Shown: positions 1-64,000 of the stretch, piece by piece
Layout: each line of letters opens with the position of its first letter
Position numbering within the stretch: position 1 is the first letter of the stretch
DNA from: Kordia antarctica
Lineage (GTDB): Bacteria > Bacteroidota > Bacteroidia > Flavobacteriales > Flavobacteriaceae
DNA length: 64,000 bases
NCBI RefSeq assembly: GCF_009901525.1
Contig: NZ_CP019288.1
Location: 1,116,001-1,180,000, forward strand
Direction: 5' to 3'
Notes under the pieces: generated by a model
The model's input: the letters and a program-made list of their open reading frames with translations, nothing else
Told to the model about the DNA's origin: nothing
Database searches by the model: none
Made by a program: the position numbers and the translations under genes

Positions 1-49
1 CTTTTCACTTTCAACTTTTCACTTTCAACTTTTAACTTTTAACTTTTCG
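1..49. repeat. Seven 7-bp tandem repeat units
   Basis: The sequence reads as seven consecutive heptamers of the type CTTTTCA / CTTTCAA / CTTTTAA and runs into the 3' end of the ferredoxin gene. Other 7-bp arrays occur at 10212-10232, 25629-25663, 25756-25797 and 59574-59628. The left edge of the window may cut the array. Confidence 0.8.
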
Positions 50-392
50 GATGCATAAAACGTTGCTTTCCAAGTAATTCTTCTTCCGTTTCTACGATAT
101 CTTCATCGGGCACACAACAATCAACAGGACAAACTGCCGCACATTGTGGCTCTTCATGAAATCCTTTACATTCGGTACACTTATCTGGAGATATATAATA
201 AAGTTCGTCTGAAATTGGTTCTTGCGTTTCATCAGCATTCACTTCTTTTCCTCCTGGAAGAACAACAGTTCCTTTCAAAGAAGTTCCATCTGAATAACGC
301 CAATCATCAGCTCCTTCGTAAATTGCTGTATTTGGGCACTCTGGCTCGCAAGCACCACAGTTAATACATTCGTCAGTTATAATTATTGCCAT
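39..392 (-). CDS. 4Fe-4S dicluster ferredoxin
   Basis: A small cytosolic electron carrier of 117 residues. Two cluster-binding motifs are visible: C9-x2-C12-x2-C15-x3-C19-P near the N-terminus, and C72-x2-C75-x8-C84-x3-C88-P near the C-terminus, with extra cysteines at 92-93. The segment between the motifs and the acidic tail fit the dicluster ferredoxins common in Bacteroidota. The gene is transcribed away from the acyl-CoA reductase gene, and a -7 box lies about 70 bp upstream of its start. The electron partner cannot be told from sequence. Family assignment is secure; a specific physiological role is not. Confidence 0.93.
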   Translation of the reverse strand: MAIIITDECINCGACEPECPNTAIYEGADDWRYSDGTSLKGTVVLPGGKEVNADETQEPISDELYYISPDKCTECKGFHEEPQCAAVCPVDCCVPDEDIVETEEELLGKQRFMHPKS

Positions 393-457
393 TATTTTTC
401 GTATTCGTTTACAATCTTTTTATGAACTACCGCTAATGCGGTAAAAGTTTTATAAAT

Positions 458-480
458 TCGCCAAAAATAAATAGTGGCGA
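458..480 (-). promoter_or_regulatory. Promoter with straddling inverted repeat upstream of ferredoxin gene
   Basis: On the minus strand, 462-469 reads TATTTTTG, a match to the Bacteroidota -7 box TAnnTTTG. It lies inside an inverted repeat, TCGCCA (458-463) and TGGCGA (475-480). A second minus-strand TATTTTTG is at 495-502, and a separate small palindrome ACCGC-TAAT-GCGGT lies at 429-442. The box is seen directly; that the inverted repeat is an operator is inference. Confidence 0.5.
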
Positions 481-531
481 CCTTATTCAGATTGCAAAAA
501 TAACGCCAAAACTATTCATAAACAAATTCAG

Positions 532-1596
532 ATGGATTTAGCAGAAAGAATTAACGCTTTTGTAAAACTCGGCGCTTTTTTAGAACAATTCGCAAAAGAA
601 GACGCTACACCTACTAATTCTATTCCTTTTAATGATATTTTCTTTGATGGAATGAAGCATCAATTGAAATTATCAGAAGAAAATAATCGCTGGTTTACTA
701 AAGAACAGCTACGTTTTGCCTTGAAAAATTGGGCAGAAGCATTACAGAAAGAATCGCTAGAAGGTTGGACTTCAACATACAATTTTAACAATAGTTCGTC
801 GAAAAAAGTGGCGATCATTATGGCGGGAAACATTCCATTGGTAGGTTTTCACGATTTCTTATCGGTTTTAATTTCTGGACATGAAGTACGCGTAAAGCAA
901 TCTTCTAATGATAAACATTTGTTGCCATATTTAGCAAAATACTTAGAATATGTGGAACCAAATTTTAAAGGTAAAATTATCTTTACAGAAGAAAAACTAA
1001 CTGATTTTGAAGCTGTTATTGCCACAGGAAGTAATAATACAGCGCGCTATTTTGAATATTATTTTAAAAACAAGCCAAATATTATTCGTAAAAACAGAAA
1101 TTCGGTTGCCATTTTGACAGGAAACGAATCCGAAGAGCAATTAATCGCGCTAAGCGACGATATTTTTACTTATTTCGGATTAGGTTGCAGAAGTGTTTCT
1201 AAATTATTTGTTCCGAAAGGATATGATTTTCAAGCTTTTTTCAAAGGAATGTACTCAAAAAGCGATGTCATGAACAGCGCAAAATACGCCAATAACTATG
1301 ATTATAACAAAGCTGTGTATTTGATGAGTTTGTTTGATATCTTAGAAAATGGTTTCCTAATGATTAAAGAAGACCAACAATATGCTTCTCCAATTGCGAC
1401 GATTTTTTATGAATATTATGATGATTTGGCTTCACTGAAAGAAAAATTAAGCGAAGACGCAGAAAAAATACAATGTATTGTCACAACTATGAACTTTGAA
1501 AATCAAGTAGATTTTGGACAAACACAATATCCGAAATTACACGATTATGCTGATGGAATTGATACATTAGCGTTTCTAACAAATTTAAAAAATTAG
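532..1596 (+). CDS. Acyl-CoA reductase, LuxC family
   Basis: A 354-residue protein related to LuxC, the fatty acyl-CoA/acyl-protein reductase family that belongs to the aldehyde dehydrogenase superfamily. It should reduce an activated acyl group to an aldehyde with NADPH. Visible landmarks are a conserved N-terminal block with MAGNIPLVG (near residue 98), the TGSNNTARYFEYYF segment, and the catalytic cysteine Cys219 in GLGCRSVSK. No lux genes are nearby, so bioluminescence is not implied; many Flavobacteriaceae carry this gene beside a ferredoxin and serC. The substrate is unknown. Start at 532 is the only ATG consistent with family length. Confidence 0.88.
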   Translation: MDLAERINAFVKLGAFLEQFAKEDATPTNSIPFNDIFFDGMKHQLKLSEENNRWFTKEQLRFALKNWAEALQKESLEGWTSTYNFNNSSSKKVAIIMAGNIPLVGFHDFLSVLISGHEVRVKQSSNDKHLLPYLAKYLEYVEPNFKGKIIFTEEKLTDFEAVIATGSNNTARYFEYYFKNKPNIIRKNRNSVAILTGNESEEQLIALSDDIFTYFGLGCRSVSKLFVPKGYDFQAFFKGMYSKSDVMNSAKYANNYDYNKAVYLMSLFDILENGFLMIKEDQQYASPIATIFYEYYDDLASLKEKLSEDAEKIQCIVTTMNFENQVDFGQTQYPKLHDYADGIDTLAFLTNLKN

Positions 1597-1671
1597 ATAA
1601 AAAGAGGTTGCTACTACCCTATTTTCCTCAGCTGAGAAGTTGTATATTATTAAAAGAAAAATTATCAAATC

Positions 1672-2322
1672 ATGCAAAAAGAAGTTGATATTTACTTGGA
1701 AAATCTTAAAAAATGGCAAGAAGAATTAACGGAACTTCGCAATATACTTCTCAACTGTGAATTGACTGAAGATTTTAAATGGAAGCATCCTTGTTATACA
1801 TATAATGGAAAAAATGTTGTGTTGCTTCATGAGTTCAAAAACTATTGTGCAATCCTATTTCACAAAGGTGTTTTGCTAAAAGATGAAGCTACTATTTTAA
1901 TTCAACAAACAGAAAATGTACAATCTGCAAGACAAATTCGATTTACGAAATTATCAGAAATTGAAGAACTCAAACCAATCTTAAAAAAGTACATTAAAGA
2001 AGCAATTGAGGTAGAAAAATCGGGATTAGAAGTCAAATTAAAAAAAACTACGGAAGTTGAAACGCCACAGGAATTAACCCAGATATTTAAAGAGCGTTCT
2101 AAATTTAAAAAAGCATTTCAAAACTTAACTCCTGGAAGGCAAAAAGGATATCTTTATCACTTTAGTAAACCAAAACAATCCAAAACTAAAATAGCAAGAA
2201 TTGAGAAAAATATAGAACGAATTTTAGACGGATATGGTTTAAATGATTGCACTTGCGGATTATCTAAACGAAAACCAACTTGTGATGGTTCTCATAAACA
2301 GTTAGAAAATCAGGATTCGTAA
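1672..2322 (+). CDS. YdeI/DUF1801 family protein with C-terminal CDGSH iron-sulfur motif
   Basis: A 216-residue soluble protein. Residues 1-120 resemble DUF1801; residues 130-185, with FKKAFQNLTPGRQKGYLYH, resemble the YdeI/OmpD-associated helical module. The last 25 residues contain C193-x-C195-x2-S-x3-P-x-C204-D-G-S-H208, an exact match to the CDGSH signature that binds a redox-active 2Fe-2S cluster through three cysteines and one histidine. The function of YdeI proteins is poorly known. The gene lies alone, 75 bp after the acyl-CoA reductase gene, on the same strand. Domain reading is good; role is unassigned. Confidence 0.8.
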   Translation: MQKEVDIYLENLKKWQEELTELRNILLNCELTEDFKWKHPCYTYNGKNVVLLHEFKNYCAILFHKGVLLKDEATILIQQTENVQSARQIRFTKLSEIEELKPILKKYIKEAIEVEKSGLEVKLKKTTEVETPQELTQIFKERSKFKKAFQNLTPGRQKGYLYHFSKPKQSKTKIARIEKNIERILDGYGLNDCTCGLSKRKPTCDGSHKQLENQDS

Positions 2323-2425
2323 AATGGAAACGCTTTCAAAATTATTTAGCATTTTCATAACAACAATTCGTTCATAATTTAAGAACTTTGCATTTATAAT
2401 AACAACACACAACAAACACAAACTA

Positions 2426-3493
2426 ATGAAAAAACACAACTTTAGCGCTGGACCATGTATTTTACCGCAAGAAGTATTGCAAAAAGCTTCGGAAGCGGTT
2501 CTAAATTTTAACAATGACAATCTTTCATTACTTGAAATTTCACACAGAAGCAAACCATTTGTGAATGTGATGGAAAACGCACGCAGTTTAGCCATTGAAT
2601 TATTAGGATTGGAAGGAAAAGGATACAAAGCTCTCTTTTTACAAGGTGGCGCAAGTATGCAATTCCTAATGTGTGCTTATAACTTATTAGACAAAAAAGC
2701 GGCGTACTTAAATACAGGAACTTGGAGCGATAAAGCAATCAAGGAAGCCAAACTTTTAGGTGAAGTTGTGGAAGTTGGTTCGTCTAAAGACCAAGGTTTT
2801 ACATACATTCCTAAAGGTTATGAAATTCCTTCGGATGTAAATTATTTTCATTGCACAAGTAACAATACGATCTTTGGTACACAAATGAAAAGTTTTCCAG
2901 AAACTGATGTTCCAATGATTTGCGATATGAGTTCTGATATCTTTTCGCGTCAATTAGACTTTTCTAAGTTTGACTTGATTTATGCTGGAGCGCAGAAAAA
3001 TATGGGACCTGCCGGAACGACCTTAATTGTTATAAAAGAAGATGTATTAGGAAAAGTAAACAGAGCAATTCCTTCTATGTTAGATTATAAAGTTCATCTT
3101 TCAAAAGATAGTATGTTCAATACGCCAGCCGTTTTTCCTATCTATGTTTCGATGTTAACGCTAGAATGGTTGAAAAATTTAGGCGGCATTCCTGCGATTG
3201 AAAAAATCAATGAACAAAAAGCTGCTTTATTATATACTGAAATTGACAGAAATCCATTGTTTAAAGGTTTTGTTGCCACAGAAGATAGAAGCAATATGAA
3301 TGCTACATTTGCATTGACAAACGAAAGTTTGAAAGAAACTTTTGAATCAATGTTAACGGAAGCTGGAATTAACGGACTTAACGGTCACAGAAGTGTTGGC
3401 GGTTACCGAGCTTCTATGTACAATGCATTGCCATTGGAAAGTGTGCAAGTGCTTGTAAATGTTATGCAATCACTAGAAAAGAAAGCATACTAA
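2426..3493 (+). CDS. serC: Phosphoserine aminotransferase
   Basis: SerC converts 3-phosphohydroxypyruvate and glutamate to phosphoserine and 2-oxoglutarate, the second step of serine synthesis. The 355-residue length is typical. The start KKHNFSAGPCILP, the pyridoxal-phosphate lysine Lys191 in YAGAQKNMGPAG, and the C-terminal GHRSVGGYRASMYNA block are all present. serA follows 37 bp downstream on the same strand, so the two probably form one transcript ending at the hairpin at 4513-4537. The same enzyme could serve pyridoxal-phosphate synthesis. The start gives the conserved N-terminus exactly. Confidence 0.97.
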   Translation: MKKHNFSAGPCILPQEVLQKASEAVLNFNNDNLSLLEISHRSKPFVNVMENARSLAIELLGLEGKGYKALFLQGGASMQFLMCAYNLLDKKAAYLNTGTWSDKAIKEAKLLGEVVEVGSSKDQGFTYIPKGYEIPSDVNYFHCTSNNTIFGTQMKSFPETDVPMICDMSSDIFSRQLDFSKFDLIYAGAQKNMGPAGTTLIVIKEDVLGKVNRAIPSMLDYKVHLSKDSMFNTPAVFPIYVSMLTLEWLKNLGGIPAIEKINEQKAALLYTEIDRNPLFKGFVATEDRSNMNATFALTNESLKETFESMLTEAGINGLNGHRSVGGYRASMYNALPLESVQVLVNVMQSLEKKAY

Positions 3494-3530
3494 TTTAATC
3501 ATTAAATTTTCAATCATTTAATCAAATAAA

Positions 3531-4490
3531 ATGAAAATATTAGCAAACGACGGAATCTCTCAAAGCGGAATTGATGCTTTGGTAAACGACGGATTCGAAG
3601 TTATTACAACGACAGTTGCACAAGAACAATTGATTAATTATATCAATGAAAATAAAGTAAATGCATTATTGGTAAGAAGTGCAACCAAAGTTCGTAAAGA
3701 TATTATTGACGCATGCAAAAGCTTAAAAATCATTGGTCGCGGCGGTGTTGGAATGGACAATATTGATGTTGAATATGCGCGATCTAAAGGAATTCATGTC
3801 ATCAATACGCCTGCAGCTTCTTCAAGTTCGGTAGCGGAATTGGTATTTGCACATTTATTCAATGGAGTTCGATTCTTGCATGATTCCAACAGAAACATGC
3901 CGCTAGATGGCGATTCTCGCTTTAAAGATTTAAAAAAATCCTATTCAAACGGAACTGAATTACGTGGAAAAACTTTAGGAATTATTGGTTTTGGTCGAAT
4001 TGGTCGTGAAGTCGCAAAAATTGCACTTGGTTTAGGAATGAAAGTCATTGCTTCTGATAAGCTTGTTGGAAAAGCAATGATCAAAGTAGACTTTTACAAC
4101 GGACAATTTATCAATGTAGAAATTGAAACAGAACCAACGGAAGACATTTTGCAACATTCTGACTTTATCTCGTTGCATGTTCCTGCTCAAAAAGGATATA
4201 TTATTGGCAAAAAGGAATTTGATTTAATGAAAGATGGCGCAGGAATCATAAATGCGGCACGTGGTGGAATTATTGACGAAGTTGCTTTAATTGATGCTTT
4301 AGATTCTAAAAAATTAAGCTTTGCAGGTTTAGATGTATTTGAAAACGAACCAACGCCAGCAATCAAAGTATTAATGAATCCGTATATATCATTAACACCA
4401 CATATTGGAGCAGCAACTAATGAAGCTCAAGATAGAATTGGTCTAGAATTGGCTTCTCAGATTAGTTCTATTATGAAAACTGAAAAATAA
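3531..4490 (+). CDS. serA: D-3-phosphoglycerate dehydrogenase
   Basis: SerA oxidises 3-phosphoglycerate to 3-phosphohydroxypyruvate with NAD, the first step of serine synthesis. The 319-residue protein has the dinucleotide-binding motif GIIGFGRIGREVA, the NAARGGIIDE arginine motif, and the catalytic histidine in LTPHIGAATNEA. It is the short form: it ends after the catalytic domain and has no C-terminal ACT domain, so feedback inhibition by serine through ACT is not expected. Its position directly after serC supports the assignment over other D-2-hydroxyacid dehydrogenases. Confidence 0.93.
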   Translation: MKILANDGISQSGIDALVNDGFEVITTTVAQEQLINYINENKVNALLVRSATKVRKDIIDACKSLKIIGRGGVGMDNIDVEYARSKGIHVINTPAASSSSVAELVFAHLFNGVRFLHDSNRNMPLDGDSRFKDLKKSYSNGTELRGKTLGIIGFGRIGREVAKIALGLGMKVIASDKLVGKAMIKVDFYNGQFINVEIETEPTEDILQHSDFISLHVPAQKGYIIGKKEFDLMKDGAGIINAARGGIIDEVALIDALDSKKLSFAGLDVFENEPTPAIKVLMNPYISLTPHIGAATNEAQDRIGLELASQISSIMKTEK

Positions 4491-4512
4491 AATAAGTTTT
4501 ATATAATCATCA

Positions 4513-4537
4513 AAAAGCACTCAAATTGAGTGCTTTT
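4513..4537 (+). terminator. Hairpin terminator after serA
   Basis: A perfect inverted repeat with 12-base arms (4513-4524 and 4526-4537) ends in a T run on the plus strand and starts with an A run, so it could also work on the minus strand. It lies 22 bp after the serA stop codon. Confidence 0.8.
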
Positions 4538-4548
4538 CGTGTTTTTAA

Positions 4549-4676
4549 GCGTCATTCTGAACTTGATTCAGAATCTCATTATCTTGATTTTCAATGATTA
4601 TGGGAAACCGAATCAAGCCTGTCTTGAGCGACAGACTAAAGGTTCGGTTTGACGTAAATTATACTTTTCAGACAGC
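4549..4676. repeat. Dispersed CGTCATT-family intergenic repeat
   Basis: The 331-bp gap 4491-4821 holds the serA terminator and this element. It begins GCGTCATTCTGAACTTG and ends GACGT...CTTTTCAGACAGC; the end is shared in inverted form with the element at 28295-28460, which begins with GCTGTCTGAAAAG. No gene is seen in the gap. The rest of it is AT-rich leader for the DUF937 gene. Confidence 0.6.
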
Positions 4677-4821
4677 TTCTTCGTGTTTTTGAGCGATATT
4701 AAAAACCATTCATCCAATATTTCTGCATTTCATACCAATCAACTAAAAAAAGCAAGTGCATATAAAAACTCTTACAGAATATCCCTATCTTGTTTTCATA
4801 TTAACAATAAATATTTTTTAA

Positions 4822-5496
4822 ATGTCTGGAATTTTAGATTTATTAAATAGTGATTTGGGAAAACAAATCATTGGTGGAGTGAGTAATGAAGTTGGAGAAG
4901 ATCAAGGAAAAACAGCTGGTGTTTTGAGCATGGCTTTACCTGTATTAATGAGTGCAATGAAAAGGAACGCAAGTACTCCTCAAGGCGCAGAAGGGTTGAA
5001 TAAAGCATTAGAAAACAAACACGATGGAAGTATTCTAGACAACCTAGGAAGTCTATTTGGCGGCGGTGTAAACCAAGAAGTTAAAAATGATGGAGACGGG
5101 ATTTTACGTCACGTTTTGGGAGACAAAAGACAAAATGTAGAAAAAGCTATTGGAAGACAGTCTGGAATGGATGCTTCCTCTATTGCAAATATTTTAAAAG
5201 TTGCGGCACCAATATTAATGGGTGTTTTAGGAAAACAAAAACGTCAACAAAATGTACAAAGTTCTGGAGGAATTGGAGATTTATTGGGCGGATTGTTAGG
5301 TGGCGGATCATCAAACCAACCGCAACCAGCCGCAGAACAAAGTTTTCTTGAATCAATCTTAGATGCTGACAATGACGGAAGTGTTATGGATGATATAGCT
5401 GGAATGCTTTTCAACAGTGGAAACAACGATAAAAAAGAAGGAAATAGCGGTGGCGGACTTGGCGGATTGCTAGGTGGACTTTTCGGAGGAAAATAG
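4822..5496 (+). CDS. DUF937 domain protein
   Basis: A 224-residue protein whose first 150 residues match the DUF937 pattern: SGILDLLNSDLGKQIIGGV, then two helical repeats around MALPVLMSAM and VAAPILMGVLG. The C-terminal third is Gly/Ser-rich, with LLGGLLGGGSS and a terminal GGGLGGLLGGLFGGK, and includes an acidic calcium-loop-like DADNDGSVMDD at about residue 182. No signal peptide is visible. The biochemical role of DUF937 is not established. The gene stands alone and is followed 26 bp later by a strong hairpin terminator. Confidence 0.85.
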   Translation: MSGILDLLNSDLGKQIIGGVSNEVGEDQGKTAGVLSMALPVLMSAMKRNASTPQGAEGLNKALENKHDGSILDNLGSLFGGGVNQEVKNDGDGILRHVLGDKRQNVEKAIGRQSGMDASSIANILKVAAPILMGVLGKQKRQQNVQSSGGIGDLLGGLLGGGSSNQPQPAAEQSFLESILDADNDGSVMDDIAGMLFNSGNNDKKEGNSGGGLGGLLGGLFGGK

Positions 5497-5522
5497 TAAT
5501 ATCGCTCACAAAACATACTAGT

Positions 5523-5554
5523 AAAAGCATTGACGAAAGTTGATGCTTTTTTTT
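5523..5554 (+). terminator. Hairpin terminator after DUF937 gene
   Basis: Arms 5523-5534 and 5539-5550 form a 12-bp stem (two G-U pairs) closed by a GAAA tetraloop, followed by a T run. It lies 26 bp after the stop codon of the DUF937 gene and immediately abuts the thioredoxin-like remnant. Confidence 0.85.
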
Positions 5555-5556
5555 AG

Positions 5557-5727
5557 ATAGTAGACCACATCTATAAAGAACAAAACGATTGGTGTATGCT
5601 GCAAGGAATGAGTTTTACACCAGTTTTATTAGTTAACAATCATACACTTCCAGAAATGTATGAAGCATATAATCTAGAATTTTTTATAAATGACTTAAAA
5701 GAAGATCCCTTTTTCAAAGAAGTATAA
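5557..5727 (+). pseudogene. Remnant of a thioredoxin/VKOR-type protein C-terminus
   Basis: An open frame of 56 codons with no start codon at its upstream end, bounded upstream by an in-frame TAG at 5554-5556. The translation contains NDWCMLQGMSFTPVLLVNN and then LPEMYEAYNLEFFINDL. This resembles the last part of the thioredoxin-like domain found in vitamin K epoxide reductase/C39-peptidase proteins of Bacteroidota peptide-export clusters, where TP followed by an xxxVNG strand and L/IP precedes a terminal helix. The N-terminal part is missing, so it is most likely decayed. It directly precedes a GG-leader peptide gene. Family reading is from memory of the pattern and is moderate. Confidence 0.5.
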
Positions 5728-5829
5728 TTCTTTTTATTTATAAAATTTAAAACACTTATTTGTTCTATGGAAAAACCGTAATAAACTCCTATTAATAAGC
5801 TTTAAATTAGTAATCTAAAATCACATATC

Positions 5830-6009
5830 ATGAAAAAAAAGAATCTAAACAGTTTACAATTATCAAAAGCAACGGTATCTAACCTGCATAAAAATGAAAT
5901 TTCAGGTGGGCTTCGTCGTACAGACTATCGTGTATGCAATGATACTTACAACTCAAGAGAGCGTTGTAAAACCAATGAAGTGGATTTCCAAACACGTCCA
6001 ATTTGCTAA
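5830..6009 (+). CDS. RiPP-like precursor peptide with double-glycine leader
   Basis: A 59-residue ORF. The leader (residues 1-27) reads MKKKNLNSLQLSKATVSNL then HKNEISGG, which fits the Bacteroidota natural-product leader pattern of L-x-L-x-K-x-x-I/V-S-x-L followed by a GG cleavage site at residues 26-27. The 32-residue core has three cysteines (36, 46, 59), several Thr/Ser residues and many arginines. It has its own downstream terminator. The upstream neighbour is a remnant of a thioredoxin-like gene of a type seen in such clusters. No modifying enzyme or C39 exporter is in the window, so any maturation must be encoded elsewhere. Precursor status is inference. Confidence 0.65.
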   Translation: MKKKNLNSLQLSKATVSNLHKNEISGGLRRTDYRVCNDTYNSRERCKTNEVDFQTRPIC

Positions 6010-6032
6010 AAAATTAATTTACGAATTGAAAG

Positions 6033-6059
6033 AGCGAACTGTACTAGTTCGCTTTTTTT
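6033..6059 (+). terminator. Hairpin terminator after peptide gene
   Basis: Arms AGCGAACT (6033-6040) and AGTTCGCT (6046-6053) with a 5-base loop, followed by a run of seven T. It supports the peptide ORF at 5830-6009 being a separate transcription unit. Confidence 0.85.
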
Positions 6060-6087
6060 ATGTCAAGACTTTGCTAGACACTCTAAT

Positions 6088-6333
6088 TTACTCTTTATCA
6101 GATTTCGCTCTGTGAATTTCAATCCAAACGATAGACAAAAGACTAGCTATACAAATTAAGCTAAACCCAATTATTACAGCCTTATGTTTTTCCAGTATTG
6201 CAGTAGATGAAATACCATTATTGTAAGAACTAGGAAGTTGTGTTGAAAAATGATAAAAACTACTAAAAGTTATCACTACTGTAACAACCAATAAAATCTC
6301 CAAAATATCTAATCGTGAAAGTTTTTTAAGCAT
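6088..6333 (-). CDS. Small two-helix membrane protein
   Basis: An 81-residue ORF with two hydrophobic stretches (about residues 10-28 and 52-71), a short Ser/Asn-rich loop between them and a charged tail (HRAKSDKE). It is convergent with the peptide gene and 28 bp from its terminator. I do not recognise a family. An immunity or export accessory role is conceivable because of position only; nothing in the sequence shows it. Confidence 0.5.
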   Translation of the reverse strand: MLKKLSRLDILEILLVVTVVITFSSFYHFSTQLPSSYNNGISSTAILEKHKAVIIGFSLICIASLLSIVWIEIHRAKSDKE

Positions 6334-6547
6334 GTCAAAAAATGTTTTTAATTAAAAAATAAAAATTTACTTAAGTGTTTCTTTAAAGATAACTTTTAAA
6401 GTTTAACTAAAATTTTAGCACAGCAAAAAAACCACGAAAATATTTGAATCACTGAAAAGTATCAATCACTAATTCATATACACAGTTCACTCCTTACGAC
6501 TACAAAAAACCTAAAAAAATCGTATCTTTAATCAAACTGAATTTTTT

Positions 6548-6982
6548 ATGAAAAAAGTATTATTATTAATTGCTTGCGCAGGAATCATCGTCTATTCGTG
6601 CGCCGGACAAGAAAAAGCAATGACAAAGAAAACAGACGATACTACAAAAGTGTCCGACACAATTCGGATTTCTAGCGACGACGAAGAATATGACATTGTC
6701 ATTTTTGAGGCAGGTTTTAGCGCATGGATGACAAGTACTGCGCGTCCGCGTAATTACTATTCGCAACAATTTTTAGAAGCGAGAAATCAAGTCTATGTAA
6801 CGCAATGGAATATCCGTGTGCAACAACCTTCACGCTACAACAGTATGTGGTACGAGCAGGAAATTAATTATCGCTCCACTGTTGATTATGGCTACGAAGT
6901 CAATTACCAATTGTACTATTACTTTGTGTATTTTCAACAAAAGTACAATCAGAAGTTAGCTGCGTTTCCAGTTCGGATATAA
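6548..6982 (+). CDS. DUF6146 family lipoprotein
   Basis: A 144-residue probable lipoprotein: a hydrophobic signal followed by lipobox VYSC with Cys18. The mature part contains YDIVIFEAGFSAWMTSTARPRNYYSQQFLEARN-type sequence, an unusually aromatic protein with many Tyr and Trp residues, which matches the family I know as DUF6146 in Flavobacteriaceae. Function is unknown; it should sit in the periplasm or outer membrane. A DUF6787 gene follows with its own -7 box overlapping the short intergenic region. Confidence 0.75.
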   Translation: MKKVLLLIACAGIIVYSCAGQEKAMTKKTDDTTKVSDTIRISSDDEEYDIVIFEAGFSAWMTSTARPRNYYSQQFLEARNQVYVTQWNIRVQQPSRYNSMWYEQEINYRSTVDYGYEVNYQLYYYFVYFQQKYNQKLAAFPVRI

Positions 6983-6995
6983 TGCAGAAGTTGTG

Positions 6996-7003
6996 TATAT
7001 TTG
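6996..7003 (+). promoter_or_regulatory. -7 box TATATTTG
   Basis: An exact TAnnTTTG match 19 bp before the ATG at 7022. It overlaps a TTG at 7001 that could be misread as the start codon, so it decides the start of the downstream gene. Confidence 0.65.
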
Positions 7004-7021
7004 CAATCGCAAAAATCACAC

Positions 7022-7549
7022 ATGAACGCATTTAAAGAACGTTGGGAAATTCAAAACAACTGGCAACTATTCTTTCCCTTTTTAGGAATCGTAGGATTAG
7101 TATATTCAGCGTATGCAATTGCTAGAAAAATTCTCAGTGCTTTCATAAACAATTCAGACAACAACCTTTTATATTACATACTCCTTGCCGTTGGTATAGG
7201 AGTATTCTTTTTTATAATGCTTCGTTTTTTTCTTTGGTGTTTTAAGAAACTAGAAAACAAATGGGTGACAAATTATCGTTGGGAAATTATTACAATCTTT
7301 ATTGTGTTTGCCTTAACGGGAACAAGCTCATTGAGAATTGCTAGACCTTTTTTGGAATGGTTTGGCTTTACTAGAACACTTTTCGCAGATGGTTTTTTTG
7401 GTGGTTTTTTCTATTGGATTGTTAGAATTATCATCATATTACCGCTCTATCAAATTCTATTAATTATCTTTGGAACACTCTTGGGGCAATTCAAATTTTT
7501 CTGGGAATTTGAAAAGAAAATGCTCAAACGCATGAAAATTATCAAGTAA
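7022..7549 (+). CDS. DUF6787 family membrane protein
   Basis: A 175-residue inner-membrane protein with about four hydrophobic segments. The C-terminal half matches the DUF6787 pattern: ENKWVTNYRWEIITIFIVFA, a SSLRIARPFLEWFGF block, and the closing GQFKFFWEFEKKMLKRM. The N-terminal half starts with a related KERWEIQNNWQLFFPF motif, suggesting an internal duplication. I chose ATG 7022 rather than the upstream TTG because a -7 box covers the latter. The next gene starts 2 bp after the stop, so they are co-transcribed. Function unknown. Confidence 0.75.
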   Translation: MNAFKERWEIQNNWQLFFPFLGIVGLVYSAYAIARKILSAFINNSDNNLLYYILLAVGIGVFFFIMLRFFLWCFKKLENKWVTNYRWEIITIFIVFALTGTSSLRIARPFLEWFGFTRTLFADGFFGGFFYWIVRIIIILPLYQILLIIFGTLLGQFKFFWEFEKKMLKRMKIIK

Positions 7550-7551
7550 GA

Positions 7552-7881
7552 ATGAAAACAACGTTGAAAAATAGTTTTGTTGCAATCGCTATCTTAAGTT
7601 TAGCGATGTTACTGCTATTGCCGACAGCAACGAAATTTTTACACTTATTTGCCAATCATGAACACAAAGTATGTACTGACAATAGCACACATATTCATGA
7701 GCAAATTATAGATTGTGAGTATCTTTCATATCATTTGACGCCACAAATAGAATTTACACCACATCAACATACACTTATCGTAATCAAAAAGATTCGTACG
7801 CAAAACTTCAATTACTACGCGTATTTAAGTGAATATCAAGAACTCAGTTTTGCACTTCGTGGTCCGCCACAAAATTCATAA
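7552..7881 (+). CDS. Histidine-rich small exported protein
   Basis: A 109-residue protein with an N-terminal hydrophobic anchor or signal (residues 9-25) and a His/Cys-bearing region: HLFANHEHKVC, then THIHEQIIDCEYLSYHLTP and later PHQH. Such clustered histidines suggest divalent metal binding. It begins 2 bp after the DUF6787 gene and is followed by a TonB-dependent receptor with its own His/acidic loop, so a shared role in metal handling is likely but inferred. I do not recognise a named family. Confidence 0.65.
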   Translation: MKTTLKNSFVAIAILSLAMLLLLPTATKFLHLFANHEHKVCTDNSTHIHEQIIDCEYLSYHLTPQIEFTPHQHTLIVIKKIRTQNFNYYAYLSEYQELSFALRGPPQNS

Positions 7882-7970
7882 TTCTCGTTTACATATCAAT
7901 TTTAACCGAACTATACATTTTCATGTGTAGCTTCTGTTTATTACAATCAAATTTATTTAATACGACTTTT

Positions 7971-10211
7971 ATGAATAAATACTTATTTTTAGTATTCGCA
8001 TTTATATGTGGAAATTACGCAACATATGCACAAAACACACTTTCTGGAATCATTACAGATGCAGAAAACAATACGCCCATATTTGGCGCAAACGTATACT
8101 TTCCGAAGCTTGAAAAAGGAACAATTACTGACTTAGAGGGAAATTACACCTTAAAAAATCTTCCGAAAGGAACCTATAAAATCATTATATCAACTTTAGG
8201 ATATAGTACATTTTCAAAAGAAATCAAAATAGAAACTGGCGATCAAACGTTATCATTTACACTTTCGCCTTCTGCTATTGAAATGGAGGAAATTATCATT
8301 TCTACACCTTTTCACAAATTGCAACGTGAAAATGTAATGAAAGTAGAACGTGCCAATGTGGGCGATTTAAAAGCGCGCGGCGCAACAACACTTTCGGAGG
8401 GAATTACAAATATTGCTGGTGTAGAAAGTGTGACTACTGGACTCGGAATTGGAAAACCTGTCATTCGCGGACTTAGCAGCAACAGAGTTTTAGTCTACAC
8501 ACAAGGAATCCGATTGGAAAATCAGCAATTTGGTGGCGAACACGGACTTGGCGTAAGCGACGCAGGAATTGAAAGTATCGAAGTTATAAAAGGTCCTGCT
8601 TCTCTACTCTACGGTTCGGACGCAATTGGTGGCGTTTTATACTTGAATCCGGAGCGTTTTACCGCTTCAAATACGTCTGAAGGAAACTTTAACCTCAACT
8701 ATTTTAGCAATACGCAAGGAATTAATGGAAATGCTGGATTTAAAATGTCTGGCGAAAAATTCAAGTTCTTAATTCGTGGTGGTTATGCAACACATTCTGA
8801 TTATAATACGCCAGATTTTAGAGTAACCAACACACGATTTAACGAAAAAGATTTAAAAACGGGCGTTGGTTTCCAAAGTGAACGCGTAAAAACAGAAATT
8901 CGCTACAATTACAATTCGGCTGAATTAGGAATTCCTGAAGAATTAGGCGTGCAAAATACGTCAAAAACTCCGTTGGAACCTTTTCAAGAAATTGATACAC
9001 ATGTTTTGAGTTCTAAAACGAATATCTTTTTGGAAAATTCAAGTTTGTCAATTACGCTTGGTTATACGCACAACAGTCGTAAAGAGTTTGAAGAACACGA
9101 AGATGAAGACGAACATGAAGAAGCAGAAGGCGCGTCTTTGGACATGAAATTAGAAACTATCAATTATGATGTAAAATACAATTTACCTCGAATTGGGCGT
9201 TTTGAAACGATTGTTGGCGTACAAGGAATGCATCAAACGAATGACAATTTTGGCGAAGAATTATTAATTCCTGATGCAACTACGAATGATATTGGCGTGT
9301 TGGCAACTTCGCACATTCACTTTGAAAAGAGTGATATTCAATTAGGAATTCGCTATGATCGCAGACAAATTGAAACGGAAGCGTTTGGAATGTTTGGTGA
9401 TGAAATTTTCTTTACAGCGATTGATCGTAATTTTAATAGTTTCAATGGTGCGTTAGGTTTAAGAACTGATTTGTCGAAGAATTTAATTGCGCGAATCAAC
9501 CTTGCAACAGGTTTTAGAGCACCAAATTTGGCTGAATTGAGTTCGAATGGAGTGCATCATGGAAGCAATAGATATGAAGTTGGAAACAGCAATTTAGATA
9601 ACGAACAAAATTTTCAAGTAGATTTGGCATTGGAATACAATTCAGAACATTTAGAAATTTTTGCAAATGGTTTTTATAACAATATCAACAATTATATATT
9701 TTTATCGCCAAATGGAACTTCAATTGAAGAAAACCCTGTGTTTAACTATATTCAAGATGATGCGCGTTTGTATGGTGGCGAATTTGGATTGCACTTACAT
9801 CCGCATCCGCTAGATTGGTTGCACATTGAAAGTAGCTACGAAACGGTTCGCGGAAAACGCGAAGATGGAAACAATTTACCTTTAATTCCTGCAAATACAT
9901 TGACAAATACGGTTCGGCTGGAATTACTAAATAACACCAATTGGTTTCATGAAACTAACGCTTTTGTAACCTTACGAACTGTTTTAGATCAAGACAATAC
10001 AAGTCAGTTTGAAACTCGCACTGGCGGTTATAGTTTACTAAACTTGGGAATTGGCGGAAAAACGAAATTATTCAAACAAGAAGTGAATTTCAATGTTGCT
10101 ATCAATAATGCATTAAACAAGAAATACATTGCACACTTGTCACGATTAAAAGTAGATAATTTACCAAACATTGGAAGAAATATTAGTGTTGGAATATCTG
10201 TTACTTTGTAA
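7971..10211 (+). CDS. TonB-dependent receptor, probable metal (ZnuD-like) uptake
   Basis: A 746-residue outer-membrane receptor. Residues 1-21 are a signal peptide ending YAQ; about 22-90 form a carboxypeptidase-regulatory-like domain (SGIITDAENNTPIFGANV); about 105-215 are the plug, with VIRGLSSNRVLVYTQGIR and IEVIKGPASLLYGSDAIGG; the rest is the 22-strand barrel ending in an aromatic/hydrophobic strand. Near residue 374-387 an external loop reads EEHEDEDEHEEAEG, the His/acidic type of loop seen in zinc receptors such as ZnuD. I start at ATG 7971 because the upstream in-frame ATG adds residues before a perfect signal peptide. Substrate is inference. Confidence 0.88.
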   Translation: MNKYLFLVFAFICGNYATYAQNTLSGIITDAENNTPIFGANVYFPKLEKGTITDLEGNYTLKNLPKGTYKIIISTLGYSTFSKEIKIETGDQTLSFTLSPSAIEMEEIIISTPFHKLQRENVMKVERANVGDLKARGATTLSEGITNIAGVESVTTGLGIGKPVIRGLSSNRVLVYTQGIRLENQQFGGEHGLGVSDAGIESIEVIKGPASLLYGSDAIGGVLYLNPERFTASNTSEGNFNLNYFSNTQGINGNAGFKMSGEKFKFLIRGGYATHSDYNTPDFRVTNTRFNEKDLKTGVGFQSERVKTEIRYNYNSAELGIPEELGVQNTSKTPLEPFQEIDTHVLSSKTNIFLENSSLSITLGYTHNSRKEFEEHEDEDEHEEAEGASLDMKLETINYDVKYNLPRIGRFETIVGVQGMHQTNDNFGEELLIPDATTNDIGVLATSHIHFEKSDIQLGIRYDRRQIETEAFGMFGDEIFFTAIDRNFNSFNGALGLRTDLSKNLIARINLATGFRAPNLAELSSNGVHHGSNRYEVGNSNLDNEQNFQVDLALEYNSEHLEIFANGFYNNINNYIFLSPNGTSIEENPVFNYIQDDARLYGGEFGLHLHPHPLDWLHIESSYETVRGKREDGNNLPLIPANTLTNTVRLELLNNTNWFHETNAFVTLRTVLDQDNTSQFETRTGGYSLLNLGIGGKTKLFKQEVNFNVAINNALNKKYIAHLSRLKVDNLPNIGRNISVGISVTL

Positions 10212-10523
10212 ATGTTGAATGTTGAATGTTGAATTATATATTTTAAATTTTTTGAAGCGTCATTACGAAGCTGTTGAATGAAAATTGAAAGATTGAAAAG
10301 ATTAAATAATTCAAAATTATACTTTTGAAACGTCATTACGAGGAGTTTGCGACGAAGTAATCTGTTGAATTGGAATTAAAAGATTGAAAGATTAAATAAT
10401 TCAAAATTACACTAAGCGTCGTTTCGAGTAAAATCTTGAAAAGATTTTGTATCGAGAAACCTTTGATTTCAATACCATTAATACCTCGATTGGTACATTC
10501 AAAATTATACTTTTGAAAAAATG
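10212..10523. repeat. Repeat-filled intergenic region
   Basis: The gap between the TonB receptor and the next gene holds only repeats: three tandem ATGTTGA heptamers (10212-10232); CGTCATTACGA-type fragments at 10257-10270 and 10331-10364 (the second followed by GACGAAGTAATCTG); two copies of an AAATAATTCAAAATTA motif; and a hairpin repeat of the TTCGAG...TATCGAGAA family at 10416-10460. No coding potential was seen. Confidence 0.75.
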
Positions 10524-10561
10524 AAAAATCCCTTAGCGAAAATTTGTTAAGGGATTTTTTT
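10524..10561. terminator. Bidirectional hairpin terminator
   Basis: Arms 10524-10537 and 10546-10559 form a long stem (core AATCCCTTA/TAAGGGATT) with T runs on both strands. It lies 3 bp beyond the stop of the minus-strand membrane protein gene and so mainly ends that transcript. Confidence 0.85.
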
Positions 10562-10563
10562 AA

Positions 10564-10884
10564 TTATTGCATATCAGTAATATCAATAACGTTTTTATCT
10601 TCTTTTTTATTTGGATTAATAACATATGTATACAACCACATCAATGTAAATGTTGGTATAATATCGGTAAATGGAATAGCTTCTTCAATGAATGAAATTA
10701 CGGCGCCAACTTTACCAGAAGTTCCTTTGTACATTTTTGTCATTATCCACGCAGAAACTGGCGCCCAAATAATATCTGTAGCTTCTGCAAATCCAGGAAG
10801 AATATACGAAATGCAACCAACTAAATCGAAAATAATGCTTAGTAGTAATTTTAAAAATTTGTTTTCTTTTTTGTGTATTGTCAT
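10564..10884 (-). CDS. Conserved small membrane protein
   Basis: A 106-residue protein with three hydrophobic segments. The pattern LLLSIIFDLVGCISYILPGFAE, a DIIWAPVSAWIMTKMYKG segment and a FTDIIPTFTLMWLYTY segment recurs in small uncharacterised membrane proteins of Flavobacteriaceae. The minus-strand frame is the real one; the overlapping plus-strand frame has no start context and lacks the pattern. It ends at a strong terminator. Function unknown. Confidence 0.8.
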   Translation of the reverse strand: MTIHKKENKFLKLLLSIIFDLVGCISYILPGFAEATDIIWAPVSAWIMTKMYKGTSGKVGAVISFIEEAIPFTDIIPTFTLMWLYTYVINPNKKEDKNVIDITDMQ

Positions 10885-10990
10885 GTAAAGTTTTAGTTAT
10901 GTCACTTAGTTAAAGCAATAAAAATGCCAAGAATTTTTTATGTCATTTATGAATTTGAATGTATATTTAACTTGATTAAGTAAACTACTC

Positions 10991-12127
10991 ATGAAAAATA
11001 TAATTTATAGCGTTTTACTCTTTCTTTTAATGTGTAATTGTACAAATAATACAAAAAAAGAAACCCTAAAAGATCGCATACAAGGTTCTTGGGTTGACAG
11101 CAACGCAGAAAAAGTGAGAAATGATAACTACGTTGTGCCTTTCAAAATACCTTTTGGGCTCAATTTTCAAAAAGACAGTGTTGATTTCTTTAGACAATTT
11201 GCTAAATATGAGCGAGATACGAGTACGCATAAGATGAATTTTAACGCTTTCGCGGGATTTATTCCGTTTCAATTAAAAGCTGATAGTTTATTCATCTTAA
11301 ATCCTATAGAAAACCATCTTGAATTTAAGTACACAATTGATGCTTCTCTGAAAGACACCTTGTTTCTGAAAAGAAATGATACATTATTACGTACGCTTAA
11401 ACGTTTGCAAAAACAAGAAAAAGACACGACTTCCTTTGATCAAATTGTACTTTCTCGTTCTGGTTGTTACGGAATTTGTCCTGTAATAAATATTTCAGTT
11501 CGTAGAAATGGAAACGTTTTATTTTATGGAGAACGCAACACAGATAAACTCGGATTATACAAAGCACAACTTTCGGAGCAATTTACAAACTATCTATTTC
11601 AGAAATTTGAAGATATCAATATTTCAAAAGTAGCTGACAATTATAGTGTTGGACATACTGATGACGAAACTGTCTCTACAACATTTTTTCAAAATGGTAA
11701 AATTATAAAAACCATTCAAGATTATGGAAAAGCTGGTACAAAAGAATTATTATGGACATATCAAGCCATTGAAAATTTACACAAACAACTTGAGCTCACT
11801 TCTATATCTATTGACTCAATAAAACCAGCATTTAACGATTACTATTTTGAGAAAGAATCAAAACGGTTATCTCTTAAACAGTCGGAAAGTTTCTTACTTT
11901 GGTATGCGTTACAGAATGCAAAAGTCACAACTATAAATTTCGATAATATTTATAATTTTGGAGGCGTCTATATTTATAGAAATAAATATCTAAAGATTGA
12001 ATCTGACGGGCGTTTTTTTAAGTATTTCATCAAAAAGGGACAAACAATAACCTATGATATTGGCTATAATTTTATCGAAAGAAACTTCAAAGAAGCTGAT
12101 TTTAAAGACAAAAAAACGTCATATTAA
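10991..12127 (+). CDS. DUF6438 domain lipoprotein
   Basis: A 378-residue probable lipoprotein: hydrophobic N-terminus then LMCNC, with lipid attachment at Cys15 or Cys17. Residues about 150-260 carry the DUF6438 signature SRSGCYGICPVINISVRRNGNVLFYG, in which the two cysteines of GCYGxCP are characteristic. The C-terminal 110 residues are specific to this protein. Function is unknown; the cysteine pair suggests a periplasmic disulfide. Single gene, flanked by repeats on both sides. Confidence 0.78.
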   Translation: MKNIIYSVLLFLLMCNCTNNTKKETLKDRIQGSWVDSNAEKVRNDNYVVPFKIPFGLNFQKDSVDFFRQFAKYERDTSTHKMNFNAFAGFIPFQLKADSLFILNPIENHLEFKYTIDASLKDTLFLKRNDTLLRTLKRLQKQEKDTTSFDQIVLSRSGCYGICPVINISVRRNGNVLFYGERNTDKLGLYKAQLSEQFTNYLFQKFEDINISKVADNYSVGHTDDETVSTTFFQNGKIIKTIQDYGKAGTKELLWTYQAIENLHKQLELTSISIDSIKPAFNDYYFEKESKRLSLKQSESFLLWYALQNAKVTTINFDNIYNFGGVYIYRNKYLKIESDGRFFKYFIKKGQTITYDIGYNFIERNFKEADFKDKKTSY

Positions 12128-12134
12128 ACTTTTA

Positions 12135-12258
12135 CACTGAGCGAAGTCGAAGTGCGATTCAATATCACACAAAAAGCTAAACATCATAATTTGTTTTCAA
12201 AGTACTTCTCGATACAATTTTTCTCTATTTCTTTACAAAAAATCACTCAAAGTGACGC
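12135..12258. repeat. Two dispersed repeats in a 178-bp gap
   Basis: 12135-12154 reads CACTGAGCGAAGTCGAAGTG, a 20-bp imperfect palindrome whose sister copy lies at 59470-59489. 12203-12258 is an inverted-orientation copy of the TTCGAG/ATCGAGAAGT hairpin family (starts TACTTCTCGATACAA and ends AAAGTGACG), here with a longer, less perfect centre. Confidence 0.65.
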
Positions 12259-12305
12259 TTTTGGTTCTGATAAATTCGTGCATTCGTGGCAAAACACTTT
12301 TACAT

Positions 12306-14390
12306 TTATAATTTGCCATTTATAATTTCAAAAACCTCTTTTCCAGCAATCAAAATTGCGCCACTTGTAGCAACATCTAAGGAAGTAATTACGCCTTTTT
12401 TCAGTACTTGTAGTTGTAGTTTTTTCCAAGCATCTAAAACAGTTTCTTGATGTTTTTTATCAATCAATCCATTTCGAATTCCTGCGGCAAAACTGTAGAT
12501 TAGGAGTGCTTTTCTTCTTAGATTTAATTCCGTAAAAGGTTCAAAATTAAATTCTTGAATCATTAAATTTACACTAGTCTTATATATTTTTTTAAACTCA
12601 TCAATCGCAACAATTGTTTGTTCAAATTTTTCAATAGCTCGAATCACAGAAGCAATTGGCAAATCTGATTCCATTTCTGAAAAATCTTCAACAGTCAACG
12701 TTTCTATTTTCTGAAGATATTCTCGATTGTTTTGCGCCGAATATGACCAAATTATGTTCTCAATAGCAATTTCATCTTCGTCTTCATCTTCTTCCGTTTG
12801 ATATTGTTGTATGTTTTGCAATTCATTCGCATAGCGTGCTTCTTTGGTAATTTCAGCAAACGCTTCAACACCTGCAAATCCAAGTCCGTAACGCCAATAA
12901 GTATATGTTAATTTTCTCGAAGGATTTTCCAATTGATGTTCTACAACTTCGCGCAAAAAACGAATTAGGTTTTCTTTTGTCAATTCCGCCTTCAATGTTG
13001 GTTTCAGCAAATTCATCTTCACGGAAGTGTGAAAACGATCTCTAAAATTGAGCGGATCTGTTTTATCACGTGTATTATTAGCATAATAAATATACTTGGT
13101 ATTTTGCAACCAAAGCACTTGCACCGGATTTCCTTTTTTAGCACCACGAACTGCAAAAGGTCGTACATTATTTTTAGTAGAGTTTTCCGTGATTTTGGTC
13201 GCTTTCCACAATTTTCCTTTATTTTTCGTTGTCCATTCTTCAATCTCAAAAACGCCTTTTCGCATTACCGAAACATATACTGTATTTGGGTTTTCATGAT
13301 CTATGACAATTCCACCAGAATAATGTGGCGCTGCTTCTTTGGTTCCAAGGCGTGTATCTGGAAACCATTTGCCGGCGTAAATCAAGTCATAACTTTTCCA
13401 TTGATTGTTATTAAAAGTCGCATACGAATACATATGTGAATCATCTTTTAGAAACTTCGCATACGTAACAATTGGATCTCCGTTTTCGTCTTGCGCAATG
13501 TCCCAATTCCATGATTTTATCGTGTCAGATTCAAAAATTACATCTAGTTCATCTTGTAGCATTGGCAACTGATTCGCATCTTTTATTTTCTTGCCGTTTG
13601 CTTTATAAAAACTTCCGTTCTCATAATACATATAATACAATCCGTTCTTTTTTTCTTTCGTTGGATGTCCGTCTGTAAAGACAAAATGTATTTTAGAAAC
13701 TCCATCAGAATATACTTTTGTATACGGCACTTTTATATGATTTTCTTCCGTTGGAAGAAACAAAATTTCACCTTTTGACCACGTTTTTCCATTATCCGTA
13801 GAAACCGAATACGAAGGTTTCATGTCAACGCCTCGCCAGAAAATATAAAGTTTTCCTTCTTCTTTGGACAATCGAACAGGATTTGTATACGTATGTTGAC
13901 GGATTTCCGCGTTGGAATATCTTAATTCATCATTCAAAAACAATTCTTTAATTGGCGACCAATCGCTGATATCTTCTGGATTTGTGGACGTTCGCATGAA
14001 TAACGGACGTTCATTTTGTGAATGTGTGTTGAAAAAGACTAACAATCGACCTGAATCATCGAAAAGAATGGAAGGATTATCGTGATCGTCAATTTCTAAA
14101 TTATCATAAATAACATGCGATTGAATTTCTTCCGTTTCATGATCGTAAAAACCAATATGAACATCGCCGTAATTATCAATCCAACCTGCGTACGTTCGTT
14201 TGTGTTTTCCTTCAAAATAAACAGCTCTCGGATCGGAAAACCAACTCCAAACACCATTAAACGTCATTGATTGATAGTTCTCAGAAGAAACCGCTTTTGA
14301 TTTTGCAAAAATATAAGTTGCATGGTTTTGCGCAACAGAAACTGTGCTTATCAACAATAGTATACATAATATGTGATGAATAAATTTCAT
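12306..14390 (-). CDS. Secreted BNR_4-type beta-propeller protein with helical C-terminal domain
   Basis: A 694-residue exported protein. Residues 1-20 are a signal peptide ending SVAQ. Residues about 40-460 have the BNR_4 pattern used by sialidase-like propellers and by some polysaccharide lyases: WSWFSDPRAVYFEGKHKRTYAGWID, IDDHDNPSILFD, YTNPVRLSKEEGKLYIFWRG and SVSTDNGKTWSKG. Residues about 470-694 are helical, with an acidic run near 535 and a segment LLIYSFAAGIRNGLIDKKHQ that resembles the end of GH88/GH105-type alpha/alpha barrels, but too short to be a whole one. A role in marine polysaccharide breakdown is inference. Confidence 0.75.
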   Translation of the reverse strand: MKFIHHILCILLLISTVSVAQNHATYIFAKSKAVSSENYQSMTFNGVWSWFSDPRAVYFEGKHKRTYAGWIDNYGDVHIGFYDHETEEIQSHVIYDNLEIDDHDNPSILFDDSGRLLVFFNTHSQNERPLFMRTSTNPEDISDWSPIKELFLNDELRYSNAEIRQHTYTNPVRLSKEEGKLYIFWRGVDMKPSYSVSTDNGKTWSKGEILFLPTEENHIKVPYTKVYSDGVSKIHFVFTDGHPTKEKKNGLYYMYYENGSFYKANGKKIKDANQLPMLQDELDVIFESDTIKSWNWDIAQDENGDPIVTYAKFLKDDSHMYSYATFNNNQWKSYDLIYAGKWFPDTRLGTKEAAPHYSGGIVIDHENPNTVYVSVMRKGVFEIEEWTTKNKGKLWKATKITENSTKNNVRPFAVRGAKKGNPVQVLWLQNTKYIYYANNTRDKTDPLNFRDRFHTSVKMNLLKPTLKAELTKENLIRFLREVVEHQLENPSRKLTYTYWRYGLGFAGVEAFAEITKEARYANELQNIQQYQTEEDEDEDEIAIENIIWSYSAQNNREYLQKIETLTVEDFSEMESDLPIASVIRAIEKFEQTIVAIDEFKKIYKTSVNLMIQEFNFEPFTELNLRRKALLIYSFAAGIRNGLIDKKHQETVLDAWKKLQLQVLKKGVITSLDVATSGAILIAGKEVFEIINGKL

Positions 14391-14495
14391 GAATACAAAC
14401 CTAGTGAATATTAATTCAACTGTTTTTATATTTTGATTTTAGCTTGGATTCTTTTAGATTTAGCATATTGAAAAAACCCAAAGTCTAACTGTAAG

Positions 14496-14927
14496 ATGAG
14501 TATCCGATTCATAGTATCTTTTGTATTTTTATCGCTCATTTCTTGTGATTCAACTACAATAAAAAGTGTAGAGTTTCACTATATGCAACCAGGAATATCA
14601 ACGCATTATCGGTATTTTTGCAGTACTTATATGTTCATTGAATTAGGAAATAAACGTTATAAAAAAATAACCAACACTTCTTATTTGAGTGATTTTGAAG
14701 AGCATCTAAATAGATTAGAGAAATCACCAAATGAATCTGTAAACGCTAGAGTTTTAACACTTATTCATTATGCTAATGGCAATATTGATACACTTTGTAT
14801 TGGAGAATATAGAGGAATATGTTTGAATGGAGATTTGCTATTGCACGATGAAGATTTTCATAATCTTATCATGGATGAAATTGATTTTTATGACAAGAAA
14901 TTATATGAGAAGTTACGGAAAAAGTAA
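14496..14927 (+). CDS. Hypothetical lipoprotein
   Basis: A 143-residue protein with a short signal and lipobox LISC (Cys17). The mature part has no motif that I recognise; it contains four further cysteines or so, a central RVLTLIHYANGNIDTLCIGEYRG strand region and a charged helical C-terminus. It is divergent from the BNR gene and followed by a CGTCATT-family repeat. Likely expressed and envelope-anchored; function unknown. Confidence 0.6.
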   Translation: MSIRFIVSFVFLSLISCDSTTIKSVEFHYMQPGISTHYRYFCSTYMFIELGNKRYKKITNTSYLSDFEEHLNRLEKSPNESVNARVLTLIHYANGNIDTLCIGEYRGICLNGDLLLHDEDFHNLIMDEIDFYDKKLYEKLRKK

Positions 14928-14940
14928 TTTGAATAGATTT

Positions 14941-15029
14941 CGTCATTACGAGGAGGAATCGACGAAGTAATCTGTTTATCAAGGAACAGATTGCCACTCG
15001 TTTTTTCAAAACGCTCGCAAAGACGTTTC
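14941..15029. repeat. CGTCATTACGAGG-family palindromic repeat
   Basis: Starts CGTCATTACGAGGAGGAATC, continues GACGAAGTAATCTG, then ACAGATTGCCACTCG and ends CGCTCGCAAAGACG, so the two ends are roughly inverted copies. Related copies are at 10331, 21431 and 28295. Confidence 0.7.
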
Positions 15030-15096
15030 ATAGAAAAATTCCAACAATCCAAAAGCAAAGCGCGTCCAAGAGATTCTCGACTACGCGGGAACGAGT

Positions 15097-16410
15097 CTAA
15101 TCAAAAATAACTTTATCCATCACACTAAACGGCAACGCTCCATTTTCCAAAATCTTCGTATGAAACCACAACCACGGAAATTCTTTTCCTTGTGGTAAAC
15201 TTGCCGCTTTGTGTGCTTTCCATTTTAGTATCTTATCAGCACCATATTTATAAGTAATTACTTGCGCTGGCCAACGTTTCATTCGTGTGATTTCTCGTTG
15301 TGCAATATCATCTTGTCCTTTGATATGTTCTTGCCAGAATTGCAATGCTTTTTCATCGCTCCAATCGTAGTAATTCAAACCAACATCCATGGAAACTCGC
15401 ACGGAACGAATAATATCCCATTCCCACTTTCCGAGTTCGTCATATTTTGTGGTGTATGTGCCAAATTCATGAATCAATTCTTCCACATACGCTGCCCAAC
15501 CTTCACGATAGCCATTATATTCAAACAATTGCTTGATTTTAGATTTTTCTAATTGCTCTTCAAATTTAATTTGATAATGATGTCCCGGAATTGCTTCATG
15601 AAAGTAAATCCACGCGATTTGCCTTTTATTAAAAGGTTTATCAAAAAAATTATAATAAAACGTACTTCTCTGTTCTGCATAATACGCAGGAACTTGCGCA
15701 TAGGCTTCATTTTTTCCGCGTTCGATAAATACATCTGGAAGTTGGTCAACTTTTGGAAAAGCGCCAATTAAATTAGGTAATAGTTCTTTCTTAAAGATTT
15801 CGAAATTGTTTTGAATTGCTTCTTCACTGTTGTGAAAAAAGATTGGTCTGTTTAGATACTTTTGATATTCCAAACTATCCAAACCAGAAGCTTCTTCAAT
15901 TGCATTCATTGCTTTTTTGGCACGATCTATTTCAGACAATCCAAATTGAAACATTCCGTCTGGCGTAACTTCAGCATCAACCCATTTTTTTAAGAAATAC
16001 ACATACCATTCTTTTCCCATTGGAATACTTTGTAAACCTTCTGTAGAAACTCTTTTGGGTTTTATAAGCAACCACTTTTTTTCAAGTTGAATACGTTCTA
16101 AATGCAAATTGATTTCATATATAACAACTTCATAATCAATCTTTTGATCTTTTGTCAAGCTTTCGCGATCTAAATTTGCAATAGCTTTTTTATACTTCAG
16201 AAATAGCTGTTCTTGCTTCGCTATATTTCTTTCGCTTTGAATCAGTTCTAAATTATCTACATAATAAATCTGTAAATCATTAATGTGTAAACGTTCAAAA
16301 TCTTTTACAAAAGCCGTTTCAAACGCATTCCAATTTGCAAAGGATTGTTGTCCGTAGCTTTTGAAGCTGAATAAAAATATACCGAAAAGTATGTAGTTGA
16401 GTAGTTTCAA
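15097..16410 (-). CDS. DUF885 family metallopeptidase-like protein
   Basis: A 437-residue exported protein; signal peptide MKLLNYILFGIFLFSFKSYG ends near residue 20. The DUF885 zinc motif is seen as H271-E272-A-I-P-G-H277-H278 in FHEAIPGHH, followed by the family's YREGWAAYVEEL block about 25 residues later, which supplies the downstream glutamate. Members are predicted zinc carboxypeptidase-type peptidases of the periplasm. The length is shorter than the 580-600 residues of many members because the N-terminal region is reduced. It starts 15 bp after folE on the same strand, so both are probably co-transcribed. Confidence 0.88.
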   Translation of the reverse strand: MKLLNYILFGIFLFSFKSYGQQSFANWNAFETAFVKDFERLHINDLQIYYVDNLELIQSERNIAKQEQLFLKYKKAIANLDRESLTKDQKIDYEVVIYEINLHLERIQLEKKWLLIKPKRVSTEGLQSIPMGKEWYVYFLKKWVDAEVTPDGMFQFGLSEIDRAKKAMNAIEEASGLDSLEYQKYLNRPIFFHNSEEAIQNNFEIFKKELLPNLIGAFPKVDQLPDVFIERGKNEAYAQVPAYYAEQRSTFYYNFFDKPFNKRQIAWIYFHEAIPGHHYQIKFEEQLEKSKIKQLFEYNGYREGWAAYVEELIHEFGTYTTKYDELGKWEWDIIRSVRVSMDVGLNYYDWSDEKALQFWQEHIKGQDDIAQREITRMKRWPAQVITYKYGADKILKWKAHKAASLPQGKEFPWLWFHTKILENGALPFSVMDKVIFD

Positions 16411-16425
16411 TAGGATAAAATTATA

Positions 16426-17022
16426 TTAGGAAAGACTAGAACTGATCAGTTTTAAAAATTCCGATCGAGTTTCTATTTTTTCAAAAGCGCCTCTAAACCC
16501 TGAAGTTGTAGTAACTGAGTTTTGTTTTTGTACGCCGCGCATCATCATACACATATGAGAAGCTTCAATCACAACGGCAACACCTTTTGGCTTTAGTGTA
16601 TTATTTATACATTCCAAAATATCATGCGTCAAACGTTCTTGCACTTGCAATCTTCTCGCAAAAACATCAACAATTCGTGGTATTTTACTCAATCCAACAA
16701 TATGTCCATTTGGAATATACGCAATGTGTGCTTTTCCAAAAAATGGCAAAATATGGTGTTCACACAACGAATACAATTCAATATCCTTTACAATCACCAT
16801 TTCGTTGTAATCTTCTGCAAACATGGCTCCTTTTAAAATTTCGGCAGCATCCATGTCATAACCTTGCGTTAAAAATTGCATGGCTTTTGCGGCGCGTTCT
16901 GGTGTTTTCACCAAACCTTCACGCTCCGTATTTTCACCAAGTTCCTCAATAATAGTCTTATAACGATCTTTTACTTCGTTGGTCACTTCAATATTATATT
17001 CTTCTAGTTGTCTATATGGCAT
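16426..17022 (-). CDS. folE: GTP cyclohydrolase I
   Basis: FolE converts GTP to 7,8-dihydroneopterin triphosphate, the first step of tetrahydrofolate (and other pterin) synthesis. The 198-residue protein has the zinc ligands Cys87 and His90 in [10 protein letters not shown] and Cys158 in [10 protein letters not shown], with the same 71-residue spacing as in the E. coli enzyme, plus the [23 protein letters not shown] block split over residues 110-132. Zinc-dependent type IA. The N-terminus of about 15 residues is variable. It heads a two-gene unit with the DUF885 gene. Confidence 0.96.
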
Positions 17023-17233
17023 TGTTTTCTTTTTTCATTTTCTTGGTTGCTAAAGATACTCAAAAAAAGTAAGTGCAAATAGTTAAAAACTTTGGTTGCG
17101 ATTAAAAATTTTAAGTAATATTTAACTTTTTTTTAGGAAAAAATATACAATAGCATCCTAGTTTTGCTCGTATTACTGTAACAGTTTCATTTTTATTGAA
17201 TCTATTCTAGTAAACATCATCAAAAAACGACAC

Positions 17234-19681
17234 ATGCGAATTAAACTAACTTTCAGTTTTATATTGCTATTGAGCTTCATCACTCATGCGCAAAATAAAA
17301 AACAATTAGCCATTGCACGAACTACGGAAGCGCCCAAAATAGACGGGATTTTAGACGATGCCGTCTGGAAAACTGCCAAAGAAGCAACCGGATTTACCCA
17401 ATTTAGACCAAATGTAGGTGTTCCCGACACCGAAGAAAATAAAACCGTCGTTAAAATGACGTACGACGATACTGCCATTTACATTGCTGCGTATCTATAT
17501 GACGATCCTGAAAAGATAATGCGCCAATTTACAAGTAGAGATAATTTTGGGCAATCAGATTTTTTCGGATTGATTTTAAACCCAAATAATGATGCACAGA
17601 ATGATACAGAATTTTTCGTATTCAGTTCTGGAACACAAGCCGATGCCGTAGCAAACCCGAGTAATGGAGAAGATTTTGGTTGGAATGCCGTTTGGGATAG
17701 CGCTGTAAAAATAAATGATGATGGTTGGTCTGTGGAAATGAAAATTCCGTACAGAGCACTTCGTTTTTCGAACAGAGAAGTACAAACTTGGGGAATTCAA
17801 TTTCACAGACATTTTAGAAGAGATCGTTCACAATATACATGGAATCCTCTTGATATTAGCAAAGGGAATGTTGGTTTGTATCATGGTGAGTTGACAGGAC
17901 TTAAAAATATAGAGCCGCCAACACGTTTGAGTTTTTATCCGTTTATGTCTGGACTTACAAGTTCTTTTGACGGACAAACAGAAAGCGATTTTAATGTTGG
18001 ATTGGATGTTAAGTATGGAATTACGGAAAATTTCACGCTCGATATGACGTTAATTCCTGATTTCAGTCAAGCTGGATTCGACAATCTAGTATTGAATTTA
18101 GGACCTTTTGAACAAACATTCTCGGAGCAACGACAGTTTTTTACCGAAGGCGTAGATTTATTCAACAAAGGAAATTTATTCTTTTCACGAAGAGTTGGTA
18201 GCAGACCAAGTGGCAATATTGAACTTTCCGATACGGAAGAAATTATAAAACGCCCAAAAACGGTCAAAGTAATTAATGCCGCAAAAGTTTCTGGCCGTAC
18301 GAAAAAAGGACTCGGAATTGGTGTTTTTAATGCTGTTACCGAAAAAACAAATGCTTCAATTCGTGATACAGAAACGGGCGAATTCAGAGATCAAGTTGTA
18401 GAACCGTTGGCGAATTATAATATTATTGTGTTAGATCAACAATTTAATGGAAACTCATCTGTGAGTTTAATAAACACGAACGTAACGCGTGAAGGTTCTT
18501 TTAGAGACGCAAATGTTACTGGTGTTTTGGCAGATCTTACAAATAAAAGAAATACGTACAATGTTGAAGGTCAAATTAAGATGAGTAATGTGAATGATTT
18601 AGACGGCACAACTACTGGATTTAGTTCATTTTTCGTGGCAAGAAAAGTACACGGAAATTATAGATATAGTTTTGATCACAGTTATGCTGACGATAAATAC
18701 AACATTAACGATTTAGGGTTACAGTTTAGAAACAACTTTAACAATTTCGGAATTGATGCATCGTATAGAATCTTCAAACCAACAGAAAAATTAAATAATT
18801 ATTACATCGGAACCTACGTAAATTATAGACGTTTGGCAAATCCGAATACGTATACAGGCGGAAATGGCGGAATCAATTTTGATGCACAAACAAAAACATT
18901 GCACAATTTTGGAGCAAACGTAAATTATCAATTTGGAAAGCAATTTGATTACTTTGAACCGCGACAAGATGGTCGTTTTTTCATTTATGAAGATAGAATA
19001 AATGCCAATGTTCGGGTTTCTACTAATTACAATAATACGTTTGCGATTGATGCAAATATTGGCGGTGCTACATTCTTTGAAAAAGGAAGAGATTCCAATG
19101 ATTTTTGGTTTAATATTGGTCCAAGAATTCAGGTAAACGATAAGTTTATTATTTCATATTCGTTTAGTGGCGATATGTCATACAAAAATCGCGGATATGC
19201 AACTACGGTTGGCAATGACATTATTTTTGGTCAGCGTGATCGCAAAACATTGATCAATCGCATGAATGTGAATTATAACTTTAATCCTTTCCATTCACTT
19301 GGTTTGACTTTTAGAAATTATTGGTCAACGGTAACGTATGAAAACGATTTATTTACCTTGAAAGAAAACGGACGTTTAGATCGATCTACAGGTTATGAAG
19401 TTGGCGATTTAGAGAACAATCCAAATATCAACTTTAGCACGTGGAATTTAGATTTGAGTTATTCTTGGCAATTTGCGCCGGGAAGTTTCTTGACAGCTTT
19501 GTATCGCAATCAATTATTTAATTCGGATAATGCTTCAGAGCAAGAATATTTTTCTGCATTAAGTACTTTATTGGAACAACCAATTCAACATACATTCTCA
19601 TTGCGATTGCAGTATTTTATTGATTATAATGATGTAAAACAGTTGTTGAGAAATAAAAAGAAAAACAATATCAATTCATAA
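17234..19681 (+). CDS. DUF5916 outer-membrane protein with CBM9-like N-terminal domain
   Basis: An 815-residue exported protein; signal peptide ends ITHAQ near residue 20. Residues about 25-235 have the CBM9-like fold pattern: [16 protein letters not shown], then [15 protein letters not shown], and a KMTYDD strand. The remainder matches DUF5916, with [22 protein letters not shown] and [21 protein letters not shown], followed by alternating strands that suggest an outer-membrane barrel ending in an [10 protein letters not shown] strand. Its substrate or partner is unknown. It stands alone, followed by lolD 49 bp later. Confidence 0.85.
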
Positions 19682-19730
19682 TTGTGCGTCACAGCTTTAT
19701 GTAGTAAATTCGACTTTTTATAGATATTCC

Positions 19731-20393
19731 ATGATTATAGCGAAAAACATTCATAAATATTACGGCGATTTAGAAGTGCTAAAAGGCATTAATTTAGAGA
19801 TCAAAAAAGGAGAGATTGTTTCTATTATTGGTGCTTCTGGCGCGGGAAAAACAACCTTACTTCAAATATTAGGTACGTTAGATCAAATGTCGCCAAAAAC
19901 AGATAGTTCACTCATAATCAATACTATAAAAACCGAAACGCTTTCTGAAAAAGAATTAGCTAAGTTTCGAAACCAACATATCGGATTCATCTTTCAGTTT
20001 CATCAATTACTTCCAGAATTTAACGCAATTGAAAATGTATGCATTCCGGCATTAATCAACAATACTAGCAAAGTAGAAGCAGAAAAAAGAGCCAAAGAAT
20101 TGTTGGATTTCTTGGGATTATCGAGTCGGTACAATCACAAACCCAACGAACTTTCTGGTGGCGAACAACAACGTGTTGCCGTTGCAAGAGCATTGATGAA
20201 CAAACCTGCCATTATTTTTGCTGATGAACCAAGTGGAAATTTAGATTCGGAATCGGCAGATAATTTACATAATTTGTTTTTTAAACTTCGGGAAGAATTT
20301 GGACAAACCTTCGTCATCGTTACACACAATAAAGAACTTGCCGATATGGCAGATCGGAAGATTGAAATGCGCGATGGGAATATTGTTTCTTAA
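19731..20393 (+). CDS. lolD: ABC transporter ATP-binding protein, LolD-like
   Basis: A 220-residue ATPase of the MacB/LolD class. Walker A is [10 protein letters not shown] (near residue 35), the signature is [15 protein letters not shown], Walker B is IIFADEP, and the H-loop is [10 protein letters not shown]. The Q-loop region [15 protein letters not shown] is that of LolD, which powers LolCE in releasing lipoproteins from the inner membrane. No permease gene is adjacent, which is usual in Bacteroidota, so LolD rather than FtsE or MacB is a family-based call. Confidence 0.85.
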
Positions 20394-20436
20394 AGGAATT
20401 GAAGAATTGAAAATTAAAAGATTGAAAACTCTCAAA

Positions 20437-20480
20437 ACGTCAGTTCGAGTAAAATTCGATAGAATTTTGTATTGGGAACT
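20437..20480. repeat. Hairpin repeat of the TTCGAG/TATCGAGAA family
   Basis: ACGTCAGTTCGAGT, then stem AAAATTC-GATA-GAATTTT, then GTATTGGGAACT. The outer parts match the copies at 10416 and 42212; the inner stem sequence differs but still pairs. Confidence 0.75.
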
Positions 20481-20617
20481 ACTCTGAAACTCCAGATTTC
20501 ATTTAAAAATAAAGTACGCTCAACTTTTCGAAGTGTTAGAAGTAGCTTGAGACACTCGAAGGCTACGATAACTAAACACTAAAATAATAATTATTTTGCG
20601 AAAGACTTCCACATGCT

Positions 20618-21379
20618 ATGAAATTAACTGAACTAAAAGCCTTTCTTGACGAAAAAGTGATTGAGTACAATCAACCAAAATTTGTAGAAAGCGATCCGAT
20701 TCAAATTCCGTATCAATTTCAACAAAAAGAAGACATTGAAATTGCTGCTTTTTTAACGGCTACGATTGCTTGGGGAAATCGGACGATGATTAATAGAAAT
20801 GCAAAACGAATGATGAAATTGTTAGGAAATACGCCGTACGATTTTGTCATGAATCACACAGAAGAAGATTTAGAATCGTTGGAATCATTTGTGCATCGAA
20901 CGTTTAACGGTACTGATTTTAAATTCTTCATAAAAGCTTTAAAGAATATTTACGAAAATCATGGCGGATTGGAAGCTGTTTTTACAACAACCAACGAAGC
21001 ACGTATGCAAAACACGATTTCACAATTTAAAGAAATTTTTTTTAGCATTCCGCATCCTGAAAGAACCCGTAAACATGTGTCTGATCCAAACAAAGGAAGT
21101 GCTGCCAAACGTATTAATATGTTTCTTCGTTGGATGGTTCGCAACGACAATACAGGTGTAGATTTTGGTATTTGGAAAACACTTTCTCCATCACAACTAT
21201 CATGTCCGCTAGATGTGCATTCTGGAAATGTAGCACGAAAATTAGGCATTTTAAAACGCAAACAAAACGATGGAAAAGCATTGTTAGAGCTTGATACTGC
21301 TTTGCGAAAACTAGATCCGAATGATCCTGTAAAGTATGATTTTGCACTCTTTGGATTGGGCGTTTTTGAGAAATTTTAA
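20618..21379 (+). CDS. TIGR02757 family protein
   Basis: A 253-residue soluble protein matching the TIGR02757 family of Bacteroidota and related bacteria. Recognisable blocks are ELKAFLDEKVIEYNQPKFVESDPIQIPYQF split across residues 4-33, FLTATIAWGNRTMI, a FSIPHPERTRKHVSDPNKGSAAKR region, and DVHSGNVARKLGILKRKQND followed by LDPNDPVKYDFALFGLG. The N-terminal FLTATIAWG and the helical C-terminus recall helix-hairpin-helix DNA glycosylase folds, but function is not established. Length is standard. Confidence 0.88.
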   Translation: MKLTELKAFLDEKVIEYNQPKFVESDPIQIPYQFQQKEDIEIAAFLTATIAWGNRTMINRNAKRMMKLLGNTPYDFVMNHTEEDLESLESFVHRTFNGTDFKFFIKALKNIYENHGGLEAVFTTTNEARMQNTISQFKEIFFSIPHPERTRKHVSDPNKGSAAKRINMFLRWMVRNDNTGVDFGIWKTLSPSQLSCPLDVHSGNVARKLGILKRKQNDGKALLELDTALRKLDPNDPVKYDFALFGLGVFEKF

Positions 21380-21430
21380 GCTAGACTTCTTAGATTGTTG
21401 GGTGTTTGGATTGTTTAAAATTCTTTGAAA

Positions 21431-21490
21431 CGTCATTGCGAAGGAAGTATGACTGAAGCAATCTGTTTATCGATAAACAAAATTGCCACA
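21431..21490. repeat. CGTCATTGCG-family repeat
   Basis: CGTCATTGCGAAGGAAGTAT, then GACTGAAGCAATCTGTTTAT, then ATTGCCACA; a truncated relative of the copy at 14941-15029. It lies in the convergent gap after the TIGR02757 gene. Confidence 0.7.
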
Positions 21491-21516
21491 ATAAAACTCC
21501 AGCTTCATTAAATATC

Positions 21517-21547
21517 AAAAAAAATCCTCATCAATTGACGAGGATTT
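21517..21547 (-). terminator. Hairpin terminator of the minus-strand lipocalin-like gene
   Basis: On the minus strand, arms AAATCCTC and GAGGATTT, extended by an inner TCA/TGA pair around one mismatch, are followed by a run of T. It lies 25 bp beyond the stop at 21572. Confidence 0.85.
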
Positions 21548-21571
21548 CACATATATAATTTAATATTTTGT

Positions 21572-21997
21572 CTATTTCATACGATTAAACACAATCGCAT
21601 CATTCGAGAAATCAGTGGGTCTTCCGGCTCCGCCACCAAATGAAATCGCCATTTCCATTTCATTACTGGTTTTCATATTAATGATACCTTTTAAACGACC
21701 CAATTCAGTATCTTCTTCTAAATCAAGAATAATAAAATCAATAGATGTTGGCGACGTTCCATCATTTACAGTATACTTCATCGCGGCTTTTGTTCCTTGG
21801 TGATCGTACGACTTTCCTCCCATGGTTTGTCCATTGAATTCAAACGTAGCATATCCATCACTACTTAAGGTTAAAAAACCAATATCGCCTTTGTCTTTTC
21901 CTTTCCATTTACCAACGTGTTCTCCGTCGGGAGCTGTAAAAGAAAATAATAGCATCAAGGTTAGAAGGGCAAATGATAGTTTTTTTAGAATTTTCAT
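21572..21997 (-). CDS. Hypothetical secreted protein
   Basis: A 141-residue exported protein. I start at 21997 (MKILKKLSFALLTLMLLF) because this gives a proper signal peptide ending FTAPDG; the upstream in-frame ATG adds 14 residues before it. The mature region has repeating beta-strand patterns (GKWKGKDKGDIGFLTLSSDG, YATFEFNGQTMGGKSYD) as in small lipocalin-like or copper-resistance-type barrels, and a Gly-rich GGGAGRPTDF near the end. The family is not recognised with confidence. Confidence 0.65.
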   Translation of the reverse strand: MKILKKLSFALLTLMLLFSFTAPDGEHVGKWKGKDKGDIGFLTLSSDGYATFEFNGQTMGGKSYDHQGTKAAMKYTVNDGTSPTSIDFIILDLEEDTELGRLKGIINMKTSNEMEMAISFGGGAGRPTDFSNDAIVFNRMK

Positions 21998-22138
21998 AAT
22001 CGGGATTTTAATAAGTTTAACGTCAACAATATAATTCAATATTTTAAAATAGACTAATTATTTTTTTATGGATTAATTATTGATGATTTTGTGAAAAATG
22101 TTTTATGTATGTTTTAAATACTATTGATGCTACTCAAA

Positions 22139-23695
22139 TTACATGCCAACAATTGCCGCTTCCGCACAACGTTCGCCGTCCATTGCAGCAGAAACGATTC
22201 CGCCAGCATAACCGCCGCCTTCTCCACACGGAAATAATCCTTCCACTTCTGGATGCTCTAAATTTTCTTTTCTAGGAATGTTTACAGGCGAAGATGTACG
22301 CGATTCCACACCAATAACATTTGCCTGATCGGTGTAATAACCATTCATTTTCTGACCAAATGCGGCAAATCCTTTTCGCAAACGTCCACCAATTGATTTT
22401 GGCAAAAGTGAATGCAAAGGAGCCGAATTTAATCCAGGTTGATACGACGTAGCATTCAAATCCGTAGATAATTTTCCTTCTACAAAATCTGTTAAACGCT
22501 GTGCTGGTGCTACCTGACTTCTTCCGCCAGCCGTAAATGCCAAACGTTCCAAATCTTTTTGAAACTCCAATCCTTTTAAAACGCCGAATTTTTCATATTT
22601 ATATAAATCGACATCTGCGTTGATTTCCACTACAATTCCAGAGTTTGCAAATTTATTATTTCGCTTTGATGGCGACATTCCATTGACGACAATTTCGCCA
22701 TTTGCGGTTGCGGCTGGCACAATAAATCCGCCAGGACACATGCAAAACGAATATACGCCTCTATCGCCTACTTGATGCACCAAACTATACGCCGCCGCTG
22801 GCAATAATTCGTTGCGCTCGCCCGTACAATGGTATTGAATATTATCTATTATTTCTTGTGGATGTTCAACACGAACGCCCATTGCAAACGATTTTGCTTT
22901 GAGTGCAATTTCGTGTTTGTGTAATAATTCGTAAATATCTCTGGCAGAATGTCCTGTGGCAAGAATGACACGATTTGCAGTTAGTTCACGACCATCTTTC
23001 AATTGAATCGCTTGTATTTTATTTTCTTTGATGATGAAATCCGTGACGCGCGTTTCAAAGTGAATTTCTCCACCGAATTTTAGAATGGTTTCCCGAATAT
23101 TTTTTACAACTTGAGGTAGTTTATTCGTTCCAATATGTGGATGTGCATCGACTAATATTTGATCGGTTGCGCCATGATAGACTAAGTTTTCGAAGATTCT
23201 ACGGACATCGCCACGTTTTAGGCTTCGCGTATAGAGTTTTCCATCAGAATAGGTTCCTGCGCCGCCTTCGCCAAAGCAATAATTAGAATCTTCATTGACA
23301 AAATGTTCTTGATTGATCGCTCGCAAATCACGCCGACGTTCTTTTACGTCTTTTCCGCGTTCGAGTACAATTGGCTTGAAACCCAATTCTACACAACGCA
23401 ATGCTGCATACATTCCCGCAGGACCAAAACCTATGATATGAATTTCTTTTGCGTTGGAAACATCTTTGTATTCAAACTGATATTCGCTCGCTTCTGGAAG
23501 TGATTCATTGATATAAACAGCTACTTTATAATTGAAGATAATTAACGGTTTACGTGCATCAATAGACTTTCGTAAGACTTTGATTCCGCTGATTTCTTCT
23601 TTAGAAACCTGCAATTGTTTCATTGCTTTTTGCAATACAATATCGTCTTGCGTTTCCTCATCAATCGCAACGCGTAGCTGAATTTCTTTAATCAT
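22139..23695 (-). CDS. FAD-dependent dehydrogenase (COG2509-like)
   Basis: A 518-residue flavoprotein. An N-terminal alpha/beta domain of about 85 residues precedes the FAD-binding motif IIGFGPAGMYAALRCVELGFKP (GxGxxG at about residue 92), the FGEGGAGTYSDGKLYTR block, and a second nucleotide-contact motif ILATGHSARDIYELL. The C-terminus contains GRSQVAPAQRLTDF and CGEGGGYAGGIVSAAMDGERCAEA. These are marks of the uncharacterised FAD-dependent dehydrogenase family found across bacteria. Substrate unknown. Single gene on the minus strand; a TTTG-rich simple repeat lies just upstream of its start. Confidence 0.85.
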   Translation of the reverse strand: MIKEIQLRVAIDEETQDDIVLQKAMKQLQVSKEEISGIKVLRKSIDARKPLIIFNYKVAVYINESLPEASEYQFEYKDVSNAKEIHIIGFGPAGMYAALRCVELGFKPIVLERGKDVKERRRDLRAINQEHFVNEDSNYCFGEGGAGTYSDGKLYTRSLKRGDVRRIFENLVYHGATDQILVDAHPHIGTNKLPQVVKNIRETILKFGGEIHFETRVTDFIIKENKIQAIQLKDGRELTANRVILATGHSARDIYELLHKHEIALKAKSFAMGVRVEHPQEIIDNIQYHCTGERNELLPAAAYSLVHQVGDRGVYSFCMCPGGFIVPAATANGEIVVNGMSPSKRNNKFANSGIVVEINADVDLYKYEKFGVLKGLEFQKDLERLAFTAGGRSQVAPAQRLTDFVEGKLSTDLNATSYQPGLNSAPLHSLLPKSIGGRLRKGFAAFGQKMNGYYTDQANVIGVESRTSSPVNIPRKENLEHPEVEGLFPCGEGGGYAGGIVSAAMDGERCAEAAIVGM

Positions 23696-23725
23696 GCTGC
23701 GAAGTTATTCAATTTTTGTGAAATG

Positions 23726-23793
23726 TGGTTTGTTTGTCTGTTGGTTTGTTTGTTTGTTCATTTGTTTGTTTGTTGATTCGTTTGTTTGTTTAT
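23726..23793. repeat. TTTG tetranucleotide simple repeat
   Basis: An interrupted array of GTTT/TTTG units. A shorter stretch of the same kind lies at about 28018-28034. It sits between two divergent genes. Confidence 0.8.
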
Positions 23794-23920
23794 TCACTTC
23801 GACTTTGCTAACTGTGAATGATTAAGTGTTTATGCAAAATTATTTTTTTTGTCAGAATGTGGAAAACCGTAAGGTAAAAGTTTTAGTATAATTTATCTTT
23901 AAAGAAATTAAAACACAGAA

Positions 23921-24385
23921 ATGAATAAAACAATAATTGCAATATACGGAACAAGCGGTAAAGGTAAATCTGACACCATAAAAAGAACTGCTCAATTATT
24001 AATTGATCAAAACCCAAATGCCAAAGTTCATATTCAACATGATTTCACAAACGATATTCTTTTGACCATACAAATCGGAACTATCAGAATTGGATTTGAA
24101 AGTCAAGGTGATCCAAAGAGTAGAATTTTCAAGTATAATACACTAGGACAATTAGCTGATGAAAAATTAAATCCAAAGTTGGGAAATTGTGATATAATTA
24201 TTTGTGCCTCTAGAACTAGAGATACGACAGTCTGGAAAGTAGATGAAATTGCGGACGAATATGATTTCCACACAGTATGGATTAGCAGTTTTGTGAGTCC
24301 AAACCTAAATCATCAAGTTTTAAATAATCTAGCTGCAAATAATATTATTAACATAATCAATCAACTTATCAATGAACAATTATAA
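23921..24385 (+). CDS. Small P-loop NTPase of unknown function
   Basis: A 154-residue protein whose N-terminus IIAIYGTSGKGKSDTIKRTAQLL contains a Walker A motif, G10-T-S-G-K-G-K-S17 (GxxGxGKS). A hydrophobic strand followed by acidic/aromatic residues, NCDIIICASRTRDTTVW, may provide a Walker B-like strand. Length and layout recall small nucleotide-kinase-like or DnaC-unlike P-loop proteins that bind a regulatory nucleotide. It is followed after 21 bp by a 45-residue zinc-ribbon ORF on the same strand, implying a two-gene unit. I do not recognise the family. Confidence 0.7.
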   Translation: MNKTIIAIYGTSGKGKSDTIKRTAQLLIDQNPNAKVHIQHDFTNDILLTIQIGTIRIGFESQGDPKSRIFKYNTLGQLADEKLNPKLGNCDIIICASRTRDTTVWKVDEIADEYDFHTVWISSFVSPNLNHQVLNNLAANNIINIINQLINEQL

Positions 24386-24406
24386 TTAACCTCAAAATAT
24401 AAAATT

Positions 24407-24544
24407 ATGGAAAATTCAATAGAAAAAGGTCCGCACAAAGACATAGAACGTACAATTACATGCCCAACATGTGATAATGATTTAGAAAGTAGAAAAAACT
24501 GTGGTCGCTGTAAAGGTCAGGGATTTATTAAGGATAGAAGATAA
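24407..24544 (+). CDS. 45-residue zinc-ribbon-like protein
   Basis: A short ORF of 45 codons starting 21 bp after the P-loop gene. It has two knuckles, C19-P-T-C22 and C32-G-R-C35-K-G-Q-G, the second matching the CxxCxGxG repeat of DnaJ-type zinc fingers. It stops 4 bp before the end of the convergent flavoprotein gene. No family is recognised; the cysteine pattern and tight spacing make it a believable gene. Confidence 0.6.
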   Translation: MENSIEKGPHKDIERTITCPTCDNDLESRKNCGRCKGQGFIKDRR

Positions 24545-24548
24545 TTGA

Positions 24549-25625
24549 TTAAAAAAACCGCTCCCAAAACTCCACATCTTTCCAACGAATCTCCTGTTGA
24601 TACAACCGATTTTTAGATTGTAAATACTGTTGAAAGATAATTTTCATAGTGGAATCATATTCGGGAAATGCTTCTACATCTGCAAAATTTAATTTCTTCT
24701 CAATCGCTTCTAAGGCTTTCGCCGAAGTGTACATTGCATTGGTAATTCCGTGGGAAGATAATGGATCAAAAGACATTGCGGCATCGCCAAGTGCAAGCCA
24801 ATTAGTACCTGCAAGTTGATTTGCTACAGAGGAATTTGCATTTCCACCTTTTATTTTAGCTTCTGTGTTTTCTGTTAAGAAATCTTTTAAATAAACCGTT
24901 TCAGCCAATGTTGATTTCCATTGCGAAATATCTTTAAGTTTGGCTAAAATTTCATTTCCTTTATTGGTGAAAATCGTGCAAATATTTTCAGTTTCGCTCA
25001 ACGCAGAAACAATTCCCCAACCATCTTTAAAACTTTCTACATAGACTTCATGCGTGAGTTTTGGATGTTTTATTTTTGGAATATGACAACTTACTGCAAC
25101 CAATTCGTCATGAATTACACTTTCAATTTTCAACTTTTGCAAAACTGCTCTGTTTCTTCCTGTGGCATCAATTAGAATTTTTCCTTGAATAATTTTAACA
25201 CCTTCATTTTTTGCCAAAACCACCGTATTTCCGTGTTCCTCATGAATGATTTCAAAACCTTTACGATAGGAAACCATGTTATCTTTTATAGTTTCACGTA
25301 ATTTTTCTAAGGTTTGATGCTTATTAATTTTCAAACCATTTTTATACGGATTTTGATGATAAAAGTTCATATCTGTCACTCGCGAACTTCCCCACATAGA
25401 ATGATATCCGTAGGTTTTTCGATACGCATTTTCTTCAAACAAAGACAATAATTCCAATTCATTCAATAAAGACATTGCTGATGGCGGAAGCGTTTCGCCC
25501 AACGCAAAAGGCAGTTTTTCTTCTTCCCGATATAATAAAACAAACGGAATATTTTTACGTTGTAAAAGCACTGCAAGCGTTACGCCTGCAATGCCATTTC
25601 CAATAATGATTACTTCTTTTTTCAC
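24549..25625 (-). CDS. LodB-like flavoprotein (tryptophan-halogenase-type FAD oxidoreductase)
   Basis: A 358-residue flavoprotein with the N-terminal motif EVIIIGNGIAGVTLAVLL (GxGxxG), IDATGRNRAVLQKL in the middle and WLALGDAAMSFDPLSSHGI, the family's second FAD contact. LodB and GoxB are required for making the cysteine-tryptophylquinone cofactor of LodA/GoxA oxidases and are encoded beside them. The LodA-like gene lies 181 bp upstream on the same strand, which supports this role over a halogenase or geranylgeranyl reductase. Length matches LodB (about 370). The functional link is inference from context. Confidence 0.8.
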   Translation of the reverse strand: MKKEVIIIGNGIAGVTLAVLLQRKNIPFVLLYREEEKLPFALGETLPPSAMSLLNELELLSLFEENAYRKTYGYHSMWGSSRVTDMNFYHQNPYKNGLKINKHQTLEKLRETIKDNMVSYRKGFEIIHEEHGNTVVLAKNEGVKIIQGKILIDATGRNRAVLQKLKIESVIHDELVAVSCHIPKIKHPKLTHEVYVESFKDGWGIVSALSETENICTIFTNKGNEILAKLKDISQWKSTLAETVYLKDFLTENTEAKIKGGNANSSVANQLAGTNWLALGDAAMSFDPLSSHGITNAMYTSAKALEAIEKKLNFADVEAFPEYDSTMKIIFQQYLQSKNRLYQQEIRWKDVEFWERFF

Positions 25626-25628
25626 ATT

Positions 25629-25663
25629 TTTTCAGTTTTCAGTTGCCCGTTTTCAGTTTTCAG
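25629..25663. repeat. Heptamer tandem repeat (TTTTCAG)
   Basis: Five heptad units: TTTTCAG twice, TTGCCCG once, TTTTCAG twice. It starts 4 bp upstream of the LodB-like gene start, within its leader. Confidence 0.8.
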
Positions 25664-25690
25664 TTATATGAAACCATCTATGCATATTGA

Positions 25691-25737
25691 ATACTTCTCG
25701 ATACAGAATTCTTTCAGAATTCCACTCGAAGTGACGT
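25691..25737. repeat. Hairpin repeat of the TTCGAG/TATCGAGAA family, inverted
   Basis: Reads ATACTTCTCGATACAGAAT, an inner stem of GAATTCT/AGAATTC type, and ends CACTCGAAGTGACGT. It lies between the LodA-like and LodB-like genes, in the opposite orientation to the copy at 42212. Confidence 0.75.
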
Positions 25738-25755
25738 TTGGTATTTCAACGAAAA

Positions 25756-25797
25756 CCCATAACCGACAACTCATAACTCATAACTCATAACTCATAA
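25756..25797. repeat. Heptamer tandem repeat (CTCATAA)
   Basis: Six heptad units: CCCATAA, CCGACAA, then CTCATAA four times. It ends 9 bp before the stop codon side of the LodA-like gene. Confidence 0.85.
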
Positions 25798-25806
25798 CTA
25801 AAAAAA

Positions 25807-27912
25807 CTAATTATCCTTCGCATCATACGCCACATAAACGATATTTGGAATTCCATCAATATCCAAATCTAATTTTCTTCCCGTGACAACGCCAATATCT
25901 TTCCATTGATACACCATATTTATCAATCCATTCATATAACCACCTTCTGCATGATAGCCAATAAATCCAGTACTTGCAGTGTGTAACCAATCCATTCGGT
26001 TGGCGTAAATATTTCGTTTTGTATCGTCTAAAATTGTTGGATCTAACAATTTTTTATAACTATCCATAGGCAACACATGTACAGGTAAATTTGCTGCCCA
26101 CCACGACGGAATTGGATATTGTTTTTCCACATAAACTGCTTGGCAACTTCCTGCATCTGATTGCCACGGAATTCCCATCCATTTCGTTAAATCGCCCGGC
26201 GTAGCTTTCCATAACCAACTTTCTTTACTTCGTCCGTCCATTGATTTTCGAACATCTTCTGCATTCATGGAAAATCCGAAATCATTATAAAAGATATCTT
26301 CTTGTTCTTCTTTTGTTGCTAAATTCAATCGAACTTCTCGTAATCCGTACGCGCCAATTCTATATTTTTGATTGTCTACAATATATTTAAAGGTTTCTGA
26401 GTTTTCTGAATACATTTCATCATGTCGCATTGGCCAAGTCAATTCTACACCTGGATGAAATCCACCGCCGTATAAAGTTTCTAACACAGCACGCGTCATC
26501 AATAATGGTTTCCGAGCTTCATCTTTCGCAGAAACTAAAAATTGTTCCTGATAAAACTCGCCCATTTCATCAATGTTTTTAAAGTTGAAACTTTCTGGTG
26601 TGAAAAAATCACCATCACGCCATTTTTTTAATTGATCGTAAATCATCGGTGGAATCGCAAACCATTGTGCTGGACTTCCTGGATAATCAATCGCATCACC
26701 TGGATAATATGGTAATTTTAATTCGTCTGTTCCGCTTCCGCGATTCACTAAATCCGTAGTGTTTTTACTCGGAATAATTGGTTCGTTCGCCATATTATAT
26801 GCTGGATCACGAAACATGTTGAAAATTTTCTCCCGAACTGCATCTGCTTCTGCTTTTGGTTCTTTTGTGTACATGTATTTGAACTTGTCCGCCGCAATTA
26901 ATTCGTCAATAGTTTCTTTAAAAGATGGTGCTAAGAAATCACCCAAATTCACCCATTGCATTCTGTATAAACGATACATCATTGGAAAAACGGTTGCCAA
27001 TTCTGAAGCATGATGTTCGTTTGCCGCTCCAGTAATTAAATCGAACATCGTTGAAAGTGGCTGAATTTGTGGCGCATAATCTGGCGGAGCTGAAGCAACC
27101 CAAGCCGCAGAAGTTGCGTCATTTAATTCATATTTTTCTCCAGAAGATTTTTTGCGGATGCTAGCCGTAACTCTTCCGTCACAAATATCATCATACCAAT
27201 TGGAGTTGTCAGCAAAATCTGTATTTAAGTCTGAAGGATTCAACGCAGCAGAAATTCCGTCTGCTCCGTAAAATATAAGTGTTCCGTCATCATCGTATTC
27301 CACCGTTCCTAAATTGACTTGTTTCGAATCGACATTCATGCGTTTTGCCAACATACTAAAATTACTTTTAGACATTCTAGAAGAAGGAAATTCTCCTTTA
27401 ATTTCTTTTCGTTTGGAAGCTTCATCTACACTTACAATTCCGGGATGATTTACCAAATCTTTTCGATAATCATAACCATCTTCCACGCGTAATCCTTGAT
27501 TTAATACGTTTGGATTTCTGCGTTCTGCATTAATGCCTGGCGCGAGTTTATCTTTCACGAAATTTGGCGATAAGTTTTGATTGTCTGCCATGACAGATAA
27601 GTCTAAACTATTATTGAAATCATACCAAAACGGTTTCTTATTCGCAACTTCTACTGACCATTCTATGTCAAAATCAGACGTATTTATTTGTTTTGTTGGA
27701 TTTCCGTTGTCGTCACATTCATAAATGTAAAAACGTTGTGCTTGCTTTTTTAAACGTCCATCTTTCGTTAAATATTCTTGATCTGTTTTATACAGGTTTT
27801 CCCAAGGAATTTCGGGACTGAATATCACTTGATCTTTTTCTGCAGGACCATTTCCGAGTCGCGCAATTCCGATAGATGGATAGATTCTAAATTTTGGAGT
27901 TGTGTTTGCCAT
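25807..27912 (-). CDS. LodA/GoxA family cysteine-tryptophylquinone amino-acid oxidase
   Basis: A 701-residue protein of the LodA/GoxA family, which oxidises an amino acid (lysine in LodA, glycine in GoxA) and releases ammonia and hydrogen peroxide, often as a secreted antimicrobial. The N-terminus FRIYPSIGIARLGN is the family hallmark. FHPGVELTWPMRH and GDLTKWMGIPWQSDAGSCQAVY precede the likely cofactor cysteine Cys590; the likely partner tryptophan is Trp642 in NRMDWLH, 52 residues later. No signal peptide is visible, as for known family members. A LodB-like maturation gene lies downstream on the same strand. Substrate cannot be told from sequence. Confidence 0.88.
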   Translation of the reverse strand: MANTTPKFRIYPSIGIARLGNGPAEKDQVIFSPEIPWENLYKTDQEYLTKDGRLKKQAQRFYIYECDDNGNPTKQINTSDFDIEWSVEVANKKPFWYDFNNSLDLSVMADNQNLSPNFVKDKLAPGINAERRNPNVLNQGLRVEDGYDYRKDLVNHPGIVSVDEASKRKEIKGEFPSSRMSKSNFSMLAKRMNVDSKQVNLGTVEYDDDGTLIFYGADGISAALNPSDLNTDFADNSNWYDDICDGRVTASIRKKSSGEKYELNDATSAAWVASAPPDYAPQIQPLSTMFDLITGAANEHHASELATVFPMMYRLYRMQWVNLGDFLAPSFKETIDELIAADKFKYMYTKEPKAEADAVREKIFNMFRDPAYNMANEPIIPSKNTTDLVNRGSGTDELKLPYYPGDAIDYPGSPAQWFAIPPMIYDQLKKWRDGDFFTPESFNFKNIDEMGEFYQEQFLVSAKDEARKPLLMTRAVLETLYGGGFHPGVELTWPMRHDEMYSENSETFKYIVDNQKYRIGAYGLREVRLNLATKEEQEDIFYNDFGFSMNAEDVRKSMDGRSKESWLWKATPGDLTKWMGIPWQSDAGSCQAVYVEKQYPIPSWWAANLPVHVLPMDSYKKLLDPTILDDTKRNIYANRMDWLHTASTGFIGYHAEGGYMNGLINMVYQWKDIGVVTGRKLDLDIDGIPNIVYVAYDAKDN

Positions 27913-28170
27913 GAGGTTGATTTTTTTGATTGCTTAAAGATATGATTCGTGACCGTTTTATACTAGCGTGGTTTTACGTGGTTTTTTGGTGAGTTTATTA
28001 GTTGATGAGTTTAAAAGTTTATTTGTTTGTTTGTTTAAGTTTAAAAAATCAACTTCATGGTGAGAATCTTATTTTACTACATCATAACTACAATTTATAT
28101 TTGGTAAATCAAATATTAATGCTATTTTGTGATTTGACAATTTATAAAATAACGCTAAAAAGATAATATT

Positions 28171-28272
28171 ATGGCTAAAAGTAAGGACGCACAGAAGAGT
28201 ACAAAAAAAGAACCGTTAAAAACGGCGAAAGAGAAAAAGCAAGAAAAGAGAGAGAAGAAAGCTAAAAGATAA
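28171..28272 (+). CDS. 33-residue lysine-rich small protein
   Basis: A 34-codon ORF encoding MAKSKDAQKSTKKEPLKTA followed by KEKKQEKREKKAKR; nearly half of it is Lys or Arg. A short AT-rich leader with GATAATATT precedes the ATG. Tiny lysine-rich proteins beginning MAKSKDAQKS occur in other Flavobacteriaceae as I recall, which argues it is real. Nucleic-acid binding is a guess from charge alone. Confidence 0.6.
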   Translation: MAKSKDAQKSTKKEPLKTAKEKKQEKREKKAKR

Positions 28273-28294
28273 GCTGCTTTCTAATAATTTTTAT

Positions 28295-28460
28295 AAAAAA
28301 AGGCTGTCTGAAAAGCAGTCATTGCGAATGAAATGTTTTACATTCAGTTGAATCGAAATGAAGCAATCTGTCAAATTTAAGTTATTGACTTACAGATTAC
28401 TTCGAAATGAAAAATTTCTCGTAATGACGTTGTTTTTACCTTTTCATACAGTCTTTTTTT
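28295..28460. repeat. CGTCATT-family element with inverted ends
   Basis: Starts AAAAAAGGCTGTCTGAAAAG and ends CTTTTCATACAGTCTTTTTT, so the ends are near-inverted copies of about 20 bp. The inside holds GTCATTGCGAATGAAATG, GAAGCAATCTGTCA, ACAGATTACTTCG and CGTAATGACG. The element at 4549-4676 shares one of these ends. The whole gap 28273-28464 is taken up by it; no gene. Confidence 0.7.
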
Positions 28461-28464
28461 TAGT

Positions 28465-29532
28465 TTATAGATGTGTCAAAACCCAAAGTTCAACAGCTTC
28501 TTCAGAACGCCAATGTTGATCGCGTTTTGTGTTTTTTGAAGCTGCTTTGACAGATTTTTTGAAACAGCGTTCCAATTGAAATCGTCCACCTTCGGCAAGT
28601 TCTATTTCTATTGGATGTTCATTTTTTGAATTTATAAGCTGTCCTAAATTTGAAAATAGCACTACTAATTTTCCATCAGGCAAGAGTCTTTTTTTTGCTT
28701 CTTTAAAGAAATCTGGAAACAAGGTTTTAGGATAATAGATGGCTTCATCAAGTCGATTCATTTCCTGTGTTATTGGCAACCACGGCGGATTGAACACAAT
28801 GAGTTCTGACGGTTTAGTCCATTTTCCAAAAAGATGTCCAAAATCAAGTTCAATTTTTCGAGAAAGTTTGGTTTCTCCCATAAATTCTTTCAAACCAATA
28901 ATCGCATTCGGATTCGTGTCCGTTCCAAATACTTTTTGAAAACCATGTTTTACGAGTTGAAATGCAAGAATTCCGCTTCCAATTCCAACATCAATTGCGG
29001 TTTTTTTGTCGCCTTTGTAACGTTTCAACCAATTGTCAAAAAGTTCTAAATGTTCAAATCGCGTTGGAAAATATACGCCATAATACGGATGTAATTTGTT
29101 TCGCAATACAGGAATTACAATTCCTTTTTTGTACCATTGCCAAGCACTATTCAATCCTTGAATTTGTGAAAATGATAAAAAGAAATGTTCATTTTCTGGA
29201 TATAACTTTTCCAACCAACCAATTTCGGGCGACTTTTTAACTTCCAACTTATGATCTACAATTTCTAGTAAAATTAAGTTTGAAAGTTTATGATAGGTAT
29301 CTCTATACTTTCGTTGTTCTAAAAACGTTTTGTTCGGTAATTTTTTTTGTAGATATGAATGGATTTCTTTCAATAATTCGAGTCCGTTTGAATAGAATTC
29401 AGTTACCAAAACATACTTTCCAGCTTCCAAAACTTTAATCGTCTGTTTTATATCAATTCCACGATAATACAACGCTATTTCTTTTTCAGGAACAACTGGT
29501 GTTGGTTTATTTGGCTCGATTGTAACATTCAT
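28465..29532 (-). CDS. Class I SAM-dependent methyltransferase
   Basis: A 355-residue protein. The C-terminal half has SAM motif I AIDVGIGSGILAFQLVKHGF (near residue 190), an acidic second strand VFGTDTNPNAI and the catalytic-type motif VFNPPWLP. NPPW/NPPY motifs mark enzymes that methylate amide or amino nitrogens, such as PrmC-type glutamine or RNA/DNA adenine or guanine methyltransferases. The N-terminal 170 residues form an accessory domain with HPYYGVYFPTR just before the methylase. I start at ATG 29532 because the upstream TTG at 29553 lies in the -7 box. Substrate unknown. Confidence 0.82.
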   Translation of the reverse strand: MNVTIEPNKPTPVVPEKEIALYYRGIDIKQTIKVLEAGKYVLVTEFYSNGLELLKEIHSYLQKKLPNKTFLEQRKYRDTYHKLSNLILLEIVDHKLEVKKSPEIGWLEKLYPENEHFFLSFSQIQGLNSAWQWYKKGIVIPVLRNKLHPYYGVYFPTRFEHLELFDNWLKRYKGDKKTAIDVGIGSGILAFQLVKHGFQKVFGTDTNPNAIIGLKEFMGETKLSRKIELDFGHLFGKWTKPSELIVFNPPWLPITQEMNRLDEAIYYPKTLFPDFFKEAKKRLLPDGKLVVLFSNLGQLINSKNEHPIEIELAEGGRFQLERCFKKSVKAASKNTKRDQHWRSEEAVELWVLTHL

Positions 29533-29550
29533 AGCAACGTTGATTTCGTG

Positions 29551-29558
29551 CAAAAATA
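29551..29558 (-). promoter_or_regulatory. -7 box TATTTTTG
   Basis: The minus strand reads TATTTTTG, a TAnnTTTG match 19 bp upstream of the methyltransferase ATG. It rules out the upstream TTG start. Confidence 0.6.
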
Positions 29559-29706
29559 GGTAATACTTTTTTGAATTATGGCTTATTTGGGTTTATGAGT
29601 TTATGTGTTTAAAAGTTTATAAGCCGATTACGGGAAATCGTATTGTTTGCAACGAATGTTTGAGTACTTTTATGAAGTATATTATTTTCACTAAAAATTG
29701 TTTCCG

Positions 29707-30279
29707 ATGAATTATAAAATACTAGAAGAAAAAACCGTTTTTGATGACTTTTTCAAGATTAAGAAAGGAAAAATAACGTATGATGCTTTTAATGGAAATT
29801 CTCTTACTGCGGATCGTTTGTGTTTTGAAAGAGGAAATTCCGTTGCGATTTTAGTCTATGAAAAAGATACAGATTCTTTCCTGTTTACAAAGCAATTCAG
29901 ATATCCAACGATTCAAAGTACAGATGGTTGGCTGCTTGAAATTCCCGCAGGTTCCATGAAAGAAAATGATGATCCTGAATTCAGAGTTCGAGAAGAAGTG
30001 AAAGAAGAAATCGGCTATGAATTGGATTCGGTGACGTTAATTAGTTCGTCGTATGTGTCGCCTGGCGGTTGCTCGGAAAAAACATTTTTATACTTTGCTG
30101 AAGTCAATTCCACACATAAAACTGAAAAAGGCGGCGGATTGGAAAGCGAACAAGAAGATATTCAGCTTGTAAAACTCACTACAAAACAAGTAATAGCAAT
30201 GTACAAAGCAAACGAATTTGAAGATGCAAAGACAATTATGGCGATTCAGTGGTTTTTACTTAGGGAATTCAAAGATTGA
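29707..30279 (+). CDS. NUDIX hydrolase (ADP-ribose pyrophosphatase-like)
   Basis: A 190-residue NUDIX protein. The NUDIX box spans GSMKENDDPEFRVREE then VKEEIGY: the glycine, the catalytic EE and the conserved Glu before VKEE are present, but the first Glu of the box is Asp and the Arg of REUxEE is Glu. WLLEIPAGSM before the box and SYVSPGGCSEKTFLYFAEV after it are as in ADP-ribose and GDP-mannose pyrophosphatases. It should hydrolyse a nucleoside diphosphate linked to another moiety. Start at ATG 29707 rather than the TTG at 29698. Confidence 0.88.
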   Translation: MNYKILEEKTVFDDFFKIKKGKITYDAFNGNSLTADRLCFERGNSVAILVYEKDTDSFLFTKQFRYPTIQSTDGWLLEIPAGSMKENDDPEFRVREEVKEEIGYELDSVTLISSSYVSPGGCSEKTFLYFAEVNSTHKTEKGGGLESEQEDIQLVKLTTKQVIAMYKANEFEDAKTIMAIQWFLLREFKD

Positions 30280-30501
30280 AGAATTGAAAAATTAATGATT
30301 GTGCGTGTTTTTTTGGGTTGATGTTTTTATTGGTTTAAAGGTTTTTTCTATTGGATTACGGGAAACCTCATTGTGCGTGTGTATGTATATCTTATATTTA
30401 GACAAAATAATAGAATCTTTTGAATAATAGTTCTGTATATATGTACGTTATGGGCAATTGGACGAACACTCGGTTCTATTCAAGAATTTAAAGATAAAAC
30501 T

Positions 30502-30684
30502 ATGAGTTGTAAAACAAAATGTGTTAAGTGTAAATATGAAGACCAGAACAATAGATTAAGTCACGATAATCCAAATAATCCTGAACGTTATGAAGGTCGT
30601 GCGATTTGGTGTAAAAAATTAAAAGAATATATCGGTCCTAATAGGTCGCAAAATGAATATTGTCCACATTTTGTTCAATATTAA
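30502..30684 (+). CDS. Small cysteine-rich protein
   Basis: A 60-residue protein with an N-terminal cluster C3-x3-C7-x2-C10, a Cys at about 37 (IWCKK) and a C-terminal Y-C-P-H, suggesting a bound metal ion such as zinc. Asn-rich in the middle (DNPNNPERYEG). First of three closely spaced genes. No family recognised. Confidence 0.6.
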   Translation: MSCKTKCVKCKYEDQNNRLSHDNPNNPERYEGRAIWCKKLKEYIGPNRSQNEYCPHFVQY

Positions 30685-30694
30685 AAATTAAGTT

Positions 30695-30928
30695 ATGTAT
30701 TATACAAAAGTAATAGTTCAATATAGTAGCGGCTCAAAAGCACAAGGTGTAAAAGTAGCATTAAGTATTGGTGGAATAATGTCAGGAGGTGTAACACAGA
30801 ATGTTTATACGGATAGACACGGAGTTGCAATAATCTCTCACGAAAGTCGTGGAAGTGCAAAGGTAATGGTAAAAGGAACAACAAGAGCGAAAGTTCAAGT
30901 GCCTTGTGAAACAGTAGTATTTATTTAA
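30695..30928 (+). CDS. Small beta-rich protein
   Basis: A 77-residue protein starting 10 bp after the previous gene. The pattern KVIVQYSSGSKAQGVKVAL, then VYTDRHGVAIISHESRGSAKVMVKG resembles a single carboxypeptidase-regulatory-like or transthyretin-like beta sandwich. No signal peptide. Gly and Val rich, one Cys. Function unknown. Confidence 0.6.
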   Translation: MYYTKVIVQYSSGSKAQGVKVALSIGGIMSGGVTQNVYTDRHGVAIISHESRGSAKVMVKGTTRAKVQVPCETVVFI

Positions 30929-30938
30929 AAAAATAATT

Positions 30939-31259
30939 ATGGGGTTTTTCGAAGATTACGAAAGAAGACGAGATGAAAGAAATCGTAAAGGAGCAGAGAT
31001 GTTAGTTAAAGAATTTAGTGGCTGTTTGTCTGGTCCAATAGGATGTTTAGGTTCTTTAATAAATGGTTTGGGAGGATTTGTTATGAATATTATTTGGAAA
31101 ACACCTGTTATTTTATTTATTTTACTTGTTTCTATAATAATTTTATTGCCAATTAAATTAGTTTTTTATGTTATTTCATTTGGACGTTGGAATGGTTTTG
31201 AAAATAGATTTATTGAACGAATAAGTGATGTTTATGATTCAAAAGGAATGTATCTTTAA
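30939..31259 (+). CDS. Small membrane protein
   Basis: A 106-residue protein. A charged N-terminus (FFEDYERRRDERNRKGAEM) precedes a Gly/Cys-rich stretch and two hydrophobic helices (about residues 44-60 and 62-82), followed by FGRWNGFENRFIERI. It starts 10 bp after the previous gene and closes the cassette. No family recognised. Confidence 0.6.
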   Translation: MGFFEDYERRRDERNRKGAEMLVKEFSGCLSGPIGCLGSLINGLGGFVMNIIWKTPVILFILLVSIIILLPIKLVFYVISFGRWNGFENRFIERISDVYDSKGMYL

Positions 31260-31364
31260 AGAAGTAAAAGCCCAACGCTAGCACAAAGTTCCAAAACTTA
31301 TACCAACAACCAAACTAAAAATTAGTGAATTCGTGGCAAAATCTAAATTTCAAACTCAGTAACG

Positions 31365-31386
31365 GCACGAGTTGCAAAACTCGCGC
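31365..31386. repeat. REP-like hairpin
   Basis: GCACGAGTT-GCAA-AACTCGCGC, a 9-bp stem with one mismatch and a tetraloop, in the 261-bp gap 31260-31520. It resembles the REP palindromes linked to RAYT-type transposases, none of which is present here. The rest of the gap is AT-rich, with partial CATAAACT heptads at about 31420-31450. Confidence 0.5.
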
Positions 31387-31493
31387 TAGCATTTGTAGAC
31401 TCAAAAACTCATCAACCCATAAACTCATAAACTCTTTCAAACTTATAAACTTCTTTTTCCACACAACTATATGGTAAAACAGAATTAAACTTT

Positions 31494-31501
31494 TATATTT
31501 G
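31494..31501 (+). promoter_or_regulatory. -7 box TATATTTG
   Basis: An exact TAnnTTTG match 20 bp upstream of the ATG at 31521. It is the likely promoter of the four-gene operon 31521-35697. Confidence 0.65.
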
Positions 31502-31520
31502 ACAAACGTTAATTTTAGGA

Positions 31521-33446
31521 ATGCAATTCAAATACCCAGAAGTACTTTACGCGCTATTATTACTACTCATTCCTATTATTGTTCACTTATTTCAATTACG
31601 TAGGTTTGAAAAAATACCGTTTACAAACGTAAAGTTTCTGAAAAACGTAATTCTCCAGACACGAAAAAGCTCGCAATTAAAAAAATGGTTGATTCTTTGC
31701 ACGCGATTGTTAGCACTTGCCGCGCTCGTTTTTGCCTTTGCGCAACCGTATTTTGCGAATCGTGATATTGTAAAAACCGAGAAAGAAACCGTCATTTATT
31801 TAGACAATTCGTTTAGCATGCAAACGAAAGGTGAAAAAGGTGATTTACTAAAACGTGCAGTACAAGAATTGCTAAATACAGTTCCCGAAGATGAGCAAGT
31901 TTCTATCTTCACAAATACCGAAACGTATAAAAATACAACGATTAAAAGCATTCGAAATGAATTGTTGCAACTCGAATATTCACATCAACAAGAAGCAATT
32001 CCGTCCGTAATTTTAAAAGGAAGAAAGTTATTTTCAAAACAACAAAATTCGGTTAAAAACTTAATTTTAATCTCCGATTTTCAACAAAACGAACAACTGT
32101 CAATTCAAAACGATAGTACATTTACGACAAATTATATTCAGCTAAAGCCTGCAAATGCTAATAATATTGCGTTGGACAGTTTATATATTTATGAACAAGA
32201 TGCAAATTCGGTTACGATTGCAGTTGTGCTGAAAAATTCTGGAGTTCCTGTGCAAGATTTGCCTGTTTCCTTATATGATGGCGGAAGTTTAATTGCGAAA
32301 TCGTCTGTGAATGTAGATACACAAAACAAAGCTGAAGTGACATTTTCAATTCCTTCCAACAAAGTGATTCAAGGAAGTATTCAGATTGAAGATACTTCGT
32401 TGCAATTTGATAACAATTTGTTTTTCAATATCAATGCACCACAAAAAATAAACGTGTTAGCGATTAACGAAGCGGATGATGAATTTTTAAAGAAATTGTA
32501 TACAGATGACGAATTCAATTTGGTTTCTTCAAACGTAAATCAACTGAATTACAACGCAATTTCTACGCAACAATTAATTGTGCTGAATGAACTCAAAACC
32601 ATTCCGAATCCGTTGTTGACAGCACTGAGAAGTTTCAAACAAAACGGCGGTTCATTGGTGATTATTCCTGCAAAGGAAAGTAATTTAGCAAGTTATAACG
32701 AATTGCTTCAAGCAAATAATTTTGGTCGTTTCAAAGAAGTTTCAAATGTAACCGAAAAGAAAATTACCAATATCAATTTTTCGCATCCGCTTTTCACGAA
32801 TGTATTCGAAAAAAAAGTAACCAATTTTCAATATCCGAAAGTAAATCATTATTTCGAAATCAACGGAAGTGCGGCAATTTTAAAATTAGAAAATAACCTG
32901 CCATTTTTACTCGAAAAGAACGAAACGTATGTATTTACAGGAGCGATTAACAACAAAAATTCAAACTTTAAAAACACGCCATTAATTGTTCCAATTTTAT
33001 ACAATATTGGTAAAAATAGTCTGCGATTAACGAATTTATATTACACGCTCGGAAAAGAAAATACCTTTGATGTGCAAACGTCGCTTGGGCAAGATGCTGT
33101 GTTAACGATCGTGAAAGCAGATGAAGAATTTATTCCGTTGCAACAAACGGCAAATAATAAAGTTCGGTTAACGACAGACGAGTTTCCGAATACCGCAGGA
33201 ATTTATTCTATCAAAAATCAAACTGCTGAATTACAGCAAATTAGCTATAATTTTGATCGAACAGAAAGTTCTTTGCAATATCATGATATGGCATTGTCAT
33301 ATCCAAATAATACGCACACAGCGGTTTCACAATTCTTTGAAGATTTAAAAAAAGAACAGTCCGTTGCTTCGCTTTGGAAATGGTTTGTTATTTTTGCACT
33401 ATTATTTTTATGTATTGAAATTTTGATTCTAAAATTCGTCAAATGA
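31521..33446 (+). CDS. BatA/von Willebrand factor A domain membrane protein
   Basis: A 641-residue inner-membrane protein. Residues 1-80 are the BatA (aerotolerance regulator N-terminal) domain with two helices and LLLIPIIVHLFQLRRFEKIPFTNV split over it. A vWA-type domain follows from about 90, with the metal-ion-dependent adhesion motif D-N-S-F-S in VIYLDNSFSM. The last 24 residues are a third helix (LWKWFVIFALLFLCIEILIL). Bat proteins act in envelope stress and protein-complex assembly, but a precise role is unknown. The stop overlaps the next gene's start by 4 bp. Confidence 0.85.
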   Translation: MQFKYPEVLYALLLLLIPIIVHLFQLRRFEKIPFTNVKFLKNVILQTRKSSQLKKWLILCTRLLALAALVFAFAQPYFANRDIVKTEKETVIYLDNSFSMQTKGEKGDLLKRAVQELLNTVPEDEQVSIFTNTETYKNTTIKSIRNELLQLEYSHQQEAIPSVILKGRKLFSKQQNSVKNLILISDFQQNEQLSIQNDSTFTTNYIQLKPANANNIALDSLYIYEQDANSVTIAVVLKNSGVPVQDLPVSLYDGGSLIAKSSVNVDTQNKAEVTFSIPSNKVIQGSIQIEDTSLQFDNNLFFNINAPQKINVLAINEADDEFLKKLYTDDEFNLVSSNVNQLNYNAISTQQLIVLNELKTIPNPLLTALRSFKQNGGSLVIIPAKESNLASYNELLQANNFGRFKEVSNVTEKKITNINFSHPLFTNVFEKKVTNFQYPKVNHYFEINGSAAILKLENNLPFLLEKNETYVFTGAINNKNSNFKNTPLIVPILYNIGKNSLRLTNLYYTLGKENTFDVQTSLGQDAVLTIVKADEEFIPLQQTANNKVRLTTDEFPNTAGIYSIKNQTAELQQISYNFDRTESSLQYHDMALSYPNNTHTAVSQFFEDLKKEQSVASLWKWFVIFALLFLCIEILILKFVK

Positions 33447-34693
33447 ACCTCATCATAAAATCCGCTACTATTATTGATGTTACGAGCAAATTTCATGGCT
33501 CTACAAACGATATTTTGATAGAAAACGGAGTTATTACACAGATTGCCACTTCCGTAGATAATCCACACAAATACGACATTATTTCGCTCGAAAACCTGCA
33601 CGTTTCACAAGGTTGGTTTGACAGCAGCGTAAGTTTGGGCGAACCTGGATTTGAAGAACGTGAAACGATTGAAAACGGTTTGAAAACGGCTGCAAAGAGT
33701 GGATTTACCGCAATTGCCGTGAATCCGAACGCAAATCCAATTGCAGACACGAAAGCTGATATTGCATTTTTAAAAAGTAACGCGCTCGGAAATGCGGTTG
33801 ACCTCTACCCGATTGGCGCATTGACTACGAAAAGTGAAAGTGTCGATTTAGCCGAAATGTTTGATATGAAAAATGCTGGCGCAATTGCGTTTGGCGATTA
33901 TCAGAAAGCAATTAAAAATCCAAATTTGTTAAAGATTGCCTTATTATACGCCGATAATTTTGACGGTTTGGTGTTATCATTTCCACAAGAAGAAAAAATT
34001 TCTGGAAAAGGAATTGTCAATGAAGAACACAATAGTACGCGTTTGGGCTTGAAAGGAATTCCCGCTTTGGCGGAAGAATTACAGGTTGCAAGAGATTTGT
34101 TTTTGTTGGAATATACAAACGGAAAATTACACATTCCAACCATTTCTACAGCGAAATCTGTACAGTTAATTCGCGAAGCAAAACAAAAAGGATTGAACGT
34201 AAGTTGTTCGGTTGCCATTCATAATTTAATATTGACGGATGACGAATTAGCAGAGTTTGACACCAATTATAAAGTATTACCGCCATTACGAACGCAGAAA
34301 GATTGCAAAGCGTTGTTGGAAGGTTTAAAAGACGGAACAATTGATTTGGTAACCAGCGATCATAATCCGATTGATGTAGAGAATAAGAACATTGAGTTTG
34401 ACAACGCAATGTACGGAACTATTGGTCTGGAAACCGCTTTTGGTGCCTTGCAAACGGTTTTTGATACAGAAAAAACAGTTGAATTGTTAACTTCAGGAAA
34501 AGAACGATTTGGTATTGAAACTTCTAAAATTTCGGAAGGAGAAACAGCAAATCTGACACTTTTTAATCCTGATGGAAACTATACTTTTACTGAAAAAAAC
34601 ATTCATAGTACATCAAAAAACAGTGCTTTTTTAGGAAAAAAACTAAAAGGAACTGTGTACGGAATTATTCATAAACATCAAAAAATAGCGTAG
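33443..34693 (+). CDS. Dihydroorotase-family protein lacking metal-ligand histidines
   Basis: A 416-residue amidohydrolase-superfamily protein whose overall layout (terminal beta domains, central barrel, SDHNPID and GTIGLETAFG blocks) is that of dihydroorotase. The usual metal motif DxHxHLREPG reads D60-S-S62-V-S64-L-G66-E-P-G, so both histidines are serines and the substrate arginine is glycine. The HVST motif reads TIST. Such homologues act in other bacteria as non-catalytic partners of aspartate transcarbamoylase. Bacteroidota commonly carry one beside an active PyrC elsewhere. It overlaps the BatA gene and is followed 2 bp later by a membrane protein gene. Confidence 0.82.
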   Translation: MNLIIKSATIIDVTSKFHGSTNDILIENGVITQIATSVDNPHKYDIISLENLHVSQGWFDSSVSLGEPGFEERETIENGLKTAAKSGFTAIAVNPNANPIADTKADIAFLKSNALGNAVDLYPIGALTTKSESVDLAEMFDMKNAGAIAFGDYQKAIKNPNLLKIALLYADNFDGLVLSFPQEEKISGKGIVNEEHNSTRLGLKGIPALAEELQVARDLFLLEYTNGKLHIPTISTAKSVQLIREAKQKGLNVSCSVAIHNLILTDDELAEFDTNYKVLPPLRTQKDCKALLEGLKDGTIDLVTSDHNPIDVENKNIEFDNAMYGTIGLETAFGALQTVFDTEKTVELLTSGKERFGIETSKISEGETANLTLFNPDGNYTFTEKNIHSTSKNSAFLGKKLKGTVYGIIHKHQKIA

Positions 34694-34695
34694 TT

Positions 34696-35022
34696 ATGAA
34701 TTTCAAAACTATCGAAGAAGGAAAACAAATGGCAATTATTTCATATATCACATTGATTGGACTCGTGATTGCGTTTTCAATGAATGTAGATAAAAAGAAT
34801 GAATTTGCACGCTTTCACATTCGCCAAGCTTTAGGATTAAATATTTTATTTTATATGATTTCATTTTTCATTGGCTATTTTAATAGTTGGATGATTTCGG
34901 GATCATTTTACGTATTTTTCATTGTACTTTGGGTTTTCGGACTCACAAACGCCATTCAAGGCGAACACAAACCAATTCCTTTATTGGGCGATTATTTTCA
35001 AGATTGGTTCAAATCAGTTTAA
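34696..35022 (+). CDS. Small DUF4870-like membrane protein
   Basis: A 108-residue protein with three hydrophobic helices. The pattern AIISYITLIGLVIAFSMN, then ARFHIRQALGLNILFYMI, then a closing IPLLGDYFQDWF fits small DUF4870-type membrane proteins. It lies 2 bp after the dihydroorotase-like gene and 21 bp before the esterase gene, so all four are one operon. Function unknown. Confidence 0.75.
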   Translation: MNFKTIEEGKQMAIISYITLIGLVIAFSMNVDKKNEFARFHIRQALGLNILFYMISFFIGYFNSWMISGSFYVFFIVLWVFGLTNAIQGEHKPIPLLGDYFQDWFKSV

Positions 35023-35043
35023 TTTATTACCTTATTATATATC

Positions 35044-35697
35044 ATGCAAACAAAAAAACTTTCACTTCATCATATTATTAAAACACCAAAAGTTGCAACT
35101 GAAAAAGCACCATTAATCATTTTATTTCATGGGTATGGAAGTAATGAAGAGGATTTATTTTCGTTTGCAGCAGAATTACCAGAGAATTTATTTATTGTTG
35201 CCGCACGTGCGCCAAGAGATTTAGCACCTTACGGATATTCTTGGTACGATATTGAATATACGTCAACTGATAAAGTGAGCGACGATGCACAAGCTATAGA
35301 ATCGAGAGATATTATTGGAAATTTTATTGATGAAGTTGTCGAAAATTATCCTGTGGATGGAAAAAATGTAACGTTATTAGGATTTAGTCAAGGTACCATT
35401 TTGAGTTACGCAGTTGCATTTACGTATCCAGAAAAAGTGAAAAATGTAGTTGCCTTAAGTGGTTATTTGAATGAGGGAATCTTCGAAATTAGTGATGATA
35501 AAGAATATACGCATCTCGATTTTTATTGTTCTCATGGAAATGTAGATCAAGTTATTCCGATAGTCGCAGCTCGCCAGATTACGCCATTTATGGAAGCGCA
35601 CAATTTGAAACATGTGTATGAAGAATTTCCTGTGGGACATGGTGTTGCGCCGCAAAATTTCTATTCAATGAAAGCTTGGTTGGAGAAACGGATTTGA
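35044..35697 (+). CDS. Alpha/beta hydrolase, phospholipase/carboxylesterase family
   Basis: A 217-residue alpha/beta hydrolase. The oxyanion-hole motif is LIILFHGYGSNEEDLFS, the nucleophile elbow LLGFSQGTILSYA carries the catalytic serine, the acid is in HGNVDQVIP, and the catalytic histidine is in VGHGVAPQ. This is the LYPLA-like carboxylesterase family (PF02230), cytosolic, with a wide ester range. It is the last gene of the four-gene operon; the others give no hint of its substrate. Confidence 0.88.
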   Translation: MQTKKLSLHHIIKTPKVATEKAPLIILFHGYGSNEEDLFSFAAELPENLFIVAARAPRDLAPYGYSWYDIEYTSTDKVSDDAQAIESRDIIGNFIDEVVENYPVDGKNVTLLGFSQGTILSYAVAFTYPEKVKNVVALSGYLNEGIFEISDDKEYTHLDFYCSHGNVDQVIPIVAARQITPFMEAHNLKHVYEEFPVGHGVAPQNFYSMKAWLEKRI

Positions 35698-35698
35698 T

Positions 35699-35776
35699 TG
35701 TTTGATTTGAAGATGTGTCGATTTGATGATTTGATGATTTGAAAATGTGTTAATTTGATAATTGGAAAAGTATGCT
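35699..35776. repeat. ATTTGAAGATGTG repeat, left copy
   Basis: An array of GATTTGA-type units with ATTTGAAGATGTGT and ATGTGTTAATTTGA. Inverted relatives occur at 36484-36560 (ACACATCTTCAAATCATC) and a fragment at 42267-42300. The two main copies face each other across the gene 35801-36433. Confidence 0.7.
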
Positions 35777-35800
35777 GAAATATTGACAAATTCTTAATCT

Positions 35801-36433
35801 TTACTCCAAATGCTGTCTGTTACTACTTTTGTAGAATAAATCGGTGAAATATGGGAAGTTGTTGGAAACAAATAATTTAATGCGTCCACTTTCTTTGCAC
35901 TCTTCTAAAGTTCCGCATGGCAAGCTGTCTTTACTTAAAATAGTTTCTACTTTATAATTTTCATCTTTGAAACGATACGTTACATTAACTCGAACAGCTC
36001 CTGGATATGTAGGATTGATGCTTTCTATATTGCCATAGATTTTAGTATAACTTTTAAAAGCTACATCGCGTGTAATTGGACGATTTGTAATTAATATTTT
36101 AGATAATGATAAATCGTTCGGATCATATTTTACCGAATAATACGCGCCAATAATAGGTTTTCCGTTTCTGACTTCTCCAACTGTTGCTTCTAAAGGACCA
36201 GAATTTTCAATCCAATCGCCTTTGTAGTAATACTTGTATTCTATTTTGTACGATGTCGAAGTTCTGACACCTCCAGATACTCTAAAAATCTTGCTAACTT
36301 TTCCAACAGTATATACTGCATTTTCGGTTAACTGATCATTTCTTACATTTCTATAATATGAGATTGCTAGAAGCAACAAAATAAAACTACCAATAATCAG
36401 CACTATTTTCGTTTGTCTTGCCATTTTTGTCAT
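35801..36433 (-). CDS. Membrane-anchored hypothetical protein, DUF3592-like
   Basis: A 210-residue protein with one N-terminal transmembrane helix (residues 8-25) and a periplasmic or cytosolic beta-rich domain. The pattern GKVSKIFRVSGGVRTSTSYK followed by EYKYYYKGDW and GAYYSVKYDPNDLSLSKILI recalls DUF3592-type domains; a second, similar half starts near YTKIYGNIESINP. Flanked by inverted AT-rich repeats. Function unknown; ATG 36424 is an alternative start. Confidence 0.6.
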   Translation of the reverse strand: MTKMARQTKIVLIIGSFILLLLAISYYRNVRNDQLTENAVYTVGKVSKIFRVSGGVRTSTSYKIEYKYYYKGDWIENSGPLEATVGEVRNGKPIIGAYYSVKYDPNDLSLSKILITNRPITRDVAFKSYTKIYGNIESINPTYPGAVRVNVTYRFKDENYKVETILSKDSLPCGTLEECKESGRIKLFVSNNFPYFTDLFYKSSNRQHLE

Positions 36434-36570
36434 ACAAAACTGCTATTCGTTCAAAGCTTGGTTGTAAAGAATAATCTGAAAATTCAGTGTGTTTTCAAAT
36501 TGATAAATTTTCAAATTAACACATCTTCAAATCATCAAATTAATACATTTTCAAATCAAAAAAATCAATC

Positions 36571-37095
36571 TTAATATTTAGCATATAAAACTTCGCTTAA
36601 TGTTTCAAACGTTAGTTTTTTGTCTTTGTCAAACTCATATCGCAACATCACTTCTCCCCAAAAATCACCATCAGTGAAACTACACAAAACCCACTTATGA
36701 TTGATGACTTTTACTTTATCGACAGACATAAATTTTCCGCCTGTTCCATCAAAAGGAACTAACGGATTGTTCGCAGAAGCGGAATTTTTATCATAAATAG
36801 CATCAATAATTACTTGCGATAAATTGTTTACGTCTTCAAAGTTGTATTCATCAAAATAAGCCAATGCTTCACCGTTACTTTTCAGCGAGAAATAACTCAA
36901 ATCTAGATTTTCATTAATTAGCGAATTTGTTGAATCTTTAAAGACATCTATATCATTCTCTAAAGTTCCTATTTGACTACGTAAATTTTCAATTTTTGTC
37001 GATTGTTGCTCGTACATTTTATTCATACTTACATATTGATACATCGCCAATAATGCCATAAAAATAAGTGCGTATATTAGAATTTTCTTTGTCAT
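36571..37095 (-). CDS. Hypothetical protein with N-terminal helix and coiled coil
   Basis: A 174-residue protein: a transmembrane helix or uncleaved signal (residues 5-21), a coiled coil (about 27-62, EQQSTKIENLRSQIGTLEND) and a globular region of about 110 residues that contains WVLCSFTDGDFWGEVMLRYEF. Same strand as its neighbour 35801-36433, and both are anchored by a single helix. No family recognised. Confidence 0.65.
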   Translation of the reverse strand: MTKKILIYALIFMALLAMYQYVSMNKMYEQQSTKIENLRSQIGTLENDIDVFKDSTNSLINENLDLSYFSLKSNGEALAYFDEYNFEDVNNLSQVIIDAIYDKNSASANNPLVPFDGTGGKFMSVDKVKVINHKWVLCSFTDGDFWGEVMLRYEFDKDKKLTFETLSEVLYAKY

Positions 37096-37222
37096 TGTAC
37101 TGTTGTTTTTAATCTTAATTTTTTATTGAAAACAAAATCTAAAATTCATATTCCGAACTTTAAAGTTTATTTAGTGTTCTTTTCTTTGCTTGCCCAAAGA
37201 AAATGAACCAAAAGAAAAGGCA

Positions 37223-37281
37223 CTTTTATGAGGAGTTTTTAGTTCTTTTTTAATGAAAGAACTAAAAACTCTGCATAAAAG
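37223..37281. repeat. Long inverted repeat (26-bp arms)
   Basis: Arms 37223-37248 and 37256-37281 match at 24 of 26 positions around a 7-base loop. Left arm starts CTTTTATGAGGAG, right arm ends CTCTGCATAAAAG. Upstream, 37170-37220 contains CTTTTCTTTGC and AAAGAAAATGAACCAAAAG, a motif I associate with dispersed Bacteroidota repeats. The gap holds no gene. Confidence 0.75.
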
Positions 37282-37318
37282 GCAAACCACGAAACTCTAA
37301 TCATATTTTTAATATGTC

Positions 37319-38083
37319 TTAAATCGTAATCGTTAATGTATCGTACGCCAAAAATACGTTTTTTGGTAGCTTTTTTGAAACTTCTGCATGAAAACCTAAT
37401 AAATGACTAATATGTGTTAAATAGGCTTTTTCAGGTTGAATTTCTTCAATAAATTCCAATGCTTCCGCTAATGAGAAATGTGAGATATGTTCTTTAATTC
37501 GCAACGCATTGATCACTAAAACTTTTACTCCTTTCAACTTGTCTTTTTCTGCTTTTGCGATCGTTTTAACATCTGTTAAATAGACAAAATCATCAAATCG
37601 ATAGCCAAAAACCTGTAAATTATAATGCAACGCTTCAATTGGAGTTACGTTTACGCCATCCAATTCAAATGGCTGATTGTTGCGTACTTCATTCAGTATA
37701 ACGCCAGGCGCGCCAGGATATTTGTTTTCCGTAGCAAAAATATAATCAAAACGCTTTTTAAATTCTCCAAACACACGTTTGTGCGCATAGAAAGGAATAT
37801 TGCCTTGACGGAAATAAAAAGGGCGAATATCGTCCAATCCTGCGGTATGATCGGCATGTTCGTGAGTGAAAAGAATTCCGTCAATCTGTGTACACTTAGC
37901 GCGCAACATTTGCTGACGAAAATCGGGACCGCAATCTATTACATACGTAGCATTTTCCCAAGAAATCAGAATAGAAACACGCAGTCGTTTATCGCGTGAA
38001 TCTTCACTCAAACACACAGGATGATCGCTTCCAATTATAGGAATTCCTTGTGAAGTACCTGTTCCTAAAAAAGTTACTTTCAT
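37319..38083 (-). CDS. MBL-fold metallo-hydrolase (PhnP-like)
   Basis: A 254-residue metallo-beta-lactamase-fold protein. The metal-binding motif is H74-E-H76-A-D78-H79 in LFTHEHADHT, with a further His in EALHYN, an Asp in YLTDVKT and a terminal THISH. The N-terminus VTFLGTGTSQGIPIIGSDHPVC with its early cysteine is that of the PhnP/RNase Z-related phosphodiesterases, which cleave cyclic phosphodiesters or tRNA 3' ends. Genes for phosphonate breakdown are absent, so PhnP function is not implied. Single gene. Confidence 0.86.
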   Translation of the reverse strand: MKVTFLGTGTSQGIPIIGSDHPVCLSEDSRDKRLRVSILISWENATYVIDCGPDFRQQMLRAKCTQIDGILFTHEHADHTAGLDDIRPFYFRQGNIPFYAHKRVFGEFKKRFDYIFATENKYPGAPGVILNEVRNNQPFELDGVNVTPIEALHYNLQVFGYRFDDFVYLTDVKTIAKAEKDKLKGVKVLVINALRIKEHISHFSLAEALEFIEEIQPEKAYLTHISHLLGFHAEVSKKLPKNVFLAYDTLTITI

Positions 38084-38218
38084 GACTTTTGTTGGTAATT
38101 TGTTAAGAATTAGATAGTTTTCAATACAGATGTATGCATTTCATCCATCAATATTCAAATTTAACTTATAATTTAACAAAAAACCTCAAATATATAGTTC
38201 AAAAAAATTACGAATGTT

Positions 38219-38226
38219 TATTTTTG
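38219..38226 (+). promoter_or_regulatory. -7 box TATTTTTG
   Basis: TAnnTTTG match 24 bp upstream of ATG 38250. It covers part of the sequence that would code for a longer N-terminus from ATG 38214, so the shorter start is preferred. Confidence 0.6.
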
Positions 38227-38249
38227 TGACAAACAAATTCAAATCACGC

Positions 38250-39707
38250 ATGGCTATTGTCTATAAAGGTGATAAGGTTATTGAAAATGTACCTTCCATC
38301 AAAGCGAAAGCATTACGAATTAACTTGAACAGTCAAATTTACGGTACGTTTGCTGAAATTGGTGCAGGACAAGAGACTTCTCGTCACTTCTTTAGATCTG
38401 GTGGCGCTTCGGGTACAATTGCAAAAGCAATGAGCGCGTATGACAAAGATTTTAGTGATGCTATTTATGGTATTGAAAACGATCATCGATACGTAACGGA
38501 AGCACGTTTGAAGAAGATGCTTACGCACGAAATGCAATTGCTAAATGCTCGAATTTCGCGTGAAAAACATCCTGATAAAATGTTTTTCTGCTTTGCAAAT
38601 ACAGTCGCAACGATTGATTTTGCAAAGAAATACAAAGGTCACGGTTGGATGGGAATTAAATACCAAACAGATCCAACGCAAGAATATAACGAGATTATTC
38701 TACACGTTCGTTTTCACGAAAATGACGCAAAATTACAGCAAGAAACACTTGGAACTATGGGTGTAAACCTTATTCATGGTGCTTTTTATAAATACAACAA
38801 TCCGAAACATTTATTAAAATATCTTTACGATCATATTGATAAGGATAAGATTGAGATTGACACAATTAATTTTTCTGGACCACAATTTGAAACTGTTGAT
38901 AACCGATTGATGAGTTTACAACTCTTGAAAAACGGAATGACAGAAGCCGTAATTTTTGGACCAGATGGAAACAATATTCTTCCAGCTCGATTATTGTATA
39001 AAAAGAATATTTTGGCACTTCGCGGAAGTTTCCGTCCTGTGACCAAAGTGAATATGGATATGTATCAAAAATCATATGATATTTTTATTCGTGAAAATAA
39101 AGTAGAGGTCGATAGAACCGTTGTTTTGTTTGAAATTACACTGTCAAATCTTCGTGCAGAAGGTGAAATTGATGAACAAGATTTCATGGACAGAGCGCAA
39201 TTACTTGGTTCACTTGGTCAAACCGTGATGATTTCCAACTTTAAAGAATACTACCGATTGGTAGAGTATTTCTCTAACTATTCTACTGAACGAATGGCAT
39301 TAACAATGGGCGTAAATAACCTAGTTGATATCTTTGACGAAAAATACTATCGTCATGTTAGTGGAGGGATTTTGGAAGCATTTGGGAAACTGTTTTATAG
39401 AGATTTAAAAGTGTACTTGTACCCAATGAAACGCAAGGAAACTGGCGAATTGGTCAATAGTAACAACCTAAAAGTACATCCACGAATGAAAGAATTGTAT
39501 AAATTCTTTAAATACAACGGGAAGTTGGTTGATATTTTTGACTTTGATAATGATATTTTGCAGATTTTCTCAAGAAAAGTATTGAGTATGATTGCAAGTA
39601 ATGAAGAAGGTTGGGAAAGCATGTTGCCCGATGGTGTTCCGGAAATTATAAAAGAGAAAAACCTATTTGGCTATTTACCACAAAACGAATTAATCGAAAA
39701 TAAATAA
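38250..39707 (+). CDS. Large conserved cytosolic protein of unknown function
   Basis: A 485-residue soluble protein without signal peptide or membrane helix. It is strongly patterned: AEIGAGQETSRHFFRSGGAS, GTIAKAMSAYDKDFSDAIYG, then FANTVATIDFAKKYKGHGWMG, and NMDMYQKSYDIF. Closely similar proteins occur in most Flavobacteriaceae and carry inconsistent names in my memory (receptor, nucleotide transferase); nothing here supports those. I would leave it unnamed. Start chosen at 38250 because a -7 box lies just upstream. It ends in a clear terminator. Confidence 0.85.
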   Translation: MAIVYKGDKVIENVPSIKAKALRINLNSQIYGTFAEIGAGQETSRHFFRSGGASGTIAKAMSAYDKDFSDAIYGIENDHRYVTEARLKKMLTHEMQLLNARISREKHPDKMFFCFANTVATIDFAKKYKGHGWMGIKYQTDPTQEYNEIILHVRFHENDAKLQQETLGTMGVNLIHGAFYKYNNPKHLLKYLYDHIDKDKIEIDTINFSGPQFETVDNRLMSLQLLKNGMTEAVIFGPDGNNILPARLLYKKNILALRGSFRPVTKVNMDMYQKSYDIFIRENKVEVDRTVVLFEITLSNLRAEGEIDEQDFMDRAQLLGSLGQTVMISNFKEYYRLVEYFSNYSTERMALTMGVNNLVDIFDEKYYRHVSGGILEAFGKLFYRDLKVYLYPMKRKETGELVNSNNLKVHPRMKELYKFFKYNGKLVDIFDFDNDILQIFSRKVLSMIASNEEGWESMLPDGVPEIIKEKNLFGYLPQNELIENK

Positions 39708-39723
39708 TAGACTCAACATATTG

Positions 39724-39751
39724 AAAAGCTCCTTTTTTAGGAGCTTTTTTT
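39724..39751 (+). terminator. Hairpin terminator
   Basis: AAAAGCTCCT, a T-rich loop, AGGAGCTTTT and further T. It lies 16 bp after the stop of the 485-residue protein gene. Confidence 0.85.
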
Positions 39752-39836
39752 ATGCATGAAAGTTAACTAAAATCTAAAGTTCAATTTTTGATTTTAACAT
39801 CATTATATTATTGCAATAGTATAATCAATTAAAGTT

Positions 39837-41342
39837 TTACTGTTTGATTAATTTTTTTGTGATTAAACCTTTGGCTGTTTTGATTTTTAGAATGTAAGTT
39901 CCGTTGGCAAGATTAGAAATATCCAAAAATGCATCTCTTTGCATATTTTGAGTTACTAATTGTTTTCCGTCCAAACTATACAAGATTACTTCTTCTAAGT
40001 GAATTTCTTCATTAAAAAAGATACTGTGTTTTGAAGGATTTGGATAAAAAACTACATCATCACTATTTAATGAAATATCCTCCACACCTAATGTAGGTTT
40101 AAATTCATATACACGTACATGACCTGAATTTGAACCATTTCCATCATTATTTAATGCTGAGATAGCGACAAAAATAGCATCGCCACTCAAGCTTATGGAA
40201 TAACCCGAATTATCACCTGCGGTTTCTCCATGAATATTAGTCCCTATTTGCGTCCAAGTGTTATTTTCATTTTTATATATTTGGACAAAACCAGAATTAG
40301 AACCATTTCCGTCATTATTTATTCCTGATACTGCTAAAATTGTACCATCGGTATTTAAACTTGTTGAGTATCCAAATAAATCCCCTGTAACTTCTCCATA
40401 AATATCAGCTCCAAATTGCGTCCAAATACCGTTTATATTTCTAAATACTCTCACTTGCCCGGATCTATCTCCATTTCCATCATTAAAAGGTGCTCCAATT
40501 GCCAATGTACTACCATCGGCACTCAAACTTACAGACCAACCAGAATTATCATCCATTGCACTTCCATCAATATCATCACCAACCTTTGTCCAAATACCAT
40601 TCAGATTTTCATAAACGCGTACATGACCAGAATTTCTACCATTTCCATCATTAAATGGCGCTCCAATGGCAACTATGCTTCCATCACTACTCATACTCAA
40701 TCTTCTACCAGAATAATCAAATTCGTCTTCTCCTTCAATACTATTTCCAATTTGTGTCCATGTACCATTCAAATTTTCAAACACGCGTACGTGACCTGCA
40801 GAATCATTTCCATTATTATCATGATAACTACCTCCAATAGCGACAATGTTTCCATCTCCACTTAAACCTATTGCACCACCAAATTGATTTCCAAATGCTT
40901 CACCAAAAATATCATCACCAATTTGTGACCAAGTACCATTTAGGTTTTTAAATATTTTTGCTTGTCCAGAATTGAGACCAATTACATTATTCCCTGATGC
41001 TCCAATTGCAATAACACTTCCATCAGTACTGATAGCTACTGCGCCTCCTAGAAAATTAGAAGCTGCATCGCCATCGATATCGTCTCCAATTTGTGTCCAA
41101 ACATTTGCTATTTTCTCATATACCCGAACGTGTCCAGATTGATCTCCGTTTCCATCATTTCTAATGGATCCGATGATAACGGTACTTCCATCTGCGCTTA
41201 ATGCAATAGACCAACCCGATTTATCATCAACTGCTTCGCCATCAATATCATTTCCCAATTGGTAGAAGTCAAAATCTTGAGCATTCGTTACAAATAACGT
41301 TGCTAATAAGAATAAGCTTAAGAAGAATATCTTTTTTTTCAT
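39837..41342 (-). CDS. Secreted repeat protein with type IX secretion C-terminal domain
   Basis: A 501-residue exported protein. Signal peptide 1-21 ends TNAQ. Seven repeats of about 55 residues follow, each with GDDIDGEA, SGWSVSLSADGS, IAIGAPFNDGNG and SGHVRVYENLNG-WTQI elements, like an FG-GAP or beta-propeller blade array. The last 75 residues are a T9SS sorting domain with VVFYPNPSKHSIFF and a closing NLANGTYILKIKTAKGLITKKLIKQ pattern split by convention. It should be secreted and attached or released by the type IX system. Partner or ligand unknown. Confidence 0.88.
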   Translation of the reverse strand: MKKKIFFLSLFLLATLFVTNAQDFDFYQLGNDIDGEAVDDKSGWSIALSADGSTVIIGSIRNDGNGDQSGHVRVYEKIANVWTQIGDDIDGDAASNFLGGAVAISTDGSVIAIGASGNNVIGLNSGQAKIFKNLNGTWSQIGDDIFGEAFGNQFGGAIGLSGDGNIVAIGGSYHDNNGNDSAGHVRVFENLNGTWTQIGNSIEGEDEFDYSGRRLSMSSDGSIVAIGAPFNDGNGRNSGHVRVYENLNGIWTKVGDDIDGSAMDDNSGWSVSLSADGSTLAIGAPFNDGNGDRSGQVRVFRNINGIWTQFGADIYGEVTGDLFGYSTSLNTDGTILAVSGINNDGNGSNSGFVQIYKNENNTWTQIGTNIHGETAGDNSGYSISLSGDAIFVAISALNNDGNGSNSGHVRVYEFKPTLGVEDISLNSDDVVFYPNPSKHSIFFNEEIHLEEVILYSLDGKQLVTQNMQRDAFLDISNLANGTYILKIKTAKGLITKKLIKQ

Positions 41343-41580
41343 ATCTAATATTTACCATCACATACACATAGTATTGTGAATTAATTATTTACGTAATACT
41401 TTGGGGGTTTCGAAATAGGTTCTTTTAATTCTATGGGAAAGTAATAAAAATTTTTTAATTTAATAATAACGTATTGGAAATTTATCACAAAAAAATAATA
41501 AATATCATCTTTAAGTACTAAGAAGTTTCTCAAGGAGAGTTTTCTTTATTTTATTTGTATTTTTACGATAAGAGTCAGCT

Positions 41581-42114
41581 ATGACTCGATTTTTAATTTT
41601 AACTTCATTACTAACTACAACGCTCATGATTATAACACTCATCAATTTTACTAAAACAAGTAATCTTTCCAATTGGTACGTTATTGATGATGGTGTTATG
41701 GGCGGAATGTCACAAGGAAATTTCAAACTAAACGAAGAAGGAAATGCGGTTTTTAGCGGAACTGTAAAACTTGAAAATAATGGTGGCTTCTCTTCTATTC
41801 GTTACGAAATTGGAAATACAGCTATTTCAGGTAAAACGACTGTTTTGATTCGTTTGAAAGGTGATGGAAAAAAATATCAATTTCGCGTGAAGCAAAACGA
41901 AAATGATAAACATTCTTTTATTACACAATTTGAAACTTCGGGCGATTGGGAAATTATTGAAATTCCTCTGAATACTCTATATCCAAGTTATCGTGGACGA
42001 AAATTAGCTGTCGGAAATTTCTCTGCGAATTATTTGGAAGAACTTGGTTTTTTAATTGGTAATAAAAAGAAAGAAGCGTTTCAATTGGAATTGGAATCTG
42101 TGAAGTTGAAGTGA
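41581..42114 (+). CDS. CIA30 family protein
   Basis: A 177-residue protein with a hydrophobic N-terminus (residues 4-20, a possible signal or anchor) and a CIA30 beta-sandwich. Landmarks are WYVIDDGVMGGMSQGNFKL near residue 32, FSGTVKLENNGGFSSIRYE, and GDGKKYQFRVKQN with the final ELGFLIGNKKKEAFQLELE. CIA30-related proteins bind carbohydrate-like or NAD-like ligands in several settings, but bacterial members are mostly uncharacterised. Single gene. Confidence 0.85.
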   Translation: MTRFLILTSLLTTTLMIITLINFTKTSNLSNWYVIDDGVMGGMSQGNFKLNEEGNAVFSGTVKLENNGGFSSIRYEIGNTAISGKTTVLIRLKGDGKKYQFRVKQNENDKHSFITQFETSGDWEIIEIPLNTLYPSYRGRKLAVGNFSANYLEELGFLIGNKKKEAFQLELESVKLK

Positions 42115-42133
42115 AATTAGTTGTAGTTATAAT

Positions 42134-42256
42134 TGTTCTCGATACAATTTTTTGTCTATTTCGCTTTCGCGATTACACATAAAATTACTCGAACTGACGT
42201 TTTTATTACTAACGTCACTTCGAGTAAAATTTTGAAGAAATTTTGTATCGAGAAGT
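42134..42256. repeat. Head-to-head pair of hairpin repeats
   Basis: An inverted copy (42134-42200, TTCTCGATACAATTTTTTG to ACTCGAACTGACGT) and a direct copy (42212-42256, ACGTCACTTCGAGT, stem AAAATTT/AAATTTT, TATCGAGAAGT) lie 11 bp apart and together form a larger palindrome. Confidence 0.75.
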
Positions 42257-42302
42257 ATTCCTATTTCAAATCTTCAAATTAGAACATTTTCAAATTGACA
42301 CA

Positions 42303-42764
42303 TTATTGAATCAACTCCAAAATCTGTGCTGCATGCGCTTTGGTTTTTACTTTATCAATTACATGTTCTACAACACCTTTTTCATTGACTAAGAAGGTTT
42401 TACGGTGAATTCCGTCATACGTTCTTCCCATAAATTTCTTTTCGCCCCAAACGCCAAAAGCTTCAATTACTTCTTTGTTTTCATCTGCTAATAGCGGAAA
42501 AGGAAATTCGTATTTATTCTTAAAATTTGTTTGTCTTTTTTCGGAATCAGCACTTACGCCTAAAAGTTCAAAACCTTTGCTTTGTAATTCGGCATAATTG
42601 TCTCTCAAATTGCAAGCTTCTGCTGTACAACCTGGTGTACTTGCTTTTGGATAAAAGAAAACCACGAGTTTTTTTCCACTGAAATCTGACAAAGAAACTG
42701 CATTTCCATCTTGATCATTTACGGTAAAATCGGGTACTTTATCTCCTATTTTTAATGTGTTCAT
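42303..42764 (-). CDS. bcp: Thioredoxin-dependent thiol peroxidase (Bcp)
   Basis: A 153-residue peroxiredoxin of the Bcp/PrxQ group that reduces hydrogen and alkyl peroxides with electrons from thioredoxin. The peroxidatic cysteine is Cys46 and the resolving cysteine Cys51 in ASTPGCTAEACNLRDNY. FYPK before them and GVSADSEKRQ after are family marks. Length matches. It is divergent from nth across 55 bp. Confidence 0.96.
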   Translation of the reverse strand: MNTLKIGDKVPDFTVNDQDGNAVSLSDFSGKKLVVFFYPKASTPGCTAEACNLRDNYAELQSKGFELLGVSADSEKRQTNFKNKYEFPFPLLADENKEVIEAFGVWGEKKFMGRTYDGIHRKTFLVNEKGVVEHVIDKVKTKAHAAQILELIQ

Positions 42765-42794
42765 AGCGTGTAGTTATAATTGTTCTTTATTGTT

Positions 42795-42802
42795 TATTTT
42801 TG
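42795..42802 (+). promoter_or_regulatory. -7 box TATTTTTG
   Basis: TAnnTTTG match 18 bp upstream of the nth ATG at 42820. Confidence 0.6.
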
Positions 42803-42819
42803 TGTAAAAATACTGAAAA

Positions 42820-43485
42820 ATGACCAAACAAGAAAAGGTTCAGTTTGTTATTGATACGCTTCAAAGAATATATCCTGAGATTCCTGTTCCGCTCGATCAT
42901 AAAGATCCGTATACGTTATTAATTGCCGTTTTAATGTCTGCGCAAAGTACAGATGTGCGCGTGAATAAGATTACACCTTTGTTGTTTGCAAAAGCGGATA
43001 ATCCGTATGATATGATTAAACTTTCAGTAGAAGAAATCAGAGAAATCATAAAACCAGTAGGTTTATCGCCTATGAAAGCGAAAGGGATTTACGGTTTGTC
43101 ACACATTCTTATTGACAAGCATGATGGAAAAGTTCCTCAAAATTTAGAAGATTTGGAAGAATTGCCAGCTGTCGGACATAAAACGGCAAGTGTTGTGATA
43201 AGTCAAGCATTTGGAATTCCTGCGTTTCCTGTTGATACGCACATTCATAGATTGATGTATCGTTGGAATTTGACCAATGGAAAAAATGTAGTTCAGACAG
43301 AAAAAGACGCAAAACGACTGTTTCCAGAGGAAATATGGAACGATTTACATTTGCAAATTATATGGTACGGAAGAGAATATTGCCAAGCACGCGGTTGGAA
43401 TTTGGACAACGATATTATTACCAAAACTATTGGTAGAAAATCGGTGCTTGATACGTATTATAAAAATAAAAAGACTCGCAGCTAA
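42820..43485 (+). CDS. nth: Endonuclease III without iron-sulfur cysteines
   Basis: A 221-residue DNA glycosylase/AP lyase that removes oxidised pyrimidines. The helix-hairpin-helix LEELPAVGHKTASVV carries the catalytic lysine, and FPVDTHIHRL the catalytic aspartate. In E. coli Nth the C-terminus has C-x6-C-x2-C-x5-C, which holds a 4Fe-4S cluster; here only the first cysteine (YCQARGWNLDNDIITK) remains, so no cluster is expected. The terminator hairpin starts inside the last codons. Length otherwise normal. Confidence 0.9.
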   Translation: MTKQEKVQFVIDTLQRIYPEIPVPLDHKDPYTLLIAVLMSAQSTDVRVNKITPLLFAKADNPYDMIKLSVEEIREIIKPVGLSPMKAKGIYGLSHILIDKHDGKVPQNLEDLEELPAVGHKTASVVISQAFGIPAFPVDTHIHRLMYRWNLTNGKNVVQTEKDAKRLFPEEIWNDLHLQIIWYGREYCQARGWNLDNDIITKTIGRKSVLDTYYKNKKTRS

Positions 43486-43495
43486 CGAGTCTTTT
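43469..43495 (+). terminator. Hairpin terminator overlapping nth end
   Basis: AAAAGACTCG (43469-43478), loop CAGCTAA containing the stop codon, CGAGTCTTTT (43486-43495). The stem overlaps the last five codons of nth. Confidence 0.8.
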
Positions 43496-43502
43496 CCAAA
43501 GT

Positions 43503-43646
43503 TTAGTTGAGAAGCGTTTCAAACTTCATCCTTTTGTAATTAATAACACTTAAAGCCTTTGAGTAGTTCAATAAGAAATTAATTGTTTCCGTTTTAGGGA
43601 ACAATATTTTCATTTCAGATGAACTCGTAGTGTAATTTTTCGCCAT
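43503..43646 (-). CDS. 47-residue small conserved-type protein downstream of ECF sigma gene
   Basis: A 48-codon ORF encoding MAKNYTTSSSEMKILFPKTE followed by TINFLLNYSKALSVINYKRM and KFETLLN. It lies 51 bp after the ECF sigma gene, on the same strand. I recall similar short proteins with an AKNYTTSSS start and an xxFLLNYSKALSV block next to sigma factor genes in flavobacteria. Predicted largely helical. Function unknown. Confidence 0.6.
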   Translation of the reverse strand: MAKNYTTSSSEMKILFPKTETINFLLNYSKALSVINYKRMKFETLLN

Positions 43647-43697
43647 GCGTTGGTTTTATATTTAAAAGTACAACGTAGTGAATTACAATTTATTGTG

Positions 43698-44279
43698 TTA
43701 GTTTGTTAAAACTATGTTGTGTTTCTCGATTACTTTTCTCAAATTGATCAATGCATAACGCATTCTTCCCAAAGCAGTATTGATGCTAACGCCAGTTTTC
43801 TCTGAGATTTCTTTGAAACTCAATTCTTGATACATACGCATTAACAATACTTCTTTTTGATCGTTTGGCAATTCGTCAACCAAGCGACGAACATCAGTTT
43901 CCACCTGCGTTTTTATAATTCTATTTTCGGCATTCAAATCAGTATCACTCAACACAGAGAAAATATTAAAATCACCTTTATTATCATACTTAGGCATTCT
44001 ATTATTCTTTCTAAAGTGGTCAATAACAAGGTTATGCGAAATACGCATTACCCAAGGTAAAAACTTTCCTTCTTCATTATAGTTTCCTTTCTTTAAAGTC
44101 TTAATGACCTTAATAAAAGTGTCTTGGAAAATGTCTTCTGTGAGGTCTCTATCTAATATTTTGGAATATATAAAGCTATATATTCGTTGTTTGTGACGTT
44201 CGATTAGCGTTCCTAATGCGCATTCGTCGCCTTTAATGTAATTAGATACCAATACTGAATCTTGCAGGATCTGTTTCAT
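43698..44279 (-). CDS. ECF-type RNA polymerase sigma factor
   Basis: A 193-residue sigma-70 family protein of the extracytoplasmic-function type. Region 2 is EDIFQDTFIKVIKTLKKGNY with RISHNLVIDHFRKNNR; region 4 is LPNDQKEVLLMRMYQELSFK with the helix-turn-helix EISEKTGVSINTALGRMRYALINLRK. The middle (residues 100-125) is a short linker. No anti-sigma gene with a clear membrane helix is adjacent; a 47-residue ORF follows. The regulon is unknown. Confidence 0.92.
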   Translation of the reverse strand: MKQILQDSVLVSNYIKGDECALGTLIERHKQRIYSFIYSKILDRDLTEDIFQDTFIKVIKTLKKGNYNEEGKFLPWVMRISHNLVIDHFRKNNRMPKYDNKGDFNIFSVLSDTDLNAENRIIKTQVETDVRRLVDELPNDQKEVLLMRMYQELSFKEISEKTGVSINTALGRMRYALINLRKVIEKHNIVLTN

Positions 44280-44562
44280 AGCAATACTTTTTTTTCGTGA
44301 GAATTATCGAGGATGATAATATGTCTTAAATTTTTAAAAAAGTATTTTTATACTATAAGCAGTTGTGTTTTGTAGATTTATTAATAAAGCCAAATATAAC
44401 AACATTAGTTAAAGAAATGCAAATAAAATCCAATATTTTAACATTTAGACTGAATTTATTGGGCAAAATCGTAGTCATAAAGGAAAACATCTTACCAAAA
44501 CACAAAAAATGCTTAAAACACTCTTTACATCCAATTCATTTTATTTCGAATAGTAAAAGCAG

Positions 44563-44570
44563 TATCTTTG
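44563..44570 (+). promoter_or_regulatory. -7 box TATCTTTG
   Basis: TAnnTTTG match 18 bp upstream of ATG 44588. It shows the long in-frame extension from 44363 is not coding. Confidence 0.65.
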
Positions 44571-44587
44571 CAATTATTTTTTTCCCA

Positions 44588-47368
44588 ATGACACAAGATC
44601 TTTCAACTGTAAATCCAAAAGAAAATATAATCATTAAAGGTGCAAAACTGCACAACCTCAAAAATATTGATGTGGTAATTCCGCGGAATAAATTGGTTGT
44701 GATTACAGGACTTTCGGGTTCTGGAAAATCAAGTTTAGCATTTGATACCTTATATGCCGAAGGGCAACGTAGATATGTAGAAAGTTTATCATCGTATGCG
44801 CGACAGTTTTTGGGACGTTTGCACAAACCAAAAGTAGATTATATCAAAGGAATTGCGCCTGCAATTGCCATTGAACAAAAAGTAAACTCCACCAATCCGC
44901 GCTCATCGGTTGGAACAACGACGGAGATTTATGATTATTTGAAACTGCTTTTTGCACGAATTGGAAAAACCATCTCTCCTATTTCTGGGAAAGAAGTTAA
45001 AAAACATACAGTTTCTGATGTTATCAATTATATAAAAACATTTGACGAACGTAGCAAATTGTTATTATTAGCGCCTGTTACAGTTCCGAATGAACGGAGC
45101 GCATTTCACACCATAAAAGTATTGGCGCAACAAGGATATGCGCGAATTAAAAAGAATAATGAGGTTTTACGTATTGATGAAATTAATGAAGATTTTACAG
45201 AAGATTTCTCGTTAGTTATTGATCGTATTGTGGTTTCGCATGATGAAGATTTTTACAATCGATTGGCAGATGCTATACAAACCGCTTTTTTTGAAGGAAA
45301 AGGCGAATGTTATATTGAAACCGTAAGCGATCAAAAAAGTACGCATTTTAGTAATAATTTTGAGTTGGACGGAATGAAATTCCTCGAACCAAATGTACAT
45401 TTATTCAGTTTCAACAATCCATATGGCGCGTGTCCAAAATGTGAAGGTTACGGCGATGTTATCGGAATTGACGCTGATTTAGTCGTTCCAAATACTGGAC
45501 TTTCGGTATATGAAAACGCTATTTTCCCTTGGCGCGGCGAAAGTATGAGTTATTACAGAAATGAATTGGTAAACAATGCATATCATTTTGACTTTCCAAT
45601 TCATAAGCCTTGGTTTGAATTAACGGAAGCGCAAAAGAAACTCGTTTGGGACGGAAATAAATACTTTGAAGGATTGCATCAATTCTTTTCATTTTTAGAA
45701 GAGAAAAGTTATAAAATACAAAATCGTGTCATGTTATCGCGGTACCGCGGAAAAACTAAATGTGCAAACTGCGAAGGAAAACGACTCCGTGAAGAAGCAA
45801 ATTATGTGAAAATTGGCGGAAAAACGATCACAGATTTAGTGATATTGCCATTGGATGAATTAATTGTTTTCTTTGATAAATTAAAACTTGGTGAAAATGA
45901 TCAAAATATCGCAAAGCGTTTATTAAAAGAAATTAAAAATCGTTTGGCATATTTAACGAATGTTGGGTTAAACTATTTAACGTTGAATCGGAAGTCGAAT
46001 TCACTTTCTGGTGGAGAATCGCAACGAATCAACTTAGCAACTTCGCTTGGAAGTAGTTTAGTCGGTTCTATGTACATTTTAGATGAACCAAGTATTGGAT
46101 TGCACCCAAAAGATAGCGAACGTTTAATAGAAGTATTACTATCACTGCGCGATTTAGGAAATACCGTAATTGTTGTTGAACACGATGAAGATATTATGCG
46201 CGCTGCGGATGAAATTATTGATATTGGACCAGAAGCTGGAACGCATGGCGGACATGTAGTTGCACATGGCGATTATGAAACGATTTTAAAAGCAAATTCG
46301 CTCACCGCAAAATACCTCAACCAAAGTATAAAAATAGAAGTTCCTGAGAAACGTAGAACTTCCACTCAATTTATAAAAGTTGTTGGCGCACGCGAGAACA
46401 ATCTTCAAAATATAGATGTTACCTTTCCATTAAACATGTTAACCGTAGTTACTGGCGTTTCTGGAAGCGGAAAAAGTTCGTTGGTGAAAAAGATTTTGTA
46501 TCCTTCTATGTTGAAAGAAACTGGCGGATATGGCGAAAAAGCAGGTCAATTTACCAAATTAGATGGAAAATATAGTGACGTAAAACATATTGAATTTGTA
46601 GATCAGAATCCTATTGGACGTTCTTCGAGATCAAATCCTGTAACATATATCAAAGCCTATGACGATATTAGAGCGTTGTATGCAAGTCAGAAATTATCAG
46701 GCATTAGAGGTTATAAAACAAAGCATTTTTCTTTTAATGTTGATGGCGGACGATGTGAAACTTGTAAAGGTGAAGGACAAGTGACGATTGAAATGCAATT
46801 TATGGCAGATGTGCATTTGGAATGTGAAACTTGTGGCGGAAAACGTTTCAAAAAAGAAGTGTTGGAAGTTGCCTTTGAAGGAAAAAATATTGATGATATT
46901 TTAACGATGACAATTGATGACGCAATGGATTTCTTCACAAAACACGATCAAAAGAAGATTCGCAGAAAATTAAAACCGTTGCAAGATGTTGGTTTGGGTT
47001 ATGTTACCTTAGGACAAAGTTCGTCTACACTTTCTGGTGGAGAAGCGCAACGTATAAAACTTGCCTCTTTCTTGGTAAAAGGAACAACGAAAGAGAAAGC
47101 GTTGTTTATTTTTGATGAACCAACAACAGGTTTACACTTTCATGATATTAAAAAATTATTAAAATCGTTTGATGCTTTAATTGAAAAAGGACATTCTATT
47201 ATTGTGGTAGAACACAATATTGAATTGATTAAATGTGCCGATTATATTATTGATTTAGGTCCTGGTGGTGGAAAAAATGGTGGAATGTTAGTCGCTTCAG
47301 GAACTCCAGAAGAAGTTGTGAAAAACAAGAAGTCATTTACTGGAAAGTATTTAAAAGAGAAATTGTAA
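44588..47368 (+). CDS. uvrA: Excinuclease ABC subunit A
   Basis: A 926-residue damage-recognition ATPase of nucleotide excision repair, working with UvrB and UvrC. The two Walker A motifs are [12 protein letters not shown] (near residue 38) and [12 protein letters not shown]; the signature motifs are [13 protein letters not shown] and [13 protein letters not shown]; Walker B is in [11 protein letters not shown] and [11 protein letters not shown]. Zinc-binding knuckles [16 protein letters not shown] and [16 protein letters not shown] are present. I start at 44588 ([10 protein letters not shown]) since a -7 box lies 18 bp before and the upstream 75 codons do not match UvrA. Confidence 0.97.
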
Positions 47369-47465
47369 AAAAGATCTTGAATAGTTCCTTTTTACAATTT
47401 CTACCTAGTTTCCAAACTTAAGATCGTACTTATTTTTTTAAATTTTAAATACAATCTAGAAGTTA

Positions 47466-48188
47466 TTATCCTCCAATTGGAGCAATTGATAATTTTGAAC
47501 CTGGTTCAAGTATATTGTTACTTACGGTTCCCGTTGCATTATCTACAGGAACTAACGGAGTCTGATTCATCATTGTAACAGTTGATTTAGTTCCGTCTTC
47601 TTTTGTAAAGCTAAATACTGTTGATTCCACTGCAATCATTGTTGGAGAAGGTACTAAAAGTTGTCCTGTTACTTCTACTTTTGCAGTAACCAATACTTTA
47701 GAAGTATTTTTTACCATGATATCAGCAACTGAATTTGCTACGGTAAGATCATCTGAAGAATCACCAGAAACGTATTTGTTAATTTGATCCGTCATGTTAC
47801 TAGAAGTGTTGGAATAGCTATTTCCCTTTTTACCGATTAACCATCCAAAAAACCCAGAACTAGAACTTGCGCCGGAAGAATATGTAGACGTATCCACTTG
47901 TCTTTTGAAGTCTTCATTTTTCTTGTAGCTGTTACTTTTCTTTACTTCCTTTTTGATTTCGTTAAATGTTTCCTGTGTAATAGAATCAACTTCTATTTTA
48001 ATGTAAGCAGTTACTGTTGCTCCAAAACCAGGACTCACAGAAACTGTGGTCGCAGTTCCATATCCGTTTTGGATTTTAGCTTCTTGAAATGTTTGATTTT
48101 GCTCTGTAGATCTTGATACTAAAGCAGAATCAGTAGCACTCGCTACATTAAGTACTGGCAGATTTAATAATGATACTTGAATTCCCAT
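47466..48188 (-). CDS. Hypothetical protein
   Basis: A 240-residue protein, starting at 48188 (MGIQVSLLNLPVLNVASATD); the 16 codons upstream lack a good context. It has no signal peptide, and is rich in Ser/Thr/Val with a Ser/Gly-rich insert (GASSSSGFFGWLIGKKGNSY) near residue 112. Strand patterns such as VTAYIKIEVDSIT and VLVTAKVEVTGQLLVPSPTM suggest a beta-rich fold with two related halves. No family recognised; no close functional neighbour. Confidence 0.55.
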   Translation of the reverse strand: MGIQVSLLNLPVLNVASATDSALVSRSTEQNQTFQEAKIQNGYGTATTVSVSPGFGATVTAYIKIEVDSITQETFNEIKKEVKKSNSYKKNEDFKRQVDTSTYSSGASSSSGFFGWLIGKKGNSYSNTSSNMTDQINKYVSGDSSDDLTVANSVADIMVKNTSKVLVTAKVEVTGQLLVPSPTMIAVESTVFSFTKEDGTKSTVTMMNQTPLVPVDNATGTVSNNILEPGSKLSIAPIGG

Positions 48189-48418
48189 AATATTTGATTT
48201 TAAGTTGATTAATAATTGTATCAAAACAAATATCAAGTTGATTAATAGCTACTTAATTAAATATCATTTTGATACGTTTTTGATATTTCAAAGATGGAAA
48301 CTTATAGGTCGTTTTAGAGAAAAATTGTAATGAAGCGCTAATTGTTGGGTATAAGAATTGAAAAATTCAGAACGAGTGAAAAGTTTGTTTTCTAAAAAAA
48401 AGTATGTCTCTGTTTTTT

Positions 48419-49516
48419 TTAATACAAGAAAAAAGAAACAATCCACAATATTACAAACGTTACTGGAATTACAAAAATTAAGTACACAAACGAAAGTATA
48501 CAGGTTTTGAAGAAAGTTTTAATATATCCTTGCTCGTAGAATCTTTTCAAACTAATAACCAAGTAAAAGAAAGTGGAAAGTATTAGTAAAGCATCAATCC
48601 AATTAGGAATATCTACAATATAATTTGCAATAATAATGATGCTTGAAATCAAAAACATAAAGGCAAAATAGTAGAAACTAAATACCATATGATGTGCAAA
48701 ACGTCCGCGTTTTCGGTAGAGCATTTTTAATAAAAGTGCAAAAATTGGAATTAAGAAAAACATCGAAATCGGTATGGTATCAAAGAATGCTTTCAAAATT
48801 CCAGCACCTTTGTTCGCTCTAAATTTGATAATTTGTTTCCCTACAAATTTTGAAAACCAACTATCTGTTTCTTTATAACCTAAAACTTTCAATTTTTCAT
48901 CAATGGTGGCATCTGAAGCTTCGAGCGAATCTAATAATTTTGTATCAAAATTAAACCCGAATATACTTGCCTGAATATTTTTCCCTTTTTGAAGAGAATC
49001 ATTTTTTACATCGGTACCTAATACGTTTTTTACTTTCGCAACTGCCAAACTATCACTTCCTTGCATGCTTGCCGTTTGTGCTTCTAATGCATTGTCAATG
49101 GAATCTTTTACACGAGTTGCTTCTCCCAAAATAGCATTTTCTCTCCCAAATGTTTTTTTAATTGAATCATCAAAGTCACGTAGTGTAGATCGTGTTGCCA
49201 CAGAAGACAAAAAGAAGAATACAATAGAAGCAAATAAATAAAACTGTGCAGGATGCAAATACATCAAGCGTTTTCCACTTACGTATTGTTTTGCTAAAAA
49301 TCCAGGTTTGGTTAGTAATGGGATTAAACTTTTGAAAAATCTCCCATCTACCGAAAAGTAATTCGCAATTGTATTATGAAATAGTACACGCATGTTCAAC
49401 TTATCATCTACTTTTTGTCCGCAATTTGGGCAAAAACTGTGATAAGGTGTCAATTGATATTTACAATTGGAACATTCCTTTTTTTTGGTTGCTATTGGTT
49501 GTGTTGACTTATTCAT
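48419..49516 (-). CDS. DUF3667 membrane protein with zinc ribbon
   Basis: A 365-residue protein. The N-terminus has a zinc ribbon C15-S-N-C18 ... C-P-N-C-G (YHSFCPNCGQKV). Residues about 35-110 match DUF3667 (VLFHNTIANYFSVDGRFFKS, GKRLMYLHPAQFYLFASIVF). Five or so hydrophobic helices, a long soluble insert (about 115-250) and a C-terminal cluster of helices follow. Function unknown; a zinc ribbon plus membrane helices suggests a scaffold or sensor, which is inference only. Confidence 0.82.
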   Translation of the reverse strand: MNKSTQPIATKKKECSNCKYQLTPYHSFCPNCGQKVDDKLNMRVLFHNTIANYFSVDGRFFKSLIPLLTKPGFLAKQYVSGKRLMYLHPAQFYLFASIVFFFLSSVATRSTLRDFDDSIKKTFGRENAILGEATRVKDSIDNALEAQTASMQGSDSLAVAKVKNVLGTDVKNDSLQKGKNIQASIFGFNFDTKLLDSLEASDATIDEKLKVLGYKETDSWFSKFVGKQIIKFRANKGAGILKAFFDTIPISMFFLIPIFALLLKMLYRKRGRFAHHMVFSFYYFAFMFLISSIIIIANYIVDIPNWIDALLILSTFFYLVISLKRFYEQGYIKTFFKTCILSFVYLIFVIPVTFVILWIVSFFLY

Positions 49517-49728
49517 TCACGCAAAGATGCTAAATTCTATTTACAATTTACAAGTACAGGATCGATAAATACTAAAACATCTAACGATAATTTTTATTAT
49601 ACACGTATTAATATTTGTTTAAAAATACATCTAAATGTTACATTTTAAGAACTGTAATTTCAAATTAATTTAAAAACACACCATTTCAAACACCGTTTAA
49701 AATACTGAATATCATTTTGTTACATTTT

Positions 49729-49743
49729 TGGCACGCAAATTGA
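49729..49743 (+). promoter_or_regulatory. Sigma-54-type promoter
   Basis: TGGCACG-CAAA-TTGAA: -24 TGGCACG and -12 TTG with the standard 4-base spacer; the canonical C after TTG is A. It lies about 70 bp upstream of ATG 49812. The same TTTTTGGCACG motif precedes the paralogous gene at 50874. Confidence 0.55.
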
Positions 49744-49811
49744 AAACAATACTAGCAAATAGCGCACGCCGAAAAGCTTTAAGAGTAGGCATAACCCTAA
49801 AAGTATACAAT

Positions 49812-50492
49812 ATGAAAAATTATTACCTTTTATTCGTAGGATTGTTACTTACTGTAACAACTACACAGGCAAATGAAATGAGCAACCAAATAGATGGAAG
49901 CGAAAACGGGTTAACCAATCGCTATCGTTATGCACAACCAATTAAGTTTGCAGAACGAGGTGTAGAGTTCTTTATTTTCCAAAATGGGGAATTCGATTTT
50001 AACACACATCCAGTCGTTTATAATAGAACTCGAAGAGGTTCTGTAAATACTACTTATGGTGCTCCAAGAGTTCAAACCAGAACAACTCGTTACAATACTA
50101 GAAATAGTGGCGTTCGTGTAGAACACGATTATAATGGAAGAGTTCGAAGCATTGGAAATTTATTTATCAGTTACGATCAACTTGGAAGAGTAAAAAGAAT
50201 CGGATCTATATATATGCGTTACGACAACAGAAATGGAAAGATTAAACAAGTTGGTGGTTTGCATTTAAAGTATAACCGTTGGGGAAGATTGATCAGACAA
50301 GTTGGAAATGTAAAACCAATTATAAACTGTACTTTTTGTGGAATTAACAATTGTGGAATTGATCATGGAAATGTTCATATAGATGATACTTATGATGACG
50401 GACATGATTTGCCAGCAAACGACGACGATCTATATTATTATAGACAAGATGGAAAAGGCAAAAAACAAAAGAAAGTTAAAAAAAGAAAATAA
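49812..50492 (+). CDS. Secreted protein with RIG/YD-like repeats, paralogue A
   Basis: A 226-residue exported protein, starting at 49812 (MKNYYLLFVGLLLTVTTTQA, a proper signal peptide); the in-frame TTG at 49728 lies inside the sigma-54-type promoter. Common elements with the protein at 50874-52145 are FAERGVEFFIFQNGEFDFN and the repeat unit G-RV-xxIGxxxIxYDxxGRVxxIG-x-GL-xLKY. The end is acidic then Lys-rich (GKGKKQKKVKKRK), and a C-x2-C-x5-C cluster (CTFCGINNC) lies near residue 178. I recall similar proteins in Flavobacteriaceae. Function unknown. Confidence 0.75.
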   Translation: MKNYYLLFVGLLLTVTTTQANEMSNQIDGSENGLTNRYRYAQPIKFAERGVEFFIFQNGEFDFNTHPVVYNRTRRGSVNTTYGAPRVQTRTTRYNTRNSGVRVEHDYNGRVRSIGNLFISYDQLGRVKRIGSIYMRYDNRNGKIKQVGGLHLKYNRWGRLIRQVGNVKPIINCTFCGINNCGIDHGNVHIDDTYDDGHDLPANDDDLYYYRQDGKGKKQKKVKKRK

Positions 50493-50515
50493 ATTACTCG
50501 TTGAACAGTAACATA

Positions 50516-50551
50516 AAACCTCGTGAATCTCTATATGAGTTCACGAGGTTT
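50516..50551 (+). terminator. Hairpin terminator and otherwise empty gap
   Basis: Arms AAACCTCGTGAA (50516-50527) and TTCACGAGGTTT (50540-50551) are perfectly complementary. It ends the first paralogue's transcript. The rest of the 381-bp gap 50493-50873 is AT-rich, with no gene seen, up to the sigma-54-type promoter at 50828. Confidence 0.8.
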
Positions 50552-50827
50552 ATTTATAGTATAAAGAAAACGCTCCAACTATTTCTTTGCCGTTTTCGTA
50601 GTATTTAAAAGCAATAAGAGTCAACTAAACTACAAAATTTATGTCATATCAAACGATTCTAACTATTTTTTCTTGTGCAATTAAAATACGTCCACAGCAC
50701 TACTATATCGATGGCTAAAGTAATTAATTGCAATTACTTTCAAGTATGGCAAAACCATACTTTGTTTCGGTTATTTAGCTTATTTTCAATTTATTATTAG
50801 GTATGTATAAATAGTTTGTCAAGTTTT

Positions 50828-50842
50828 TGGCACGTTGTTTGG
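50828..50842 (+). promoter_or_regulatory. Sigma-54-type promoter
   Basis: TGGCACG-TTGT-TTGG: -24 and -12 boxes with a 4-base spacer; G replaces the canonical C. It lies 31 bp upstream of ATG 50874 and is preceded by T-rich sequence shared with the first copy. Confidence 0.55.
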
Positions 50843-50873
50843 TTAGTATATAATAACATTTAAACCATACATT

Positions 50874-52145
50874 ATGAAAAAATTAATATTTGCACTCACA
50901 GGAATCTTTTTCTTGACAGCTAGTACTGTCGAAGCAAAAAGTTTTGACACTACAACAGTAACTTCTAATAGTTTCAACGAACATATTTCGTTCGTCGAAG
51001 AAGGAATTACATTTTCAGTATATAATGATGGAGAATTCGATTTCTTTATCAACAGTCTACATCGCGGAATTAGCGGAAATATTAATGCAGCAGGCGTTAG
51101 TATCACATTCAATTCCGGATATGATTACAATCCATATATTCAGTATGACGATTATGGAGCAATTGTTCAAATTGAAAATACTGCTGTTTATTACGATTAT
51201 TATGGAAGAGTTTACAGAATTGGGAATGTATTAATGAATTACGACGGACTTGGAAACTTAGTTCAAGTTGGCGGATTGTATGTTTATTATGATAGCTCAT
51301 TACGATTCACTCATTCAAGAGGTTATATCAACGCATTTAACAGAAATTCATACCGAACTGCATTTTACAACAATATATTTTATCGTCCACAAATCGGCTT
51401 ATGTTTAGTGAACTTAAATCCTTACAGAAGATATTACACACCAATTCGCTACTCATATTGCAGTCCATACAGAAACAATTACAGATACAGATATGCTAGA
51501 GCTACAATAGGACATCAATATCGCAGTGCTGCCAGAGCAAACACAAACAGAAGAAATGTTTATAGAAACGATCGTCGTGTAACACAAAGAAACGATGCTG
51601 CTGTTTACAATACAAGAAGAACGGTAACACGTACAAACACAAATACTAGAAACACACGTACAGAAATTGCAACTCGTAACAATACAAGAAGTCAAAATAC
51701 ACGTTCTACTTCAACGCGTAACAATAACGTAAGAAGCACAAGAAATAACGATACAAGATTGAGTGGCGTTCGTACTAATAACACTAACAATACTAGAATT
51801 GAAAGAGGAAACTCAAGCACGCAACGTAACAATAATGTGCGAGCTACTAACAATACAAGAACAAACACAAGTTCAACTCGTAACGCTTCTACAAGAAATG
51901 TAAAGCCTGCAAGAACTACAAGAAGTAACAACGTTAGAGCTACTAACAATACAAGAACAAATACAAGATCGACACGTAGCGCTTCCACAAGAAATGTAAA
52001 GCCTGCAAGAACTACAAGAAGTAATTCTTCTAAAGCGACAAGATCAACACGTTCTACGCAACGAAAAGCTACAACACAACGTTCAAGCCGTTCGCAAAAG
52101 AAAGCAACTAGCGGACGAACAAGAAGTACAAGAACTAGAAGTTAA
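50874..52145 (+). CDS. Secreted protein with RIG/YD-like repeats and Arg/Asn/Thr-rich tail, paralogue B
   Basis: A 423-residue exported protein. Signal peptide ends VEAK at about residue 22. Residues about 35-150 are the shared module: ISFVEEGITFSVYNDGEFDFF, and YYDYYGRVYRIGNVLMNYDGLGNLVQVGGLYVYY in two units. From about residue 185 the protein becomes Tyr- and Arg-rich, and from 215 to the end it is a low-complexity string of N, T, R and S with extreme positive charge. A 32-residue unit (starting NNVRATNNTR) is present twice in tandem, the result of a 96-bp duplication. The tail may bind acidic polymers; that is inference. Confidence 0.75.
   Translation: MKKLIFALTGIFFLTASTVEAKSFDTTTVTSNSFNEHISFVEEGITFSVYNDGEFDFFINSLHRGISGNINAAGVSITFNSGYDYNPYIQYDDYGAIVQIENTAVYYDYYGRVYRIGNVLMNYDGLGNLVQVGGLYVYYDSSLRFTHSRGYINAFNRNSYRTAFYNNIFYRPQIGLCLVNLNPYRRYYTPIRYSYCSPYRNNYRYRYARATIGHQYRSAARANTNRRNVYRNDRRVTQRNDAAVYNTRRTVTRTNTNTRNTRTEIATRNNTRSQNTRSTSTRNNNVRSTRNNDTRLSGVRTNNTNNTRIERGNSSTQRNNNVRATNNTRTNTSSTRNASTRNVKPARTTRSNNVRATNNTRTNTRSTRSASTRNVKPARTTRSNSSKATRSTRSTQRKATTQRSSRSQKKATSGRTRSTRTRS
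51831..52022 (+). repeat. 96-bp in-frame tandem duplication inside a coding region
   Basis: Copies at 51831-51926 and 51927-52022 encode NNVRATNNTR-TNT(S/R)ST-type 32-residue units, differing at only two or three residues. The phase (96 bp = 32 codons) keeps the frame. Confidence 0.85.
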
Positions 52146-52172
52146 CATTTATATAATTAGCTATATAAAAAT

Positions 52173-52210
52173 AACCTTACCTAATCATAATAGATTGAGT
52201 AAGGTTTTTT
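52173..52210 (+). terminator. Hairpin terminator
   Basis: AACCTTAC (52173-52180) pairs with GTAAGGTT (52199-52206), extended by CTAATC/GATTGA-type pairs, followed by T. It ends the paralogue B transcript. Confidence 0.75.
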
Positions 52211-52337
52211 CTTTTAATAATTTTTATAGAAATCAATTATTTGTTAGTGCGTTTTATTGCAAATTATAACAGACACAACTGATTTTCATATTTGTAGATA
52301 TTCAACTTTTAAAGGCTGATAATTTATATAGTATTAA

Positions 52338-52650
52338 TTACTTTAATTCTAACTCTACTACTGATTTTGCACTATAAACATCACTATCAGCATCAGTTGC
52401 TTTTAATAATAGTGTAAATGTTCTTCCTACATATGAATTAGCATCTTCGCCAAATTTCATAAACAATTTACTTTCTTCATCTTCTATTGTAATGGCTTTA
52501 TCTTCACTATCTGTGAAAAAATGCTCCACCTTCATTTCCATCAAAGACAACATTATACGTAATGACATCATCATTTAACGGTTCTAAAGTATCGCCAATT
52601 GGATTGGTTGCTAATACTATTAAACTAAAAAGTGTTATAAAAAGTTTCAT
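52338..52650 (-). pseudogene. Small secreted protein gene with a frameshift
   Basis: An ATG at 52650 starts MKLFITLFSLIVLATNPIGD (signal-like) and ends prematurely after GNEGGAFFHR. A second frame continues from there as TDSEDKAITIEDEESKLFMK to the stop at 52338. The switch lies at a run of six A (52516-52521); with five, one 103-residue protein results (total 313 bp, one too many). Two stretches (YVGRTFTLLLKATDAD and SAKSVVELELK) close the fold. Either a genuine frameshift, slippage, or an error. Confidence 0.75.
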
Positions 52651-52756
52651 GATTATCTAGCTGTTTGATTATTCAATACAAAGAAACGCCAACAATCAAA
52701 ATTATTCGTTACACATTTATTTATTATTGTTATAGAATTTCAATAAATGCTACTAA

Positions 52757-54043
52757 TCAAGTAAGTTTATAAAGTACTTCTGCTAATTTTTCTGTTAACG
52801 CTTTGCGCGAATATTTTTGCAGTCCAATTGCGGAAGTGTGCAATTGTTTCGTTTGATACGCTTCATAATACGCCAGAATTTGCGATTTAAGTTTCGCCTT
52901 TTCACTATATAAAAAATAAGTTCCTGTATTGGTTTGTTGAATAATCTTAGCAACATCTGCATCTTTTGGACCGATTCCTAAAATTGGACGTTCTGCCGCC
53001 ATATACTCAAACAATTTCCCTGCAATAATTCCTTTTGTCTTTTCGGCATCAATCTCTATTAACAACAAAACTTGCGAAGCGCGTTGTAATTGCAATGCTT
53101 TTTGATGCGAAACGTAACCAAAATAGGTTGTATAATTGCTCAATCCGACTTCTTGGATTTTACGTTGAATCCGCTCACTAACAACGCCTGCAAACTGTAA
53201 TTGAAAATCAGTAGCAAAATTTGTTTCTGTTTGAAGCAACTCAGACAAAACTTCCCACAATATCTCAGGATTTCGCTCAGAAAGCAACGAACCAATATGT
53301 GAAATCGTAAACTTTTCGTCCAATGAAGTTGGCGCATGTTTTTCTACATCATATCCGTTGGTAATAACTTCTATTGGCTTTTTAGTAAGTTGCAAAAACT
53401 CTTCTCGTGTGGTAAAACTTGTCGTTACAATCTGATCTGCTGTTTGTAAAACGTCAGCCTCTAATTGGTAATGTTTTTCTTTAGACCTTTTTGTCAATTT
53501 CAATTGCTCATGATACCCAATTGTTGTCCAAGGATCTCTAAAATCGGCAAGCCATTTAATATCTAATTCCTTTCGTAAATTAAGTCCGATCAAATGTAAA
53601 CTATGTGGCGGGCCAGTTGTTATAATAGTTTTAATATCATTTTCAACCAAATACTTTTTCAGAAACTTAACCGAAGGTTTTACCCAATATTTTCGCGCAT
53701 CAGGAATAAAAAAGTTTCCTCTAATATAAAGCAACAACTTTTCAACAAATGTCTGTTTCTCCTTTGCTATAATTCCTCTGCTAATTTTTTTTGTGTTTTT
53801 CTTAGAGAATAATCTCGCGATAGAATACGGTTCAAAAATTGACTGTTTTAAAATCGTTATATCTTTCGGAATTTCGTCTGAAAAAGTTTCGTCAATAATC
53901 GGATAACTCGGATTCTTTGGAACATACAAAATTGGTTCAATATCAAAATCGCGCAAATACTTCACGAATTTCAACCAACGTTGTACGCCAGGTCCACCAG
54001 CAGGCGGCCAATAATACGAGATAATTACTACTTTTTTAGCCAT
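52757..54043 (-). CDS. Glycosyltransferase, GT-B (GT4-like)
   Basis: A 428-residue enzyme. The N-terminus VVIISYYWPPAGGPGVQRWLKF is the nucleotide-sugar transferase start with a Gly-rich loop. The C-terminal half has the GT4 acid motif region KLFEYMAAERPILGIGPKDADV, preceded by GVVSERIQRKIQEVGLSNYTTYFGYVSHQKALQLQ across residues 300-335. Its acceptor is unknown. It stands in a region without other glycan genes, except for the YfhO-type membrane protein on the same strand. Confidence 0.88.
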   Translation of the reverse strand: MAKKVVIISYYWPPAGGPGVQRWLKFVKYLRDFDIEPILYVPKNPSYPIIDETFSDEIPKDITILKQSIFEPYSIARLFSKKNTKKISRGIIAKEKQTFVEKLLLYIRGNFFIPDARKYWVKPSVKFLKKYLVENDIKTIITTGPPHSLHLIGLNLRKELDIKWLADFRDPWTTIGYHEQLKLTKRSKEKHYQLEADVLQTADQIVTTSFTTREEFLQLTKKPIEVITNGYDVEKHAPTSLDEKFTISHIGSLLSERNPEILWEVLSELLQTETNFATDFQLQFAGVVSERIQRKIQEVGLSNYTTYFGYVSHQKALQLQRASQVLLLIEIDAEKTKGIIAGKLFEYMAAERPILGIGPKDADVAKIIQQTNTGTYFLYSEKAKLKSQILAYYEAYQTKQLHTSAIGLQKYSRKALTEKLAEVLYKLT

Positions 54044-54055
54044 AATTTAGGGGAA

Positions 54056-54221
54056 TTATACCAAATGAATTTTAAAATGATTGCTACAAAATTTAAATTA
54101 TATTTTTTTTAGATCAAATAGAAAATATAAGCATAGCCTTCGTTACGGTTCTATTTTATATTAAAATATAAAGGAAATAAAAATGAATTTAATCAGTCAT
54201 TTTGAAGTTTATTTGGTATTA
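54056..54221. mobile_element. MITE-like element with terminal inverted repeats
   Basis: The left end ATACCAAATGAATTTTAAAA and the inverted right end ATACCAAATAAACTTCAAAA match at about 22 of 26 positions. The 165 bp between contain GCATAGCCTTCGTTACGG and inverted ATATA-rich stretches, with no ORF. The right end supplies the stop codon of the YfhO-type gene (54219-54221). No target duplication was confirmed. Confidence 0.6.
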
Positions 54222-56708
54222 CGCCTTTACTTCTCTCCTACGCTTAAATTCAAAATACAAAGCTCCAATAATTAAAAACACTAAAATTAAAGTACTTGTT
54301 AAAGAAACTGCAATTCCTGTGGAAACAATTGTTGGTTCAAATTTGAAATCAATTGCATGTTTTCCTGAAGGAACTTCTAACGCTCGCAACACATAATTCA
54401 CACGATAATGTGGCACTAATTTTCCATCAATATATGCGTTCCAACCATATGGATAATGAATTTCAGAGAATACTGCAAAACCAGCTTCATTGTTTTCTGC
54501 TTCGTATTTGAGTTCGTTAGGTTTGTATGAAATCAGTTTTATCGTTGCTAATGAATCTTTTCCGTAAGATTCTTTTAAATTTTCTGCGGCTTCTTGCCCT
54601 TTTCTAAGCACAACTTCATCTTTTGTATTCAAATCAAGAATAGACAACATTTCTTCATCAGCGGTAGCTACAAAATTCAACTTATCTACAAACCAAGCAT
54701 TTCCATTCGGATACGGATTTGTCAATACAATTGCGCCTGCGCCTCGTTGATCTTGTTCTCCTTCTTGATCTTTAATAATATATTTAACATTCAACATATT
54801 AATCGCGTTGATGTTACGCTGTGTGACTTCAAATTTTTCATTTCCATGATCCAAATAGAAATCGTACAGTTCTTGAAACTGTCGTGGTTTTGCCGCATGA
54901 TAACCGCCAAGTGTATTGTGAAAATATGCTGTACGCGAATTTGCCATTCGCAATCTTGGTTCAAACACGCGGTAATGTCCTTTATCTTTTAAAATTTGTT
55001 TGTCTACGTCTAAGGTTCTATATGGACTTTCAAATTGTGCTTTTGATACAAATCCTTCCGTAGAAACGTAATGTCTGGCAATACTGACCAAGTCAAATAA
55101 TAACAATCCGACTAAAAGAAGGATCACGATATTTTCTTTCAATTTTTCTTGGATGAACGCAAACAAAACGCCTGCTGTTGCTAGAATTAACAGTAATGAA
55201 CGAATTGCATCTTGTGTAAATATTAAGGATCGATCTTCACGAATAATCTCCATGAAATCTGGACCAAAAACAGCTTGTTCATAATAGGCATCATTCAAAC
55301 CAACAAAATCAAACAATGACGATTTAAACACAATAAAGAATAAAATAATTCCACTAATAATTCCTGTAGTTATAAATAGTGCCTTTTTCTTTTCCTTAAT
55401 ATTACTTTTTACTTCTTTTTTGAATAAACTCGCAAGTGCCAACACACCTAAAATCGGAATGCATAATTCTAAAATTACTTGTATGGAGGAAACTGCTCTA
55501 AATTTGCTATACAACGGAAAATAATCAAGCATAAAGTCGGTTAAGAAACTTAAATTTTTTCCCCAAGACAATAGTAATGACATTATAATTCCGCCAACAA
55601 GCCACCATTTTGCACGACTTCTTACCAGAAATAATCCTAATAACGCTAAGAAAATAATCACGGCTCCAACATACGCCGGCGCTGCCACAATTGGTTGATC
55701 GCCCCAATATGTTGGAATGTTACTAACAATATCTTTTGCTTGCGCTGCTGGAACGTTTCGTTGTAATAAAAATTTATAAGATTTAGAACTTGTTCCTAAA
55801 TCTTCAGAACCTGCACCGCCCATAAATCTCGGAATCAGCAAGTTGAAGGTTTCCATTTTCCCGTAACTGTATTCTGTAATGTATTCTTTGGAAAGTCCTT
55901 TGCGCTCTTTTTGAGAACCATCAGGATTGATAGATAATTCACTTTGTCCACGCATACTCCAATCGGCGTATTGCTTGGTTGCTAACAAACTTGTTCCGTT
56001 AACACCAATTCCCAAAACTACTGCTACTGATAATAATCCTACGGTTTTGTAAAAATGTGGTAATTCTTTTTCTTGATATGATTTAATAAAATATACGATT
56101 CCTAAAACAATCACTAATAACATTAAATAATAGGTCATTTGCGGATGCGCAGTCATGATTTCCAATGACATAGCGACTGCTGTGAGTAAAAATCCCCAAA
56201 TATATTTCCGCTGAAACGTTAACAAAATTCCTGCCAACACTAACGGAAAGTACGCAATTGCATGTGCTTTGGCGTTGTGACCAACGCCGATAATTATGAT
56301 GAAATAGGTGGAAAATCCAAAGGCAATGGCGCCGAGAAAGGCTAGTTTATAATTGACTTTCATCACAAGTAACAACACATAAATCCCTAGAAAATAGAGA
56401 AATAGATAATCTGCCGGACGCGGTAAAAAACGCAATGTACGATCAAGGGTTTTTACATACGTATGCGGATAACGTGCTCCAAGTAAATACGTAGGCATTC
56501 CGCCAAAAGCGTTATCTGTCCAATACAATTCTTCTCCAGTTACTTTGCGAAAATCATTTTGCTTTTTTGCCATTCCAGCATACTGAACAATATCTGTTTG
56601 CTGAATTTTTTTTCCTTGTAATACTGGATAGAAATATGCCAAAGACATCACTACAAATAGCAATAAAGCTACTGCGTGAGGAATTATTTTTTTGAAATCT
56701 ATAGTCAC
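54219..56708 (-). CDS. YfhO family membrane protein
   Basis: An 829-residue membrane protein with about 13 hydrophobic helices. YfhO-type marks are SLAYFYPVLQGKKIQQTDIVQY near residue 23, AFGGMPTYLLGARYPHTYV, and a long periplasmic loop (AYFHNTLGGYHAAKPRQFQELY near residue 605). The C-terminal domain includes EIHYPYGWNAYIDGKLVPHYRVNYVLRALEVPSGKHAI, split here for length. Family members are predicted undecaprenyl-linked sugar or teichoic-acid transferases. The stop codon is inside a mobile-type element's end. Confidence 0.88.
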   Translation of the reverse strand: MTIDFKKIIPHAVALLLFVVMSLAYFYPVLQGKKIQQTDIVQYAGMAKKQNDFRKVTGEELYWTDNAFGGMPTYLLGARYPHTYVKTLDRTLRFLPRPADYLFLYFLGIYVLLLVMKVNYKLAFLGAIAFGFSTYFIIIIGVGHNAKAHAIAYFPLVLAGILLTFQRKYIWGFLLTAVAMSLEIMTAHPQMTYYLMLLVIVLGIVYFIKSYQEKELPHFYKTVGLLSVAVVLGIGVNGTSLLATKQYADWSMRGQSELSINPDGSQKERKGLSKEYITEYSYGKMETFNLLIPRFMGGAGSEDLGTSSKSYKFLLQRNVPAAQAKDIVSNIPTYWGDQPIVAAPAYVGAVIIFLALLGLFLVRSRAKWWLVGGIIMSLLLSWGKNLSFLTDFMLDYFPLYSKFRAVSSIQVILELCIPILGVLALASLFKKEVKSNIKEKKKALFITTGIISGIILFFIVFKSSLFDFVGLNDAYYEQAVFGPDFMEIIREDRSLIFTQDAIRSLLLILATAGVLFAFIQEKLKENIVILLLVGLLLFDLVSIARHYVSTEGFVSKAQFESPYRTLDVDKQILKDKGHYRVFEPRLRMANSRTAYFHNTLGGYHAAKPRQFQELYDFYLDHGNEKFEVTQRNINAINMLNVKYIIKDQEGEQDQRGAGAIVLTNPYPNGNAWFVDKLNFVATADEEMLSILDLNTKDEVVLRKGQEAAENLKESYGKDSLATIKLISYKPNELKYEAENNEAGFAVFSEIHYPYGWNAYIDGKLVPHYRVNYVLRALEVPSGKHAIDFKFEPTIVSTGIAVSLTSTLILVFLIIGALYFEFKRRREVKA

Positions 56709-56786
56709 TTGATGTAGTTTTTTAGCGTGTAAAGAATGAAAGCAAGATACTCAAAGCATTTGAAAGGTTTCTAAAATAGGCAATCG

Positions 56787-57038
56787 TTAATCAACTTCTT
56801 CAAAATCAATATAATCTCCTACATCTTTAGAAGGCTTTGTTTTTGGTGCTTTGTCAATTACTGTTTCGCCTTCTTTGGAACGTTCTTGACTTTCTGCATG
56901 TCGTCTAAATTGATCTGAAAATTTCTTTTCGGCTTTCTTTGCTACGTATCGTATCATTAATGGTGCAAATAATCTAGCCAAAACTCGTAACGCGTATATG
57001 ACGAGAATTATTATTGCTATTGTTCTAAGTACTCCCAT
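56787..57038 (-). CDS. DUF4834 family small membrane protein
   Basis: An 83-residue protein: an N-terminal helix (residues 6-25, TIAIIILVIYALRVLARLFA), a basic stretch and an acidic C-terminus ending GDYIDFEEVD, the DUF4834 pattern. It lies 78 bp upstream of the YfhO gene on the same strand and may be transcribed with it. Function unknown. Confidence 0.85.
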   Translation of the reverse strand: MGVLRTIAIIILVIYALRVLARLFAPLMIRYVAKKAEKKFSDQFRRHAESQERSKEGETVIDKAPKTKPSKDVGDYIDFEEVD

Positions 57039-57125
57039 AATATTCTATAACCTAATATTTTTTCAAAAATACAATTTATAGAGATTTAATATCGTTTTTA
57101 GTAGATAAAAAACTATAATTTTATG

Positions 57126-57213
57126 TAGTTTTGAATTTAACACATTAAAAATTGAAGAAACATCTATGCTTGCTTTTTATGCACAAAGCTGCATACCAAT
57201 ACAGATGTTTCTT
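57126..57213 (+). promoter_or_regulatory. -7 box and structured 5' leader
   Basis: TAGTTTTG (57126-57133) fits TAnnTTTG. An 11-bp perfect inverted repeat, AAGAAACATCT (57155-57165) and AGATGTTTCTT (57203-57213), encloses a smaller one, ATGCA/TGCAT (about 57180-57194). The whole makes a branched hairpin between the promoter and ATG 57244. Confidence 0.5.
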
Positions 57214-57243
57214 GTGACGCATACATAAAACAACAATAGACAC

Positions 57244-58224
57244 ATGAAAACAAAATCCTTCTTTGCAGTTCTTGGTTTTTTATTTTTATCCACTGCTGCT
57301 TTTGCGCAGTATACAGATGTTATTAATTCTAACCGTCCTGGCGCTTCTATTAGTGCTTTTGCTGTTGGAAAAAATGTAATTCAGTTTGAAGGTGGAATTT
57401 TTGTAGAACAACAAGATCACAAAAAATTGAATACAGAAGTACGCGCTTTTGGGCTTAATTTCGCGTTGCGTTATGGTTTATTTAAAGAACAATTGGAAAT
57501 CAGTTGGGAAGGCGCATATCAGTTTGACACCTTTACAAATGGTGCAACAAATCCAGCATTAGAATTTAACAGAAATGGTTTTTTAACACATACTATTGGC
57601 GCAAAATATATGTTGTATGATCCATATCTTAAATCATCTCTAGAAAAGCCAAATTTATTAAGTTGGAGAGCAAATAATTCATTTCGTTGGAAAGATTTAA
57701 TTCCTGCAATTGGTATCTATGCAGGTGCAAATTTTATATTTACGGACAATCCATACTTCGCTGCTACAGAACCTGCTGTAAGTCCTAAAGTTACATTGGC
57801 AACACAAAGTCACTTTGCAGGTCGCTGGGTTTTTGTTTCAAACATTACCTATGACCGGATTACTTCTGACACAAAAGAATTAAGCTATATCCTAACGCTT
57901 ACACATGCGTTTGACAATCCAAAATGGTCTGCATTTTTTGAGCATCAAGGAATTGACAGTGATCGCTATGCAGATGCTTTATTTAGAGCTGGTGGCGCAT
58001 ATTTATTAGGTGACGACTTTCAGGTAGATGGACATATTGGCGCAAGTATAAAAAATACGCCAACACGTTTATTTGCCGCTATTGGAGTTTCGTATCGATT
58101 TGACGATTGGCATGTTGACCAATTGATTCCTATTGATGAACAAGATCCAAAAGGCGAAGATCCAAAGAAGAAAGAGTTAGAGAAGTTTGAAGATGATGGC
58201 GATGATGATGACAACGATAATTAA
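57244..58224 (+). CDS. Outer-membrane transporter-like beta-barrel protein
   Basis: A 326-residue exported protein; signal peptide ends FAQ at about residue 21. The mature part begins YTDVINSNRPGASISAFAVG and continues as alternating strands typical of the transporter/MetA-pathway family of barrels (PF13557-like), which carry hydrophobic compounds. The C-terminus leaves the barrel after HVDQLIPIDEQDPKGEDP and ends in a very acidic tail, GDDDDNDN. An unusual 5' leader with a large hairpin precedes it. Substrate unknown. Confidence 0.78.
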   Translation: MKTKSFFAVLGFLFLSTAAFAQYTDVINSNRPGASISAFAVGKNVIQFEGGIFVEQQDHKKLNTEVRAFGLNFALRYGLFKEQLEISWEGAYQFDTFTNGATNPALEFNRNGFLTHTIGAKYMLYDPYLKSSLEKPNLLSWRANNSFRWKDLIPAIGIYAGANFIFTDNPYFAATEPAVSPKVTLATQSHFAGRWVFVSNITYDRITSDTKELSYILTLTHAFDNPKWSAFFEHQGIDSDRYADALFRAGGAYLLGDDFQVDGHIGASIKNTPTRLFAAIGVSYRFDDWHVDQLIPIDEQDPKGEDPKKKELEKFEDDGDDDDNDN

Positions 58225-58254
58225 ATCCTTTTTCACTAACCAAATTAATGATTG

Positions 58255-59373
58255 ATGATTGACGTACGAGAAGTAGCGAATAAAAGGGAATTAAAAGCGT
58301 TTGTAAAATTTCCTTTTGGTCTATATAAGGATTCTAAATATTGGGTTCCGCCTATTATTAAAGATGAATTAGAAACGTTTAATAAAGATAAAAATCCTGC
58401 GTTTTTAGATGCAGATGCTACGTTTTTCTTGGCATATAAAGATGGAAAAATTGTAGGTCGCATTGCTGCAATTGTCAATTGGATTGAAGTAAAAGAACAA
58501 AAACTTTCCAAAATGCGTTTTGGTTGGTTTGATATGATTGACGATTTAGAAGTTTCAGGCGCATTGCTTGAAAAAGTCGCCGAAATTGGAAAATCGCACA
58601 AATTGGAATATATGGAAGGTCCTGTTGGATTTTCAAATTTAGATAAAGTTGGCGTGCTGACGGAAGGATTTGATCATATTGGAACGATGATTACTTGGTA
58701 CAATCATCCGTATTATGAGAAACATTATATTCATCACGGACTCGTAAAAGAGAAAGAATATTTAGAGAATAAGTTTCCGTTTGAAAATGTAAAACCTGAG
58801 TTTTTTGAGCGCGTTCAAGGTTTAATCAAAAAACGATATCAACTTCGCGAACTCAATTTTACCAAGACGAAAGATATTATGCCATATGTAGATCAAATGT
58901 TTGATTTATTTAATGAATCGTATGCTTCGTTGTCTTCTTTTGTGCCGATTAATGACATTCAGAAAGCCTATTTTAAAGAACGCTATTTGAATTTTATCAA
59001 TCCTGAGTTTATAAAATTTGTAATTGATAAAGATAACAAATTAGTCGCTTTTGCAATTGTAATGCCATCGTTTTCAGAAGCTTTACAGAAAATGAATGGG
59101 AAATTATTTCCTTTCGGGATTTTCCATTTATTGAAAGCACGAAAAAAACCAAAAAATATCACCTTCTACTTAATTGGCGTACATCCTGAATATCAAAACA
59201 AAGGATTAACGGCTATTATTTTCATGGAATATTACTTAACATTTACTGAAAAGAATATTCAAAATTGCATCCGAACTCCTGAATTGATTGAAAATACCGC
59301 GATTCATCAAATTTGGAAACATTTTAAACCTGTAACGCATAAACGACGGAAAACTTATAAAAAAAATCTTTAG
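58255..59373 (+). CDS. GNAT-like N-acetyltransferase
   Basis: A 372-residue protein of unusual size for one GNAT domain, with two halves. The N-terminal 120 residues have FVKFPFGLYKDSKYWVPPII and a KIVGRIAAIVNW strand; the C-terminal half carries the acetyl-CoA loop FYLIGVHPEYQNKGLTAIIF. I start at ATG 58255 because the TTG at 58252 is not needed and an ATG at 58248 meets a stop at once. Such tandem-type proteins occur throughout Bacteroidota; substrate unknown. Confidence 0.8.
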   Translation: MIDVREVANKRELKAFVKFPFGLYKDSKYWVPPIIKDELETFNKDKNPAFLDADATFFLAYKDGKIVGRIAAIVNWIEVKEQKLSKMRFGWFDMIDDLEVSGALLEKVAEIGKSHKLEYMEGPVGFSNLDKVGVLTEGFDHIGTMITWYNHPYYEKHYIHHGLVKEKEYLENKFPFENVKPEFFERVQGLIKKRYQLRELNFTKTKDIMPYVDQMFDLFNESYASLSSFVPINDIQKAYFKERYLNFINPEFIKFVIDKDNKLVAFAIVMPSFSEALQKMNGKLFPFGIFHLLKARKKPKNITFYLIGVHPEYQNKGLTAIIFMEYYLTFTEKNIQNCIRTPELIENTAIHQIWKHFKPVTHKRRKTYKKNL

Positions 59374-59469
59374 ATTTTTTTTGATATTAGACCGCTGCGC
59401 TGTTAGATATTAGATCGCTTTGCTTTTAGACTTTCTTACTGTTGCGTTTTTGGCTCTTGGTATTTGTCA

Positions 59470-59489
59470 CATTGAGCGCAGTCGAAATG
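59470..59489. repeat. CATTGAGCG...CGAAATG palindromic repeat
   Basis: CATTGAGCGCAGTCGAAATG, sister to the 20-bp copy at 12135-12154. It lies in the 309-bp gap 59374-59682, which also has two copies of TTAGATATTAGA (59381-59425) and no gene. Confidence 0.7.
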
Positions 59490-59573
59490 TTGGTATGTGA
59501 ATTATTTACTCGATGCAATAAACTTATAAACCTTTCAACTTTTAAACTGGAATTTTGTTTTGCTTTACTGTTG

Positions 59574-59628
59574 GGTCTTTGGTCTTTGGTCTTTGGTCTT
59601 TGGTCTTTGGTCTTTGGTCTTTGGTCTT
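59574..59628. repeat. GGTCTTT heptamer array
   Basis: Seven perfect copies of GGTCTTT (59574-59622) and a partial eighth. The longest and most perfect of the five heptamer arrays in the window; likely to vary in copy number. Confidence 0.95.
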
Positions 59629-59682
59629 AAAGAAACACTTTTACATTTAAAACTCAACATTTATAATCTATAATTTATAATT

Positions 59683-61050
59683 TCAAAAAGCTGTCAACAC
59701 TTCATCAAAAGGAACTTCTTTCTGAGTTCCGTCAATCATGTTTTTTACGATACACGTATTATTTTCGAGTTCGTCTTCTCCGATAAGAATTACAAATGGA
59801 ATCTCGCGTTTATTAGCATAATTCATTTGCTTTTTCATCTTTGCATTGTCAGGATATAGTTCGGCACTTTTACCTGCTTCACGCAATGTTTTGATCAATT
59901 TTAGTGAAGCAAGCGCTTCTTTTTCTCCAAAATTAATACACAATACATCTACTTTATCCGAAACCGTTTCTGGAAACAAACCAAGTTCTTCTAACACTAA
60001 GTAAATTCGATCTAAGCCAAACGAAATTCCAACACCGCTGACATCTTTCAATCCAAAAATTCCAGTTAAATCATCGTAACGTCCGCCGCCGCCAATAGAA
60101 CCCATTTTCACACCTTCTGGCGCCGAAACTTCAAAGATTGCTCCTGTATAATAGTTCAATCCTCTAGCGAGTGTAATATCTAAATCGAGTGTTGCAGTTT
60201 CCAATCCTAAGGTCTGAATTGCTTCAAATACAAATTCCAACTCTGAAATTCCTTCCATTCCTTGTTTAGAGGTAGAAAGCAATCCTTTTAATTGATTTAA
60301 TTTTTCTTCTAAGTTTCCAGAAAAACCGAATAATGGTTGTACTTTTTCAATCGCTTCCGCAGAAATGCCTTTGTTCAACATTTCATCTTTTACGCCTTGT
60401 TCACCAATTTTATCTAGTTTGTCTAACGCAACTGTGAAATCGATTAATTTGTCCTTCGCTCCTATTACTTCCGCAATTCCAGAAAGGATTTTACGATTAT
60501 TTATTTTGATCGTTACGCCTTCTAAACCTAATTCTGAAAAGACTTTGTCATACAATTGTACAAATTCTACTTCTTGCCAAAGTGACGTTGAACCTACAAC
60601 ATCTGCATCACATTGAAAAAATTCTTGAAATCTTCCATGTTGTGGTCTGTCAGCGCGCCAAACTGGCTGAATTTGATAACGCTTAAACGGAAATGTAATA
60701 TCATTTTGGTGTTGCACAACATACCTTGCAAACGGAACTGTTAAATCATAACGCAATGCTTTTTCAGAAAGTGAATTTGAAAAACGTGCTAGATTTCCAT
60801 CTTCCAATGCTTTCAAATCGGCTTTTCGCACCTTTTCTCCAGAATTTAAAATTTTAAAGATCAATCGGTCACCTTCTTCTCCATATTTACCCAACAAAGT
60901 TTCAGATTTTTCAAAAGATGGAGTTTCAATCGGTTGAAATCCAAAACTTTGAAAAGCCTTTTTTATAATGTCAAAAATATAATTACGCTTGGTAACTTCA
61001 ATCGGAGAAAAATCTCGTGTTCCTTTTGGTATGCTAGGTTTTTGTGCCAT
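59683..61050 (-). CDS. hisS: Histidyl-tRNA synthetase
   Basis: HisRS charges tRNA-His with histidine. The 455-residue class II synthetase begins [16 protein letters not shown]. Motif 2 is [28 protein letters not shown] split for length at FRQ-type positions, the histidine-binding HisA motif [14 protein letters not shown] is at about 297, and motif 3 is [15 protein letters not shown]. The C-terminal anticodon-binding domain (residues 365-455) includes [17 protein letters not shown]. Single gene. Confidence 0.96.
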
Positions 61051-61289
61051 GATTCTGTATTGTGGCGCAAATATAAGTTTATTTTTTTGGGATTAAAAGA
61101 TTGAAGAATTGAATGATTGATGAAAATTAAATAATTAAAAGATTAAAGGATTAAACAATTCAAAAATCTGAAATCGTTAATTTCAAAATGGATAGAAGAT
61201 TTTAAAGTTTGCTTATTAATTTTGATCTCGTAAGTAAAAATAGTAGTTTAATAGCAGTTTTTATTAACACACCAAAAAACTCATCATTT

Positions 61290-63602
61290 ATGAACCATCA
61301 ATCTATTCCTCCATTACGAGTAAAGAGTCAAGAATTATCTTTATGGCAATCTGTAGTTGCTGCGTATGCAATTAAAGAAACTGAAAAATTAAAAAACATA
61401 AAAGGAAAGCTAAATTTGACGCATGTTCAAGAGCATCCTATGGTTTCTGGAACTAATCATTTAGCTGCTACATGTGAGAAAAAAAATTCTATAGAATCAC
61501 ATTTATTTATTGAAGAACCGCATGAAGCATCAACAGATGATGAGATTATTGCTCATTTTTCATCAGAATTTTTTCAAGCAGCTAAGAGTTCTAATGGCAT
61601 TAGCGAAGAAGCATTGGAAACTTTGAACAAAGATTGGCAGACGTATGATCGTAAGTTCAGCAATAAAGATTATAGTGGTTGGGCATATTGTTATGAACAA
61701 TATAGAAAGTATGGAGCTTTACATAATTATAAAAACAAGTACAATGACTGGAAAGATAATGGAAGTTTAGATTTCGGCGTTATCTATTATAAACTGCCAA
61801 ATGATGCCAAAGTTGCTATTATTGGTGATTGGGGAACAGGAATGGATGATGCCAAACATTTACTAAAAGTAATTTTTGAAAATCATAAGCCAGATGCTAT
61901 CATTCATCTTGGAGATATTTATTATGCAGCTACACCTGCTGAATGTGAAGCAAATTTTGCCGCAATTTTTGAAGAATTTTTCAAGCGTTACCCCAGAATT
62001 CCAATATTTACCATTCCTGGTAATCACGATTATTATTGCTATGGTTACGGATATTATAAAATGGTTGCAAATTTGAATCGACATTTTTCTATAGATGCAA
62101 CTCAATTTGCAAGTTATTTTTGCTTGCGAACGGAAGATAACGGTTGGCAATTTTTGGGCATGGATACTGGTTATAACGATAATGATCCAAAAAATGCTTT
62201 CAATCCAGTTAATGACGGTCCAGAATTGCATAGTAACGAACCATCTTGGCACATAGATAAGCTCAATAAATTTTCTGGAGCTACTATTATGCTATCACAT
62301 CATCAATTATTTTCAGGAAATGCAAAAATTAATGGTAGTGACGGAACTTATGGTTCTTTTCCGTATTTGAATAAGAATTTATTAGATCTGTTTCGGCCGT
62401 ATTTTGGCAATAAAATAACAAGTTGGCTTTGGGGACACGAACACAATCAAGTAAAGTACGATAATAATTTGTTCGGATTACCTATTGGTCGACTTATTGG
62501 TGCAAGCGCATATGAAGAAGCAAAAAGTGATAATCCATATAAACAAACATTTCCTGAAGTTCCTATTTCATCAAATCTAAGAGCTCAATTAGGAATGCAT
62601 GACAATTATTATAATCACGGATTTGCCATTGCCGATTTTTCACAAAGAGTAACCCCAAAGGATCCTGTTGTTATGGAATATTTTCAATATCCATCTTGGG
62701 GAGATACAACGCCATCTCCAATTCCCACAAAAGCGTTACCTATGTGGAGAGAATTATTTAAGTTGCAATCAACTACTAAAGAACCAGTCATTTCATATGG
62801 ACAAGTAATTCATCTGAATTTAGAACTAGGAAATGCATTTATTGGACAAGAAGTTGAACATTTTGATGAGTATCGGCCAACAATTCAAACTACAGCTGTA
62901 AGATTAAAAATTTCTGATGCTACAAATAGTAGTAATCCAATTAAAGATGGCGAGACTATATTTCTAACAACTGAAGAAACCACTGTTGGAAATTATAGTC
63001 ATTTAGGCGCATGGGATACCGGCGTATATTACAGCACTTACAAGAGTGATGATAAACATCTACAATGGATGATTAAAAAAGTAATTTCTACGCCAAGTGA
63101 TCTTAACATCCGAGAAAACGAAGCTGTGTATTTGTTCAACCAAGAATTTCCAAAAATGTATTTAAGCCCAAATTTACCAATAGTAAATTCTGTGAGGTCA
63201 ACATACACATATCTTACAACTGATAAAAACGTAAATGCCAATTGGTTTATTCAACTTCCAAAGAGTAGTAAAGTTGAAACGTTAAAAAAGATAGTTTCAT
63301 CGTTAAATCTTGACTTCGACATTGAATTGTTCGAAAATATTACAAAACATTTAGGAGGTTCTTTAAAAAACAAAGATGCTGCTTTAGTTGCTTGTTCTGA
63401 CGAAAAAGAATTGAAGCTCGTAAAGACTAACTTCTTAATTAAAAAACTAGGTCTTTCTGACAGTCCAAAACTTGATGAAACAATGCAAAAAGTTTGTGAG
63501 TTAATGGGGAAATCTAATCGACAGAAACACAGAGAATCGTTTTATTATTTACTCACTGCTTTATTAGAAAAAGAAGCTATTTTTAAAGCTTCCAACGAAT
63601 AA
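61290..63602 (+). CDS. Calcineurin-like metallophosphoesterase with beta-trefoil-like C-terminal region
   Basis: A 770-residue protein. Metal-binding motifs run in order: GDWG (about 179-182), GDIYY (208-212), GNHDYY (244-249), SHH (336-338) and GHEH (382-385), all those of a calcineurin-type phosphoesterase. About 170 N-terminal residues precede the domain. From about 505 a beta-rich region with repeated YG-QVIHLNL- and ENEAVYLFNQ-like units resembles beta-trefoil or fascin folds. No signal peptide is visible; ATG 61290 was chosen over 61209 for context. Substrate and location unknown. Confidence 0.78.
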   Translation: MNHQSIPPLRVKSQELSLWQSVVAAYAIKETEKLKNIKGKLNLTHVQEHPMVSGTNHLAATCEKKNSIESHLFIEEPHEASTDDEIIAHFSSEFFQAAKSSNGISEEALETLNKDWQTYDRKFSNKDYSGWAYCYEQYRKYGALHNYKNKYNDWKDNGSLDFGVIYYKLPNDAKVAIIGDWGTGMDDAKHLLKVIFENHKPDAIIHLGDIYYAATPAECEANFAAIFEEFFKRYPRIPIFTIPGNHDYYCYGYGYYKMVANLNRHFSIDATQFASYFCLRTEDNGWQFLGMDTGYNDNDPKNAFNPVNDGPELHSNEPSWHIDKLNKFSGATIMLSHHQLFSGNAKINGSDGTYGSFPYLNKNLLDLFRPYFGNKITSWLWGHEHNQVKYDNNLFGLPIGRLIGASAYEEAKSDNPYKQTFPEVPISSNLRAQLGMHDNYYNHGFAIADFSQRVTPKDPVVMEYFQYPSWGDTTPSPIPTKALPMWRELFKLQSTTKEPVISYGQVIHLNLELGNAFIGQEVEHFDEYRPTIQTTAVRLKISDATNSSNPIKDGETIFLTTEETTVGNYSHLGAWDTGVYYSTYKSDDKHLQWMIKKVISTPSDLNIRENEAVYLFNQEFPKMYLSPNLPIVNSVRSTYTYLTTDKNVNANWFIQLPKSSKVETLKKIVSSLNLDFDIELFENITKHLGGSLKNKDAALVACSDEKELKLVKTNFLIKKLGLSDSPKLDETMQKVCELMGKSNRQKHRESFYYLLTALLEKEAIFKASNE

Positions 63603-63620
63603 TTTTCTTTAATAAAGAAT

Positions 63621-63663
63621 GTAATCAATCTTGAATCCGATTTTCAAGATTGGTTACTTTTTT
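63621..63663. terminator. Convergent hairpin terminator
   Basis: GTAATCAATCTTGAA (63621-63635) and TTCAAGATTGGTTAC (63643-63657) form a 15-bp stem with one wobble, followed by T. It lies between the phosphoesterase gene and the end of the minus-strand gene, which it overlaps by 4 bp. Confidence 0.8.
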
Positions 63664-64000
63664 ACAGGAACTTTTCGCCAACCATTTTCAGATTCAGAGA
63701 AATCTCTTGCGGCAAAACACCAAATGATGACTTTCTTTTTGTTGAGCCATTCCGCATTCTTTGCTTTTCGGTATAAGTCAATTCTAACGGAAGTTGTTCC
63801 AGAACCTTTTACGCCAATTAAATCAACATTCAAACCTAATTTAGCTGCTACATTATCTGAAAGTCCTGCGTTTTCCGCGAACATATCGCCGCCAGCATGA
63901 AATATTAATGTGTGACTATCGCCCATAATTAATACAGGAGAATCTTTGTCTATTGCTGATGATTTAGGAAACGTATTTAGAATGATTTTTTCTTTGGAAA
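63654..64000 (-). CDS. Partial SGNH/AlgJ-AlgX-like protein
   Basis: The frame is open to the right edge, so the N-terminus is missing; 115 residues are visible. PVLIMGDSHTLIFHAGGDMF contains a GDSH, the block-I serine of SGNH-fold esterases and O-acetyltransferases. SDNVAAKLGLNVDLIGVKGS and a closing VIIWCFAARDFSES resemble the C-terminal half of AlgJ/AlgX-type polysaccharide acetyltransferases. An ATG at 63926 lies inside the coding region and is not the start. A role in exopolysaccharide acetylation is inference. Confidence 0.6.
   Translation of the reverse strand, partial: SKEKIILNTFPKSSAIDKDSPVLIMGDSHTLIFHAGGDMFAENAGLSDNVAAKLGLNVDLIGVKGSGTTSVRIDLYRKAKNAEWLNKKKVIIWCFAARDFSESENGWRKVPVKK

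Follow-up and report, generated by a model that had tools for sequence, protein, structure and literature searches.

Kordia antarctica probably possesses a class I counterpart of the prochlorosins, in which a single LanBC would serve many scattered precursors in trans. One of these precursors lies in the 64,000-nucleotide stretch of the chromosome analyzed here (hereafter the window; positions 1,116,001 to 1,180,000 of contig NZ_CP019288.1), and the best reading of this gene is that it encodes a class I lanthipeptide precursor. It is one member of a dispersed family of at least 141 genes in a genome that holds one LanB and one LanC. Modification in trans by this single LanBC, with export by the C39-ABC transporter of the same locus, is the most economical reading of the data. 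On the scale of the genus, we consider rather likely a Kordia-wide combinatorial class I lanthipeptide system, in which one split LanB and one LanC would modify about 120-150 or more precursors per genome in trans, and in which the genes of the precursors would be gained and lost from one intergenic slot to another, much as a mobile repertoire. A preliminary description of the gene, as an orphan precursor or the remainder of a decayed cluster, is partly supported by our analysis.

The precursor gene of the window

The open reading frame at positions 5830-6009 of the window (+ strand) is confirmed as a real gene and not a chance frame. Its 59-residue translation is MKKKNLNSLQLSKATVSNLHKNEISGG / LRRTDYRVCNDTYNSRERCKTNEVDFQTRPIC, and its assignment as a precursor of the class I lanthipeptide type draws on this translation, on the NF038153 match and on the family of at least 141 members in the genome. 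Read directly from the sequence, the leader (residues 1-27, 5830-5910) carries at residues 9-19 LQLSKATVSNL, an exact LxLxKx5L motif, and ends in GG at residues 26-27, the Bacteroidota type of leader that the preliminary description had recognized. The 32-residue core (5911-6006) contains 3 Cys, 6 Arg and 4 Thr, with 5 Ser/Thr in all, in agreement with its earlier characterization as Arg/Thr-rich with three cysteines. In core numbering, T4-C9, S15-C19 and T28-C32 are possible Ser/Thr-Cys pairs, and the S-x3-C and T-x3-C pairs are retained in a paralogue and in relatives from two other Kordia genomes (G005 and G007).

NF038153, the NCBI model of class I lanthipeptide leaders, which is independent of the leader alignment built here, matched residues 1-23 with 22.5 bits (E 9.6e-5) and its curated cut-off of 22 was narrowly passed. 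Our own leader model gave 55.8 bits, the window ORF being part of its training set. At E<=10 the window precursor had no other match in NCBIfam, and solely PF14406 (Bacteroid_pep) in Pfam, with 14.8 bits, below the gathering score of 25 bits; no Nif11-type leader and no rSAM-target model, TIGR04149 included, matched at this threshold. The genome-wide search with NF038153, in which 150 of 154 candidates were scored, did not list the window gene, unlike the direct scan. The two overlapping ORFs, 5894-6115 (+) and 5879-6001 (-), start without any LxLxKx5L-type leader.

The start codon is preceded (5817-5829, +) by a run of A about 10-13 bases upstream of the ATG and by AT(C/T) immediately before it, a context found family-wide. 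Compared with 274 background ORFs of at least 250 aa (first ATG taken), the 141 family members had A at -12 in 90% of cases (background 55%), A at -3 in 85% (36%) and C or T at -1 in 94% (57%). A search for a promoter common to the family, at which the sigma factor encoded with LanBC might act, gave no clear motif beyond this A-rich context and TTTATAA-like AT words. Downstream of the gene, an intrinsic terminator with an 8-bp stem, a 5-base loop and seven T is found at 6033-6059 (+), so the 59-residue ORF has a terminator of its own, as had been proposed; the palindrome scan gave this palindrome on the - strand only, and the seven T after the stem-loop make it a + strand terminator.

The core, which the preliminary description did not recognize, is not unique. 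Core ends of the type TYNSxxxCKTNEVDxxTxPIC, looser in some cases, are common to it, to a paralogue at a distance of 4.1 Mb (genome positions 5,263,776-5,264,000) and to relatives found in 7 of the 10 other genus genomes; the window core is shorter than that of the paralogue by about 15 residues. The relatives, counted among 13 loci newly brought from these genomes, were two each in G001, G002, G004 and G010, with others in G005, G007 and G008. Against the paralogue, of the 22 codons of the core tail (stop included) 7 had changed synonymously and 2 nonsynonymously (dN 0.074 and dS 1.04 by NG86, stop left out), versus 10 and 10 in the leader, indicating that the core tail is held more tightly than the leader here. 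Among the loci of four relatives (L111-L114), only that of G007 has a neighbour gene in common with the paralogue. Beside the paralogue we observed a 193-aa protein (L035:9474-10055) that presumably resembles a Y1/REP-associated transposase.

Synteny in the relatives places the window gene in a variable slot (5497-6547) flanked by two genes that are conserved in Kordia, one at 4822-5496, which we take to be DUF937-like, and one at 6548-6982, coding for 144 aa and presumably lipoprotein-like. In G002, G007, G009 and G010 the slot between both flanks contains no leader ORF. G001 has three other precursors on the window-gene side of the 144-aa gene, in a stretch that ends before the far flank, and G003, G004, G005, G006 and G008 have no leader ORF in the stretches fetched, which end short of the far flank. 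As a sign of transposition at the window gene, flanking direct repeats were just short or imperfect. Two other features were seen nearby. Shortly before the precursor, an ORF of 43 aa (5596-5727, +) is similar to the C terminus of a K. antarctica protein of the C39/VKOR/thioredoxin type (30% over 33 aa; E 4.8e-6 when compared with this single subject; Pfam gave no match) and is perhaps the remnant of a peptide-processing gene. Besides, the 27-base stretch GTCATTCTGAACTTGATTCAGAATCTC (4551-4577) is a dispersed repeat, found exactly in five other genome stretches examined.

The dispersed family and its cores

The genome consists of one contig of 5,500,985 bases. With the window peptide as query, 74 places were found in it, and the genome-wide NF038153 search mentioned above listed 71 places, 20 of them over the cut-off. 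An alignment of 60 of the 74 listed leaders, all from the K. antarctica genome, gave at least 139 genome matches at E<=1 (150 of 235 candidates scored). When the model built from it was applied to 1978 ORFs of 35-200 aa, 141 scored at least 10 bits, the control maxima being 7.6 bits among 1978 reversed and 7.2 among 1978 shuffled ORFs. The scores of the training leaders are inflated because the model was built from them, and no fewer than 81 of the 141 lie outside the training set. The figure of 141 is a lower bound because the scan covered just 13.7% of the genome (755,575 bases), in stretches chosen around earlier matches and the window.

A relaxed form of LxLxKx5L was present in 132 members and the strict form in 72, against means of 9.7 and 0.7 after shuffling. 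Cut sites were assigned by a simple pattern, and the single member without one was excluded from the core counts; the leader ends in GG in 127 of the remaining 140. Among the 60 aligned leaders NF038153 matched 32, NF038158 3 and TIGR04149 1 (E 0.0049). The mean identity over all pairs was 0.46 for the leaders and 0.23 for the cores, the latter figure being inflated by cheap end gaps.

With genes linked at 5 kb, the family occupies 83 places, single genes making up 50 of these, and its members are on both strands (71 on -, 70 on +). Their median distance to lanB is 0.9 Mb and only one of the 141 lies within 60 kb of it. Neighbouring members with starts less than 1 kb apart numbered 49, versus 3.6 expected under uniform placement, and therefore tandem growth and dispersal both occur. 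We infer that precursor genes are duplicated, lost and moved to other intergenic slots, and that new products arise in this way, the leader being conserved and the core able to vary.

Cys made up 11.7% of the residues in the cores, 0.11% in the leaders and 0.50% in background proteins, and Thr stood at 11.2% in the cores versus 5.9%. At least two Cys were found in 131 of the 140 cores, fewer than two in 9 and none in 2, while 137 had a Ser/Thr upstream of a Cys. We analyzed the spacing between these residues against 500 shuffles with the Cys positions fixed. Ser/Thr were in excess at -4, -5 and -6 of Cys (z 3.6, 5.2 and 4.4) and showed no such excess at +4, +5 and +6 (z -1.0, -1.5 and -1.5). 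With near-duplicates removed (91 cores less than 40% alike) the values were 3.8, 2.8 and 5.0 upstream and -1.6, -1.4 and -1.0 downstream. This one-sided spacing is what would be expected of thioethers rather than disulfides. There were in addition an excess of Ser/Thr at +2 (33% vs 20%, z 8.0; 5.9 on the 91 unlike cores) and deficits at +1 (z -4.6; -3.2 on the 91) and at -2 (z -3.1); rings of 4-6 residues alone leave the excess at +2 and the deficit at +1 unexplained.

A second GG-leader family, of the type MLKNISNLxxVLxKxEQxxIxGG and with mostly Cys-rich cores, was also noticed; a loosely defined pattern gave seven cases in the stretches scanned (genome positions 233519, 783051, 1271644, 1271858, 2785208, 4893325 and 5314555).

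The LanB/LanC/C39 locus and its relatives

The preliminary description had asked for LanB/LanC-like or radical SAM genes in the rest of the genome. The genome holds one Lant_dehydr_N (the PF04738 search gave one) and one LANC_like match (PF05147), that is, a single LanB and a single LanC, together with a radical SAM gene close to a second C39 exporter. Three C39 matches were found, of which two are strong, at 3733751 and 2728430; the preliminary description had tied its reading to a leader-family match and to a C39 exporter somewhere in the genome, and both are present. LanB, LanC and the best C39 share one locus (L031), 2.6 Mb from the window gene. It was thus rightly said that modification genes are absent next to the window precursor, which differs in this from the usual class I clusters with LanB/LanC beside the precursor. 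A decayed cluster as the main reading was rejected, LanB and LanC being present once each in the genome and both elsewhere. As for the two options first offered, service in trans is probable, but neither a lone orphan nor a decayed cluster fits a dispersed family of this size.

The order of genes in the locus is a sigma-70-like factor, a TPR protein, LanC (405 aa), the N part of LanB (751 aa), its C part (301 aa), an AraC-type regulator, HlyD and C39-ABC. LanC, Lant_dehydr_N, Lant_dehydr_C, HlyD and C39-ABC were recognized by Pfam, as was the TPR protein, which we presume to be anti-sigma-like as well. LanB matched NisB with E 2.4e-24, retaining RCTPFGLF, and the PDB chain 9g04_A, titled thiopeptide-type bacteriocin biosynthesis domain protein, with E 4.8e-51. 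LanC retains LSHG, WCYG and CHG, as its alignment to a structurally characterized LanC-like protein showed; these motifs would provide zinc ligands. The reference sequences of minus-strand proteins lacked the start Met. No LanM was found, the sole LANC_like match of the genome lying in an open frame of 407 aa, less than a fused LanM would need. The second C39-ABC exporter (L033) has a Radical_SAM match of 59.9 bits two genes away, and no LxLxKx5L-type leader ORF was found in this locus.

The sigma factor, TPR protein, LanC, both LanB parts, AraC and HlyD appear in the same order in 11 of 11 genus genomes, with LanB identities of 87-95%; C39 is also in the locus in 8 of them, the stretches of the other three ending at HlyD. 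Each of the ten relatives has 2-5 leader-type ORFs of at least 8 bits in the LanBC locus, and K. antarctica has one weak member there (13.9 bits). Directly beside its lanB lies a leader-type copy without an in-frame ATG (L031:13041-13124, genome 3740040-3740123, - strand), at the place where G005, G009 and G010 keep an ORF.

We have examined 60 relatives for the joint presence of enzyme and leader. LanB was found in 17, and leaders in 15 of these 17 and in 0 of the 43 without LanB; two LanB genomes had no leader match. Outside the genus the figures were 4 of 6 LanB genomes and 0 of 43 others. In all 11 genus genomes LanB occurs exactly once, and the leader matches number at least 120-130 per genome, figures mostly capped by the scoring of 130 candidates. 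The four LanB genomes with leaders outside the genus have 1-5 leader matches, each with a leader ORF at most 5 kb from LanB. The leader alone was searched for in 296 evenly sampled genomes of the order, with scoring limited to 26 candidates in each, and 10 besides K. antarctica had 1-5 matches. Among the best 80 of at least 540 confirmed LanB loci, 60 hold a leader ORF of at least 10 bits and 20 hold none, in a count made without a background set, with a few weak leader ORFs and some stretches of just 3-6 kb. A whole-genome leader search in 30 of the genomes carrying these 80 loci, with 150 candidates scored, gave at least 150, at least 150 and 120 matches in three Kordia and 0-18 in the 27 others, the next below Kordia being Leptobacterium flavescens (18), Aquimarina sp. 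AU474 (17) and Dokdonia pacifica (17). These three, with Aquimarina aggregata and a Lacinutrix sp., are LanB genomes at an intermediate level of 15-18 leader matches (loci L159, L163, L179, L170 and L154).

Mechanism, alternatives and known systems

In the mechanism that we propose, the LxLxKx5L leader would be bound by the only LanB of the genome, split into its 751-aa N and 301-aa C parts, which would dehydrate Ser/Thr of the core; the only LanC would then join these residues to Cys, in most cases 4-6 positions further on, in (methyl)lanthionine rings. With the HlyD adaptor, the C39-peptidase ABC exporter of the same locus would cut after the GG and secrete the ring-bearing core, and this identical set of enzymes would serve about 140 precursors spread round the chromosome. 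That the products are secreted peptides of competition or signalling is a guess. The 2.6 Mb between the window gene and LanBC count against this reading, as does the second C39 near the radical SAM gene, which could take some members.

The scattered peptides could instead be GG-leader bacteriocins, unmodified or disulfide-bonded and released via C39, with LanBC modifying only the members of its own locus. Two strong C39 exporters are available, disulfides are possible in Cys-rich cores, and leader ORFs do occur in the LanBC locus of 11 of 11 genus genomes (one, weak, in K. antarctica). However, the leader has the LanB-associated motif and is confined among the 60 relatives to LanB genomes, the locus-linked members match the same leader model as the others, and the one-sided spacing of Ser/Thr 4-6 residues before Cys does not suit disulfides, so we regard this explanation as unlikely.

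It is highly improbable that the radical SAM enzyme encoded near the second C39 exporter introduces thioether or other cross-links into the Cys-rich peptides, despite the proximity of these genes and although a published classifier assigned to Kordia rSAM-modified peptides along with lanthipeptides, with an ambiguity that affects Cys-rich precursors generally according to the available text (PMC11118758). The window precursor has no rSAM-target match at E<=10, TIGR04149 matches one of the 60 leaders against 32 for NF038153 and 3 for NF038158, and the locus has no such leader ORF. We give equally little credence to the idea that most dispersed copies are leader-bearing junk, functionless decayed duplicates. 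The variation of the slot among relatives and the lanB-adjacent copy without ATG would agree with it, but ORF, start context, GG and Cys are retained, with at least two Cys in nearly all cores, the core tail shows mainly synonymous changes against the paralogue, and 120 or more leader matches recur in every one of the 11 genus genomes.

Modification in trans by a single LanBC has its closest parallel in the prochlorosins and synechococsins, class II lanthipeptides with 29 precursors for ProcM and 79 for SyncM, scattered in the genome, as described in the text available (PMC10783134). As in the prochlorosins, Kordia would have one enzyme and many scattered precursors with a conserved GG leader and a variable core, the link between enzyme and substrates being in Kordia our inference. 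The prochlorosins have a Nif11 leader and LanM, whereas Kordia has an LxLxKx5L leader, a split LanB plus LanC, no LanM found and at least 141 precursors. If the Kordia-wide system is true, no lanthipeptide enzyme in the literature surveyed would have a larger natural set of substrates, as far as the available texts go.

Among Bacteroidota, the combination of LxLxKx5L, GG and C39 has been described in class I lanthipeptides (Walker et al., 2020; PMC7268733), and the leader motif, GG, C39 exporter and LanB/LanC are features that they have in common with the Kordia set. In its available part, that work mined within seven genes of LanC and noted that prochlorosins escape such a search; unlike those LanC-near lanthipeptides, the Kordia precursors are nearly all far from LanBC. 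Our data suggest that mining around LanB/LanC finds just one or two of the about 140 precursors here. The pinensins of Chitinophaga are class I lanthipeptides borne in a cluster. Compared by description, they are Bacteroidota lanthipeptides like those of Kordia, but differ in being cluster-borne; they are named in the available parts of PMC7268733 and PMC9248904.

Within the genus, a LanA/LanB/LanC cluster with one LanA named was noticed before in Kordia algicida OT-1 (Marsh et al., 2010; PMC3091789), the scattered members not being reported in the part available. The RiPP richness of Kordia is already published: a study in Microbiome in 2024 (PMC11118758) named Kordia as RiPP-rich, reported as many as 176 precursors for one genome of the Bacteroidota and supposed that distant or tolerant enzymes may act on lone precursors in general. 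The available text differs from the finding here in having no LanB count, no dispersal and no tie to one LanBC, and that of PMC10734526 concerns clusters. We found no report tying the Kordia precursor set to one LanBC in the literature surveyed, a search that lay mostly outside subscription papers and preprints.

Substrate-tolerant enzymes with many partners underlie the engineering of peptide libraries, the well-known case being the class II ProcM. LanB enzymes are glutamyl-tRNA-dependent. If our reading is true, a class I LanB/LanC pair meeting about 140 unlike cores would be a second, chemically different platform, and it would make it possible to study what use a bacterium has for ring peptides in such numbers.

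For the K. antarctica IMCC3317T genome, the available text of its description gives nine antiSMASH clusters, one of lanthipeptide type among them (PMC7477175). Six of the precursors found here (genome 804333-912106) are inside the 225-kb NRPS-PKS cluster of that work (802,427-1,027,059).
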